NCBI GenBank assembly: GCA_032358255.1
Contig: JAULBX010000004.1
Location: 62,001-126,000 of the forward strand
From: Heterotrichella gracilis
Taxonomy: Eukaryota; Sar; Xanthophyceae; Tribonematales; Xanthonemataceae
Reading direction: 5' to 3'
DNA length: 64,000 nucleotides
The notes below the pieces were generated by a model. That model searched no databases and was not told the DNA's origin. It saw only the letters and a program-made list of their open reading frames with translations. A program made the position numbers and the translations under genes. Below, piece after piece: positions 1 to 64,000 of the stretch. Positions within the stretch are counted from its first letter, which is position 1; every line of letters starts with the position of its first letter.

Positions 1-696
1 CACTGTCAAATTGAATCAGCAAGTCCAGTAAACGCTGGTATCAATAATGATAACTACCACCGTGTGGGCAAGAGCCCTTCAAGTCGGTTGTTGACCTCTC
101 AAGGTTACATGATCTGATTCAGTGTACGCCTCGTGGGCCATAATTTGCAAACCCATCCACTGCATGCACGCATGGGTGACCCTTATACTGGCTACCACAT
201 GTTGCTCGCTGATTGGGCAATCATGAGGTGGGTTCTGCACATGCAAAACGGCAGTCGTAACCTGAACTTCACAGTAGGCCTCAAAAGTAAAAAGTGCGGA
301 TAACAATGGTGCAGCACAAGAGGCTCTTCAATTATTGCTGCCCTTGGAAAAAGATGCCACAGGCTAGCAATTTGCATGCAGTTTGAGCCCTCCACCTGCA
401 GCTACATGGGAGGAATGCTCCCTGCTGCAAGTGTTGGCTGTCCCATCGCCTCTACCCAGGCACCCCCTGCAATGCAAGGCATATGCACAAAATAATAATG
501 AAAGTTTGGAAACCACAGCCAGCTACATACAGAGAAACTGCGTTGACTGGCCAATGCAGCGCAGCCCAAGTCCACCACACCACTGCTGACACCGCTGCCA
601 GCTGTGCTTGGATAAAATAGTATCACGGTCCCTGCACTCCTGGCAGCTGATCATTCGCCACAGCCCGCTGCGCGCCCATCTTCCCAGTCCATCCCA
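1..696. other. Intergenic, no gene recognised
   Basis: This stretch lies downstream of the GLG1-type gene, whose stop is at 697 on the minus strand. Only short antisense reading frames are open and none resembles a known protein. It should hold the 3' untranslated region of that gene. Confidence 0.5.
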
Positions 697-3600
697 CTAT
701 ACATCTCCCGACTTGAGCACCACGGTGTATGGCTTGTCCACGCCCGCATATCTCCTGTACCCAAACACCACCAGCGCCACCACCACCGTGATGAGTGACA
801 CGATGGCCAACAGCGCAAACCACCCGGTGAGGGTGACCACGCTGGCGCCCCGCGCCTCGGGGTTGAGCATGGGGCCCACCCCGGCCTTGGAGGTCATTTC
901 GTTCAGCTTGGCGGCCAGTGACGCGGAAACCTCGCTGTCGATGATCACGTCGCGGGGCGCGGCCACAATGACCAGGGAGCGGCAGTCGCCAGACAGGGTC
1001 TTGCCGTCCGCCACCTGCTTGGACAGGCAGCGGCCCACCGCGCCAATGCCAAACACGCCGCGGTTGCGCGAGTTGTTGTTGCAGGTGTATGCCACATCGT
1101 CGTCGCAGGCGCCTGCAGCACAAGGAGCATAATTACCTCACAGGTCTAGAGGGACGCGCATGGCAGACTTAGGTACTAGAGACCTTTCAGCGCACAAGAA
1201 ACCCTAAACCCTAAACATGCAGTACAAGCAGAGTCAGGACAGACTTGCCTGGCGGCGTTTGTATAAGGTGACTGCAAATCTTGCTACTTATGGAAGTTGT
1301 ATGCAATACTATTAGAGGCTAGTGTGCACAGGGTGCAAGAGTTCATGGAAATGGTGTTGTATCTAGTGTCACTTCCGACCCAAGAACCCACCAAGAACCC
1401 ACCTGTGAGTGCGCCGCCTGGCTTGTAGTCCCACAGCGACATCCTGACGGAGCGCGACAGCTCCGCCTGGCAGTTGTCGGCCAGCGTCTGGAAGTTCCTG
1501 ACCAGGCAGGTGAGCACCTCTGCGTGCTCGTGCGCCTTCCCCTTGGCCTCGGCGCACACCGCCAGCACGTCGCTCTCGCACTGCGCCGAGACGCCGGGGT
1601 CCAGCAGATAGTTGGTCTGGCGCTCCATGGCGCGCTTCTCAATCTCCGTCTTGCAGGCGGCGCCAAAGTCGGGCTTGGCCAGGTTCTCTTGCAGGCACTT
1701 GAACACACGGCCCTTGCCTGCACACCACAGCAGGAGACTCAAGTTAGGGTCTAGGGTTCAGAGTGAGGCATGTCCCCACAGGCAAACCCCACAAGCTCCA
1801 TAAGGCTTTGGCCAGCAGTAAGGGTTCTTGCAGCAGGTCTTGATAGGGTACGCCGGCGTGCTTCATGAATTTTTGACCCTACCTGGCTTTATCTGCTTGG
1901 CACTGCAGTACACAGCAATCTCCTCACTGCACAGCTTCTGCAGCTTTGGCCTGAGGCGGATGTCGCGCGATTGGATGATGTTCAGCTTGAGCTCCTCCTT
2001 GCGGCAGTCGTCCTTGAGGTCGTCGCGGTGCTCGCGCAGGCAGGCGTGCACCCGGCCCTCGCCTGGACACCCACAGCCAACAGTAAGCAAGTGCACACAA
2101 CAAGAAAGTGCAAATACAGGCTGGGAGTGCAGTCCCTTTTTCCAACTTTTATCCTTAGAAAAGTAGTATTTTTATTCCGAAAAAAATAAAGAAAGACATT
2201 TTCAGTACAGGGCTTTTTCAAAGCTGCCCACACCCTACCCCACCCACCTGGCGTGACCTTCTTGCAGTACTTCTCCACGTCCTCCCTGCAGGCCTCAGCC
2301 AGCAGCACGTCGTTGCGGAAGTCGTTCACCTCCATCTTCAGGAAGTAAAACACCTCGTTGGAGCACTCCTCAGAGGCAATCTTGTCCTGGTTGTCGGTCA
2401 GGCAGCGTAGCACGCGGCCCCCACAGGCCTGGCCTAGGAAGGGGCTGCACACCTCAGAGCACAGGGACTCGATGTCGTTCTGGCAGGCCTTGTTCAGGCG
2501 GTAGTTCAACCTGCACACAGGGAGGTACAACAGCTTAGCATGAGCGACACAGGCACTCCTGGTGCTTAGTGGCAAACACACAACCATGGCATCAAGAGGG
2601 ACCTTGTAGACAGACAGCACTAGCACTTAACAGCAGCTTGTTGAGGTTCAGGAGTGCACAGCGGGTGGCTATTTTTGGTGGGCGCAACCCACAAGGGCAC
2701 ACAAACACCTGTAACGGGGTTTTCTCCCAACTACACAGCACAGGCTCTGCACCGCCACACTACACACAAGGCACTGCCAGGGATTTAGGGTTTATGGTTA
2801 CCTGTAGTCGTGCGCAGCCCTGTTCTCATCCTTCGTCACCTCGTCCTTGCACTCTGCAGACATATCGCTGTCATCCACGTGATCCTGGAGGCACCGAATG
2901 ACGCGCGCGTGCCCATGAGGAATGCCCTCGCAGAATTTGTTGATCTCAGCCTGGCAAGCGCGCTTCATGGGGTACTTGAAGTCAATCTCCTCGGCCCAGT
3001 TGACCTCGTGGTCAAACAGGGTGGCGCCGCACTCAAAGGACAGCTCCTCGCGGTGGTCTTGCAGGCACCGGATAACCCTTGCAGAACCCTGCACACAAAG
3101 AGCAACATTAAGATTACTGCCCTGCCATGTCCATTTCGCAGCCTCGCACACATCACAGCATATCGCATTGCAAGCCACTGCCCGTAAGACACGAAAATAA
3201 TGGTTTTTGTTGCACCAAAGATGCAGCCTGGCAAACCATCTCACATACCGGCTGCACGTTGGGGCACAGCTTCATGCGGTCCTCATAGCAGGCATCAGCC
3301 AGTGGCTCGTCAAAGCGGATGTCTTGGGAGGCGCGCTCCATCAGCTTGTGGACCTGGTCCTTGCAAGCGGTCTCGGTGATCTCATCGCGGTAGTCTTGCA
3401 GGCAGGAGATGACCCTAGCATCGAAGCCCTCAATCGAGTCCATGCTGTCCTGTAAACCCCAAGAGAGCTTCTCAGATTCCCAAGCAACAGCCATAATACA
3501 CGTGGCTAGAGTTCCTCATCCCTTAGTGTTATTATCAAAAAAGCGTTAGCTGTGGCTGTTTACCTTCTCGTATCCGCACACGTTCTCAATATCGTTCTTG

Positions 3601-5351
3601 CACAGCTCACGCAGGTTGAAGTCCAGGCGGAAGTCAGTGGCCCTGCGCTCCATCATCTTCTCAAACTCATCCTTGCACTCGGGCGAGAACCCATCGTCGT
3701 TCCTGTGCTCCTCCAGGCAGTCCTTGACTTTGCCAACACCTGAGAAGGCACCATGGCAGGTTCAGGATACGTGGCTGAGTGGACAATAATGCACCAAAAC
3801 CATCTTCCTCCCAAACCCACAAGGCGCCCCACAGCACTGGCTTACCTGGTGCCAGGTCCGAGCAGAACTTCTTCTTGTCGTTGATGCACTTCTTCAACAA
3901 GCGCACGCTCAGGCGGATGTCATCCGCATTCTCCACCTCTTGCCTGAAGAGCTCCTCCTGGCACTCCCAGGACAGCTGCAGGCGCTTGTCGCGCTGCACG
4001 TGGAGCAAAGAATGTTGGTGCCAGCATTGCTGTGTGGTTGCTGTACCTCCGCCCACTTTATGGATACTAAAACCTTGAATGGATGCTTAAACTGGGGATC
4101 AAGCAAAAAACCAGCCATAATGCCAGCTGCAGCTGCATGCCTAGCAGCAGTAAACCAGTGTGCAAGGCCTGCCCTTTTGCTACTCACCAAGCAGTCCTGC
4201 ACGCGGCCTTCACCAGGCTCCACATCATGGCACAGCCTTTCAGCGTCAGGTTGGCAGTACTTGTGCAGGTCCGGGTCCGCCCGGTAGTCCTCGGCAGCCT
4301 GTTAAGGCAGTGGGTTGTAAGTGAAAACAATGCCTTTCTACCATAGCATAAACTAGCAAAACGAAAGGTGTAGGAACCCACCCGTGCCTCAGCTCCAAAG
4401 ATCTGATCGGAACAAGGTTGGGAAAGCTTGGCCTTCAGTTCCCTGTTCAAAAGCATGATGTTAGCAAACCAAGCTAGTCCCTAACTATTGTGAGCAGGAA
4501 ATAGCTTGTATACCATAGAGAACCCTGCTTAATGCGTACCTCAAGCAAGCAAGGGCTGCGCTTCCATCACTGTGGTCCACGTCCTTGCAAAGCTTCTTCA
4601 CATCAGCCTTGCAGGCCATCGCTGCAAAGAGATCCCGGGGTAAGCAAGACGCCCAAAACAAGGTCGTACAGGTTTCAGCTACCCTTCGTCCAACTAGTGG
4701 CACAATGCTTACCTAGTGGCACATCCTTGTTGATGTTTGTTGATCTATCAATGGTGAATTCTGACAACTCCTTCTTGCAGTCCTCAGACAAGGTTTTCCC
4801 TGCGCAATCAGGGCCACAGTATGTTAGTATGGGCTCAAGGATGCAAGCAGGAACCTCCTCGAGGCAGCAAGGAACGGTCATGACGAAGACGGTGCCCCTG
4901 GCCCTCTGCAGTACCTTCAACATTGCCCTTGGCTTCCTCATCCTTGCGCTTGGTCAGGCACTCGGAGATCCTAGCCTCACCCGGCTTCACATCAACGCAG
5001 AAGTTTTCAATGTCCCCAGCGCAAGCGCCTGCAAAGAGATAATGGGCTCGAGTTACTGCTGGCAAGGTTCCGATCGCTGGGGTGTGGCACCCCATTGTGT
5101 AACATGTGCTGACCTGTGGTGGAAACATCCCCGTCTCCATTAGCTAGCTCTGCTTTCGGTGCTTCCTCGACAATTTGTGCTTCTACTGGTGGGGCCTCCT
5201 CCCTGACTTCTTGCAGCTCCTCTGCCTCCTTCAGCTTCTCCTTGAATTGCTCGTCCTTGCCTTTCTTTTCGTCCGCGGCATAACTTTGGTAAACGTGCGC
5301 TGAAAGACAGAGAAGCAGCAGCAGCCCCGCTGTCTGCCAGCGACGTGCCAT
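697..5351 (-). CDS. GLG1: Golgi apparatus protein 1 (GLG1/ESL-1-type cysteine-rich repeat protein)
   Basis: This gene encodes a type I membrane glycoprotein of the Golgi. Fourteen exons close in frame to 892 residues: complement(697-1112, 1403-1717, 1883-2062, 2248-2510, 2802-3088, 3249-3449, 3564-3739, 3846-3993, 4188-4298, 4382-4442, 4540-4621, 4713-4799, 4915-5028, 5114-5351). The start is chosen for a clear signal peptide (MARRWQTAGLLLLLCLSAHV), followed by a charged Glu/Lys-rich linker to about residue 75. About a dozen cysteine-rich GLG1 repeats follow, with the recurring pattern D-I-x(3)-C then G-x-A/G-R-V-x-x-C-L. A single hydrophobic helix (TGWFALLAIVSLITVVVAL) lies about 45 residues from the end, followed by a short basic tail. 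In animals the family binds FGF and selectin ligands; the algal role is unknown. The family call rests on the repeat pattern plus topology. Confidence 0.9.
1199..1216. repeat. Telomere-like CCCTAAA tract in a GLG1 intron
   Basis: Two and a half copies of the plant/green-algal telomere unit AAACCCT lie in the intron between 1113 and 1402. It is the first of many such interstitial tracts in the window. Confidence 0.85.
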
Positions 5352-6241
5352 GCTTGCACTATCAAAGCCTGATCTTGGTGGACGACTATGGGTACACGAT
5401 CACTTGCTTGTACTCGACGTGGCTAAGTGGAAGTGTTAGCCGTGGGACCCTGACCGATCGCCAGCCAGATATAGTGGGGAGCACATTCAGGTAGCCCTTC
5501 CCGTACAGATACCGAGCATGATCCTGGCCACGGGCGAAACCTTGCAGCTAGTGACCAACAATCGCACAACCTTGCGACTGTGGGTTATGAGCAACTGCAA
5601 CACAAAAAATAGCCTGCCGCACAAGGGGAGTATGGGGAGGGATTTCAATATGGGGGCACATGATTTAAACTGGCCAGTGCACCAGTGGATACTACAGGGC
5701 CTCCGTTGAGGTCGTTGCCTGTGTTCAAAAGGCCTGAAACATGTCCTTTGCTGGGTGTTTGTGAGCACGGTGACTGATACACTGCCTGGCACCTGGTTGT
5801 GTGCACATCCCGCCCTTGGACAGACAAGAGCCAAGGCAGAAACCCACATGCACTGCAACTCAAGGAGTGAATAGTTTGGTTTTAGCAGATATTGTCGCAA
5901 CCAAGTCTTGCTTCAAGACTGCTAGGCTTCATTATTTATCACAAATTGCCCGTGGCGTAGCACAACCAATTGGCTATCTGGTAGTGTAACGAAGGCATCA
6001 GCACGCGTTAGCAAGCTTTGTTGTGTATTTTGTTGAAAGAACTACTCTAACTGGAAGGGTTTAAACATACAGTATGGCAGACAGTGTCAAATACTCCTGC
6101 ATATAACTTTTGACAAATACGGCATATATTATTACAACTCAATAAAGCATGCCAAGGGAAATACTGTGGACGGATGGACGAGGTAGGGCGAGAGGTACTA
6201 TGGCAAAGTTCAAAAGCACCCAAAATCCAAGATTGCACATG
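5352..6241. other. Intergenic between two minus-strand genes
   Basis: This holds the promoter and 5' end of the GLG1-type gene on the right side of its start at 5351, and the 3' end of the CIR_N gene, whose stop is at 6242. No coding region is recognisable; the open frames here lack splice-consistent continuation. Confidence 0.5.
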
Positions 6242-7948
6242 CTAGGCCTCAGCATCACTGCCCCCTTTGCCTGCCCTTTGTCGGTCATCCTTACTCCTTT
6301 TGGACTTTTTGGACTTGTGGCTTTTGCTCTTGTGCTCCTTGCTGCCTTGTTTATGTGACTTTTGCTCCTTGCTGGCCATGTGCTGCATCAGTGCGTCAAC
6401 GCCCACTGACTTGAGATATTGCTCAGCCTCCTCCACCTGCCACAGCCACAGCAAGCCAGTGAGACACAGCCTGTGGCTACCCACACACACCAGGGGTTGA
6501 CAGATGGGTTTTGAAATGCGGCAGGTGCAACAAAATACAGAGCATGGCAACGTCACCTGGACCCTATGCACACAACCTGTTCAGTAGAATCAGCAGGTAC
6601 AGAAGGCAGCTGACTGCATGACCCACCTTTTGTCGTTTGCTGTCCCGCTCCTGGGCCTTGGCAATGGCGGCGTACGCTTTTTCCAAACGCCGCCGCTCCT
6701 TTTTGCTCAGCCCCTGGACGTCCAGCCCATTCCCCAGCAAGCCACCGCCATCCCTACTGGGACCCGCCGCTTCCACAGGTTCTGCCACAAACTCCTCTTC
6801 GTCACTACTCAGTGAGACCACAAACTGCTGGTTCTGGGCACTGGGGTCGATGCCCCCACGTGGCGGGCTCCGCCCGCCCATGCCCGAAACGTGCTTCATC
6901 TCCCAACTGCACCATGGGTCCACAAAAGGTCAGCAGTGCTGAATGGAGGTATGGCAGTGACAAGGTCCAAACATGGCGCATTGCCAGCAAGCAACAAAAC
7001 ACAGGCGGGTTTACTGGTGGTGCAACAGGCAGCTCACTTTTCAGGGTTTTGCGCCGCCGCCATGCCTCCCAGCACGTTCTTGATATACCCCTGGGACGGG
7101 CGCGAGTCCCGCCTGCGCTCTTCTTTCCCATGGTTCCCCTCCCCTTGCACCGGTGGTCCAGCCGCAGCGCTAGCCTCTGCCTCGTTGCTTTCGTTTCGCT
7201 CAGCTTCCTGTCAATGCACGCATATCCTCACAATTGTCTTTCCAGGCATGAGCACTGCATTGAGACAGTTGCAAGGAGTGCATTCCAATTCATACTGACA
7301 TTATTGAAAGTGTAATGATGCCACGCCTGGGTCAAATAAACAAACACTAACACAGGCCAGGACATGTAGAGAGCCCCTACCTTTTTCTCGTTGAGCCCTG
7401 GCGGTTTCATGTACAGCCAGCTCACCGACTGCCTCTCCTTGTACTTCTTCTGCTCTCCGGCGCTCAGGTAGCTCAGGGTCTGAATGTACTGCTGCTCAGC
7501 CTCAAACTCAGCCTGAAGCGGGCACAGGCGGGTGAGGGGCGTTTTGGTGCGGCGTGCTTTTGCCAGGCTGGCGGTGGATAACATGGTGCGCACAGCCATG
7601 ACTTTTGACACATCCGTGCCGTGCAAATGTGAATATGGGCCTAACAACCTGGCCTGCTGGTCAGGAGGTTGCAACCATGTATGGCCGTGGAACCGCTCGA
7701 TCCCAGCAACCAAACGCTGGACGTGCCCTACCGCTGCAGCCCCACCCCCGTGCTACCTACCCGCGTCTCCTCCCTCTTCTTCTCAGCGTCCAGGTGCTGC
7801 TGCTCTGCTTCGAACACCTTGGAGCGGTTGCGGAAACTGAGCGGGTGCCAGGGCTTCTGGTTCAGGAAGTTGTGGGTCCATGCGGTCCCGATTGCGTTGG
7901 GGTGGTCATCCGCAGTGCTTTTGGACTCCTTGAAATCGGCACGCACAC
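6242..7948 (-). CDS. CIR_N-domain nuclear protein (CIR1/CWC25-like), 5' exon missing
   Basis: This is a probable pre-mRNA-splicing or transcription co-repressor protein. Five exons are supported: complement(6242-6436, 6627-6906, 7038-7207, 7381-7512, 7761-7948). The N-terminal part reads VRADFKESKS...NFLNQKPWHPLSF...KVFEAEQQ, the LNxKxWHP...AEQ signature of the CIR_N domain (CBF1-interacting co-repressor and CWC25 splicing factors). It is followed by FEAEQQYIQ and SVSWLYMKPPG, which resembles the FMYxxPPG element of CIR1. The middle is acidic (SLSSDEEEF) and the C-terminus is a Lys/Ser-rich tail (repeated HKSKxxK), as in nuclear speckle proteins. The exon starting at 7948 opens in phase 1, so a short first exon with the ATG must lie upstream; I could not identify it between 7949 and 8900. 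CIR1 versus CWC25 orthology is not settled. Confidence 0.7.
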
Positions 7949-8910
7949 CTGCATAGGGGTGAAACGTTGTTAAAGAGTGCATTGCAGTGGTTACTGTGTT
8001 ACAGGAGCTGCCAGCACAGCTGGGGGTGGGGTGGGTAAGGGCTGGCGCCACAATTACGTCACTTGGGATATCCTGTAAATGGGTAGTCCAGCAAAGCTCT
8101 TTTCTGCAAAGGAGGTTGAGGAAAGTCTATTTGAGCCTGCTGGCCAGGCAGCAGGTGACAGATTGCAGCCTCTGTGTTCAACCCCGTTCACATGCGTTGG
8201 CTGTCCTAACTTTTGATGGGTTTGTGCGGCTGGCTGCTGAACATAGCGGCAACCCACAACATATGAAGCTTTCCCATATTCAAGCTTAAAACATACACAG
8301 TACTGCAAGTGCAGCGGGTATGCAAGGTTCCCAACGCATCGCTGCTATGAATATGCATGCATGCATGTTTGCATTACAATGCCACCGCACCTGCCAACGC
8401 GCCCCTCGCAGGTGCCTGATGCTTTGCCTGCTTGTTCAACATAGTACCTAACTCTCTATTACACGCTGCCAAATAAAGTAAGCTACCGGTTTAGGGTGCT
8501 CGCATGTATGGCCATGAGGACAATTTTCTGAACACGCCCCTTCCGGTTACCAACTATTAAAAGCAGATGAGCGTGGTAACTGTCGACAACATGCGCTGCG
8601 CTGATGCATAACACTTGCCAGAAGAAAAATAGTACTCATACGATAAACAGGTGCAAATAAGAAAAACAAGTGCCCTTCTCTGGGCTTCCCTCGAGCGGTG
8701 ACTGGGCGAGTGCCGCACCGTCACCTTTTGTCAAGTGCACTGGCGACCCAGTCCTCTAAAAGCGTTTGAGCGGCGTGTTCTTTGTAAACAGCGTTGTACG
8801 GTTGTTTGCATATATCAAAAGCGGGCATAAACCAGTTGCCAAAACGGACGTTGTGAAGACCTTTCTCCGTGTGCACTTGGGTTTTATGACCCTGTCACCC
8901 CACAGGCAAG
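7949..8910. promoter_or_regulatory. Divergent 5' region shared by the CIR_N and VTA1 genes
   Basis: The two genes are transcribed away from this interval, so it must contain both promoters and the missing first exon of the CIR_N gene. A purine-pyrimidine palindromic tract (ATGCATGCATGCATG) lies near 8350-8365. No specific factor site can be assigned from sequence alone. Confidence 0.5.
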
Positions 8911-11900
8911 ATGAGTACTTTGGAGGAGCAAAAGAAGGCGATTCTGCCCTACATCCAGGTAAGTGCCTTCCTTTGTTGGGCTCGTTGCGCACGGGTGCGG
9001 TGTGGTTAACCAGCGGCATGTGGGCGCAGAGGGCAGATGAGATTGAAAAGGTTGACCCTAAGGTGGCCTACTACACTAGGCTATATGCGATTGAGCAGGT
9101 ACGCATATCCTGCTTCAACCCATGTGGCTTTCACGCTCCTGGGAAGCGTTGGCAGCATGCATGCATATGGGGTCACACCACAGGCATGTCCTCGGCAGCA
9201 ACTGGCCATGTGCCAGATGCCCTAGGGGAACGCACCTGATTACCCCAGCAGACGCACAAACGCTGCTAGGCATGTGTTCTTGTATCCTTCATGTCCCTCT
9301 CACCTTCTTCCACGCCTTGGGTTCCCCTTCAGGGCATAGCCATGCCAGACAGGCACCCAGAAATCAGCGGCCTGCTTGGCTCGCTCATGGCTAAGCTGGA
9401 AAGGGACAAGCCCAAGATTCAGCTGCTCGATGATGACCAGCAGCACTGCGCCAAGTTTGCCCTGGCCGTTTTTGACCGCGCTGACCGGGTTGACCGGGCT
9501 GGCAGGGCAGACAAGAACACAGCCATCACCTTCTACGCAGCCAGTTACTTCATAGACGTAAGGCCCTTAGCACCTGCAGCTGGCTGTGGGATGAAGTTGA
9601 CTATCAGCCAACATTGTTTACCTCTTGTAAATGTACCAGCATCCGTCTGCTCCACTTAGCAGCACACCTCCCTCTTGGCTCGTATACATCTCAGCACCGC
9701 CACTAGCTCCCTCCCCCACCCGCCCGCTTCCCCCGCCCGTAGGTTCTGAACCAATTTGGGGAGGTGGGACCTGAGCTGCTGGCCAAACAGCGCTACGCAG
9801 CCTGGAAGGCAGCGGACATCCGCAAGGCGCTGCGCGACGGGCGCACACCCACCCCAGGCCCGCCCACCAACACCGACGATGCACAGCTCATGGCGGAGCT
9901 GGAGGCGTCTGTGGGCGCAGGTGGGTGCAGGTAGTGCATGCGCAGCCTGACCCGCGCTGGGCAGTACCAGCAACTGCAGAATTCTAATTTCGGGGTGGCG
10001 GTGTGGCATGTTCTGTGTTGACAGCTGCGATACCCACCAGCCGTGTATGTGAAGTGCTGAAGGCGCGCACCCATCTGCACATGCACTTATTTGTCGCGGC
10101 ATCAGGGTGGGTACCCCGTCTCGACATGCATCCCTCTGGATGTTACGTGCCTTGCATTCCCCCCGCGCATCCAATCACCATGTTGTCTTTTTTGCCCATG
10201 CAGCGCCCGGAGCCTTAGCCACCGAACCCACTGTTCCCCTGCCAAACTTCTATTCCTCCCCACTGCCGGACGGGACCCAGGCGGGCGCACGCGCAGGTGC
10301 ATGCTCAACCCCCCTTGCTCCTCAGCCACAAACCCTTGCACCTCCCCTTGCACACCCCAACCGTGCCTTCCCCGATCGCAGGATCGATCAAGGGCGCAGG
10401 ATCATTCAAGAGCGCAGGGTCTTTCAAGAGTGCAGACTCGGCCCCCCAACCCGGCGCGGCAGCCCCCACCCCCCCACAACCACCTGCTGCAAGCACCTCC
10501 ATGGCTGATTCAGCCGGCACTGACCTCCCCAGTTTGCCTTCCGTACCCTCCTTTGCCAGCCAGTCCTTCAAGGCGCCCTCCTCAGATGCGGCACCACATG
10601 CACACAGCCACGAACCCCCTGTGGCCAGGGAGGTTGGCTTCACGCCTGGTCAGCGCGTGCTGTACTGGGCAGAGGGCATGACTGGGCCCGTGAAAGCCAC
10701 AGTGGGAAGGGTGGACATGACAGGTAACGACCTGCTATGTTCCAAAATTGCGATGCACAGGGTTTGGATTGCTTGCATGCCTCTGTGGGCTTGACAATGA
10801 CGTGCAATGGGGGCGGATGAATGACATGCAGTGGTGCACAATGAGAACCCTTGTGCTGGGAGTGGATCACCGGGGACCAACTGCTTAACCATTGCTGTCC
10901 AGGATAGCTCGCAACACCGCACCGGCAATCCCATGTTACCCGCACATTACACTACCCCTGCCACAGTGCACATGGTTGCGCCTTTAATTTTGTTACAAAC
11001 TACAATGTCTAAAACTGACATGGCACTTGCATCCCTCGGTGCCTGCACATTATCCCTGTCACTGTTTTGTAGGGGATGAGCCTCAGTTTATGGTGGCCCT
11101 GCCCGACCGGGTTGTGACCGTTGGCGAGATTAACCTGGCCCCAGACGTGGCTCCCGGGGACCGGCTGCGGTACCGGGGGATCATACCAGGGGACGAAATG
11201 GAGGTCACGCTGCTGGAGGTGGATACTGTGCACTGGTGAGGGAAGGGGGGGAGATTGCTTGCGTGTTGCCTTAAGGCCAATGCTTGCCCTGTTCATGTGT
11301 GTACGTTGGCGGTACCTGTGCATGCGTGGGCGACACCCGCGACACCCAATGACAGCATTACCCCTGCAGCCATATGTACGCATCCCTCACATGCCGACGT
11401 ACCCATTGCACCACCCATCTATTCCACCCCTTGTGCACACCAACCCCCGCCCATCACCCCCCGCCTGCACTTATCACTGTAACACCCCCGCACCGCAGGC
11501 CCCCTGCCTACACCATTGGCCTGGATGATGGTTCCTACCGGGACACCACTGGCGACCGCATCACCCTCCTTGCGCCAGCTGCCTCGCACTCATTCAAGGA
11601 CAACCAGGCCCCTGGCAGCGGCATCCTGGCGTCAAGCGCCAGTGCGGATGTGCAGCCCCCCAGCAGCGGCATACCCCTCCCACGCGGGGATGCGCTGCCG
11701 CCAAGCAGCGGGGCGTTTGGGTACCCGCCGCCGCCCCCCGCTGCCTCCCCCTACCCTCATCTGAACGGACAGGCTGGGGATGGCGGCCAATCAGGTACTG
11801 GTGGGCTAGGGTAGGCGGATGCCGTGTGCGTGCTTTGGCCTGTCTGTGCACAACCGGGGTGCTGTAATCAACGCCCACATGTTCTGTAGGAGCTTATGTG

Positions 11901-13100
11901 ACTGGGCGCATGTGTATTTAGCCAGCGTGTATAGCCCCTGTGTGGGGCGTGTGGAGGTTGGGCAACAGCAACAGGTTGAGTCAGGGTATTCTGCAGGGTC
12001 TGGGTGGGGTGGGGTGGAGGGATGGCACATGCAGCTCAGCTGCGGTGATTGTGATGTGGGCTGATCACAATGCGGCCCACAATGTCGCATTACCCGGTGA
12101 CGCATGCGCATCATGTAGGTTGCTGATTGCTGTGTGTGCTTGGGTGGCAGGCTATTCAAACCCACCCCCAGATGCACCACCCAGCTCCTTCCCGGCAGCT
12201 GGCCCATTCTCGTTCGCGCCCCAATCTGGCGCACCACCCACTGGCCCCCCACCACCCACAGGCCCCCCACCACCCACTGCTGGTATGACTCCACACCCAT
12301 GGCATGCGTGTGGTGCCATGTGCTGCGCTCTGACTGACAATTTACGGGGGAGCGGGGGAGATATCCTGTTCTTTTTGCATTTTAAAACGTAGTCCTAGTA
12401 TGTTGCATTACTTTTAAAGGGTAAATAGGAGGCATGCCTAATTGAACGAAATAATGCTTCCCATATGTGAACTGATGTACATGTATGTTTTACCATACAG
12501 GAGGGTACCCGTCGTTTGACACAGGCGCGCCGCCACCACAGCCGCCACCCGCTACCAGGCCACACCTGCCTCCCCAGCGCGGCCCCGCACCGCCCATGCC
12601 CAAGCCAAGCAACCCCGTGGCCCCGCCACCGCCACCACCAGCCCCAGCTGCCGCTCCCGAAGGTGCGCCGCTGCAGCTGCTGCGCCTGGCTGTGAGGCTA
12701 GGCCATGACTGGTACATGTGCCGTATCATGCGACAACATTAGGCTCTGGGCAAGACAGTGCATACCATCCAAAATGTCTCCTTTCACGGGAAGCTCAATA
12801 TACCACATTCTCGTTGAGCTGGAGACATGAAGACAGGGACCTGAATTGACGGGATGAATGGCGCCTCCATGGTACACACCCTATGCTAACCCTTCTAATC
12901 CCACGCATTGCCCCCCTCCCCGTGTAGGCGCCGCCCTGGTCCCCGCTCCCGCCCCCGGGTTCAAGCCCTCGCTCGCAGCTGTCACTGACGCGCAGAAGCT
13001 GTCCAAGTACGCCACCAGCGCCCTAGGGTTTGAGGATGTGCCTACAGCCATCAAGAACCTCACCGATGCGCTGCGCCTGCTGACACAGCCCGGGAAGTAG
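8911..13100 (+). CDS. VTA1: VTA1/LIP5 homologue, ESCRT-III regulator with an inserted SH3/Tudor-like segment
   Basis: VTA1/LIP5 activates the AAA ATPase VPS4 during ESCRT-III disassembly at multivesicular bodies. Eleven exons close to 626 residues: 8911-8958, 9030-9098, 9333-9557, 9743-9920, 10204-10296, 10382-10723, 11073-11235, 11499-11794, 12151-12282, 12501-12662, 12928-13100. The N-terminal tandem-MIT region is clear (KVAYYTRLYAIEQG, AITFYAASYFIDVLNQFG). The Vta1 C-terminal helix pair is also clear (AQKLSKYATSALGFEDV then AIKNLTDALRLL). The linker is Pro/Ser-rich, as in the family. The protein is longer than plant LIP5 (about 420 residues). The excess includes residues about 285-400, an ordered-looking segment (GQRVLYWAEG...GDRLRYRG), discussed in the findings. 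A TGTAA motif follows the stop at 13111. Confidence 0.9.
10382..10435 (+). repeat. Three in-frame 18-base repeats, each ending in a CAG acceptor
   Basis: The start of VTA1 exon 6 consists of three 18-base units (10382-10399, 10400-10417, 10418-10435), encoding GSIKGA, GSFKSA and GSFKSA across codon boundaries. Each unit ends GCAG, so four possible 3' splice sites stand exactly 18 bases apart and all keep the reading frame. Confidence 0.8.
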
Positions 13101-13910
13101 CGCCAAGGGGTGTAATACCGGGAGGAGATGTAAATGGGGCAGTTGTGGCAGTGGACGGAGGGGGCAGGTCACAACTGAGCTAGCTGGTGGCTTGTAGTGC
13201 CACTGTGACCGAGGCACAAACTGAGACAAAGTATAGCTAGCAAGACTAGTTGTGGGGTACTGTCCTGGTGCGCAAGGTGCATGGCGCTGTGTGGGCAGCT
13301 CGGGGTCAGTGCAAGGTGCAGCACACCATCATTTGCCCAGGCCACAGGTACCAGGGTGGGGCGATGCACCTTGAGATGGGCTTGGAGGTGCACACGTGCA
13401 GGTTTGGATAGAACTTGCGCTGGACAATCGGAAGTCTTTGCTAGTTATGATGTTGCAACTTTCTGTTAGCTCGTTGAGGCAGGACGCTTGAAGCCTGTGC
13501 TATCATGTTGAAACAAGTCCTGGGTTGGATTTCTTGTCTTTTACTAAAAGTTTTAGGGACTTGCGGGCAGGGTGACCCTAGGTTGTTGGAATGCATTCCA
13601 ACTGCTGAGTTAATGTACCTGGTTATTTAAATAACAACTGCGGCTTGTTTGATAGTTGTGCAGGCTGATGTAGTGTGAGGCCTCATCCCCTGATGATGGT
13701 TTCAAGGGGAGGAACACAAAACAAGTGAACAAAGTGTGTCGTTGTGCATGCACAAGGCACACCGCGAAACGTTCCTCAGGCCACACTCCGCTCGGTTTAT
13801 CGTATAAGTATGCGAGTTGGACTGCCTGGCTCATATTCTACGATTGGTTGTGGTGGTCAGCGTTTTAACTCGCACGGCATTCCACCGGCATGCCATAAAA
13901 ATCGGCGACC
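13101..13910. other. Intergenic between VTA1 and the kinesin gene
   Basis: The VTA1 3' untranslated region (TGTAA at 13111-13115, a green-algal polyadenylation motif) is followed by the kinesin promoter and 5' untranslated region. No gene is recognised. Confidence 0.5.
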
Positions 13911-16900
13911 ATGGGGCGCACCAGCTGCAAAGTCACCGTCAGGCTCAAGCCAAACAGCGGGCTGAACGAGGATTCAGTGACCTATATTCCTGGAAACGAG
14001 GTGCGGCGCATAGATACATGCTGCTTGCATGGGGGTGGACCAACTAGGAGTCATGCTCACCTGACACTCGCGTATTTGCAGGAGCCAACTGTCCTCATTA
14101 ACAAAGCGGGATGTGACAACGGGCTGTACCAGGTACATGTGCATGTGTGTGCATATGTTTTGTATCGTTCCACTCGACAACTAGGTGGACCGAAACCGAC
14201 ATCCCACGATCGTGTGCGTTACAAAGTTTGGCCTGTCTGAGGGACTGTTGTGGCGTGCTTTGGAACGGGGGACTGACCAGTTTTCTGGTTGTTATCGCAG
14301 TTCAAGTTTTCCAACGTCTTGAGCAACGCCTCTCAGAAGCAATGCCACGAGGTACGAAAACTTGGTGCACGCATGCAATGGGTGGGGCGCACGCCACATG
14401 TCTGGCCTTTGCACTTATAAGCGACGCAAAAAGTAGACTATCTCATCCACTTCAAAGCATGCAGAGGCCTACAGTCTGCATTGAGACTCATTGTGTATGT
14501 ATGCAGGTCTGTGCCAAAGATGTGGTGGACTCTGTGCTGCAAGGCTACAATGGCACAATCATTGCTTATGGCCAAACAGGCAGTGGGAAGACCTACACAA
14601 TGACAGGTAAAGCTTGAAGTTTTTGTATCAGCAGCATCCAGTGCGTGCTTTTGTCCAAGTAACAGTCCTTCTGTAAGCCGGTAGCACACCCTGAGGGCAA
14701 AGTGCCTGGGCGCGGTTGCTAGCTGGAGTTCAGAGTGCAGTGCTGGGGTGTCATGCAGGTGACAGCTTCTCTTGGTCCTGTAGGTCCGGATAACATTGAA
14801 CTGATGGAACCGCAGAGCCTTGGGATCATACCACGGTGCTTGCAGCAGGTGCGCATTGCATCCCCGACACCGAGTATAATTCACCACCATTGATGTCTAA
14901 ACCATGATATGGATCCACCAAGCCAGTAATGGTGCCTACTTACTTGTGGTAACTTTCATTGCAGGTGTTCAGGGAGCTCCGCCAGACTTCAAAGCTGACC
15001 ATGTGGAACGTCATGCTCACATACGTTGAGATCTACAACGAGTCATTCCAGGACCTGCTTGCACCTCTCAGCAAACCCCCCGAAAACATCATCATCCATG
15101 ACCAAAAGTGAGCACAGCGCTGCATGGCAAGACTTGCATAGTTCTTGCTTACCAAGTTGCATTGATGCGATGCCTTGGAACGCATAATGACATCGCGTTT
15201 GGTGCATACCTCCACGTACTCACACTTGCGAACATTTGCCTTGCAGGGGACACATATCACTCAATAACGTCTTCTGTATGCGCTGTGACACCTACCAAGA
15301 TGCCCTGAAGTTTCTGTCGCAGGGCCAGCAAGCTCGGCAAGTTGCCAGCCATGGCTTGAACACCCGGTCTTCAAGGTCCCACGCAATCTTCACAGTACAT
15401 GTCCAGCAGACCGATGCAGGTAATGATAGCCTTTGATGTATGCACAGCCGCTGCAGCTGCATGCAACTCAGTATTGCTGCATGTTGCAAATAAGCGATGC
15501 AATATGCATATTTGGGTCAGCTAAGGTTATGTTTATGGCATTAATATCAGAGGACTTGAAGCTGCTGAATTTATTCATTATTGATAATGCAGAAGGGAAC
15601 TTTCTGAGCTCGAAACTCAACCTGGTGGACTTGGCTGGATCTGAGCGACACGGAAAGACTAAAACTGAAGGGGCTACTGCCCGGGAGGCAATGTACATCA
15701 ATAAATCCTTGACATTCCTGGAGCAGGTGACTGACAGCCAATGTAGCATTGATCGCAGTTGCAAGCAAAACGCTTTGGTGTCAACTCATCATGTCCACAT
15801 TGTGGGGCTTGAATGTCCATTGTTGTGATAGGGCGCATGTGAGAGGTGCCACCGTGATTTGAGGTCGCCACTCTCATCTTGCGATTGCATTCATGCACTC
15901 ATGCACCAATAGACACCGCTGTTCCCCCCTTGCAGGTCATCATGGCTCTGTCCAGGAAGAAGAAGCCGGTGCACGTGCCCTACCGATCATCCAAGCTGAC
16001 CCACTTTCTCAAGGACTCCATTGGCGGCAGCTGCCTGACCATCATGATTGCCTGCATGTGGACTGAGGTGAGCCAACTGACAAACAGTACTCACCATTGA
16101 TCGTTGCATCATGCCTTGGTGGTGCGTATGTCGCGTTGCCCATTCGTGGCTGTTACTGACAAATGCAGCCGCCTAGTATCTGACCTGCATACCGTGTGCA
16201 TACATAGTATGGGCTCCTGTGTTCTTAGTTCAAGCATCTCACCACCACAAGCACAATTAGGTGAAATGCGATGCCAACAGCATTAGACACAGTGGCATGT
16301 GTGTGGTTGTGCAGGATGAGCAGGTGAACGAAACCTTGTCCACTTGCCGCTTTGCCCAGAGGATGATGCGTGTGGCAGTTGAGGCTGAGAAGAGCAGTGA
16401 TAATGGCCTGTCCTCTGTGTATGGCAACCTGTTCAAGCTGGACCCGCTCATGCAGCAGTACTTGCAGGTGAAGCATCGTAGGACATGCCATTGTGCCTGC
16501 AAATGTGCATTTTGCTATGCGCTAATACCAGGGTTTTTAATACTATAATCCGTGACTTCCTGAAAAATTGTATCCCCCCGCCCTGCTGTTACCATAATGC
16601 ATGAGATGTATGATGTCCTGCACGTGTGCAAAAAATTGCATTGTTGACAGTAAGTGCCTGCAGCAGATTCTGGTCAGTGGGTTCAAAACATTCAATGGAA
16701 ATGCATCTCAGACTGGCACTTCCAAGGATTATTCCAATTGGCCCAAGTGGCGCCTTCAGACATATTAATATTACCATGCATGCCGCTTGATAACCAGCCC
16801 GTAATCAACAAGTGTATTCCAGTTGCTAACTATGGCCGATGCCGCATTTGCAGCAAATGACTGCTGCTGCAGTTGCTCGGGAGAAAGCACGCATGTATGC

Positions 16901-19900
16901 CCAGATGCAGCGAAAGGGCTTGAGGCAGAGCGACACAGGTTCAAGCAATCTTGATGAGCAGCACGACTCCCTGTTGGATGAACTGGAGACCCTGCGGAAC
17001 AGGTACTAGATAGTAATCACATGGAGAAAGCCGTTTCAACCTGTGCAGTTCCGCTGCATGCATTTCATACTGCTGCACCAGAAAACAATAATTGAATTTT
17101 ATTTGGATGAAAATTTGCAGCATGCATGCTGATAGGAGCTGGACTCTGTGCAGGGTGCGTGAACTTGAAGAGCGCGATGCAGAGGTGACACAGGCAGCGC
17201 CGGAGGCAACCGCCGAGAGTGTGCCGCCACATGGGTCAGGCACCGTGGATGCTGACATGCAGCTGCTGGGAGAGGAGCTGGTAGCGGAGATGGAGGCGCT
17301 GCGCCAGCATGTCCTGAGCATGGAGGTAAATCCCTAAACATAAAACCTCAAACCCTACACAGTACTGAGCATGGGGTTAAGTTCTGGCAACACTTTTGAG
17401 GGCGCACAATGTCCGGCATGTGCTGTCAAGCACCTTGCCACTCGGTGATTGATGCCACCATAGCCTCATCATGACGACACGCTGCTATATGCAAGTTACG
17501 TACACAGGATCATGTAATGCAATGCTACTTATGCTGCAATAACCCTGCCCAAATTTCACATCGTCAGCAAAGAGTGACAGCCATGTTCATTGTACAGGAA
17601 TCACGCACGTTGTCCCAGTTGAGGGCAAGAACACCTGGGAGTGCAGAAGATGAGGAGGATGCAGAGAAAGCTGCCATGAAGGCCCGCATCGACGAGCTGG
17701 AGGCGCGCATTGTTCAGCTGCAGGGGGCAGGCACCTACCGCCACATGGGTGCAGATGACAGTGCTCCACAGCTACAGCAGCCAGACTGGGACACGCCCAA
17801 ATCCCAGGTGTCCAGCGTGCAACATGCGTATGTGTTGATGGAGGAAGTGTCCACTGCACGGGAGGTGCTCCATGTGTTGCCAAGGAGCGCCTCAACTACA
17901 TGGAGCGCACAGGAGGCGCCCCAGCTGCTCTCCAGCAGTGCCTCAGAGGCAGAGAGCAGCTGCTCAACCCAGCAAGATAGCGCGGGCAGCCCTTCCTTGG
18001 CTGTTTTGGGTCCACAACCAGATACTGATGCAGCGGATGGGCAGCCACTGGACAGCGCAGCCCACACTGCAGTGCAAGATGAGCAGGGCAGTGGGCAATT
18101 GGGTTCATTGATCCCTGATGTGCTGCCACTGCACAGCCCGGCTCACGCTGCTCCACATGAGCATGAGGTGGCACACCAACATGCAGGACCTTTGTCCCCT
18201 GATGCGCTGCCGCCCACCTCCACCAAGGCCGCCGCAGACAGCCCAGCCCCCTCTGCCACCTTCTCTACCTATAGAGACCTGCTGCAAGAGGGCGGCAACT
18301 GCGTGGACGCATCTTGCTCGGGAACTGCCCCCCTTGGCACCATCCCCGGCAGCTCCCGCACCACCATGAGCACACCCATGGAGATGTACAACAGGCGGGG
18401 CAGCAGCCAGGGGTGTGCACCAGGGGAGGCACCACATGCTGACAGTGGGCCACTGGCAGGCGATACAGATGTGGGCAGCCGGAGCCGTCAAGTGCAGGCT
18501 CCCGATAGCTACAGTGGTCCTGCTGTGCCAGTTTCAGCTGGCAGTCCATTGCTGGTTGATGGGACAGCAGATGATGGTGTCATGTGTGTGGGTTGCAGCG
18601 CAGTTGGGGATCCCCACAGCAGTACTGTGGCATCCTCAGCACCACCATCATTCACTGGGGCAACGGGGCAATTCTATGGCGCGCTGCTAGGGCGCGTGAC
18701 CAAGCACACGCCAGCATCAACCTCGGGCACAGGTGATGTGGCCGCGCCAGCTGGCGGCACACAGAAGATGCTCCAACACCTTGTGCTCCAACAGCCAGCA
18801 CCAGCACCAGCACCAGCGCCTGACGCAGTGGTGACAGAAGCTAGCACCAAGGGGGGCGCACAGCAGCAGCCACTAGGGGGGGATGCAGGCAAGCTGCCGC
18901 TGGCTGATGGCGCAGGCAATGATGGCCACGGGGCCCAGGACAGTGGCCATGTCCCCCAGGTGATTGCCCTATGCACACCGCCGCGGACTGCAGCACACAG
19001 GGAGGTGGCATGCAGCTCCACAACTGGCAGCGGCCAAACCAGCTTGTGCGCCGAGGCATCAACCGCTGCTGCAGCTGCTGCATCGCCGCCTTCCATCCGC
19101 AGCAGGCCAGCCGCAGGCAGGGCTCGGGCAGAGGCAGTGGCGCATGCACAGCCAAAGCCTCCAGCTCCTGACCCTGCGCCCCTGGCAAAACGCAGCGGCT
19201 CAGCGGTGCCCAATGAGAGCAGCGCACATGGCGCTGGCTTGCCAGCCTCTGGCATGTCCAGCAAGCTGTGTTTCAGTGCCCTGGTCAGCAAGTGCCACCA
19301 GGTGTTTGCGCGTGGCAGCAGCACTCAAGGCAAGGAGCCAGGGGAGCAATCTAAAGCCGGTGCCAGGGCTCCCCAGGCGGCTGTCATCCACCCGCGGGAC
19401 ATTGTGATCGTCAACTCCCTCACGCACGACCAGCTGCACGAGCTGCTCAAGGTAGGGCACGTGCACACGCCATGCATACAGTTGTAACTTGTGCACATGG
19501 GCTTGGGCTGATCCAACGAACTTGGTGGTGAAGCACATATGCGCCCACCAATATATTGCAGGCCCTGGTATGGCATGAAAGAGAGCATGGGATGTGATTC
19601 AATGCCAGTGAACGCCGCCTGTACGCACGCTGCGGCATATGCACTTTTGCAAGATACAGCAGGACAGTCACTACCATTTGCCACGTCTTCCATGGCTGTG
19701 GCACGGGTGGGCACCTCGTGTGCATTTTGCACATAAGTACTTTGCAGTGTGGACTCACCGGTGCATTACAAGTATCATTGCCAGCTGTGCTTTTGACAGT
19801 GGTTGATGTCCATTACAGGCACACCATGCCCGAGTGGTGCAGCAACACAAGAAATTGACCGGGCAAATTGGCAATCCACGCGTTGCAAGACAGCCTGCTC

Positions 19901-19929
19901 GGAGTCCCCATCACACAGCAACAGCTTGA
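13911..19929 (+). CDS. Kinesin-9 family motor (KIF9/KIF6/KLP1-like)
   Basis: This gene encodes a microtubule motor with an N-terminal head. Fourteen exons close to 1125 residues: 13911-14000, 14082-14132, 14301-14351, 14507-14606, 14784-14848, 14965-15107, 15247-15419, 15593-15726, 15936-16067, 16315-16467, 16854-17002, 17154-17325, 17598-19451, 19819-19929. The P-loop GQTGSGKT is at about residue 86, switch I NTRSSRSH at about 205 and switch II DLAGSE at about 237. The [29 protein letters not shown] and [15 protein letters not shown] segments are typical of the kinesin-9 family. Two short coiled-coil stretches follow (about 365-475). The rest is one 1854-base exon of low-complexity Ala/Ser/Pro/Gly sequence, including PAPAPAPAP, probably disordered. 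Kinesin-9 members usually act in motile cilia; subfamily A versus B is not resolved. Confidence 0.88.
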
Positions 19930-20533
19930 GGCCCTACGTAGCTGTGGTGTTTTTGCGGTCAAACTCTTGCCAGACTTGGCCATTTCATATCATTCTGCGC
20001 TTGGCCATTTAGGCTGCATGTATGCCGCCAGGCTATGTAGACATTTTGACAACGCGTTCAAATTCTTATTCTTATGAACACACTGGCAGTTAACATCATG
20101 TGATTATGTCACGAGGCATATTCAACTGGCAATTGAATCGGACACTTCTGCAACATATGTGCATTGCACTGTGTGGCGCCATTTGCTGCTGCAAATTGCG
20201 CCACATCATCAGAATTCAATCAATTGATCAGGACTTGAATTCATTGACAATTGATTCAGGCATTAATGCCAGCCATCTCAGCTGGCGGATTTTCCTAACT
20301 GTTGCAAGATAACATCCCAACGATTATCAGTTGGCTTGCCAATACGCAGAGCTATATGTTCGCGCAAGTAAAAGAAGGTTTATTTTCAGAAATGTACTAT
20401 ATGGCCCACCCTGAGGCGGGTGATGATCCCTTCTGGCGTCCCTACTACTCCCCCCCCCGCCTGGCCTACTGCTCCCCTCAGGGTACAGCTGGGTCCCAAT
20501 CCTCCCATGCTGGTCCCCAGCGTGCCCCTCTGC
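19930..20533. other. Convergent intergenic region
   Basis: The 3' ends of the kinesin gene (plus) and the FGSLL gene (minus) face each other here. The left part is AT-rich for this genome, with several ATTGATTCAGGA-like short repeats (20210-20270). No gene is recognised. Confidence 0.45.
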
Positions 20534-22261
20534 TCACCCGCTGTACCTCCCCTCCACCTCCTTGGGTGGCACCTCCCGCATGATGCCAGGCTCCCTCTCC
20601 AGCCACTGGCGCACGCTGGTGGCCCGGTCCCCCAAAAAGGTGTGGTCAAGGAAGCTGCCCTCGGCGACTGGGCCCAGGCCCTGCGCCGCCAGCACGCAGT
20701 GGCGCAAGTACACGCGGCAGGGGAGGAGGTCGTCCCTGGACAAGGGGAGGGATTGAAGTTGATTTTTTGGTTTTATATTTTCAAAATGTACAAATTTGAA
20801 TATTTTTAACCACATTGGCGTTGACGTCAGAACTCAGTTGCAGTCAGTTCTGCGCACCTCCATATCCTGTCGATGCCCCACCGCCCATATCGCTGCTTGA
20901 ACTGCTCCTCGGGTATGCGCTTGGCCTTGTACTCCTCATCAGTGAAGCGGGTGCACAGCACCTGGGAAGGGGGGGGGAAGAGGTCGTGACACATCCAGAT
21001 GTGGTGTACCTGGCTGGTGGCTCAATGCATTGTGCTACACAGGACCGGTTGGGGAGGGGGGACACATCCAGGTGTGGTGCCATCCCCATAGGATGCATGC
21101 ATATGCTGCCTTCCCGCAAGAACCACCACAAGCCATGGCAACCTTATCCACATCTCACCCCCCACACCGCACATAATTGGACTTGCTGCACCCACGCAGG
21201 TAAAATCCACACCCACCACCACACACCCACCACACACGCACATGCCGTTCCGCTGTCACATGGGCGCAACACATGCACATACACCCCTGATTGATACCCC
21301 CACATGGCCCAGCACACACACCGCCAGCCGCTCTCCTGGCGCCCCATCCATGGTCACAGGCGCCACTGCTGTGAACCGGAACTCGTGCTCTCGCGCAATG
21401 AACGCCTGTGTGTGTTGGAAGGGGGCTGTGTGGGGTGCGTATGGGGTGTAACACGTGGGCGTTCAATGCTGGTGGTGTTGGTGGTGGATCATCAGGCATT
21501 GATAGTGAGCAGCAACATACCTCTAGGCTAACCAACCAGTGGCTGCAAGCTGCTGGTCTGGTCGATTGCTTGGGATGCACTTGGTCCCCATTCTGTCCAG
21601 ATCCCAACCCCCTTGAAAAGAGCCAAGCTGGACACCAGCCCGCCTGCATTGCCTGACTCATGCGCCTCACCGCCACCGCCACCCCCACCGGCACACACCA
21701 CCCCCACCGCGACCCACCTGCACACCCTCCACCATCCCCACCCCCACCGCCACCACCTGCACCACCCCTCCACTACCCCACCCCCACCGCCGCGCCCCAC
21801 CTACACACACCCACCACCTGCAACCACACCCAGCACCACCACCGCGCCCACCTGCACCGCCTCGCTGCTCCCCTCCACCTCAAACAGCACCACCACAATC
21901 TCCTCCCCGGGACAGGCCTCAGCGCTCAGGCTGGCCACCTCACGCGTCTCGGGCCTGGCGATGCCCCGCTCATAGAAGAAATCGCAGGCGTGGGCAAACA
22001 CGCGCCGGAACCCAGGGATCTGCGCATGGGGAGGTGCTTCAGTGGACTCCCCTTGAGCAAGGAATGATCCCCTTTGGCAACTCTATCAATTAAATCCAAA
22101 AGCAAATCGTTTGCTATTCATTTAATTGAAACCATGGCATTTGAATCTCTTCAAGAATCTTTTATAAATCCTACCTTTGCCATCCTGAAGTTGCGCAGGT
22201 TTGGGAAGGTGCTGCGCGCGCTGCGTTCAGACAGCAGGGAACCAAAGCCAGCAATGGTCAT
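20534..22261 (-). CDS. Conserved uncharacterised protein with GFGSLLSERSAR motif
   Basis: Five exons close to about 214 residues: complement(20534-20735, 20858-20961, 21322-21405, 21852-22019, 22175-22261). The N-terminus reads MTIAGFGSLLSERSARSTFP; then come IPGFRRVFAHACDFFYERGIA, IAREHEFRF, DEEYKAKRIPEEQFKQRYG, PCRVYLRHCVLAAQ and FLDHTFLGDR. I recognise this as a conserved eukaryotic family without an assigned function. The FGSLL turn resembles the YGSL/FGSN loop of the gamma-glutamylcyclotransferase-like fold, which is an inference only. The start at 22261 is chosen because the family begins just before GFGSLL; the frame stays open to 22402, so a longer N-terminus, or an upstream exon joining at 22276, is possible. 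The 446-base intron 21406-21851 is a CACC-rich low-complexity tract. Confidence 0.65.
21660..21851. repeat. CACC/CCACCG-rich low-complexity tract
   Basis: This is a simple-sequence run of CCACC, CCCCCACC and CACACACC units on the plus strand inside an intron of the FGSLL gene. Open frames across it encode Pro/His/Thr homopolymers and are not credible genes. Confidence 0.8.
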
Positions 22262-25200
22262 CCAACCGTCCTCACCCTGCAAAACCCCCACCACCCCTAC
22301 ATTACGGCTCAAGTTGTTGCCGTAAGAAATGCCTATCTGGCGGTGCGCAGACATGAGAGAAAGAGGGTGAGAGAATTGGACTTCAAGTTGGAGTGACTCC
22401 ACAGCTGCGGATTGCTGTGGGGAACCTCCTCGGCACCAAAAGCTACAAGGGCTTAGAGACTTAAGGTTGGCAGTATAATCTCAGCAGCAAGCACGTAAAC
22501 GGAAGACACAACTGGCCGGGATTGCAACTGGCAATGGCACCCTTGGAGATTTGCAGTGCAGTACGCCATGGCAGGTCACCCTACGCTAGGGTTTCAGTCC
22601 CACACACCGTCAGCCCTGTGAAGCTGTCATCCAGCTCCTGCCCCGCCTGCAGCCCAAGCACAGGGCTGGCGCTGGCAGGGCTGCTGCACGGCAGAAGACA
22701 CACACGGGATCATACACTCTGCAGTGTGTCAGGTGTTTGCATGGCGCGGTCAGGGGGTCGATGTGTGCATGGCCTGGCACCAGGCGCAGTAAGGTGACTG
22801 CGGGTGGGTGGCAGTGACATGCAGAAGCCCTTTGGCTGCTATCATCCCTTGCAGTTGCTGAGTGCATGGATATGGCACTTGGTTCTGGTTCATTTGTGGC
22901 ATTGCATAGGTGGTAGGCATATGCATGCATGTGGGTGCAGGTGTGGCTGTGGGTGCGTTTCGCTGACCTTGGACTCTGTGTGCCCCTTGCAGCGGCTACT
23001 AGCATCCCTCTGGAACTGACGGGTGCCACCACCACCAGAGCGCTGGTCATGCCTGGTGTTGGTCTGGGGGCGCGGTGGCGGTGGTGGTGCTGCCTAGAGG
23101 CTCTTGGGGCGAACACGGGGGTGGCGCTCCCCACCACCTGCCTGCCACCCACCATCCAAAGTAGGTACCTGATTGGGCCTTTGTCGCTCCTAAGCTTCAC
23201 AGCAAGCAAAAACAGCGCGACTGCAACGCCTTTTGCCGAGGGAACCACGCACCCCTCTGGAACCTACTAGATCGTTGCGCAGCTGGACGCCGTTTGGGCT
23301 GGGTGGAAGGGCTTCATAGGCAATCGTATGTACACATATGCCCTATACGCTGAGGCAGATCTCGAGAGATTCCCACTTGGGCCCCTATGGAGTAACTGGC
23401 AATATTGTTCGCTAGGTTTGGCTTAGGCTAGTGGCTTGTCGCTGCCGAGGTACCTGTGACCTTCGTTCGTGGCAGGTTCAGCCACTGGCAGTGAACCCGG
23501 CTGGATGCGTGGCAATTATGTTCGATAGTGGAAGCGGCAGTGGTTTGCTTGCTTCGTGCAGCATGGTGGCAGCCAACGCTGACATGGCCGCTGCATGCCG
23601 ATAAGAATTTCAAATATCTGCCCAAAGCGCGATGTGGTAGTCGTGGTTACCCAGTAGTGTATTGAGTGTCCATTACTATTTAAACTCTAAACAATTGTGG
23701 TGTAGTCGGCCCTGCTTGCCGAAATTCTTCAAAGCCCTTCACCCTGCATGCATGCACTTGTCCTTTTGGCCAGGCCACTGAAACACGCTGATTGACAAGG
23801 ACCGTTTGTGGCGCTTGAATGTCCAGGTTTTGGTGGGTTGCCAGTTATCACAGTGATACTACCTGTGATACTACTCAGGGAGCCACATTGGGGTTTATAC
23901 ATACGCATGCATGCACGACCTCGCCCGCACACTGGCAAGATCTCAGCGCTCAACTGGGTTGGGGTGGGCCCCACACTGTGAGTGCAACAGCCCATACCTG
24001 AGCACGGCTTGCCAAGGCAAACGTATGCTGACTTCCTCTTTTTACTAGAAGCCTCTCTATGATAGGCAGAATGTCTGCCAAACCCCAGCAGAAGTTGGGC
24101 AGTACTTTCCTATCCGACCGGACGAGTTTTGTGTGCGGTCGTTGTCCGGTGTACCAGTTTCGCCATGTGTCGCATTTCTAGCTGCTGCGACTTTTGGCCT
24201 GCGCGCAAGGGTCCAATACTCACATGGCATCCACGGGCAGATCTCTTCACATAATGACACATAATTAGTCATTTTGTACGCCCGTCAGACACACGCACGG
24301 GGATCCACGGGAGGAAACCCACATGTGTACCCCCCTTGCGCTTTAAGTTTTGAAAAACCCCATGGTGCCCGTGGATAGACGCCCGTGACCGCCGGGGGCG
24401 TTTTTGGCTGGGCATCAAAACCTGTAACAACCGCTTGTTTCCAGTCATTCTCTTTGCTACGGCGAGGGGACGTGAAGACTGGCTGCTGCTGTCTTGAAGA
24501 CCTCTCTTCGACGCCTTCAGACTTAGGTTGAGCGAGAGGGACTTCCTCTTCGCTCCCAAGCATCGCCTCGAGGTAACCCCCAGCCCTACCATCGTCCTCG
24601 TGTCCCACCCTGTGTGATCCCCCACAAGCGCTTTCCCAAGCAACAGCCGCTTCCCTCCAGGATTGACGGTTTTTGTAGCTCATTGGGTATGGTCGTGCGG
24701 TGTTGTAGTCGTTCGCCGGGGTTTGTTTGGGCGGGTGCAGTTCCCTGCATAGATGTACTGCCGACACCAGTCATTCCTTGCTCGACCCTTTTAGGCCATA
24801 TCCTAAGCAGCGAAGCCTGCACGTGGAAAATAGTGCCTTTCGAACGCGTTTCGTTTGCTATCCCTTGCGCCCTACCTCGCGAACGCTCGGCTTTGCTAGC
24901 AGCCCAAAACCATCACAACCGCTGCGGCTGATGACCCTGATCACTGCCTAGCCTCCTTGCTCGTTCGCCTCTAGACCGTCCCGAAGGCCAGGCCTGTGTT
25001 TGTTGCCTCACCCAGCAAAACGCGTCTCGTTGAGGCACGGCGGCACCACCCTACCCACTGCATGATCTGCATCCTGAGCGCCCTTCCCGCTCTTCCAAAA
25101 GCACGTGATATTTTGCTGCATCAGGGACTCGGATGTTGTCTTCGCGCTGTTTGCGGCCTCTGTCCGATGTGGTGTCCTTGCCTGTTGTTCGCATCCAGTG

Positions 25201-26288
25201 GTTCGGCGTCCTTGCTTCATCCCCCTTCCAGCAGACCTATCTAGATACCTATCCACCTGTACCCTGACGGCGGACCATGATCACCTGCAAGTGTGCCCCA
25301 ATTTTTTATTTTTTCGCCTGTCCTCTATCCGTGTCACACAAAATAAAGCGATGTTTTCCTTTAGGCGTCTGTAATGTGGTCGGATGGCTGGACGCCTGAG
25401 CGCTTCTTGTCTGCGCCTGCATCACCCAGTAGGCAGTGACAAGGGGTGCTTGTGGTAGGGAACCGAACCTGACCCCACTGCACCTGTCGACCAGCGTAGC
25501 CACTTAGTTAGGGGTCCTTCTACTGTGGATATGTCATTCTACAGTTAAGAGACCTGCTTTTTCAAACATTTTCGAAAGTTACTTTTGTACCGCATCGACA
25601 CAGATCCTGCAACTCGAAGCGTTCAACCCAGAGTGCAGCTCGACTCCTCGCCTGCTCGTGCTGTTGCAGTCCACCGTCACCCTCAGGAAGCTGAGACACA
25701 GGCGTTGAGCACTTGCTCCGCCCCCCACCTGACTTCCCCCCTCTACCTGTGAGAGGTCCAAACTTCAGGTAAGGCCAGGGTATGCCCCACAGATGGTGGG
25801 CTTAATATCAAGGGAAGCTGCGGCTGCCGGTTGTACGGTCGTTTAAACCTTATGGTTTAAGTAGCCTGGTGCACTGCCCAGCGCACTAGGTGCCCCGCTA
25901 ATGAGTGGTCGCAGCAAGTCTCGCGCCGAACGTGCTGTCTGTGCGCAACCAATTTGTAGCGATTGAGAGAGGACAACAGTGTTCCTTGCCTTTGCTTTGT
26001 AACGGTGCAGTGGTGCAGTGGTCCTTGCCTTTGCTTGTATCGGTGGCATCCAGGCCTGTGGGTGCCTTGTGCAGCTTTAGCAGTGCTGGTAGGGTGGGTG
26101 TGCAGCCTGGGTTGACCCTGCAAGTGGTGTTTCCTTCCTGTTCCCCTCCTGTTACCTTCCTGTTACACAACCTGCTTATTCCCTGGTTCCTTTTCAGCAG
26201 TGACATCTGCTGTATATATTTCTTACCTACAACTTGGGCGACACCCCCCCCTCCACCAGCCTGACCCCTTTGGCCTGTGCCTTGCAGG
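22262..26288. other. Four-kilobase region without a recognisable gene
   Basis: This lies between the divergent FGSLL gene and DUR3. It contains the DUR3 promoter and probably a 5'-untranslated intron, because the DUR3 ATG at 26289 directly follows a CTTGCAG acceptor. A minus-strand frame between 24285 and 24767 has protein-like composition but no ATG start and no family I recognise. A direct repeat of CCTTGCCTTTGCTT occurs twice at about 25985-26040. I see no transposase, reverse transcriptase or terminal repeat. Confidence 0.4.
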
Positions 26289-29200
26289 ATGTCTGTGCCC
26301 TACGACAGCCCCGACTGCCCCTGGTACCCCACCCGTACCGAGGGTGTGGCGGCCTGCGGCGGAGAGTGCGGCTACGTCAACGCATTCGGCATCACCGAAT
26401 ACGATTGCCAGTACGTGCCCTACCCCACCTGCCTCACACCCTTACGCCTGCTGCAGTGCGTGGCGCTGATGTTAACCAGCCTGCCTTTTTCACTGTTTGT
26501 ATGCCCACAAGCTGGTATTGCCCTGACTGCTTGTCTGCCCAACTGCAACCCTGCAAGTAGCAACCCTTCCCTCCTGTTCTACCAGCGTTGACCCCTCTTT
26601 GTCCACCACAGGGAGTCCTTCTTCGGCAGCAGCCATCCCCTGGCCACCGCCTGGGGCTACGCCATCGTGGTTGGCTTCGGTATCTTCTTCTCCATCGTCA
26701 CCTCCATCATCATCTACCTGGACCACCACTATGGTGGCTCACCAGACACCTCCGAGCAGTTCAACACCGCTGGACGCTCCCTGAAGACCGGCCTCGTGTC
26801 CTGCCACATTGTGTCGCAGTGGACATGGGCCGCTACCCTGCTGCAGTCCTCTAACGTGGCCTACCAGTATGGTGTCACGGGACCCTTCTGGTATGCCTCG
26901 GGAGCCACCATCCAGATCCTGCTGTTTGGAATCCTGGCGGTGCAGGTGCGGGGAGGGGCTGGGAGGAGTGATACCTGAAACCCTACGGAGGGGTTTAGTA
27001 GGGCCGGTGCCCGTCTGCCTGGTGTGTGCAGTGTTGTGAAAGCGCGCGCACCTAGCACCATGTTTACTGTCTGCCACAGTGCCCCGCTCGCAGTGTTGTG
27101 ATTTTGTGCACTCACTGGATCCAGACTGCTCCTTGCCACAGTTGCTGCCACACCGCCGCCCCTCTCCAAGTGCTGACCCAACCCTTTTCTCCCCCTTGCA
27201 GATCAAGCGCAAGGCCCCCTCCGCCCACACTGTGGGTGAGATCATCCTCGCGCGTTGGGGCGCAACCGTCCACAAGGTGTTCCTTGTGTTCCTCTTCGCA
27301 ACCAACGTCATCGTCACATCTATGCTCCTGCTGGGAGGCTCCGCTGTGATGGCTGCCCTGACCGGCATGAATGTGTACGCCGCCGCCTTCCTCATTCCCC
27401 TGGGAGTTGCCACCTACACCTTCCACGGAGGCCTCAAGGCCACCGTGCTGGCCGCCTACATCCACACCGCCTTCATCTTCATTGTGCTGTGCATCTTCGT
27501 GTACCAGGTGCGTTTAGGGTTTAGGGTTTTGGAGCCAGGGTCTTAGGCCTGAAACCTTACTCCCTTACATCCTGGCCCTGTGGCCGCTGAAACCCTAACA
27601 ACGTAGGGCCAATCCAATGAGGTCACATGGCTGTGCAGCCCTCGCGCCTTGCTGTGCCACGCGCCCCCTGCCCGCATCCACATGCGCTTTGCGTTGATGG
27701 CATCTACTTGGACACAGCATCTTGAGTTATTGCATTCAAAAAGTGCGCCATGGTTCCCTCACCCATGTGGCTCACATTGTGCCCTCTCCCCTGCAGGTGT
27801 ACGTGACCAACGCCCTGCTTGGCTCCCCCGCCACTGTGTGGGAGCACCTCACCCTCATCGCCACCCCCGGCTACTTCCCAGTGCCAGACAACAAGGGCGG
27901 CTCCTACATGACCATGTTCTCAAAGGGTGGCTTCATCTTCGGAATCATCAACGTGGTCGGCAACTTCGGGACCGTGTTTGTGGACCAGACCTACTGGCAG
28001 GTGCAGGCAAAACCCTAGACAGAAACCCTAACATCTAACAGGTTGCGCTGGAACTGGCTGCTGTAATTGGGGGTCCTGGCTGCCCCACAGAGGAAAAGCT
28101 GACTTGCTGGAATTGCTCCTACTGACCATTGTGCGCCAGCCAGCTCAACCAGCATGCGCCCTCATTGTCCACCGAAAAACCCTAACGTGTGGTTCCCTGC
28201 TCGCCCTCAGGGTGCCATCGCCGCCAAGCCCTCCTCCTCATACAAGGGCTACATCCTGGGCGGGCTCCTGTGGTTCACCATCCCCTTCGCACTGGCAACC
28301 TCCCTGGGTCTCGGCTCCCGCGCCCTGGACCTGCCCGTCACCCCATCCGAGGCCGGATCGGTGCGCGGCAAACCCCAAACCCTAAACACACACCATGTTC
28401 TTGAAGCCTGCTGGCGCTCTCACCATGCTTGCTTCACCGGCGGTGGTGCCAACATGCTTGTACCTGTGGATCGCATCGGTGAGCCCACCACCTGTACACT
28501 GCCAACCAAGGAACACACGCTTGCCGCCGCAGCCACCTGCACCCCCTCCCTGACCCTCCTCCCCTCCCCACCCCACAGGGTCTGGTCCCCCCAGCCACCG
28601 CCACCGCCCTCCTGGGATCCGGCGGCGCCGTGCTCATTGTGATTATGCTGTTCATGGCGGTCACATCCGCCGGATCCGCTGAGATGATTGCCGTCTCCTC
28701 CCTAATTGCCTATGACGTGTACCGCACCTACATCAACCCAGAGGCCAAGGGCAAGCAGATCATTACTGTTTCCCGCATTGCCATCGTGATCTATGCGGTG
28801 CTGATGGGCGTTTTTGCGACGGTGCTGAACGAGCTGGGCGTGTCCCTGGGCTGGGTGTACCTGATGATGGGGATTGTGATCGGCTCCGCCGTCATCCCCA
28901 TCTACCTGTGCCTCACATGGTCCAAGGCCTCCGGCACCGGCGCCATCCTGGGTGCTTTCATTGGACAGGTGAGCCTGCAATCTTCCTGCACACAGAATGC
29001 CTTGTAACTTATTGGTGATGAATTTCACATTGCATGTGTGTGTGTAGCCCGTGTTGCGCGCATGCTTCTGCACCTACAGGACTGCCAGTTGGGTCCATGC
29101 TTTGTGTTTTTCCAATCCATGTGTGCAGTTAGCTGACCCAAACTTTTCCTCCCTTTTTGCAGGCCGCCGCTGTCACCACCTGGTTGGTGTACGCCCAGGT

Positions 29201-30026
29201 TGCCTATGGCGCCATCAACCTGACCACCACCGGCAAGGACTACCCCATGCTTGCGGGTAACCTGGTGGCCATCCTGCTGTCTGGCTTCATCTGCATCTCC
29301 TACTCCCTCATGTACCCACAGGTGAGGCGGGAAAGTGTTAGTTTTGGTGATGTTTTCCAGTCGTAATGTGGGAGTAAGTGCATTGCCTGATCATTTGAGT
29401 GCAGAGACACAAAGCTGCATGCAAGGCAGGCAGAAACCAGTAAGTGCAAATTACTTTGATCTCAGTTCCAAGTGTGGGGCAGGAAAGCTGCCTTTGTGCG
29501 TGGTCATGCACATTGCATCCATGTACAACATCACATCGCTCACGCCCGCTGGCGCCACCACAGCCAATCCCCCTCCTGAACCCTCCCCACCCTTTCCCCT
29601 TCCCCTTCCCCTCCCCCACAGAACTACGACTGGAAGTCCATGCGCGAGATCCCCAACATCGAGCAGGACGGCACCGACACCCTGCCCGAGGAGGGCGAGG
29701 ACTCCCCCGAGGCCATGGACAAGGCCTACACCATCATGCTGTGGGTGGGCGCCGGCCTCACACTGCTCCTGGTGGTGGCCTGGCCCCTGCTCACCCTGCC
29801 AGCTGGCGTGTTCAGCAAGGGCTACTTCACCTTCTGGGTGTCCATCTCCATCGCGTGGGGCACCATCGCCTCGATCATCGGCATCGGCCTGCCCCTGTTC
29901 GAGGGCCGCCACACCCTGTGGTCGGTCATCTCCAACGTGGCCAAGTGCGCGCCATCCATGGCCAACACTGCTGCAGCAGACAAGGCGGTGGCAGCCGAGA
30001 AGGCGGACAAGGCAGCGGAGGTGTAA
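26289..30026 (+). CDS. DUR3: DUR3 urea/H+ symporter (sodium:solute symporter family)
   Basis: This gene encodes high-affinity urea uptake across the plasma membrane. Eight exons close to 689 residues, matching the family's usual length of about 690: 26289-26410, 26612-26945, 27202-27507, 27797-28000, 28211-28360, 28579-28968, 29163-29321, 29622-30026. About fourteen to fifteen hydrophobic helices are visible. Characteristic DUR3 stretches include [20 protein letters not shown] (about residues 85-104), [30 protein letters not shown] and [20 protein letters not shown]. The N-terminus is cysteine-containing and the C-terminus is hydrophilic Ala/Lys-rich. In other algae and plants DUR3 is induced by nitrogen limitation; nothing in the sequence proves that here. 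Several introns begin with telomere-like motifs. Confidence 0.95.
27512..27530. repeat. Telomere-like TTTAGGG tract just after a DUR3 donor site
   Basis: Two and a half TTTAGGG units begin five bases after the splice donor of DUR3 exon 3. Inverse-orientation tracts follow at about 27588-27600, 28010-28037 and 28369-28387 in later introns of the same gene. Confidence 0.85.
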
Positions 30027-31043
30027 GCGGGGAGGGAAGGACCCTACGGGTTTTTTTTGGTCCTGCAGGAGGGTTTGGAGGGGTGCATGATCTGCCTGCG
30101 GCTCGTGATATCGCTCCGCATGGCTTGCTTGCTGGAGTTTGCTACTAGCTAAACTAGTAGTTGTCACGTGTGCAATGGACGGCGCTTCCGCGACGGGCTT
30201 TTGCCTCGTCCATCATATTTATCGTGGTACTCTGGCCATGTGATGGGAACCAATTGTTCCAAGACTCTGTTTCTTATTATTGGATCCAATTCGAATTGAC
30301 TTTACCATCGGCTGCATTACTGTCAAAGCATTGTGACACTCCTTGCCACAGCATACTATGCTCTTGCCAAGTGACACCGTCGTTTCATTACATGCCCTAT
30401 TTCCATGCCTCATTTCCAACAGTTTCTCAGTAGGGGTGTGCATTCACTCAAACCGTTGTTCAGCACATCAAATATCTGTTCAGTCTCAGACCAGTCTGGT
30501 TGATGACATTCTATTGCACCTTAAAAGTTTGAGCTCCACACAATCCCGTTGAGATGCGTAGCATGACATAGTTGCCCTGCTGGGATCCACGTTTGTATTG
30601 CACAACGGCAGCATGGCAATATGATACTGATCCAGTACCTGGAATTGTTGTGTAACCAAGATTGCTGTGGTGAACTCCGAAAATTTCAATATGCGATGTT
30701 GCTGATTCAGCAATATTCAGAATCAATTCTGATCAGCATTCCCTGGTCCAAACACTATCCTGTCATGGTAATGATTATCCCGAAAGTTTTGCTCCGAGCA
30801 AAAATGGTCAACACCAACAAACAACACATTACATGAAGATTTCAAGATGAAAAAAGCCTTTGACGCTGCCCGCACGGCGTCAAATGTTGTGATGTCTCCA
30901 ACCTACTGTGCTGCACTCTACCCCGCAGGCTGGAATTAGGACACGCAATTATCCATTGCTCCATGAGCAATGCTGTACAGTATTTTTAATGTCAGCAAGT
31001 GACGTACATAAGTGCGGGATAAATGCCTTGTTCAGTGCCTGAT
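30027..31043. other. Convergent intergenic region, AT-richer
   Basis: This holds the 3' untranslated regions of DUR3 (plus) and the lipase (minus). It is richer in A/T than its neighbours, with no protein-like frame. A TGTAA occurs at about 30650. Confidence 0.45.
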
Positions 31044-33621
31044 TCAAGCCGCCACCTTCCAGCATGCTGCGTCGGTATTTTTGATGATTTGGTAGTAGTC
31101 CCCCATGATGTGGTCCGACAGGGCCACCAGGGGGAAAGCAACGAAATGCGCAAAGGGCAGGAGGGCAAGGGCCGCCTTGCACGTGCGCCGCAGCCGGGAC
31201 TCCCGCCAGCGCCGCTTCTCCCACAGCCCTGCACGATTCACAACCACGTCGGTACCCATTCCCCATGAGGCTGTAGATACGTGAATTCAGCTGAGTCCTG
31301 TAAATATTTCTGTCAACTTAGGCTAACTGCAAAACCCCATCCCCATGCCGCGCACCTTGCCTCATCTTGAGCTTGCGCCCCGCAGCTGAGAAGCAGCCAG
31401 ACCACGTCAGCTCGGGGGTCTCCGCCAGAAATTTCACCAAAATCTGGTGCGGATTCCCCACCCCCGGCTCCAGGAGCACCAGCCAGGGCACATGCTGGAA
31501 CACCCCATTGGCTGGGGGCGGCAGCCTGGGGACCACATCGCAGGAGTTGACCACCCGCACCAGCTTGGGATGCGCGCGGTCCCCAACCAGCAGCCTGTGG
31601 ATCCTGTCGCACAGCGGGAAGTTGCCCAACCTGGGCTGGCCAAATGTGTAGCAGGGGCCCAGGCGGGCGAGTTTTCTGCCCCCCTGCGAGTACGCCGCAG
31701 TGAAAAACGCTGCCAGTGCGCCCCCAACCCCGTGCCCAGTCACGTACAGCTTGGCGGCCCGGTCCCCATCCAACACCCTGCCCACCTCCCACGCCAAGAC
31801 CTCATATACAGGCGCGGGCTCCACCACAAAGCTGCCGCCATCCGTGCTGACCAGGCAGTCCTGATCCACACAAGGCTCCAGGTTGTCGTCCAATCCCAGG
31901 GTTGCGCTGAATCCCGGGTGGGACCTGGTGTGTGCTGCGCTGGCGGCGCTTTTCCACAGCCCTGGGCTGGCGCATGAGCCAATGGAGGCGCTGCAGCTGA
32001 TTGCCAGGATGAGGGATTTGCCGGGCTGGTGGATGAGGAGGGCCCTGGTGTGGATCCTAGGGTTCTGACCTGCATCACAAATCAATTGCTCAAGGGTCAT
32101 GATTCAAATTGAAATGTTGTGCCAGTTGATTAGTCGGTTACATGCCTTCCATGCAAAGCAGGCAGATAAGCCGCCATCACTTAGACAGCTTGCTCCAGAT
32201 CTGCATGAATAGCCCTTTTACAGTGCTGAAGCTTGCTACAGCAGGGGTGATGTGTAATAAGAATCAGCGACGGAACCCTTATGACTATTACATCACATAG
32301 CGATCGCTAGTCTCTTCGGCAACTTAGTATGATACTGTCTGATCACAATCACACACAGGCCACCACAAATCATTCTGCGTACTGGGGTATACCAACCCAT
32401 GGGTTGTCACCTATGCATTTGCATACCATAGCATTACCTGCCCCCGGCTCTGCAAATTCCATCCCCTTCACCATCTTGACTGCTGCTGTCTTACCCCCCT
32501 CTTGGGCATTCCACCCCGCCACCACCCCTTGGCAAATGGCCCACTGCTCGTAAGAGAGCTTGCAACACAGCGCCAGAACCTGCACACCAAGGGGAGGAAA
32601 AGAGCTGCACTGAGCACTCACAATTGCTGCATGTTGCATGGTAGACATGCTGACTTGGGGATGCAAGGGATGCGCCTCCAACATGGGGGGTGATAAGGGG
32701 TTTGTGCCAGGGTAACAGCCACTCATTGAAGATCTTCCCAGGCAAGATGGGCCCACCAACGTTGTCATCCATTGCATGCTCGTCATCACTTAGAGTTGCG
32801 TAAATGGGGCAATGCGCCATGCTTGAATGTTACCCAGCAGCATATTTCAGGTACATGCGATTCGTTTCAGGGCATGTATGCTCCGTCCGTGCAACCCCAC
32901 CTGCGCATTGACTTTAGACACCTCGGTAGGTGCGGGGAACAAGGAAGCAAACCATGCATCCCCAAGCCTCCAGTCCAAATCCCCAAGGTAGCCCTGCATG
33001 GAGTAGGGTATTGAAGCGCCGCCCTTGCTGCCGCTGTTGCTGGGGCTGCTGCTCCACCAACACCCTGTACGGCACTAATGAAAACCCTTTAGATACCCTT
33101 AGTAACACCCGCTTTGTTGCAGGGACCTTGGTGAAATGCGTGGAGTAACACTGCTTCAGCGGTATGACCTCATTCCCACCAATACCTGCTCTCCAAGGGC
33201 ACTGGAACGCCAACACCTGGTGGTGCCACGCAATTTGTAATATCTTTAGATATAAGATGTAAGGATTACCACTGCATGCGTGTGTCCAACTGGCACGCAG
33301 GAAGGAAACGGTCAACAGTATGGCTCCCACGACCCTCACGCAAAACCCTACCAAAAACCCTACATACAACTGTACACCGGCCCGCAGCGCCAACGCACCA
33401 CACGTGTGCTTCAGCACACACTCCACCCACCGCCAGGTGGCAAGGGGGCGAAGGATGAATGTGAGAAGGAGGTACAGGAGCCCCTGCAGCCCATTGGCTC
33501 CAAAAGCATGGCGGAAGGTGGCCCATGCGCCAGAGGAGGTGCGGGTTTGGCGCTGGCGGGTGGATGCGGCTGCGGGTGCGGCTGTGGGTGTGGCTGGTGG
33601 TGGCTGGCGGCTGGTGGCCAT
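31044..33621 (-). CDS. Membrane class-3 lipase-like protein lacking the nucleophilic serine
   Basis: This encodes an alpha/beta-hydrolase of the Lipase_3 family. Supported exons on the minus strand are 31044-31228, 31356-32069 and 32438-32579, joined in phase. An upstream exon ends at 32922, and an N-terminal exon starts with the ATG at 33621. The exon arrangement between 32580 and 33300 is unresolved. The N-terminal exon encodes at least one membrane helix (GLLYLLLTFILRPLATW) and a second hydrophobic stretch (VGFLVGFCVRVVGAILLTV). The lipase core has CKLSYEQWAICQGVV, an oxyanion-like LILAIS strand, KLYVTGHGVGGALAAFFTAA, an FGQPRLGN strand, the aspartate loop VVNSCDVVPRLPP and a C-terminal DHIMGDYYQ that would supply the histidine. 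The nucleophile elbow, normally GHSLGG, is GHGVGG here, with a GGG glycine codon, so classical catalysis is doubtful. Confidence 0.75.
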
Positions 33622-34960
33622 GGTGGGGCGTGGTGGGGGGTGTCACACGGGGTGGGTGGGCATGGTGTATGGACCCGGGTTGTGGCGCCCGATGTGTGGT
33701 ATGGTGGGGCTGTTGTCAGGGATCGTGTGTTAGCCCCAAGCTGACTGCTGGTAAGGAGTTGCAAGGGTGCGGCTGGAGTACCCCTCTGTGTGGGTGGGTG
33801 GAGGATGTCACTGGTGAGTGGCCTGGCCTGGTGGTGTAGGGCCCAGAGGGGCGGGGTGTGCCTGTGGCGCCACCACTCCAGGCTGATCCAGGAAGACTTT
33901 GGTGGGTGCGAGCCTGGACAACTCCCGGCCAAAAGGCAGTGTTTGAATTGGCCTGTGTTGTGGTGACGTCGCTGGCAGCTTTAATCGGTTGGATCACGCA
34001 CCAGGCCAATAGCTACGTGGGTGCAACACGCTGTAGGATCAGCTATCCACGACGTTTCTTGTATGTATCAACGGTACCGTTTCGCTTGCGTTTGCAGCAT
34101 TACTTGCTTAGTAACTAGGATATGAATTGCGAAATGGCGGTGAGAAGTTTTCAGGCGCGGTTTCAAGTGACCGAGGGTTGGTGCTAGAAGCATACAAAAG
34201 TTTGTCGACAACCGTGTTGGTGGGAGAGCTCTAAGCCCGTACAAAAGGTTACTGTATCTGGGCACGACCGCATCTCATGCATGCACATGCGTTCTTGGAT
34301 GCATGCAACCCTGTCACTCCTCCAACAGCAGCTTTTAATGGCCGGATCGTACACTCCTAAAATAACTGCTGCGTGTTATGCGCATGCCAGTGTTAGCTGG
34401 CGAGATATCAGCCTTGGCCCAAACTTTGGGCCAAAGGCTTCAGGGAGCGGTATACTAAAACCATTTTGTTTAGGGTAACCTACAGAAACCCTAGACCCTG
34501 CTTTGCAGCTGGCTTTTGTCGTCTGGTTTTGAGGCACTGCCACGCATGCAAGAAGGGGACGCTCAGTGACGGGGCGCCCAGCGCTGCAGGTGCAAGCCAT
34601 AGCCTGATTTACACCTGGTTGCAGTTGCCCTTGAGTGACCCAAAACCAAGTGGAGACTCGAGGATAGCAATGCCACTCCACACGGCAAGCGCAACCAGAA
34701 TAGAACCCCGCCGCACAGGGAACCTCCCCGACTAGCCAGCTCCCCTAAATGCACGCAAGCGTTACTTTCGATGGTCCACAAGCGGAATGTCATATGACAG
34801 GCCGTCCAACATGCCCTGCGCAACATGCTGCTGCTGCTGCTGCGGAATGCACTTGCCCCCATCACGGTGCTGCCAACAGTACGTGGCATAGACAAGGCCG
34901 GCGCCCAGGACCCTGCTCCAATGCTGCAGGGCGAGTTTGCATTCGGCTCTGGCTGGCGCA
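33622..34960. other. Intergenic between lipase and VMA22 genes
   Basis: This contains the lipase promoter and the VMA22 3' region. A G/T-rich simple-sequence stretch (GGTGGGTG-like, 33590-33850) flanks the lipase start. A telomere-like AGAAACCCTAGACC motif is near 34485. No gene is recognised. Confidence 0.45.
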
Positions 34961-37191
34961 TCAAGCTGAGGGTTGCTCATCGTAACCCCGTATGCATCCA
35001 TGTAGCCGCCCCGCCCCATGCGCCACATCACTCCCTTGCTCCTGTTCCTGCCGGATGTGCGCGCCTGCATGCATGTGGTCCACCTGTGCCCGCACCTGCT
35101 GCGCCGCATTGGCTGCAGCCACAGCCAGGGACAGCGCTGCAGGTGGGGAGTGGGTCGGTGGGTGCTGGTTTATATGGAGGGAGGTTTTGCTCTTGCAGGG
35201 TTTGCAATGGAATCAGGCAAAGGGTACAACATGATTGGGCAAGGGTAGCAAATGGTACAGCATGAATGGCAGCACTGGCATGGGCATCTGGTGTGCACAA
35301 TTTCCATCGAGTTCACCTCCTTTCAGTTGTTCTTGCGCCACGCTGGTGGAGTTGAGCTGGTGATGCAAGACCTAGGCCTTATTCCAGCGGGGCATGGGGC
35401 AGGGTCTTTGTGTATTCAACAGGGTTTGTTACAGGGCAAGGCTCACCTTGCTGGAAGTCCTTTTGGGCCTCTAGCATGTGCGGCGACACCATCGTCCCAA
35501 ACCACTGCACAGGGTCCCGGGCAGGGGGTGCCTCCTCCTCGGCTGCCTCCCCGCCACTGCAATGCACAGCTGTCATTAGGCCAATGCCCTTTGAAACAGC
35601 CATTGACCGTGTCCAGACAAATCCAAGGTGATCCAAAAAGGAGGATGTGACACTGGTTGTTTGTCATTTGTGTAGGGGACAAACTACTCTGGCTGGAATG
35701 CATATTCAAGAATCAGGAATTGTGACAAAGTATGGGGACAAAGAATGCTTGGCTGTACATTCGGTGCATTTGGTTCAAGATCAACATGCTGTGCTATGTC
35801 AGCACTGCATGTGCCACGCACCCGGTGCTCCCTCCCAACTGGCTGCAGTCAAACTTGGCCGCCAGTTCATCAATGATGCTGCTGTGGACCAACCCCTGAC
35901 CGCCACCTGGCGCAGCCCTCTCCGGAAGGATCATCTCAAAATCATCGTCACTGCTCGCATCATCAGCCGCAGCAGTACTGCTGGGCCCTTCGTTGGGTGC
36001 TGCTGGATCATTACTTTTTGGATCAGACGCCTGATCGTGTGGCTGTGAGTGGGTACTGGTGGCGTGTGATTGGCTGCTGCTGGCTGGATCACCCACATGC
36101 TGTGCTGACGTGGCACGTTCAGAAGCGCCTGTGGCTGTGCCAGCAGAGTCAAGCAGTTCAAAGGATATGGGGGCTGGCGCTGTCCCTGCAGAGGGGTCGG
36201 CACATTGTCAGCTAGCGGCAGCTCTTTCACAATCACTTGAGCATGGATGTGTGGTGGCCTGGATGGCCACGTGGGGGCATTCTCAAGGCCAATGTATCCC
36301 AACATGATCTACCCTCCTGCTTCCCTTCTAATTGCAGGCTGCCACACATACCATCTGCCCTCCAACCAGCAGGTAAAACAAGGCGAGTCCTATCCGGTCC
36401 CAGCATTTCCTCCTCACACACAGTATGCTCACCTTGTGTGGCCACTGTAGCCAGCGCCCGCATGTTAGGGTCAAACTGCAGCGCGGAAACCCTATTGGGG
36501 CCCATGGAGTAGCGCGCACGCGCGAGGTTGAAGTACCCCTGCGCAACCAAAATCACCGCTTGGCAGAACCGGACATTGTAAATAGCGGGGGTGGGAGCTA
36601 GTGGGCTCGGTAAAGGCGCAGGATGTGCAGAGCCCGGCAGCTGGGTAAAGTTGTGCCTTGCACTGCTAATAAACCGGAATCCTAAACCCTAGCAACACTA
36701 CAGTAGCGCAGCAGTGTCAAGTGCGCAATGGACAATGGCAGCTCCGCTTGCTTGGCAAGTAAGGATTACCTGCTTCAAGGATGCAGCCAGCTGGTCTTTG
36801 AGGCTGAGGTACTCCTGCAAGGATGGGATGGAATCGAAGCGTGAAAGTGGGTATCAGCTTGGTTCACACGTGGGCGTGTGAACCACCTGGGCTGTCCTCG
36901 GATAGCAATGCATTTTAGTATTTGCAAGTCAGGCATGGTAGGGGGCTTGCCAAGACAGGTCTTTGTGGAGTAAAAGAGTGCAGGGTGGTGCTGTCCATCT
37001 GACTGTATGGTGAAGTGCAAGTACATCCCCACTGGGATTTCGCTTCTGATCCGCATGTGAGCAGGGAAGCTAGTGCTACCTACCTCCATGGCGTTCATGG
37101 TGTTGACAAACACTCTTTCCTGCTCCTCTGGCAGCACGTCAGTGCCGGATGGTGGGGAAGCAGCAGAGGGCAGGTGCTGGGTGTCTGCCAT
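34961..37191 (-). CDS. VMA22: VMA22/CCDC115 homologue, V-ATPase assembly factor
   Basis: This encodes an assembly chaperone for the V0 sector of the vacuolar proton ATPase, acting at the ER. Six exons close to 302 residues: complement(34961-35136, 35447-35556, 35822-36185, 36433-36538, 36770-36814, 37084-37191). The N-terminal helix is EYLSLKDQLAASLKQGYFNLARARYSMG (exons 2 and 3), the family signature of a coiled coil followed by GY/F-x-LARARY. The middle is an acidic, low-complexity linker (SSTAAADDASSDDDF). The C-terminal block DPVQWFGTMVSPHMLEAQKDF followed by QQALSLAVAAAN matches the conserved dPLxWFG-x-L-V-P-x-x-L-R-x-AQ motif. The second ATG of the open frame is chosen; a further ATG lies ten codons upstream. 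The gene diverges from oligopeptidase B across 688 bases. Confidence 0.85.
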
Positions 37192-37879
37192 CGTGCACCA
37201 CACCAAGATGGAATGTTTCAAGCGTTCACTGCGCTAATTTAAAGCACGTAACGGAGACGTTTTAGAATGTGGAAAGGCGAAACATTCCTTGAGAGGTTTC
37301 GTAGATCTTGCAGCCCAACTGGGGGCAACCAGTGTGGATATGGGTGACTTCCTAGGGAAGGTCAGAGTTGTACCCAGTTAGCCAGCATGAGCGTATACTC
37401 GAATATGTTGGGGTAGATCAAGGTGGTGGGGTTCCTTACTTCCGAGTGTGCAGCTGCTTTAGCGCGTGGCCAGCGTTAAAATGCATATATGCATGCATGC
37501 ATTCTCGAGTGTCCGGCAAACAGTTTGCAGGAAGCACCCAACTGCATATTGCACGTTGGCAGGATCTCGCACACCTTTGTCTTTGCATTCTTTGTGATGT
37601 GGGCGTTGCATGCTGGCCGTTGTACTGTTGCCCTTCCCTTTCTAGCCAACAACTTGCATGCATTGGCATGCATGCATTCATGCGCATGCTGGTGACACGG
37701 TCTGTGAGACCAGGCAGGCACACTGGTGACCATTAATTTTCATTTTGTTCTGCGTTATATCCCCTGTAATTGGATACAGCCGGCAAGGCACTGCCCACAC
37801 CCCGTGTGTCCAGGCTGCAAGTGCAGCACGTGCACTGCACAGAGGGAGGCTTGCCCTCCAGAAAGCCCAGAGTCTGTTC
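37192..37879. promoter_or_regulatory. Divergent promoter region, VMA22 and oligopeptidase B
   Basis: Both genes start at the edges of this 688-base interval. GCATGCATGC/TGCATGCA palindromes cluster at 37480-37500 and 37655-37690. No TATA box is convincing. Confidence 0.5.
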
Positions 37880-40800
37880 ATGCTGTTCTTCCGCTCCTGG
37901 AAGGCTGTGCGGCACACCCTACCAGCTCTCCGGGGGCTCTCCCACCTATCTAGCCTCCAAGGCAATGCTACGCCACTTGTTCCACTCCAATGCTGCTCCT
38001 CCTTTTCGTTCCCTTGGAGCTCCAAGGAAATTGGGAAGCATATTCCCCCTCCAGTTGCCCCTTGCGTCCCAGTGACGCACTCATGGCAAGGGGTGGAGTG
38101 GGTGGACGACTATGGGTGGGTCCTGCACCCCATCGCCCATTGACTCCCTGCTACATGTACCACCCAACTGCTCTGACAGTGCTTCAATTGATAGCCAGCT
38201 TGGTTTCCAGATCTTGTATTGGGCGCATGCATTGGGCACACACACAGCCCCTTTGGCCAGTATACTACGCGTTAGCTCATAAACCTCCAAACCCAAGCCT
38301 TTGCAACCCCAAAACCCACAGCCCAACACACTGAGCTGGATTAACCCTTGAAGCTGAAAACGTCCTCTCTGGCTACTGGCAAGAGCCAACTTTAATCCCT
38401 AAACCCCTCGAACTGCTGGCAAGAGCCAAACCCTAAAACCCTATATCCCAAACCCCTCGATATGCTGGCAAGAGCCAACCCTGTCAAATGTCCCCTTCAG
38501 GTGGATGGAACACCCTCCAGGGTGCCCTCCCAGCCCCGCCATGCGCAGCCACCTGGCAGCTGAGTCAGCCTACCTGCGCGCAGTCATGGCACCACACAGC
38601 GCCAGGCGTCACCAGCTGGAGAAGGCCATGCTGGCGATGGTGCCGCAGCAGCAGGTGGGGCTTGGGGACGGGTTTGGGGCGGACGTGGGTGCGCATGGGG
38701 TTTATGTGGGAATGCCTTTCTAGTGCATGGATTCTAAGGGCTGCGCCCTGCACCCTGAATTGCCATCAGTAGGCAAGCAAAAAACATTGCACTGCGCTGC
38801 ATTGCACTGCAAGAGTACGCCTACGCTTTTTGGCAAGGTACATTGCTCAATGGTGCACCTCATTCCAAGTCTTGATGTGTAACACCCCCAAGCAGTGAAC
38901 TATGATGTGACATGATCAACTTGCCTCCCCTTCCCCTCAGGCTGCTTCCTCCCCTGAGCGCCTGGGCCCCTACCTCTACTACACACACTCCACGCCTGAC
39001 CAGCCTCACATGCACTTCATGCGCCACCCGGTGGCGACACCTGGCACTGGCGAACACCCTCAGGTAATGCCAACTGGGACTAGAGAACAAACCAGCACAG
39101 GTGGATATGATGGCGCATATTGCCCTGCTTACCAGACCCTGGTAGCATCGACCATCCATATGCGTTACAACCAGGGTTGAAGTTTGACCAAGCATCCAGC
39201 AAAGAATCTTGTTGGATTCTCAATTGAGTTAGTTCCAAATTCCTGAATCTCATTATCCAGGAATTATTCAATCCTTAAGCTGAACCCTACAACCAAACCC
39301 TATGCAGGGCGTCCAAGGGGAGAGCGTCCTGGACCTCAACGTTCTCCCCCAGCCGGCGGCCCTGGGGCAGCTGAAGGTGTCCCCTGACCACCGCAAGGTG
39401 GTGTACACGTTAGAGGACCAGGAGGGGAGCGAGGCGTACAGCGCGTACGTGCGGGACATTGCCACAGGTAGGTGGAACATTTGGTGGATCCCACCAATGG
39501 AGCACCCAGGTAGCTGTGACTGTGGCCCGAGTCACCGCTTGAACCATTGTAGTCGAGTCAACCATGCAACCAGGCAGGTGGCCCAACAACATGGGAATGT
39601 TGGCTGCCCGGGCATATGCATGCATGGGATACGCCCAAGTACTGCATGGTGTGTTTTGCATCTGCATGTGCTTGCGGATTGCCACGGCATCATACAGCTG
39701 CCTCTATCTGTGCGAGCAACATGCACCAAAGCTCTACCTGTGGCAATATTCCCGCCTCTGTCTCCACAGCATATCTATGATGCCCACATCACCCTCCACC
39801 TGTTTCTTTCTCCTTGTGGCTGCAGGCCGCACCCTCCCCCCCCCTGATGTGGTGGCGGGGGTGGTGAGTGTGGAGTGGGGGCACGACACCGCCACACTGC
39901 TGTACACGACACCTGATGACACAGGCAGGCCCTGCCAGGCAAGCAAACCCTAAACCCTACACCTGATGAAACAAGTGAGGCCAAAGGCAAAAGTCAATCC
40001 TAGCATAGCTGGTCTGAACCGGGCTTTCCAAGTTGGATGGGGAGCTAGCAATGCTCAAAACCTTTGCAAAAAACCCTGATGCCAGCTTACCTCAGCCACT
40101 CTCAATACACATTAACATGCACATCGAAAACCATGCTTATCTTCTACCTTCGCGTATCTGCGTTGGCGTATCCAATTGCGCCCTCATCAGTGCGCTGGCC
40201 CTTGTGCAGGTTATGGTGCACCGCCTAGGCGCCCCGCACCCCCTCCCGCTGGGCCCCCCTGAGCCTGACCGCAGCTGCTTTGTGGATGTGACCAAGACCA
40301 AGGATGGACATCTGCTGCTGCTCAACAGCCACTCCAAGACATCCTCACAGGCAAGTGGAAAACCTGACGTGCCTCTGGTGTCTGCTGGTCTTGGCCATGC
40401 TGCCGGGCAAGTGTGGCAGCTATTGGCACTATGATTAGAAAAATAGTGTTACACGCTGTGAATGGTGTGCACATTGAGAAGCACACAGCGTGGTGCGGGG
40501 GTACTTCCGAAGGTATGTGGAGTTTCATGAACATACTGGCCTTTTGGTGGTGGCCTCCATGGCGATGCGATCATGGCATGAATATGCAACAAAATGAGTG
40601 GGCCTGGGTGGGAAAAGTGTATTTCCGTGGTGCTTATGTAGGAAAACACGGGGAATAGCCTGTAGTAGGCGCACCAGCAAAAGCCGAATAGGCTATTAGC
40701 AAAAAAAGCTGCAAAACAGCAAAAAATATCTCCCACACCGGGAATCGAACCCGGGTCGCGCGGGTGAGAGCCGCGTATCCTAGCCGACTAGACTATATGG

Positions 40801-43800
40801 GACAGCTAAACAGCCTGCCATAGATGTGTGGTTGTTGACATCGGTGGGGTTTTCGGTGTTATATATACGGAAATACGCTCCTCGACCCGGCAAACTTAAA
40901 CCAAGTGGTGATTTACACTTGAAAGTATGCAGTCTTCATTCCTAGTGGTGTTGGATAGCAGCCGCCTAGCGTGGCAAGCGCCATTGCGGCTTGCAGCTGC
41001 AGATAGGTGTTGCAGGCTAGGTACATATTTTAGTCTTTGGGGAGTACCAACTGGGTCCTGGGTGGTACCAGCTAGGTGGGTAGGCTTTTGTCAAGCAGAC
41101 CCTTGCGTATGGTGCCTGGAGCACTGTGGCTAGTCAGACCCTGAGGGATACGCTTTCAATAGCAATACTAGTTGGCATGCCGCCTGGTCTGGCAGGCGTT
41201 ATGGGTACTACCACACAACCCAGTTGCCGCCACAGCACTGCAGTTTGCTAGGAAAGAAGTACCACCAACGCCAGGGTAGCCATTTTCAGTCATCTGATTA
41301 TCTGCCTGGCCTGCAGGTGTCTCTGCTAGACCCTAAAACCCTAGCAGCCTACCTGGACCACCCCAGCCCTGCCACGCTGCACCTGCCACAGCTCTGCCCC
41401 CGCCGCCAAGGGGTGCAATACTTTGTAGAGCACCGCAGGGGGAAACTCTACGTCCTGACAAACGCGCCAGAATGCCTGTCCCCGACAGCCACCCCCACAA
41501 ACCCTACCAGCGGGGGCCAGAACCCTGCGCCGGGGGGCGCCAGCCAAGACCACGCCGGTCGCGAGCTGCAGCTGTGTTGCGCCCCCCTTGACCCGCACAC
41601 AGGGCAGGTCAAGGGTTTGTGGGAAACCCTGGTGCCTGACCGGTCTGGGGTGTGCATCGAGGATGTGGACGTGTTTGAGGGCGCTGTGGTGCTGTATGAG
41701 CGCCACCTGGCGGTGCCTGGGGTGACGATGGTGTGGGAGGATGGGGAGGGGGTGGCCACGCTGCACAAGGTATGTGAAACTGGGACAGGTTGAACAACAT
41801 GCATGCGCTGAGTTTGATTGTGACTATGCAACGGGGAAGATGGATGCAAGTTGGCCAAAAATACATGCCATGGCAGAAACTCACCACGTGGACGATGCAA
41901 AGGCACTGCAGGTTAACTCATTAGTAGCAGGTTGAGCTGGTGTGGCATATGCACACCTCGTTAACTCATTGGCACCATTTAAAACCAATCTGCGCCTACG
42001 TACCACAGGTGGCGCTGCCTGAATGGGTCCTAAGCGTCAGCCCCGGCGCAAACCCTGACTACCACTCCAAAACCCTACGGGTGGTGCTGTCCTCGCCCGT
42101 GGTGTCCGACCAGGAGTGCGATATATGTCTGGAAACAGGGGATGTCACGGTGCTGGGGCAGGAGGAGGTGCCGGGGTACCGGCCTGAGGGGGCGGTGTGC
42201 CGCAGGCTGTGGGTGGCATCACGAGATGGGACGCAGGTGGGTGGGGGGCCGAGGTAGCGGGGCTTGGTAGGCGCTCGCGGTGCGTGCGGCAAGGTGGTGA
42301 TACCCTATCGAGGGTTTTGTGGTCGTGCCCAGGGCTGTTGCTGCCTGCGCCCCCGCTGCAGTGCACATCACCCATCAAACCAATGTTTGCCCATGATTTG
42401 CGTGGAGAATTGCATGAGTGGACCACTACCCACACTGATGCCCACCATGCAGGTTCCATTGACTGTCTTTGGGAGTGCTTCGGTCATGGAGCAAATGGAT
42501 GGCACCGCCCCACTGGTGCTGCATGTGTATGGGGCGTACGGGCACTGCCTGGAGGCCGGGTTCGAGGTGGAGAAAATAGCGATGATGGAGCGGGGGTGGA
42601 TGTTCGCACTGGCACATGTCAGGTAGGTCCAGTGGGGGCTCCATCGCTGCAATGCATTGTTCAGCAAAAGGTCACCACTACCGCCATTTGTGTGGTAGCA
42701 GTCCCGTGCAGCCAGATGCCAGCCAGGTGGCTGTCGGCAGTGTTGGCAGCTGTCGACTTGCTTCCCAGTACTTACCAGTGAACCCTTATGCATACCACTG
42801 AGTCCCCAATGCGTCCCATTGCATCCCCGTGTGGTTCGCCGGGTGCACCTCTGCCACATTGGCACATGAGCAGCCCATTTGGCGCCCAGGGGCGGCGGCG
42901 AGCTGGGCCGTGGGTGGTGGGCGGGTGCGCGGCAGCATGGGCGGCAGCAGGCAGTGGAGGACCTGGAGGCGTGCATGCGGCATCTGGTGGATGCAGGTGG
43001 GTGGGTGATACCGTAGTGGCATGGCATGTACACGGTGTTCGTGCATGTTGGTTGATGTGGCACACTGCAGAGCGATGCCAACAAAGCAAGGTATGCACAG
43101 CCTGTCACCAGCTGCCAGCTGTTGTTGAGTGCCAGCTGCCTTGCTTGCCCAAGGTGATCCCAGGGATCGGAGGTGATCCTCTACAAGAGATCCAAAAGTG
43201 ATGCAAAGAGTGTCAGGATAGGGCTGCTCGGCGCTGCTAATGCAAGCTGACTGTTATATATTGCCAAAACGCACACAACTTGCCCAGCTTCTCTGTTTCA
43301 GGGTACACCTCTCCCGGACGCCTGGCCCTCTCCGCGACCAGCGCTGGGGGACTGGTGCTGGCGCAGGTGCTCAATACATGCGCAGGGAGTGGTGTGGTGG
43401 GTGCTGTGGTTGCACGCATGCCCTTCACCGAAGTGCTGTCCACCATCACACAGCCTGAGGTGCCACTTGCAGAGCACGAGTGGGATGAGTGGGGCCACCC
43501 AGACAACGCAGACCATGTGCAGTATGTGAGTACCTGCCCAGACGCCAGCGTTCAGCAGCCTACCTGGATATGGTTGCTATCAATTTTTTTGATCAATTTT
43601 AATATTATATACGTCCCCAGAACCCAGCATTCCAGCATCCTATCTTAAAATGTGTATTATTCTCATGAGTTAATGTACTAATTTTATTTATTTACAGTGA
43701 TATATTATTTGTCACAAGTCAGTTTCGATCAACCCATTTTCAGCTACTGAATTCATCTCCACACCAACAGCATTCTGGTCACTGACCCCGATCCTTCCCT

Positions 43801-44448
43801 CCCCTGCAGTGGCAGACACACGATCCCTACCTTGCGGTAGCCAGGGCCCCGCCACGCGCCTACCCACCTGCCTTTGTCACATGTGCCTCGGAGGACGTTC
43901 GAGTACCGCCCTGGATGCCTGCCAAGTGGGTGGCTGGTCTGCGTGCCAAGCAGGTGTGTGGTGGTGGAGGTGGTAGGGTTGGTGGGAGGGGCTATCAGGG
44001 CTGAGCTTGTCCCTATGGTCAGTTGGATTGCAAGAAGTGCCACTGGCAGGGGCGTTGCTTTATGGGTGAATGTTTCACTTTCGCCCGTGGCTGCCACGTC
44101 ACAGTGGAATCTTTTTGTACTGGCATACCATTATTCGGGGTTAGACATACGACCATTCCTCATCAGCGGGTGGGAGATGGTGCACGCAGGTGTGGGTGGG
44201 GTTCATAGCAGGGCTGACCTTTGTCCCGGTGCATAGATGAGCAAGCAATTTGGTATTTTGTTGCTTGCATGAATCCGGCATGCCACGGCAAAACCCAATG
44301 CACCATGGCATGTACACAGGCTGGCGGTGGCAAGGTGGTGCTGGTCCACAAGGAGGGCCAGGGGCATTATGGCCAGGAGGTGCAACGCTTCAAGGATGCT
44401 GCAGCAGAGTTTGCCTTCCTGGAGGCGGCACTGCAGGGCAGGCTGTGA
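37880..44448 (+). CDS. Oligopeptidase B / protease II, probably organelle-targeted
   Basis: This encodes a serine peptidase of family S9A cleaving short peptides after basic residues. Thirteen exons close to 793 residues: 37880-38115, 38501-38654, 38941-39063, 39308-39467, 39826-39938, 40210-40350, 41317-41769, 42009-42236, 42453-42622, 42890-42996, 43302-43525, 43810-43953, 44320-44448. An Arg/Ser/Leu-rich leader (MLFFRSWKAVRHTL) looks like a mitochondrial or plastid transit peptide. PPVAPCVPVTHSW then DDYGWMEHP opens the mature enzyme. A beta-propeller region follows. The catalytic domain has LVLHVYGAYGHCLE, AHVRGGGELGRGWWAGARQ, the nucleophile TSAGG (Ser about 642, preceded by ATS rather than the usual GGS), SEDVRV (Asp about 732) and GQGHYGQ (His about 767). 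Two introns (39939-40209 and 40351-41316) use GC donors. Confidence 0.9.
38376..38479. repeat. Tandem repeat with telomere-like units in an oligopeptidase B intron
   Basis: The unit CTGGCAAGAGCCAA occurs three times (about 38376, 38415, 38464). The last two are embedded in a near-perfect 50-base tandem that also contains AAACCCCTCGA and CCCTAAAACCCTA. Confidence 0.8.
40731..40802 (-). tRNA. tRNA-Glu (anticodon CTC)
   Basis: The minus strand folds as a complete 72-base tRNA without intron. The acceptor pairs TCCCATA with TGTGGGA. The D-arm includes TAGTCTAGTCGGCTAGGATA. The anticodon stem CGCGG/CCGCG encloses the loop CTCTCAC, and the T-arm is CCGGGTTCGATTCCCGG. The B-box (GGTTCGATTCC) is perfect and a run of six T follows four bases after the 3' end, as expected for RNA polymerase III termination. 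The gene is nested antisense in a GC-AG intron of the oligopeptidase B gene. Confidence 0.95.
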
Positions 44449-45558
44449 GCCTGGCGGGCCACTGGTGCATGTAGCGGAGCTGGGCTTGAACATGGCGTTC
44501 AGTGAAACTGGAGATGCGTCATTTCTGAGGGCAAGGGACTCCTGGAGTTGACACGTTATTTGCGCACAAATGCAAACAATGTATACTGATATGCATTACC
44601 TGAAGTGGGAGTGAGCTGCTACTGCTGGTGAAGTTCACTTGTAGATAGAAGAATAGCATGGCATGGCACGCCATGGGCAGGAATGATCCCAAAATAAAAT
44701 AGCTTTGATTTTCAGTAAATTAAGCCCTAGCAGTTTTCCTCCCCTGGGGTGACTATTGTATTCCACCTTGGTGTGGCTACAAAATAGCGGCGATTGCAGC
44801 AACAAGTGCCTCTTTGTTACCTGTTGTTGTGCTGCCAAGGCACTGGTTCGTCCAGTGTGAACAACCTTGTGCTGCGTTTCACCTTTTCACCACCGCGGGA
44901 CGACAGTGCATACTGCTGGCGTCCCAAGGAGGGTTCCAACCCACTGCTCGACAGACAATAACCTTGCAGCACACCTTAGCGGCCTTTACTGTAACCACGA
45001 AACTCTGCCAAAAGCATCGGTGTTGCTGGTTGTAAAAAGAATACCATCAGCAAACCCAGCTGGTCACCCTACGACCCTCACCTCCAGCCAATCGTGGGGT
45101 GTATACCAAGCGTTTTATTGCCGAATAGAAAGTGCTGAAGTACAGCAGCTCAAAAGGTAGGTGTAGTTTGCGTAACAGGAGGAGCTATAACAGAGGAGAG
45201 TATGCACCTGCAGAGCTTCAACCCAACTACAGCTGCTAGGGTGAACTTTGACCCCTGTGCTATTGGGCATGTGTGAGGGCCCTCAGTGCCCTGCGCTGTG
45301 TCCAAAACGGGGGGAGCACTGTTTCGGTGCAGCTGTGAACTGTTTCTGTTTGCTATAGCTGCTGCCTTTTCGTCGTTGTCGAGAGCTTTTGTACTTGCTT
45401 CATTTGTATTACCAAAAGGAGTACATATGTAGAGGTTCTTAACACTGATTCTGAAGTGCACCGTGGAACAAGTGACTAGTCATGCCTTTATATTGTATCC
45501 TGTGTTTGTTTGAACATTGTTGTATACCGCAGACGCCGGACTTGCACCCACGGCTGTG
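44449..45558. other. Intergenic between oligopeptidase B and the HAPSTR1-like gene
   Basis: No protein-like frame is recognised. The HAPSTR1-like gene probably has a 5'-untranslated intron ending at the ACCGCAG acceptor just before 45532. Confidence 0.45.
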
Positions 45559-46525
45559 ATGGGGAAGAAGAGAAAGGGGGAGGACTTGGAAAACGAGCGC
45601 ACCTTGTACACCAGCTTTGTTGCAGCTGCCAATTCTATATCTACTCTGTACACTTCTGCACAGCAGCAGAAAAAGGTCTCAAAAGCGGAGGGAGCGCGCC
45701 TTGCCTTGGTGAGCAATTCTCCCTATTGCATGCATATGTAACTGGGTGGACTGCCCACAGTTCCCATGGGACTTATGAAAATAGCTGCAACAGCATGTGT
45801 GCATACACCATTCCCCTAACAAACTGCGGTTTTCTTCACAAACGTTTCACTTCGCAGGAACGGGTTGCAACGTGGGTTGGGCAAGAGTATGGCAACGCAG
45901 CCGCTGTACCTGTTCCTGTGCTGCTGCAGTTTCTGTACAACGAACTAGAGGTAAGGGCGGATGCTCCTGGAGCTTTGTATTTACAAGCTTATATCACAAG
46001 CTTGCACTCTTAAGTGTAGTGATACACCGTCTCAGTGCCGTTTGTTCACAAAATAGCGCAATAACGTCAGTTCTGTTGCTGCAGGGTGTTGAGGGTATGG
46101 ATGCTCAGGGCCACAACCAGCTGCCCTTTTCCTTGCCAGGCATGGTGTTTGGTGGTAAGTCCTTGTCACCATTTCTTCTTGTGCACTTGGCGTCAGGATA
46201 TGTTGTATGCCCTTGCTTTGTAAAGCAAGGTTTTGCAAACCCAGTTATTGACCTGTGTTCAGGGTTGCAAGATCTGTCAGCGCAGCAGGACACCGGTGAC
46301 AGCAACAACCACGGCAAGCGAACTGCGCCTTTTGGCTCCGCTGCACCTAGCCCCGCCAAGCGCCCTGTGCACCACATGCCTTTCCATGCAGCTGGTGAGG
46401 AGGCTGCACGCCATGGGTGGCAGCACAACCTGGCAGCGCCAACCCAGCACATGCAGCACCCACAGCAGCATCCACATCAGCAACTGTACAACAGCAGCGA
46501 CTCTGAAATGATGCACGGCAACTAA
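45559..46525 (+). CDS. HAPSTR1/DUF4588-like protein
   Basis: Four exons close to 191 residues: 45559-45708, 45858-45950, 46085-46154, 46263-46525. The start MGKKRKGEDLENERT is basic. The helical core FVAAANSISTLYTSAQQQ then KAEGARLALERVATWV and VPVLLQFLYNELE matches the pattern F-x-N-A-A-x-S-x-x-x-L-Y ... A-x-x-x-x-x-W of the DUF4588 family. That family includes plant proteins and the animal HUWE1-associated stress-response protein HAPSTR1. The C-terminus is low-complexity, with KR-rich NLS-like patches (PAKRPVHHMPF) and a His/Gln-rich tail (QHMQHPQQHPHQQ). The family assignment is from memory of the motif, so function (proteostasis or stress response) is inferred. Confidence 0.65.
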
Positions 46526-47322
46526 CAGACAGATGTGCAGCAGCTCGCCATGGGCAACAGTTTTTACACCACCGTCACGTCAGCTGTTCTGGTCTTGCTC
46601 TCTTATTTTGCCTGTATTGTATCTTTGAGCGTATTTAGGAGGATAGCATTAGCAAATTTTACCAACCAGCTGATCTCGATAGGTTTTGTCTGTGTTGAAC
46701 TAAGTTGAACTGCTCAGGGCTAGGTCCGTTAGATGCAGACTGCAAACAAAACACCGCAGACAAACATTTTTACGCCTACCATGGGGCAGTGTCTGACAAT
46801 GAACAGCTGAGCGTTGCCCATGCAACTCTATCTTTGTATGTAACAAAAATTGACACCACAACTGACGGGGATAGTGACAGTTTCTGATGGTTCAATGCTG
46901 CGCAATAATCGTGCTTGCAATTCTCCCGGCATACCCAAGGCTCTGGAGGTTGTGCAAAGAATCACTCCAGGCTTGGCTGTGACTGTCCACAGGCCACCGC
47001 AGCCCAATAGGGATGCCATATGGAAGACTGTTCAACATGCCTGGGGTACAGGCAGGCCCAGGGCCTGACGCGTACACAGTCCCCATTGAGGAAGTTCCCC
47101 AATACTTCAACTGGCTCTGGCTCTCGCTGCAGCACTGTAGGGCAGTATGCATTTGCCATCCCCTAGCCAAATTATGGACGTCCCTGAGTTCCTCTACATT
47201 GCTGCCAAACTTCCGGTCGAAGCACACTGTGCTGCGCCACTGCCTCGCCTCGATGCCCCCAGGCCCAACATTCCCAGCATGCGCAAGCAGTGCCTTATTT
47301 TAGTGTCGCTGGCAAGTAATGC
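46526..47322. other. Convergent intergenic region
   Basis: The 3' ends of the HAPSTR1-like gene (plus) and the small membrane protein gene (minus) meet here. A plus-strand ATG frame at 47013-47303 contains a somewhat protein-like stretch (DAYTVPIEEVPQYFNWLW) but no family is recognised and no splice support is visible. Confidence 0.4.
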
Positions 47323-48346
47323 CTAGTTCTCCTTGGGCGGCTGCGGCTTTTCAGCTGCGGCAGGGCCCTTGGGGGGTGCAGCCTTGTCCAGCTGCTTGAT
47401 CTCATCCTTCACGCCCCTGTGGTGAGGCGCACATTGGGGAGGTGGATGCAATGGCGGACAGGCGAGGATCGAGCTGTCACTGAACTGTGGTCGACGACTG
47501 AGGCACACACAAGTGGAAACTATTGCATTCCATGTGCCAAAACTACACTGTGGCAAATAATGGTCCCTAAGTGCCGCATGGGTGCAGATAACGGTGCACT
47601 TATGCGGCCATGCATGGGTGGGGTCCACTGGGCTTGCTCCCGATTTGGCAACCCACTGCACTAATTGTGCAGGCGTTGTATAAGAAACCGCGATCACGGT
47701 ACTAATCACCTGGGTGCACAGATTGCTGCGACAGAATTCCAGTGAGTCCCAACCCTCCCTCTCTGGCTAGACCTAGCAACACACACGCACCTGGGCAACG
47801 CGGCTGCACGAGACATGCATGCAACCACACACCCAGCATCGCTTCAAGCCCACCCATCCCACCCCAACCCCATAGAACGATTTTTTACAATTTTTGTTTA
47901 CGATTATCTTCCTCCCCACCCCGCCTCGCCTCGCCCCGCACACCCCACCCCACCCCACCCACCTTGAGGTCACCTCCTGCTCCTCCAGCCAGGTGCGCAC
48001 AGTGCGCAGGTTGCGGCGCAGCATGGTAGAGGAGGTGCGCAGGTCGCTCTTCATCAGTAAGGCAACGGCACCCAGGCCAACTGGGGGAGGAGGATGGGGT
48101 CTACTTGTATGTGTGTGCAAGGGGTGGATTGCAGGGAGGGCGCAGCAGCGTGGCAGGAGCATGGCAGGGCAGTGGGAACGGCCCCACAGGGTGTCGTGAA
48201 GATGTGCGAGGTGGGTGGGGGTTGCAGTGGGCAAGGCGTGCAGAAGAGGTTATCACTGTATGTGCAATCAGGCGTGTGAAGCCTTGGCCACGAGGAGGGC
48301 TCAAGGGTTGCTTACCGAGCGTGACGATCAAGTTGGTTATTGCCAT
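47323..48346 (-). CDS. Small single-pass membrane protein, 80 residues
   Basis: Three exons close to 80 residues: complement(47323-47416, 47963-48080, 48316-48346). The sequence has an N-terminal membrane helix (MAITNLIVTLGVGLGAVALL), then a basic amphipathic segment (RTSSTMLRRNLRTVRTWLEEQ) and a Lys/Pro-rich C-terminal tail ending PPKEN. It resembles a small conserved plant/algal protein of unknown function with the same plan of hydrophobic N-terminus, RRNxRxxRxWLEE motif and Lys/Pro tail. Location, possibly mitochondrial or ER, is inferred only from its size and charge. All splice phases agree, and the frames are too short to be found without splicing. Confidence 0.65.
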
Positions 48347-49419
48347 ATCAGCTTCTTGTGTGCACAGCAGTTGCGGGTAGTCAGCTTTCAATGGCACTTG
48401 TAGATGAGTTATCGGCTACAGCAGCACCTAACCAGTAGAACAGGGGCAACGTAAGAGGGATCTGTGGCAGTGCCCAATAATACAATAACTGCTGATCACG
48501 GTGTGCAAGCATTAGACACCAGCTGGACGGCATTGCGACAGGATATGTATCTGTCGTCAACTGTTGATAGCGGTGGATCCAAAATACTGTCTTTAGACGG
48601 AGACAAGAGACAAGAGTCACTTTATGTGCTGCAACTGCACACTTATGCATGCATATGAAGATGGAGTGGATGACGACTTGCTTGTTTGCATGTACCTATG
48701 GTTATAATGGAAGCTCTTGCATTCATATTTACACCGGGTCACGGAAAAGCGCTGCCAAGTGGGTGTGAATGCGCGACTCTGCTGCACACATGCATGCATG
48801 CGTCACGGCACCGCCTGCGGCTAGGGCTCAACACCCACCTACTAAGAAACTTACCACAGTGGTCGTGAGGTGGTTCCTGCTGTCTCTGTCTCCGACCAAG
48901 GTTAGCTAGCATCCACACCGCCATGGCATTAGCAACGGCATTGGCATTGGCATTGGCATTGGCACTGGGACTACCCAAGCCTAAGGTATCCAAGCTTAGG
49001 TCAATACTAGCAACTCGCTCATACTCAGTATTTGGTTTTCAGGGTGGTCCTGTAGGACTATTGCTGTGCGACGACTGGCAGAAGTGTGGTCGCGTCAGAG
49101 CGAGCAGTCGAGAGCACTCTGGTCCCGTCCGCACCTTTATTGGCGAAGCACGATTGCGTCGAGTAGTGTCGTGCACAACTATACTCTCTCCTTTGTTTCA
49201 AACCGCACTGCAAGGCTTCAAGGGTTGCCAAGCACATGGTGTGCACCCAACAGAAAGAAGCTCCGGGACACCTGTGGATGCATGCATTAGGCATTGCCAA
49301 TTGTTACACAACCCACCTGACCGCAAAGCTTGCTGTGGATATGCAGTAGAAAAGAAAACTTAAGCAAAAGTATCACAACCTCTTACAACCCTTGCAACCA
49401 GGTGTGTGCGCTGCCCCGC
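48347..49419. promoter_or_regulatory. Divergent 5' region with a GGCATT microsatellite
   Basis: This lies between the small membrane protein gene and the RpiB-cupin gene. It includes a short (GCATTG)n hexanucleotide run at about 48934-48967 and a TGCATGCATGC palindrome at about 48790. No gene is recognised; a non-coding 5' exon of the RpiB gene is possible because a CAACCAG acceptor-like site precedes its ATG. Confidence 0.45.
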
Positions 49420-51426
49420 ATGTCGCGGCTGTACATTGCAGCAGACCCCCTCGGGAAAGAGCTCAAGGATGGCATTGTGGCCTCCTTGCTGCCTGACCTG
49501 CTTCCACCTGGCACCGAGATAGTGGACCTGGGCACGTACGACAAGTACTATGAGGCTGGGCTGGAGGTGGGGCGGCGGGTGGAGGGGTCAGCCAAGGAGG
49601 GAGGGCCCGACAGGGGCCTGCTTGTGTGTGGCACTGGCATGGTGGGTGTGGGGACAGGGGCTGGTTGTAAATTCCGTGACAGGCAAATACTGCCATATAT
49701 TGTACTGGGAATGGAACATTATGTACCAGGGTAACCCAGGACTCTGCACAGTTGCACTGGGACAGTCCACCATTCACCACCCACTCACCCACCCCCCACT
49801 TACCCCCTCACTCACCCTACCTAAGGGTGCAGTCGCTAAAACCCTAGTGCCTGCCTTGCCCTGCAGGGCATGGCCATCACCGCCAACAAGTTCCCGCACG
49901 TGTTTGCCGGGGTCGCGGAGAACGTGGCCGCCGCCCGTAACTGCCGCGCCATCAACAACGCCAACGTGCTTGCGCTGGGGGGGCAGGTCACCAACCAGGA
50001 GCAGGCTGGGGATATCCTGCAGGCCTGGCTGGGCACGCAGTTCACATCCGGCTATGATGAATACAAGGTGGAGAGCATGCTTGAATTCATATACAATTAT
50101 CATATAAAGTTTACAATTTACAATTTACAAGTCTTCATGGCAGTTTTACACCCATTACAGCTACAAGAAAATAATTTAATGCAAACACGGGCTACTAAGG
50201 ACTTACAAAAAACAAGCACCATTACCATGTGGCATTATGCACAGTGGTGTGCATGGCGGATGCGCATGCTGTGAGCAGCCATTGGGTACATTGCCTTGCA
50301 ATCAGCATCTGCCCCTGCAATGCACAGGGCATCATGCCACGCACAGCTGCATCGCCACATTGTGCAGCCATACTTTTGCATGTATGTTGGCGTTCATGTT
50401 GCAGGCCAACCCCTGCATGCATCACTGTGATGCTCCCTGCAGGACTTTCTGGAGACGTCTATGCACGAGATCCCATCCATGGTTGAGCAGGCGGTGACTG
50501 CCGCTGCCACCTCCGCCACCATCTTGGGCCAGGTGGCGGGCGGCAGGACACCCATCGTGCTGGATGCCTCGGCGGTGGCTGCACAAGCGGGGACTGCGGA
50601 GGAGCCCGCTGGGGATGCGGAAACGGGTCCCAGGTTCAAGTTTGTGGATGCGGGGAGCAGCGGTCACTTTGTGCCAGTTCCTGGCCTGGGAAGTGACAAG
50701 TGCCTGTGGTGCGTGCGCTGGCCTGCATGCTGATTATATTCACGTATCCTGCCTATGTTTACCCAGCTATTATAGGTCCAATGTCACTGCACTGGGACGT
50801 GACAAGTGCCAGTGGTGAGTGTGCTGACCAGCATGCTGGTCCATGCTGACGCTGCATCATGATCGGTTCAATATGTGCATGCATACATATGCGTTTCACA
50901 TGGGCATTCCATGTGGCCATTTTGTGTGGGTCTGCAAGCAGGCCCTCTAGGGTGTCACACAAAGTGGCATGCCATTTCTGTGCCATACAAAGTAGGTGCG
51001 GTGTGCATAATTCCCTGTCAAGGGTGCACACACATGCACGACAGCACCTAGCCAGGCGATTAATTGTCATCCAATTCACGATCCGCCCAGCAACGCTCAT
51101 ACCTTCACAGGTGCGTCCTCCAGGAGAACCATCCTGGCAGGGGCGTGCGGGCGGTGGTGCGATTCCCCGCCGGGGCAGTGGAGCCCGCCCACCACCACAC
51201 CCATGGCCACGAGCTGCTTGTCCTCAAGGGGCACAAAACAGTGGAGAATCACACCATGGGGAGGAAAATTGAGCTGCGCCCAGGCGGCTACCTGTACACC
51301 CCTGCACAGCACGTGCACGAGGTGAACTACCATGAAGACACCGAGTATTATTTTGCCTCGGACGGCTTCTTCGACATGTTTTGGGATGATGCTGGGCGCC
51401 CGGGGGTGGAGCTGCAAGGGGAGTAA
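49420..51426 (+). CDS. RpiB-cupin fusion (DRT102-type sugar-phosphate isomerase family)
   Basis: Four exons close to 334 residues: 49420-49641, 49867-50067, 50443-50708, 51111-51426. Residues 1 to about 145 form an RpiB/LacAB domain: MSRLYIAADPLGKELKD, then LLVCGTGMGMAITANKFP (the CGTG-x-G-x-x-x-x-AN substrate loop, Cys about 70), ARNCRAINNANVLALGGQ, then the DILQAWLGTQF helix. Residues about 230-334 form a cupin with PAHHHTHGHELLVLKG and PGGYLYTPAQHVHEVNY, the metal-binding histidine clusters. The same fusion is known in plants as DRT102, a DNA-damage-toleration protein whose chemistry is uncertain. A ghost copy of the exon 3 donor lies in intron 3 (see repeats). TGTAA occurs about 300 bases past the stop, near 51723. 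Confidence 0.9.
50683..50838 (+). repeat. Exon-edge duplication at a donor site, RpiB-cupin gene
   Basis: Copy 1 (50683-50732) contains the real exon 3 end (GTGACAAGTGCCTGTG then GTGCGTG). Copy 2 (50791-50838) repeats it with substitutions (GTGACAAGTGCCAGTG then GTGAGTG) and the following GCATGCTG. The offset is about 107 bases. Confidence 0.85.
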
Positions 51427-52603
51427 GGGCATGGTAGGGATACCAAAACAGGGCTTGAAGAGGACGTGCAGGAGAATGGGCGCATGAGAAAGGCGTGGCG
51501 GTGGAGTGGAGAACCGGCATTGTTAATTGGCAGTTACTTGGCAACTCATTTGCAAGTGTGCCTGCCTGTGTTTTGCTTTGATAAACCGATATTTGACCGC
51601 TATGACTCTTTGCTAGGGCGCACAGTGTGTTTGGTGAGCTTGCCTGTATTTTGTATTCAGTTTTTTCGGTGAAGTCCAGATATTGGAAATCACCATGAAT
51701 TACCATTTCGAGCTGACAGCATTGTAATAAATTAGAGAACCGCTGCTGAAAGGCGACTTATCTGCGGTCCACAAGGCAGTCTGTGGGTAGATAACGGTCA
51801 TTTTTCCTGCAAATCCAGCTAGGGTGCAATGCATGCATGCATGTGCTTACTTGCAAATTGCTCGAGACAGCCGCAAATCTGGCTTGACGATCGATTACTC
51901 GTATGTATTGTGTCTCCTTATTGGTGTACTAACTTGGGCGCAACCTCGCCAAGCGCATATTCTTCCAACATGTGGCTAAACGCCCTGAGGTAGTTAGCCA
52001 AGGAGGATCCTTGAAGCCCACACACCACACTAGGGTCTGGCCACCAGCCGACTGCCAGGGTGCTTCCAGAGGGGTGGTGCCACCATGCCCCATAGCCCGC
52101 CCAATGCCTCCACCACAACCATCGCCACCGCCACCGCCACTGCCACTCCCACTGCCATCGTCACCACCGCCAGTGCTGCCCCAGCCTCAGCCGCCCAAGT
52201 GGACCACCCTTCTCCCAGCCCCACCACCTCAACCACAGCAGCTATGAAAGCCACAGTTATCACCAAGGCCCCTAGCACCACCGCCACCGCCAGCGACGCC
52301 CCAAGCCCCGGCCCAAGCGCCAAGGCGGACCACCCTTCTTCCAGTCCCACCACCGCCACCATCGCCGCCACCGCCAGTGCCGCCGCCGCCATAGCCACGC
52401 AACTGGCCCACCTTTCCACCGCTGCCACCACCGCCGGTGATTCCCCAACCCCAGCCACCCACATAGACCCCCCTCCTCCCAGGCCAACCACCTGCGGTCA
52501 CCAACCCAGCCCCAGCCCCACCCCCTGCCTACCACCCCAACCACCACCAGCAGACCACGACACCCAGGAGGCTGAAATACCCTTGGCCGAAGACCCTTGG
52601 CAG
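51427..52603. other. Intergenic and low-complexity 5' region of the MYND gene
   Basis: The left half is the RpiB-cupin 3' region. From 52085 an ATG frame runs through a Thr/Ala/Pro low-complexity tract (CCACCG units) with imperfect about 120-base repeats encoding VDHPSPSPTT and ADHPSSSPTT. It could be the disordered N-terminus of the MYND protein: a donor at 52437 would join in phase to the acceptor before 52604. It could equally be non-coding. Confidence 0.4.
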
Positions 52604-55600
52604 AGCTCTACGAGGACGAGGCACACCCGCTCACCCCGGAGCAAACGTACGCCCAGGTGGCCAAGATATGCGCCAGCCTGCGCAACTTGGCGGTGGTGGA
52701 TGAGAGCTTTGCAGCTGTGGCGGATGAGGCCCCCGAGGCGCTGTGTGCGCCCTGGCCCAGCTGGAAGGTGAGAGCGGGGTGGAAACCCTCAATAGGGCTT
52801 TGGGCGGGGTGAAACCCTTGCTAGGGCTGTGTGCGCCATGGCCCAGGGGGCGAGTAGGTGGAAACCCTCAGTAGGGTAAGGGCGAGGGCAAAGGTCGTCG
52901 GCAGCAAGCAGGCCTTCAGCCTAAGTCAATTGAGACCTTGCACCCTAAACCCTGGACGATACCCCCCGGACCCTAACTCGTAGAACCCTCTCCTTGCAGC
53001 TCACTCCAGCTGTTGACCTGCTCCCACCCAACCCTGGACCCTAACCCTAAAACCCTACACTTTGAAATCCTAAGCCCTTGTGTGTGTTCTTCCCTTGCAG
53101 CCCACTCCAGCCGGCGACCTGCTCCCCAAGACCAGTCTGTGCGTGCGGGGCGTCTCTCCGGCCATGGAGCTGAGTGAAGAGGCGCTGCACACGGTGGCCC
53201 AGGCGGCGCTGAGGTTACAGCTGTTCAAGAAGGTGCGCACACTGTTACGATCAGAATTGCCAATCAAATCATGACACTGACAAATGATGACAGTTACAAT
53301 TACAATCAAGTTCAGCTGTTCAAGGTGTGTACACAGCCACACTCAAAACTGCCAATCAATCATGACGCTGAAAATTATAATGCCAGCAACGGTTTATGAT
53401 AAAGTACACTGCTACAATCACATTTCAATCAAACAAAGCATGGAGATCGAGACAATAATATAATATATTTAGGATCCAGTACAGCTTTTCATAAAGGTGC
53501 GCACACAGCTAGAGGTGGTTAGTCGGTTAGTTACTTACATACATTCCAGTAGTACAGCCACATACAATAAATACAGGTAGAGTAGTTAGTGCGTAGCAGA
53601 TATTTGCTAACCAGTGTTGCCGCTTACTGCACTTCCAGTGTGGCAGCTGGGTGGGCGACCCTAAACCCTAAACTAGTAACCCTAATCCTTAAACCCCAGG
53701 TATCGACCACCCACAGGGCAATGAGGGGCGGCAGATGCGGCGGGCAGCCCTCAACCCTAACCCTAACCCAAAACCCTGCAATACCTAAACCCTAACTTCC
53801 GCCCACAGGATGAGGAGGGGCGGCAGATGCGGCGGGTGGTGGCCAGCAAGCTTGCATCGGGGATGTTGCCTGGCTCAGGTGCCTGCGGGGGGTGCTGCCC
53901 CATCTTACGCCAGCGGAATGGATGGCGCTACCCAGTAGCGAGATTGTGGCTGCGCTTGTGTGGTGGCTGGGGGAGCGCTCCCGTGGGAGGCCGGTGGATG
54001 GGGATGGGGCAGGGGGGTTGGCGGTCGACGGCGGTAAGTTGCGCATTCTGTGGGGGAAGTTGGAATATCCACGTTACTGTGCATGTTATGCCATTCTGCA
54101 TTGTGATGTGGGTATGAAGCATGTGTTAATTAGTTTTTCGGCGTGTGTCGCATGTGTGTCCTTCGCACTGTTCAAGGTGTTGTATGCCTGCGAATGCATG
54201 CTTGCGTGTGTGGGCTATGCATGTGCAATCTGTACATCAGCCACTTGTCCTCGCCCTGCAAAACCCTGTGTAGGGTCCCCGCAGCCGCCACCATAAACCC
54301 TATTGTACCCTACCGCACCTTGAAACCCCCGCCTGTTGCCTGGTGCAGCTTTCCTCCAGGAAGCCGTGAGCTTCTTCACTTCATTTGTGGACTCCCCCCT
54401 CGCCGCGCGCGCCTGTGGTACAACGGCTGCGTGCGTGTGTTTGCACACATGTTCCTGGAGATCACCAGCCAGGAGCCCATCCCCCACCAACCGCCAAGGG
54501 GGGATAACACCCTGTCCACCCCGCACCAAGGGGACGGTGGCACCCTGGCACCTCCACAGCAACAAGAAGGGGATGAAACCCCCACCCCCCTGCAAACCAA
54601 CCACCCCTTGCTGTGGGACGTCTCCTGGGTGCTTGAGGCATGCACCAAGATCCGTGAGTGGGTATTCATCCTCGGATTGAGGCCACCATTCTGCATGCAC
54701 GTGCACTTGCGCTTGTGCCGCTTCTGGCGCATGCAGTAGCGGACCATGCATGCTCCCGGGTAGCATTCATCCACACGTAACACCTACCGTACTCACCGCC
54801 ACCGCGCGTTAGGATTTACATTGTCCAGGGTATCGAGATTGTAACGATGTGGTGATGGTGGCGGCAAGCGCGTCAAAATTTTCTGCAAAGAAAGTATGTA
54901 CCTCAAGCAGCACCCCTAAACCCTAAACCCTAAACCCTGCCAACCGCGCCCCTTTTCTCACCCCCTCCACACCCCCTGCCTCAGCCCTAAATCCTACACT
55001 CTAAACCCTAAACCCCTTCACATCCCCTGCCTCCAGCCCCGCCCCGCGGCAGCAGACATTGGTGGGTCGAGGAGCTGTACTGCAGTGAGGGTGCACAGAT
55101 AGCCTTCGCCGCCAAGTGGAGGGAGGGGGTGCAGGGGGAGCACATCAAAAAAGTGGCCAGGTGGGGAGGGATCGGGCGTGGCAGGGTGCAGCCCTTGGAA
55201 ATGCATTACATCTTCTGTGGGTTACCCAGTCACATTTACTGACTACCCATCCCAAATCCCCCCCCTTCTTCCCATTACATTTGTCCCATGCAGGTGGTCC
55301 CTCCTAGGATGGGGTCATGGACCGGTCCCTACAGTGTAATGAAGCATTGTACAGGTTCCATTTCCTTTCTACCCCCATTGCATCCCATTGCATCCCATCC
55401 CATTACATCTCATGGCCATGTCCATATATCCCATTGCATTCCATCCCACTACATTCCACTACATCTTATTGCATCCCTTTCCGTTCCATCTCATGTCATG
55501 CCATGTCATGCCATGTCATGTCCCATGCAGGTGGCTCCTCCAGGAGGGGGTCATAAATCCATCCCCTTTACCTTTCAACCCCGTTGCATCCCAACCATTT

Positions 55601-58600
55601 ACATTTCACCCCCATTGCGTCCCATTCCATGACATCTCATGCTCATCTCATCATTATTTATAAATTAAAAAAATTCAAGTAAAAAAAGTATATTTATTAC
55701 CATGCCATGCCATGCCATGTCGATCCCACGCAGGTGGCTCTTCCAGGAGGGGGTCATGGAGCGATGCGCGCACCTGTTGGTGGAAGATACCACCGACCAC
55801 ATCATCGTGTGGATGCACCTCATCACAAATCTGATCGTGCTCTTGCCAGGCAAGGCCCGACACTCCTCGCCACCTGCCCTGCTGCTGCATCATCATTTAC
55901 AGGCCTGCTGTTGGCTCTACATGATCACAACCCTGCTATTTGATCAACTTGATTGCAAGTTCAATCGATGCAAATTGCACACAAATTGCATCATGCAATC
56001 GCACACCCGCTGATCGTAACCCTGATCAAACTCTTTCCATAAAGAAAGGGCCCGCACCCTCCTGGCCAACCACCCCCGCATGGTACCCACTCTACTGCAA
56101 TTGGAGGCCCCACCGGGAGCTGTTAATACCCCCTATGAATGCGCCCTCCTGCTTCTGAGGCATGCTGTGGATGGGGAGGTTTTGCCTGGCTGGGGGTTGG
56201 TTGGGCAGCCAGAGGTGTGGGAGTTCCTGATGCAGGTGAGAGGGCATGTGCTGGGGGTTCCAAAACTGTATGGGAATGTATAGCTATTTCAAGTCATATA
56301 ACGTATGTGTGGCAGGCATGCCTGCATTCCAAGGTTGTATATCGTGTTTCAAGTGATTGGTTGTTCGAATGCACCTCTCCTCTAGTGGAACACATACCAG
56401 TAGGGAAAGTTTGCGGTGAAAATCGGTCCTTCCTGTCGCGTTTACCGCCCACAACATCTTAGGGACCAGCGGTGCAAAAACCTTAACCCCTTGTGTACCC
56501 TCTGTGCAGAAAGGGAAGATTTCGGCGATGCACGCCCAGGTGACCACCCTAGGGGACACCACCAGGGGAGGGGATGAGCTGCTGAGGCACCAGGCGGGGC
56601 TGATTGCAGCCATCGCAGCCAGCTTTGAACGAACCGCGGACAGGTGCGTGGTCTAAACCCTGAACCCTAAACCTTAAACCCCAACCCTAACCAGACGAGG
56701 CGCATGGCGGCCACAGCCGCCAGCTCAAAACCCAAAACCCTGCGCAACCCCACGCAGGGCCTCCCAAGCCATCCATGCCCGGCCGGGCCAGATGCCAGTC
56801 CTCAAAGAGGAGCTGATGTTATTCCAAGGCCTGGCCAGCGTCTGCATAGTCCCCATGGGGACCTGGCTCCAGACCCAGGTGTTGTTGATGATTGGGTACT
56901 CAATGGGCCAGGCGAGCCTGGTGTACAACGACGTGTGCTTTGCCGATGACGACGTGGGTGTTGCACTTGCTGCAGCCATCCAGATGTGGGAGGCGGGGCA
57001 GGTGGACAGGGGGGGGTTGGAGGTGGGTGGTGTGGGTGGTGGGGAGGAGGGGAGGGAAGGGTGTGTGTATGTTCCAGCTTGGTAAGGACAGGGGGCAACT
57101 GAGGAGCGCCCGCATGGGGGTTTGGCAGTCTCGCTGGCGGGTGGGGCGGTGGGGTGTGGGTGGTGGGCATGTGCTGCTGTGGTCACAGGTTGGACATGGA
57201 GGCGTGTGTGACAATTGCTAATGTCGCATCGCTGGAAGCGATGAACTATCCTCAATGTTAACATTGCAGCCCGCTGCCATGGGGGGTGTAGGAGGATACT
57301 CACTTGCTCTTCTACATACCCTTGCCGTTGCTCTTTGGGTCCACATGGCAATGGCCAACCCCCCCCCCCTCCCCTTCCCCTCTGCAGCAGAGTGTGTTTG
57401 CTCTTCTGGGCAAGGTATGGCAGGGCTTGTCACTGGAGCGACTGCGGCCTAAGCAAAACCCTAACCAAGACCCTAACCACCACCCGGACACCGACACGCA
57501 CCAGTCAGTGGATGTGCCCTGGCAGGTGATGGGGCAGGTGGCCTCCACCATCCAGGCATCCTTCCACTGCCACATGGCGGGCCACGACTGCGCCACCAGC
57601 TGCCTGTTCAAGCACTCGCCAAGGCCATGTCTCAAGGTGGGTGCGCAGGTACTTTATAGTATTTTCTGGGTATTTTATGGTCGTCTCTGGGTACGTTTTT
57701 TGTCTTTTCTGGGTGTCCTGGGAAGTTTCCTGGGTACGTTGTACGTTGTTCAAGCACTCACCCATGCCATGCCTCAAGGTGGGTGTGCAGGACTTTCTGG
57801 GTACAGTACTATACAGGGTCTTGTGGGTACTTCACAGTACTATACAGGGTCTTGTGGGTACTTCACACTGCTGTCTACCTTTGTCCCTGCTTATCCCCAG
57901 TTGCATGAAAACCCACATCCTGAGGCAGACTTTGCAAATCATTTTTTTGGTATTTGAGCACTCCCCCAACCCCCTTCCTTCCCCCTCCCCAGGCCCACGC
58001 CCTCCCCTTTGCGCGCATGCTGTACCGCTGCGGCATGTACCCTGCACTGGCCCACCTGCTGGGTATGCCCTACCGCCAGGGGCAGTGCCAGGTGGCGGCG
58101 TGCCTGGCTCGCATGATGGATGTGGCAAGTGAGTGCCAGCTGGCAGCCAGGCTGTACCACGACACAGATGTGGTGGCGCAGGTGTACAGGTGGGGTGTAG
58201 ACTCTAGGGTTCCTTTTAGGGTTTGGGCCTTTGAGTGCCAGCTGGCAGCCAGGCTTACCACGACAGGGATGTGGTGGCGCAGGTGTACAGGTGGGGTTTG
58301 AGGGTTCAGGGTTCAGGTTAGGGTTTGGTGCAGGTGCGCAGGTGCTGCTGATTGGGAATACATGAGTACTTGGAATTCCATGCGTTCCAGCAGTACAGCC
58401 AGTGGATGCAAATGTGTCAATAGCTAGTGAACAGGATGCCTAGCAGTATGCGTTCCTGTAGTCCAGGCGGATCAGTAACAGCCCCTTGCACATGTCAAAC
58501 CTTCCAAATCTGTCTCGGCACTGTTTCTTACGAGTATTAACTCCCTACTCACCCCCGCACCCCCACCCCCCACCCAGGCACCTCCTGTTGAACCCCACCC

Positions 58601-60721
58601 AGTGGAGCTGTGAGAAAGCGGCACTGTGGAGCAGCTTGGAGGGGCTGTGTCGCAGCGTGGTGGTCACAGGTGGGGGGGAGGATCGTGTGGTGGTGACTGA
58701 TGGGGGGTGGGATGTGGTGCGTGATCCCGTGGCGCCATGGAGCATGTGGGGTGGGGGATGCAACATTCTTCATGCCATCAGCATATTAGGTCCACCCCTC
58801 CCAGCCCGCTTGACCGCGATTCTTGAACCCTTGGCTAGGGTTGCCATGACACCCGCCAACCCTTGATTAGGGTTGTCCTGGCACCCGCCAACCCTTGGCT
58901 AGGGTTGCCCCGCGCCCTGAAGCTAGGGTTCCCCTTCCCAATGCAGGCAAGCACCGTGCCTCCCGCGCTGCCAGGTGGCGCCTGCGCACACTGGTGGATG
59001 ACAGCCTGGGGCCAGGGGAGGTCAGGCTGGACAGGACACAGGGGGTGGTGCGGGTGGGCCAAGACCTGGAGCCAATGGTGGGTTGGTGGGTGGTGGGTGG
59101 TGGGTGGTGTGGGAAGTCCTTATGGAGGTGAATTTCGTTTCTGATTTTTGTGCTGTTTTCTTATTATGTAACCCCGTCGTAATCCTGGTTCTCATTGTAG
59201 TTCTGAACATCAAGTTGTGTCATCACCCTGATTTCATTCTTGATTGGGCCAAAGCTTCTGAATCCTGTGCCTGGTATCTTGATCAAATTGGCGCCCGGCC
59301 CCATGGTCGTTGACAGACCAGCTGCGAGTCCAACCCTAAACCCTAATCACAATCCACGACTGTGCCTCCCCCCACAGGCGCAGGTCCTGCACTGCCTGCT
59401 GCCGTGCCTGGCTCACAAGGCCAAACCCTAACCCCAAACCCTAAACCCTACACTCAATCTGTTGCCCCCCGCAGGCCCACGTCCTGCACTGCTTGCTGCC
59501 GCGCCTGGCCCACAAGGCCAAGGGGTTGGAATGTATGACCGACAGAGGGGAGTACATGGCACTCACCCAGGCGCAGCTTCAGCTTGAGGGCCTGACATCG
59601 ATGCAGGCAGGCACCCTCATTGCACTGCCAACCACGTGCGTCGTGTGCGTGGGGTACAACTCTGTCCCCCCTGATATGCTCCCCCTGGTGCTCTAGCTGG
59701 AGGAGATGGCTGCAAGGGATGTGGCGGGCAGCAAGGGGAAGGTGGGCGCAGCAACCTAAAACCTAAACCCTAGACCTCAAACCACACTGTCCTACAGCCG
59801 TAAATCCTCTCTTTGTTCTGCAGTTGAAGCAGGAGGCTCCCCATGGTCCCTGGCAACATATTAATCAACAGCACAATCATATGCCCTAGTTGCTAGACCC
59901 TAAACCCTCCCCCATTGTGCAGTTGAAGCAGGAGTGGCTCCCCCTGGTCCCCGACAACATCTCTTTCCTCCTCTTCCGCCCCCTTGCCGAGGACAACCCA
60001 CGCGCCAACCCAGGGGTGCTATTATACAAGAACCACGCCAGCAAGGGCGCAGATGCGGGCAAAGTTTCGGAAAAGGCCAATGCAAAGCTTGCTGCCATGC
60101 GCTCGGATGGGTTCTTCTCGTATATGTATGTGTGTGGGTTTGTGCCCGCGCTGGTGTGTGTGGTGGAGGATGGCACGGAGTTGGTGGCGTATGCGTTCAC
60201 TGAGCAAATTGGCGGCCTGGGCCCCTCGCCAGAGGTCAGCCAGCAAGGTGAGAGTTTAGGATTTAGGGTTTTGGGTTGTGAAGGGTGCTGCCATGTGAAA
60301 AGGCTGCTCTGTGTGCCCTGGACAAGCCTCGGCTTAAAGCAAATAGAAGGTACCTTTACGTTGTGAGTCTGTGGGCTCGAGTTGTCAACCATTTGTGGTA
60401 GTCAGATTTTGTGAATACCGTATGCTTTACCTGTTGTGTAGGAGACCATGGAGCGACAGGGGGTGCGCTAAATCCCACCCAGGAGGAGGACGCCGCAATG
60501 GCGAGGCCAATCCAGGCTCCAGCAAATCGGCTGCCAAGGAGTGCCGCATGTGTGGGGTCAGGCCCAGGGAGATGCCCCAGGGGAGCAAGCTGATGGGGTG
60601 CAGCGGGTGCGGGGGGGTGCGCTACTGCGGCAGGCTGTGCCAGCAGGCGCACTGGAAGGAGCACAAGGGGGAGTGCAGGGAGTTGCGGGCAAGGGCGAGG
60701 CGTGGGGCAGGGCCTGCCTAG
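52604..60721 (+). CDS. Large multi-exon protein with C-terminal MYND zinc finger
   Basis: Exons supported by splice sites and phase include 52604-52767, 53101-53232, 55734-about 55852, 56510-56643, 56758-57001, 57388-57636, 57993-58189, 58947-59077, 59697-59741, 59923-60247 and 60483-60721. Others, ending or starting near 53809, 54348, 55020-55160, 56046-56235, 57188, 58578 and 59475, are approximate. The C-terminus is a complete MYND finger: C-R-M-C ... C-S-G-C-G-G-V-R-Y-C-G-R-L-C-Q-Q-A-H-W-K-E-H-K-G-E-C. The remainder is mostly helical, with Leu/Ala-rich segments (AHALPFARMLYRCGMYPALA, MYVCGFVPALVCVVEDG), and I do not recognise another domain. MYND fingers mediate protein-protein contacts. 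The frame appears to shift at two homopolymer-like spots (near 53888 and 54408), so the gene may be damaged, carry unrecognised introns, or reflect sequencing errors. The 5' end is uncertain. Confidence 0.6.
52741..52880 (+). repeat. Exon-edge duplication at donor (MYND exon ending 52767)
   Basis: CTGTGTGCGCCCTGGCCCAG (from 52741), the donor and the following GGTGGAAACCCTC are repeated from 52827 as CTGTGTGCGCCATGGCCCAG and GGTGGAAACCCTC. The offset is 86 bases. Confidence 0.85.
52991..53130 (+). repeat. Exon-edge duplication at acceptor (MYND exon 53101)
   Basis: The ghost at 52991-53030 and the real edge at 53092-53130 share TTGCAG, then CxCACTCCAGC, then GACCTGCTCCC. They are 101 bases apart, with ACCCTAACCCTAAAACCCTA between them. 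Confidence 0.88.
53218..53512 (+). repeat. Exon-edge duplication at donor, three copies (MYND exon ending 53232)
   Basis: The real edge CAGCTGTTCAAGAAGGTGCG (53218) is followed by a shared intron start with CCAATCAAATCATGACACTG. A second copy begins at 53313 and a shorter third at 53481 (CAGCTTTTCATAAAGGTGCG). The offsets are 95 and about 168 bases. Confidence 0.85.
53709..53836 (+). repeat. Exon-edge duplication at acceptor (MYND exon 53809)
   Basis: The ghost (53709-53745) and the real edge (53801-53836) share CCCACAGG, then GAGGGGCGGCAGATGCGGCG. The spacer is CAACCCTAACCCTAACCC followed by more telomere-like units. The offset is about 92 bases. Confidence 0.88.
54914..54938. repeat. Telomere-like CCCTAAA tract in MYND intron
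   Basis: This is the longest perfect run seen here, three and a half CCCTAAA units. A second group lies at about 54998-55013, shortly before the next exon. Confidence 0.85.
55283..55759 (+). repeat. Triple acceptor duplication with intervening CATCCC minisatellite
   Basis: The motif CCCATGCAG/CCCACGCAG followed by GTGGCTCCTCCAGGAGGGGG (or a close variant) and GTCAT occurs at 55283, 55520 and 55723. Only the last continues in frame (RWLFQEGVMERC). Between the copies is a degenerate CATCCCATT/CATGCCATGT minisatellite (55370-55720). Confidence 0.85.
55850..56075 (+). repeat. Probable exon-edge duplication, GGCCCGCACCCTCCTGGCC
   Basis: AAGGCCCGACACTCCTCGCC (about 55851) resembles AGGGCCCGCACCCTCCTGGC (about 56046), the start of a downstream exon. 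The offset is about 195 bases. Similarity is lower than at the other sites. Confidence 0.5.
56602..56726 (+). repeat. Exon-edge duplication before donor 56643
   Basis: ATTGCAGCCATCGCAGCCAG (exon, 56602) and ATGGCGGCCACAGCCGCCAG (intron, 56704) are diverged copies about 101 bases apart. The tract between them is a run of AACCCTAAACCTTAAACCCC. Confidence 0.6.
57605..57791 (+). repeat. Exon-edge duplication at donor (MYND exon ending 57636)
   Basis: TGTTCAAGCACTCGCC, then GCCATGTCTCAAGGTGGGTG (57605-57649), recurs at 57747-57791 with GCCATGCCTCAAGGTGGGTG. The offset is 142 bases. The spacer consists of diverged GGGTATTTT/GGGTACGTT units. Confidence 0.85.
57805..57866 (+). repeat. Perfect 31-base tandem duplication in intron
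   Basis: AGTACTATACAGGGTCTTGT plus the following 11 bases (57805-57835) is repeated exactly and directly at 57836-57866, which suggests a recent event. Confidence 0.92.
58131..58297 (+). repeat. Exon-edge duplication at donor (MYND exon ending 58189)
   Basis: The copy at 58131-58197 encodes ECQLAARLYHDTDVVAQVYR up to the donor. The copy at 58232-58297 is nearly identical but has a two-base deletion that breaks the frame. The offset is 101 bases; TAGGGTTCCTTTTAGGGTTT lies between them. Confidence 0.92.
58828..58910. repeat. Tandem CAACCCTTGGCTAGGGTTG units
   Basis: About 40-base units containing the inverted pair ACCCTTG...TAGGGTTG recur three times, separated by ACACCCGCCA or GCACCCGCCA. 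They lie in the intron before exon 58947. Confidence 0.8.
59372..59522 (+). repeat. Exon-edge duplication at acceptor (MYND exon about 59475)
   Basis: The ghost at 59372-59424 and the real edge at about 59468-59522 share GTCCTGCACTGC, then CTGCCG, then GCACCTGGC-like sequence and CACAAGGCCAA. The offset is about 96 bases, with AAACCCTAACCCCAAACCCT between. Confidence 0.9.
59819..59960 (+). repeat. Exon-edge duplication at acceptor (MYND exon 59923)
   Basis: TGCAGTTGAAGCAGGAG followed by GGCTCCCC and TGGTCCC is present at 59819 (ghost) and 59920 (real). The offset is 101 bases; GACCCTAAACCCT lies between. Confidence 0.9.
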
Positions 60722-60811
60722 GGGTTAGGGTTAGGGCTAGGGTTTAGGGTCTACTGGCTGGGGAGTGCAGGGCGCTGCGGGCAAGGCGAGGCGTAGGGCA
60801 GGGCCTGCCTA
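60669..60811 (+). repeat. Duplication of the MYND gene 3' end, past the stop codon
   Basis: GGGAGTGCAGGG, GCGGGCAAGG, GCGAGGCGTGGGGCAGGGCC and TGCCTA (60669-60720) recur at 60760-60811. The offset is 91 bases. The spacer is GGTTAGGGTTAGGGCTAGGG and more, and a further TTTAGGG tract follows the second copy. Confidence 0.92.
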
Positions 60812-62422
60812 AGGGTTTAGGGTCAGGACTAGGGTCTAGGGTTTACTGCACTGCTGCTTCGCAGGCTGGGGAGGAGGCAGCTGACTAGCATTTTAGCGGG
60901 TATATATTGTTAGAGAAGTGCGTCTCCACAGCAATACGACTAGGACTTGCTGGCTCTTTGACTGACAGATATAATAGGCCACGGTTTTGCGGTAGCCCAT
61001 TATAGCTAGGCCAAGTGAATGGACCTCAACACCTGTAGACATGTGGATTGAGGCTTGCTGGGGTTGCTGAACGTCTTACAATGGTAGCAGTGGTAGCAAC
61101 CAGAAACATAATGCACTGACATTTTCAGTAAATTTAGTTATCTACGGCGAATTTGTGTGAAAAAGGACACTCATTTTTGTTCAGGCCTGACTTCACTTCA
61201 TGATAGTTGCTCCATTGATGATGCCATCAGTGATGGTTCACTTGTGCCTTATGGCTGGCAGGGCAAACAACAGTGTATATCAGCAGTACAAGCACGTCTT
61301 TGCTCCTGGAAACCAACCAGCCCGGAGTTGTTCTATCCGTCCACCATCGGCATCGCACAGCATTCAAAAGTTCTTCTCTTTCGTCCAGGCGTCACTGCTC
61401 AACGGACGTATTGCTGCGTTTTTATTGTTTTAACCTTGTGTAACCCACGCTGCTGCTAGCCACCCCTGGTGAGCAGCGCTGTAGCTACGCTGGCAGCGCA
61501 TTGCTACGTCAGCACTAGACCTCGACACCTCAAAGTGTGGCTACACGGTCGTATGTCGACGTTGATTCTGTGAGTGGCTCGTGACGTGGCTTGTTCTTTG
61601 TACTGCACACTTGGGTACCTGTTGATGCTGTTTTAAAGTCGGCACCCCATCTGCTACAAAATGCATAGCGCGCTGAGCGGATGTTATGCCCCTATGCTTT
61701 TTGTTCGAGTTGCTGCGAGGTGTTTTCTGTACCATGGCCCTGGTCTTGTGTAGGTAGATAATTCGTACAGTGCCCACACACCAGCTCCTATTGCCTATAG
61801 CCCAGGCACTTGTACTTATATGCATGCAGTGTATAAGCACATTTGCTGATGTGCAAGTACATGGCGCTCCCACGGCCAAGGCATACCTCACAGCTCTGTC
61901 ACTGTGAAAGCCTCTCAAAAACTGGGTTGTTATCCACAGGTGAGAGCAGGGCAAGGCAACCTGTCCCAGGGAGGCACCCAACAGGTACCCAGCATGTCGC
62001 ACAGCCGCAACTACCGCTCCCGGATGGTGTCCTGCCTGGTCGCCATAGCGGTCATACACCGCTGGTCCTTGGAGAAACTGAAGAAGAAGGCAGTGCGCCC
62101 CTGACAGCTGCACTCCCCAGCCTACAACCTGCCAGATATCGTTCAGCAAGGCCTCCGCCAGTGCAGTGGCTATTTCCACCTAGCACACTCGCCAGACGTA
62201 CTGTACAACACCCTGCCCACCTGGCACAGGCTCCCACTCGTTCACTCCATCCACCACCAGCGACAGTACCAGCAACACCAGGCAGCACAGCAGCACCACA
62301 CTCTCCTCCCCCCTCCTCCCCCCTCCACCCGCCACCACCAGCACCAGCAGTCACCACCCTCCCCTCTACCACCCCCCACCCACCTGCCCTCCAAACCCTT
62401 GTGGAGGGTTTAGAAAGCCTCC
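60722..62422. other. Intergenic between MYND and UXT genes
   Basis: The duplicated MYND 3' end is followed by about 1.6 kb with no recognised gene. Frames at 61541-62179 (minus) and around 61995-62104 (plus) are open but match no family I know. The last 250 bases before the UXT ATG are CCACCAGCACC-type low-complexity sequence. Confidence 0.4.
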
Positions 62423-63472
62423 ATGGCGGCCCGCCCCCTGGCCGCCGCTGAGCGCCAGGCCAAGGTGGAGGTGTATGAGCGCTTCCTGGCCACCAAGCTG
62501 GAAAAAGACCTGGCGGCAGCAGCGGAGCAGGTGGCGCGGTTGGAGCAGGAGGCGGCCAACTACTCGCAGCTGCAGGACAATGTGCGCAAGCTGCAGCAGG
62601 TGGGTGGGAGCTCCACACTGAAACCCTAGACCTTGAACGCTGCACCCTAAAGCGTGGCTGGAGCAGGAGGTGTTCACTCGCAGCTCCAGGGCAGTGTGCG
62701 CAAACTGCAGCAGGTGGGTGGCGGATCATTTCTTTCAGTGAAAACGGAGCTTGTAACGCACATTCGGGTGTGCAAATTGAAAAAAATCAAATTCAAAAAG
62801 TGCAAATTCAAGGTACTGCATAGCAATGCACCAGGGTAGAGGTATACAATATACACCAGGTCGAGTTGCGGGTGATGTCTATGCTGGATTACAGTCTACT
62901 TATAGACCCTTGCCCATCGCCTGGCACCTTCTCTCCTTGCAGGTCAATGCCACCGAGCTGCGCCTGATGCACCCCATGGGACCCGACATCATGTGCCCCG
63001 CCCACGTGCCGGATGCGCGGCGCCTGCACGTGCATGTGGGGCTGGGCTTCCATGTGGAGTGCGGCTGGGACGAGGCCATACAGGTGGGTAGGCTGGTAGG
63101 GACTTTGAGTCTTGCTGTGGAAATCATGTTGTTCCTTAGCTGCAATTGGGTGCGTGATGCGCTTTGCATGCCTGCGGAGGGGCACGAATTGCTCTGTCCA
63201 GGGCTTGCCGGTTGTTACCGACTTGAAAATCCTACCGCGTTCAAAAAAATATATTTACCTCGTAGTGTGCTTTAATTTGATTAAATTTTATCGTTCAAAG
63301 GGACATACGTTTTAATACACAATCCGTATATTCTGCCATCCAGGTGGCATCCCTGCGGCAGCGCCACATGGAGCGCCAGCTGGCCAATGCGCAGCAGGTT
63401 CTTGCTAAGGTGCGCGCAAACGTGAGGCTGGTGTCGGAGGGGATCAGGGAGCTGCGCCAGGTGGCGGCGTGA
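62423..63472 (+). CDS. UXT: UXT homologue, prefoldin-alpha-like protein
   Basis: Three exons close to 148 residues, the usual UXT length (about 150-157): 62423-62599, 62943-63083, 63344-63472. The first helix (KVEVYERFLATKLEKDLAAA) and coiled coil precede a beta-hairpin region (MHPMGPDIMCPAHVPDARRL, then VHVGLGFHVECGWDEAI). A second helix follows (QLANAQQVLAKVRANVRLVS, then EGIRELRQ). This helix-hairpin-helix plan and the position-specific match to human UXT (VALGYGFFLELT...EGLRELQ) support the call. UXT acts in the R2TP/prefoldin-like co-chaperone complex and in transcription in animals. Decayed copies of the exon 1 donor edge and of the stop region lie nearby. Confidence 0.82.
62540..62724 (+). 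repeat. Exon-edge duplication at donor (UXT exon 1)
   Basis: TGGAGCAGGAGG, CTCGCAGCTGCAGG and TGTGCGCAAGCTGCAGCAGG followed by TGGGTGG (62540-62610) recur at 62655-62724 with small changes. The offset is about 113 bases; ACCCTAGACC and CACCCTAAAG lie between. Confidence 0.92.
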
Positions 63473-63578
63473 CAGGGGGCGCATCGCAGGATCTGGGAGC
63501 TGGGGGTGGCATGCGCACCATCTTGTGACAGCTGGCGCAGCGGCTGGCGCTCCACTATGCGCCAGGTGGCGTTGTGAC
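63454..63578 (+). repeat. Duplication of the UXT stop-codon region
   Basis: GCGCCAGGTGGCGGCGTGAC (63454-63473, including the TGA) recurs as GCGCCAGGTGGCGTTGTGAC (63559-63578). The offset is 105 bases. Further weaker relatives (GACAGCTGGCGCAG) continue to about 63710. Confidence 0.75.
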
Positions 63579-64000
63579 GGCTGGCAGCCGTTGGGATTGG
63601 CAAACTCACCATTAGTGACAGCGGGCGCGGCTGCTTGTGCTGACATGGGCTGGTACAGGCTGCAGCCTTGGCCGCCATGGTCACCATCATGCGACAGCTG
63701 GCGCAGGTGGGGAGGCTGCCAAGCACAACATCATGCAGACCAGCTGCGGCTGGGTGTGCGGGCGCAACATGCAGCCGCACGGCCATGCAACAGCAGTGCA
63801 CGCGCCCCAGGTCAGGCGGGTGGTTGCGGCGGATGCAGGCGGGTTGGGGGCAGGCGGATGCAGGCGGTCCGCAGCCGCGCCCAGCGCCCCACACCCTAGG
63901 GTGTGGTAATGCACTCATGGGCGCTCCTTGACCACACTTCCGGACAGCTGGTCATGTGTCAAGGGCAAAGGAGGTCTGTGAGATCCAGGAGCGCAAGCCC
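63473..64000. other. Right edge, no gene recognised
   Basis: Repetitive CAGCTGGCGCAG/GGATGCAGGCGG-type sequence occupies this end. A gene may begin beyond the window; nothing within it can be assigned. Confidence 0.4.

Follow-up and report, generated by a model that had tools for sequence, protein, structure and literature searches.

Telomere repeats accompany recurrent duplication of exon edges at splice sites in a Chlorella-like green alga

Three adjacent genes, encoding RpiB-cupin, MYND, and UXT proteins, lie near the end of a 64,000-nt stretch of algal DNA (the window), and the edges of their exons appear to occur twice. How do such copies arise, and why at these places? Here, an echo is a second copy of an exon edge in the neighboring intron or 3' region, and a ghost is the extra copy itself; T denotes a run of telomere motifs, X an exon edge, and X' its second copy. 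After masking of telomere motifs and simple repeats, the window was aligned to itself with gaps allowed, at offsets of 40 to 300 bases and with a cutoff of at least 34 bits. This search returned 16 direct-repeat pairs, every one within positions 50686 to 63706; the first 50 kb contained none of them. With the cutoff lowered to 26 bits, six Markov-1 shuffles of the window still gave 0 pairs. At a cutoff of at least 28 bits, 2 pairs were found in the first 50 kb versus 20 in the last 14 kb. By inspection, the window has 15 extra copies at 13 echo edges, of which 11 are splice sites and 2 are stop codons (Table 1). The original prediction, which placed echoes at the exon edges of these three genes and described the first 50 kb as nearly free of them, is thus borne out.

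Table 1. Exon edges with extra copies in the window (positions are those of the window)
Feature	Coordinates	Strand	Copies	Spacer	Evidence
RpiB-cupin donor	50686..50838	+	Exon edge 50686-50732, exon end 50708; ghost 50792-50838	Without telomere motif	Self-alignment and HMM gene model
MYND donor	52740..52876	+	Edge 52740-52797, exon end 52767; ghost 52826-52876	AAACCCT-type motifs	Masked alignment covers 52740-52760 only
MYND acceptor	52992..53126	+	Ghost 52992-53025; real edge 53093-53126, exon start 53101	CCCTAA repeats after ghost	Self-alignment and HMM gene model
MYND donor	53216..53506	+	Real edge 53216-53288, exon end 53232; ghosts 53313-53378, 53480-53506		Self-alignment and HMM gene model
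MYND acceptor	53707..53836	+	Ghost 53707-53744; real edge 53799-53836, exon start 53809	CCCTAA repeats after ghost	Self-alignment and HMM gene model
MYND acceptor	55287..55757	+	Ghosts 55287-55318, 55524-55554; real edge 55727-55757, exon start 55734	CATCCCATTG-type minisatellite, without telomere motif	Self-alignment and tandem repeat finder
MYND donor	57605..57796	+	Real edge 57605-57655, exon end 57636; ghost 57747-57796	TTTCTGGGTA-type repeats	Self-alignment and tandem repeat finder
MYND donor	58130..58328	+	Period-102 tandem pair, exon end 58189	TAGGGTT motifs follow both donors	Tandem repeat finder
MYND acceptor	59368..59497	+	Ghost 59368-59400; real edge 59465-59497, exon start 59475	CCCTAAA repeats after ghost	Self-alignment and HMM gene model
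MYND acceptor	59816..59960	+	Ghost 59816-59859; real edge 59915-59960, exon start 59923	CCCTAAACCCT after ghost	Self-alignment
MYND stop-codon edge	60668..60848	+	TAG 60719-60721; period-92 tandem pair	TTAGGG repeats after each copy	Tandem repeat finder
UXT donor	62534..62714	+	Real edge 62534-62600, exon end 62599; ghost 62652-62714	Two AACCCTA/ACCCTAAA motifs	Self-alignment and UXT model
UXT stop-codon edge	63453..63578	+	TGA 63470-63472; copies 63453-63473, 63558-63578		

Self-alignment gave window offsets of 106, 86, 101, 95, 92, 203/237, 142, 97, 99, and 118 bases; a tandem repeat finder added offsets of 102 and 92 at 58130 and 60668, respectively, and the offset at 63453 was 105. The individual offsets of the original prediction were therefore reproduced, but its fixed spacing of about 100 was not, the 10th to 90th percentiles genome-wide being 82 to 227 (n = 75). 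With HMM gene models, a predicted splice site was spanned by 13 of the 16 window pairs, versus a mean of 25% at shifted positions. The edges under 3 of those 13 pairs are doubtful, leaving 10 firm: edge 52162 is within low-complexity coding sequence, and edges 63501 and 63510 are on exons predicted past the UXT stop codon.

The window belongs to a Chlorella-like green alga with a genome of 68.5 Mb, assembled in 903 contigs; a DUR3-like search gave Chlorella vulgaris and Micractinium at 62% and a closer relative at 87%, and a protein search with UXT found one relative. Splice-site, intron-motif, edge, paralog, and spacer counts were drawn from 30 sources (the window, L009, and L011 to L038, without L001 to L008 and L010). 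L009 and L011 to L022 had been chosen for proximity to the window or for hits to MYND, and only L023 to L038 (16 stretches) were picked blindly. The gene models are sequence-based predictions of an HMM that was trained on the same 302 kb and called some ghosts as exons, making edge counts noisy.

Across the 302 kb searched, direct pairs numbered 130 versus 4 inverted ones, with copies lying 60 to 300 bases apart, most often 80 to 120; in the blind set, pair counts dropped steeply as the offset grew. A predicted splice site was spanned by 25 of the 43 pairs in the 16 blind stretches, compared to 27% for shifted positions. These 43 pairs came from 108 kb at a very uneven density (0 to 14 per stretch), and extrapolation from this sample would put the genome total at roughly 27,000 pairs. 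Outside the window, 11 of 114 pairs were wholly intronic and 13 of 114 wholly intergenic, versus 23% each at shifted positions, and 5 of 114 were wholly inside predicted exons, where the original prediction had placed none. In the 36 pairs with at least 88% identity, the duplication comprised 14 to 71 nt on the exon side and 0 to 26 nt on the intron side. Intron-side ends of the duplicated pieces lay at a median of 8 nt. The extra copy, on the intron side, kept GT or AG in 63 of 69 mappable cases, as had been claimed. Altogether, these data confirm that exon-edge echoes are real, specific, and present outside the window too. The original prediction had named enrichment at exon edges over shifted positions as its own test; this enrichment is present in the 302 kb, and the claim of recurrent local duplication at exon edges that creates decoy splice sites survives.

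The key feature, overlooked in the original prediction, is the frequent presence of telomere repeats in the spacers. The telomere repeat of the alga is TTTAGGG, as six-unit arrays begin within the first 140 bases in 7 of the 16 contigs having such an array. Telomere motifs occurred at 16.6 per kb in introns versus 2.5 in shuffled sequence and peaked 10 to 40 nt inside introns, at donors as well as acceptors. Upstream of acceptors they had nearly one orientation (36 versus 2 per kb). Donor-side orientation, 22 G to 12 C, was not clearly off 1:1, and on the acceptor side the bias was 19:1. T was present at 25 of 37 donors and 24 of 40 acceptors with an echo, compared to 73 of 362 and 56 of 359 without one (odds ratio, about 8; within-locus permutation P ≤ 0.0005). 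In a flank test that scored 252 of 256 T clusters, a duplication flanked 42 of the 127 clusters at most 60 nt from a splice site, versus 19 of 995 random places, and 4 of 31 intergenic clusters. Moreover, T density predicted echo number, with a Spearman coefficient of 0.81 in 59 units of 5 kb and 0.82 in 21 blind units.

The position of T within echoes was compared in the 73 edge echoes that include 12 or more bases of exon. T was in the spacer only in 20 of them and beyond the ghost only in 6 (P = 0.009); the corresponding counts among the 36 pairs of at least 88% identity were 11 and 3 (P = 0.057). T followed the ghost as well as filling the spacer in 31, and in 22 the spacer was without T (fewer than two hexamers). 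Copy identity and spacer T density were uncorrelated (rho = 0.03, n = 49), and use of this density as a clock was accordingly rejected. At the junctions, the bases that matched the register of the telomere repeat summed to 19, versus 12.2 when permuted (13 junctions, P = 0.022), 2 of 15 junctions having been left out because X itself ends in telomere repeat; counting junctions with at least one matching base gave P = 0.15, and with at least three, P = 0.059.

Among MYND paralog edges, 15 had both T and an echo, 18 T only, 1 an echo only, and 46 neither; that is, echoes were present at 15 of 33 edges with telomere motifs versus 1 of 47 without. At about 80.2 kb on C35, three units come after an exon edge. 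Each consists of four heptamers (28 bases in all, one to three mismatches in some heptamers) and a 43-base copy of the edge; T is absent immediately after the last edge copy. The C35 paralog at about 69.6 kb has a single edge copy and is identical to the array locus over the 57 bases preceding the insertion point. This is the one clear paralog pair with a site lacking the insert, and MYND paralogs also vary edge by edge. Our data thus show the anatomy of the echoes, their exon-edge bias, their telomere link, and differences between paralogs in echo state at the same edge, one sister site being single-copy.

Going outward from the exon, one meets the edge X, often a short T, the second copy X', and then the old intron; these make up the basic unit. 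With moderate confidence, we attribute this unit to breaks with staggered ends that recur close to exon edges and are repaired by telomerase-type extension and overhang fill-in, the product being kept where the splice site still works. If such a break fell on an exon edge or close to it, 3' overhangs of tens of nucleotides covering X would remain; one overhang end might gain TTTAGGG repeats via telomerase or capture telomere sequence, both overhangs would be filled in, in the manner of CST-Pol alpha at telomeres and breaks, and end joining would give X-T-X'. Scars within exons would be purged by selection, and those including the splice site would persist, the outer copy still splicing while X' decays as a decoy. 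Introns could grow longer through successive rounds of this process and through subsequent amplification of the T-X' unit. We infer the participation of staggered breaks, telomerase, and CST-Pol alpha, with selection as the filter. The excess of direct over inverted pairs, the steep drop of pair counts with offset, the splice-site enrichment in the blind stretches, the peak of motifs inside introns, T at echo edges, the duplications beside T clusters near splice sites, the distribution of T and echoes over MYND paralog edges, the excess of spacer-only over ghost-only T, and the single-copy C35 paralog all argue for break repair, for which the CST-Pol alpha duplications and the mammalian telomere insertions described below are precedents. 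Against it, T is missing from the spacer in 22 of 73 echoes, so that T is not required or decays; T also behind the ghost is what plain tandem duplication of a T-bearing edge would give; T without an echo is common (18 MYND edges); T density is unrelated to copy identity; the junction register is weak; donor-side orientation is not clearly off 1:1, and the acceptor bias can be due to selection; and break repair gives no reason for an intron-side end at a median of 8 nt. Among the mechanisms originally proposed, staggered-break repair fits best, whereas intron gain suits only 1 of 414 introns.

CCCTAAC may serve as a branch point with pyrimidine tract, and GGG runs as splicing enhancers. T could therefore have come first, as a selected splicing element (CCCTAAC upstream of acceptors, GGG runs near donors), and the slippage- and G4-prone T would then provoke tandem duplication without telomerase. 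We regard this order of events as possible but rather doubtful. It would account for T at the expected branch-point position upstream of acceptors in nearly fixed orientation, for the many MYND edges with T only or T plus echo beside just 1 with an echo only, and for T behind both copies in 31 of 73 echoes. However, T peaks at donors too, which need no branch point; the C35 array has T between its copies and none directly after the last; T in the spacer only exceeds T beyond the ghost only (20 versus 6); and donor-side G and acceptor-side C arrays are not associated within introns.

It is unlikely that plain small tandem duplications arise everywhere, the exonic ones being purged and those at edges over-detected because one copy is conserved. 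A copy under selection does make a pair easier to detect, and the duplications flanking 4 of the 31 T clusters in intergenic DNA, together with the 13 of 114 wholly intergenic pairs, indicate a process reaching beyond genes; nevertheless, wholly intronic or intergenic pairs are about half as frequent as at shifted positions, T at echo edges far exceeds T at other edges, and even the young pairs (at least 88% identity) are mostly exon. A mobile element or introner inserting at exon edges with target duplication is very improbable: direct repeats do flank an insertion-like structure, but the duplicated piece has no constant length on the exon side in those 36 pairs, and the heptamers are the sole sequence common to the spacers, compared by eye. 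Introners and introner-like elements add sequence to introns repeatedly across a genome, and the alga resembles them in repeated genome-wide gain of intron sequence; unlike them, it extends existing introns, without a fixed-length target duplication or, by eye, an insert family besides the heptamer. An assembly artifact or collapsed haplotypes, to which 903 contigs and a run of N within one echo array (L020) might point, is scarcely credible given copies that diverge by 0 to 28% with frame-breaking changes, are spread over many contigs of the 302 kb, and concentrate at splice sites.

Pairing of donor TTTAGGG with acceptor CCCTAAA and fusion of two telomere-healed ends were rejected, since both predict paired arrays, which are uncorrelated within introns (12 observed versus 11.2 after permutation within loci, P = 0.45). 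We also reject the creation of introns as the principal route: donor and acceptor lay at the same aligned place of two copies in 1 of 414 introns (L032), and donor-acceptor similarity of any kind was seen in 27 of 414.

Mammalian interstitial telomeric repeats are described, in the accessible part of one report, as inserted at double-strand breaks, with target duplication at 6 of the 130 loci in rodents and 4 of the 25 in primates (PMC2246262). Both systems have short internal runs of their own telomere repeat, read as break-repair scars and sometimes accompanied by target duplication; that part of the report mentions no splice-site bias, whereas in the alga T peaks directly inside introns, and a flanking duplication is detectable at about one-third of clusters within 60 nt of splice sites (42/127). 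CST-guided Pol alpha-primase fill-in of 3' overhangs at breaks yields small tandem duplications, as outlined in the available portion of PMC8355091. These arise from staggered breaks with the help of some telomere machinery, and their hallmark, direct duplications of tens of nucleotides, is present in the alga (130 direct, 4 inverted; exon side, 14 to 71 nt); that portion describes no telomere repeats or exon-edge preference, whereas in the alga a spacer usually parts the copies. Daphnia neointrons contain internal direct repeats from staggered breaks, the exon-adjacent ones of 4 to 12 bases, in the excerpted account of PMC4202315. The alga is alike in intronic direct repeats read as repeated staggered-break scars that lengthen introns; in that account the repeats are tied to new introns and telomeres go unmentioned, whereas the algal repeats include 14 to 71 exon bases and the introns are mostly not new (1/414). 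Insertion of telomere repeats at breaks is known, as are small tandem duplications, and our search of the open-access literature (titles and beginnings of abstracts) found no report that combines telomere repeats and exon-edge duplication at splice sites.

More tentatively, telomere-end machinery (telomerase plus CST-type fill-in) may be the routine repair of staggered exon breaks in this alga, building introns by adding heptamers and decoy edges genome-wide and occasionally a new intron. For annotation, the several ghosts called as exons by the HMM gene finder are a warning. If this proposal is true, it would provide a source of intron lengthening observable in a living lineage, tie telomere enzymes to gene structure, and offer many natural decoy splice sites with which to test spliceosome choice.

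Self-alignment of the window, positions 62001 to 126000 of contig C3, yielded 16 direct-repeat pairs that scored 34 bits or more with offsets of 40 to 300, confined to one segment (table) and to the genes for RpiB-cupin, a MYND-finger protein and UXT/prefoldin (Pfam); six shuffles of the window gave no such pair. We refer to such a direct-repeat pair as an echo and to its extra copy, beyond the exon edge, as the ghost. The offsets reported in the original prediction, about 100 bases in most cases, were reproduced, as was the scarcity of echoes in the first 50 kb, where we found no pair at 34 bits and 2 at 28 bits, compared to 20 at 28 bits in the last 14 kb. A UXT relative has 148 residues, equal to the UXT model without its ghost.

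We then used an HMM gene finder trained on 302,434 bases (30 sources, window included) and compared the share of echoes spanning a predicted splice site with that at shifted positions. In the window, 13/16 echoes spanned such a site, 3 of the 13 on doubtful edges, compared to 25% for shifted positions. In stretches of the same genome picked blind (L023 to L038), 25/43 echoes did so, compared to 27% (P = 0.002, 500 shifts), and in all sources minus the window the figure was 65/114 versus 26%, matched by none of 500 shifts. Outside the window, pairs lying wholly within introns (11/114) or wholly in intergenic DNA (13/114) each reached about half of the 23% expected. The exon-edge echo observation is confirmed and extended. 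Under identical rules, the 302 kb held 130 direct and 4 inverted pairs. For pairs scoring at least 40 bits in the blind stretches, the number per 90 nt of offset fell from 23 (40 to 130) through 11, 6, 1, and 0.5 to 0 (600 to 900).

The assembly (68,512,230 bases, 903 contigs) carries six-unit CCCTAAA arrays on 16 contigs. In 7 of these, a forward-sense array begins no more than 140 bases from the contig start; 7 others carry the array in reverse orientation at higher coordinates, at putative right ends; and in contigs C346 and C640, the array is forward but located away from the contig start. This placement identifies TTTAGGG as the telomere repeat of the organism. Introns held 16.6 telomere-like hexamers per kb (2.5 when shuffled), intergenic DNA 6.7, and exons 1.6, and hexamer density peaked 10 to 40 nt inside introns, at both ends. 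The G-rich strand pointed away from the exon both at donors (33 versus 13 per kb, 10 to 20 nt away) and at acceptors (36 versus 2 per kb, 20 to 30 nt away). Telomere-like runs, scored as at least two hexamers near an edge, were present at 25/37 donors and 24/40 acceptors with an echo, compared to 73/362 and 56/359 without one (odds ratio of about 8). Moreover, their density predicted echo number over 5-kb units (rho = 0.81, n = 59; blind units, rho = 0.82, n = 21). Among telomere-repeat clusters no more than 60 nt from a splice site, 42/127 had flanking duplications, compared to 19/995 random places; the corresponding figures were 7/22 near a start or stop, 3/52 at 60 to 150 nt, 1/20 in intron interiors, and 4/31 in intergenic DNA.

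The anatomy of an echo was determined for 73 splice-edge cases, 4 of them unmapped for the splice motif. As originally claimed, the extra copy tends to keep its motif: mappable ghosts retained GT in 39/42 and AG in 24/27 cases, somewhat above the 32.5 and 20.2 predicted by identity alone. In the 36 echoes with at least 88% identity, the shared piece comprised 14 to 71 nt of exon and only 0 to 26 nt (median, 8) of intron. The telomere-like run lay only in the spacer in 20 of the 73 echoes, only beyond the ghost in 6, in both places in 31, and in neither in 16; the comparison of 20 with 6 gave a P value of 0.009, and that among the 36 close pairs (11 versus 3) gave a P value of 0.057. Read outward, spacer runs were G-rich rather than C-rich in 22 versus 12 donors and 19 versus 1 acceptors; because selection against AG just upstream would produce the same acceptor bias, we discount orientation as strong support. 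Register with the telomere repeat, scored at 13 junctions, was only suggestive: the sum gave a P value of 0.022, and two other counts gave 0.15 and 0.059.

The MYND gene is one of a multi-member family found also on contigs C35, C431, C886, C794, C53, and C29, with some members clustered on C35. For MYND-family exon edges recurring in three or more places, we scored 80 instances, including a few ghost edges: 15 had both run and echo, 18 a run only, 1 an echo only, and 46 neither, and the same edge differed in state among paralogs. At one donor (C35, about 80.2 kb), the exon edge is followed by three units and then the intron, with no telomere-like run directly after the last copy; each unit combines four heptamers (28 bases, with 1 to 3 mismatches in some heptamers) with a 43-base copy of the exon edge. 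A paralog at about 69.6 kb carries the edge once; the 57 bases leading up to the insertion point are the same in both paralogs, and past that point the two introns align only briefly. At one acceptor, echoes were scored in 4/5 places, and some ghosts share an end point by eye; these may therefore be older than the gene duplications. Elsewhere, an Argonaute gene (stretch L009) has an intron with echoes at both ends, and a ghost called coding by the gene finder adds 12 residues absent from Argonaute-10 and Argonaute-2 (PDB).

Positions of loci in the window and in further stretches (L numbers) of the same genome
Source	Position	Strand	Observation
Window	26289-30026		DUR3-like symporter gene; 33 telomere motifs, yet no echo of at least 34 bits
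Window	50686-63706		All 16 direct-repeat pairs
Window	52085-60721		MYND gene
Window	55284-55720, 57640-57870		MYND echo spacers; other minisatellites (CATCCCATTG, TTTCTGGGTA), not telomere repeats
Window	58130, 60668		Tandem pairs added by tandem repeat finder
L011	4051-4379		Nested inverted repeats, one of about 88 and one of about 50 bases; 2 of the 4 inverted pairs in 302 kb
L020	C794:170001-180000	minus	One MYND exon edge five times in a row, AAACCCTAG between copies, run of N within array; same edge twice in a nearby paralog
L027	5502-5956		Exon and acceptor in three copies; repeated protein stretch (YDVKIGQ) read by gene finder
L032	1252-1569	minus	318-base intron; donor and acceptor both in one direct repeat of about 21 bases (CGTGCAG^GTGCTGCTC); also contains echo and telomere repeats

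Introns that arose by duplication classically have their donor and acceptor in one direct repeat, as seen in L032. The repeat in L027 may be an echo turned coding, or the gene call may be wrong. The spliced DUR3-like urea symporter shares 62% identity with proteins of Chlorella vulgaris and Micractinium and 87% with a closer relative, which suggests that the window comes from a Chlorella-like green alga.

Breaks with 3' overhangs undergo CST-Pol alpha fill-in and joining, giving small tandem duplications (PMC8355091), and the insertion of telomere repeats at breaks produces short interstitial runs, in some cases accompanied by a duplicated target (PMC2246262). We propose that a break with 3' overhangs would be filled in by CST-Pol alpha and its ends joined, duplicating the edge, and that telomere-repeat insertion at the same break would place the run between edge and ghost. 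In the main rival, the run originated as a splicing element and later triggered duplication of the neighboring edge; the frequency of edges with a run only and of ghosts with runs on both sides fits that order. Under the break-and-fill-in proposal, selection would then purge scars within exons and keep those containing a splice site. Exon-biased breaks truncated by such selection could account for an outer end only a few bases past the splice site, and a splicing benefit of the run might also pin it there. Searches of an open-access library did not turn up duplicated exon edges pinned at splice sites together with the telomere repeat of the organism; each ingredient is already known.
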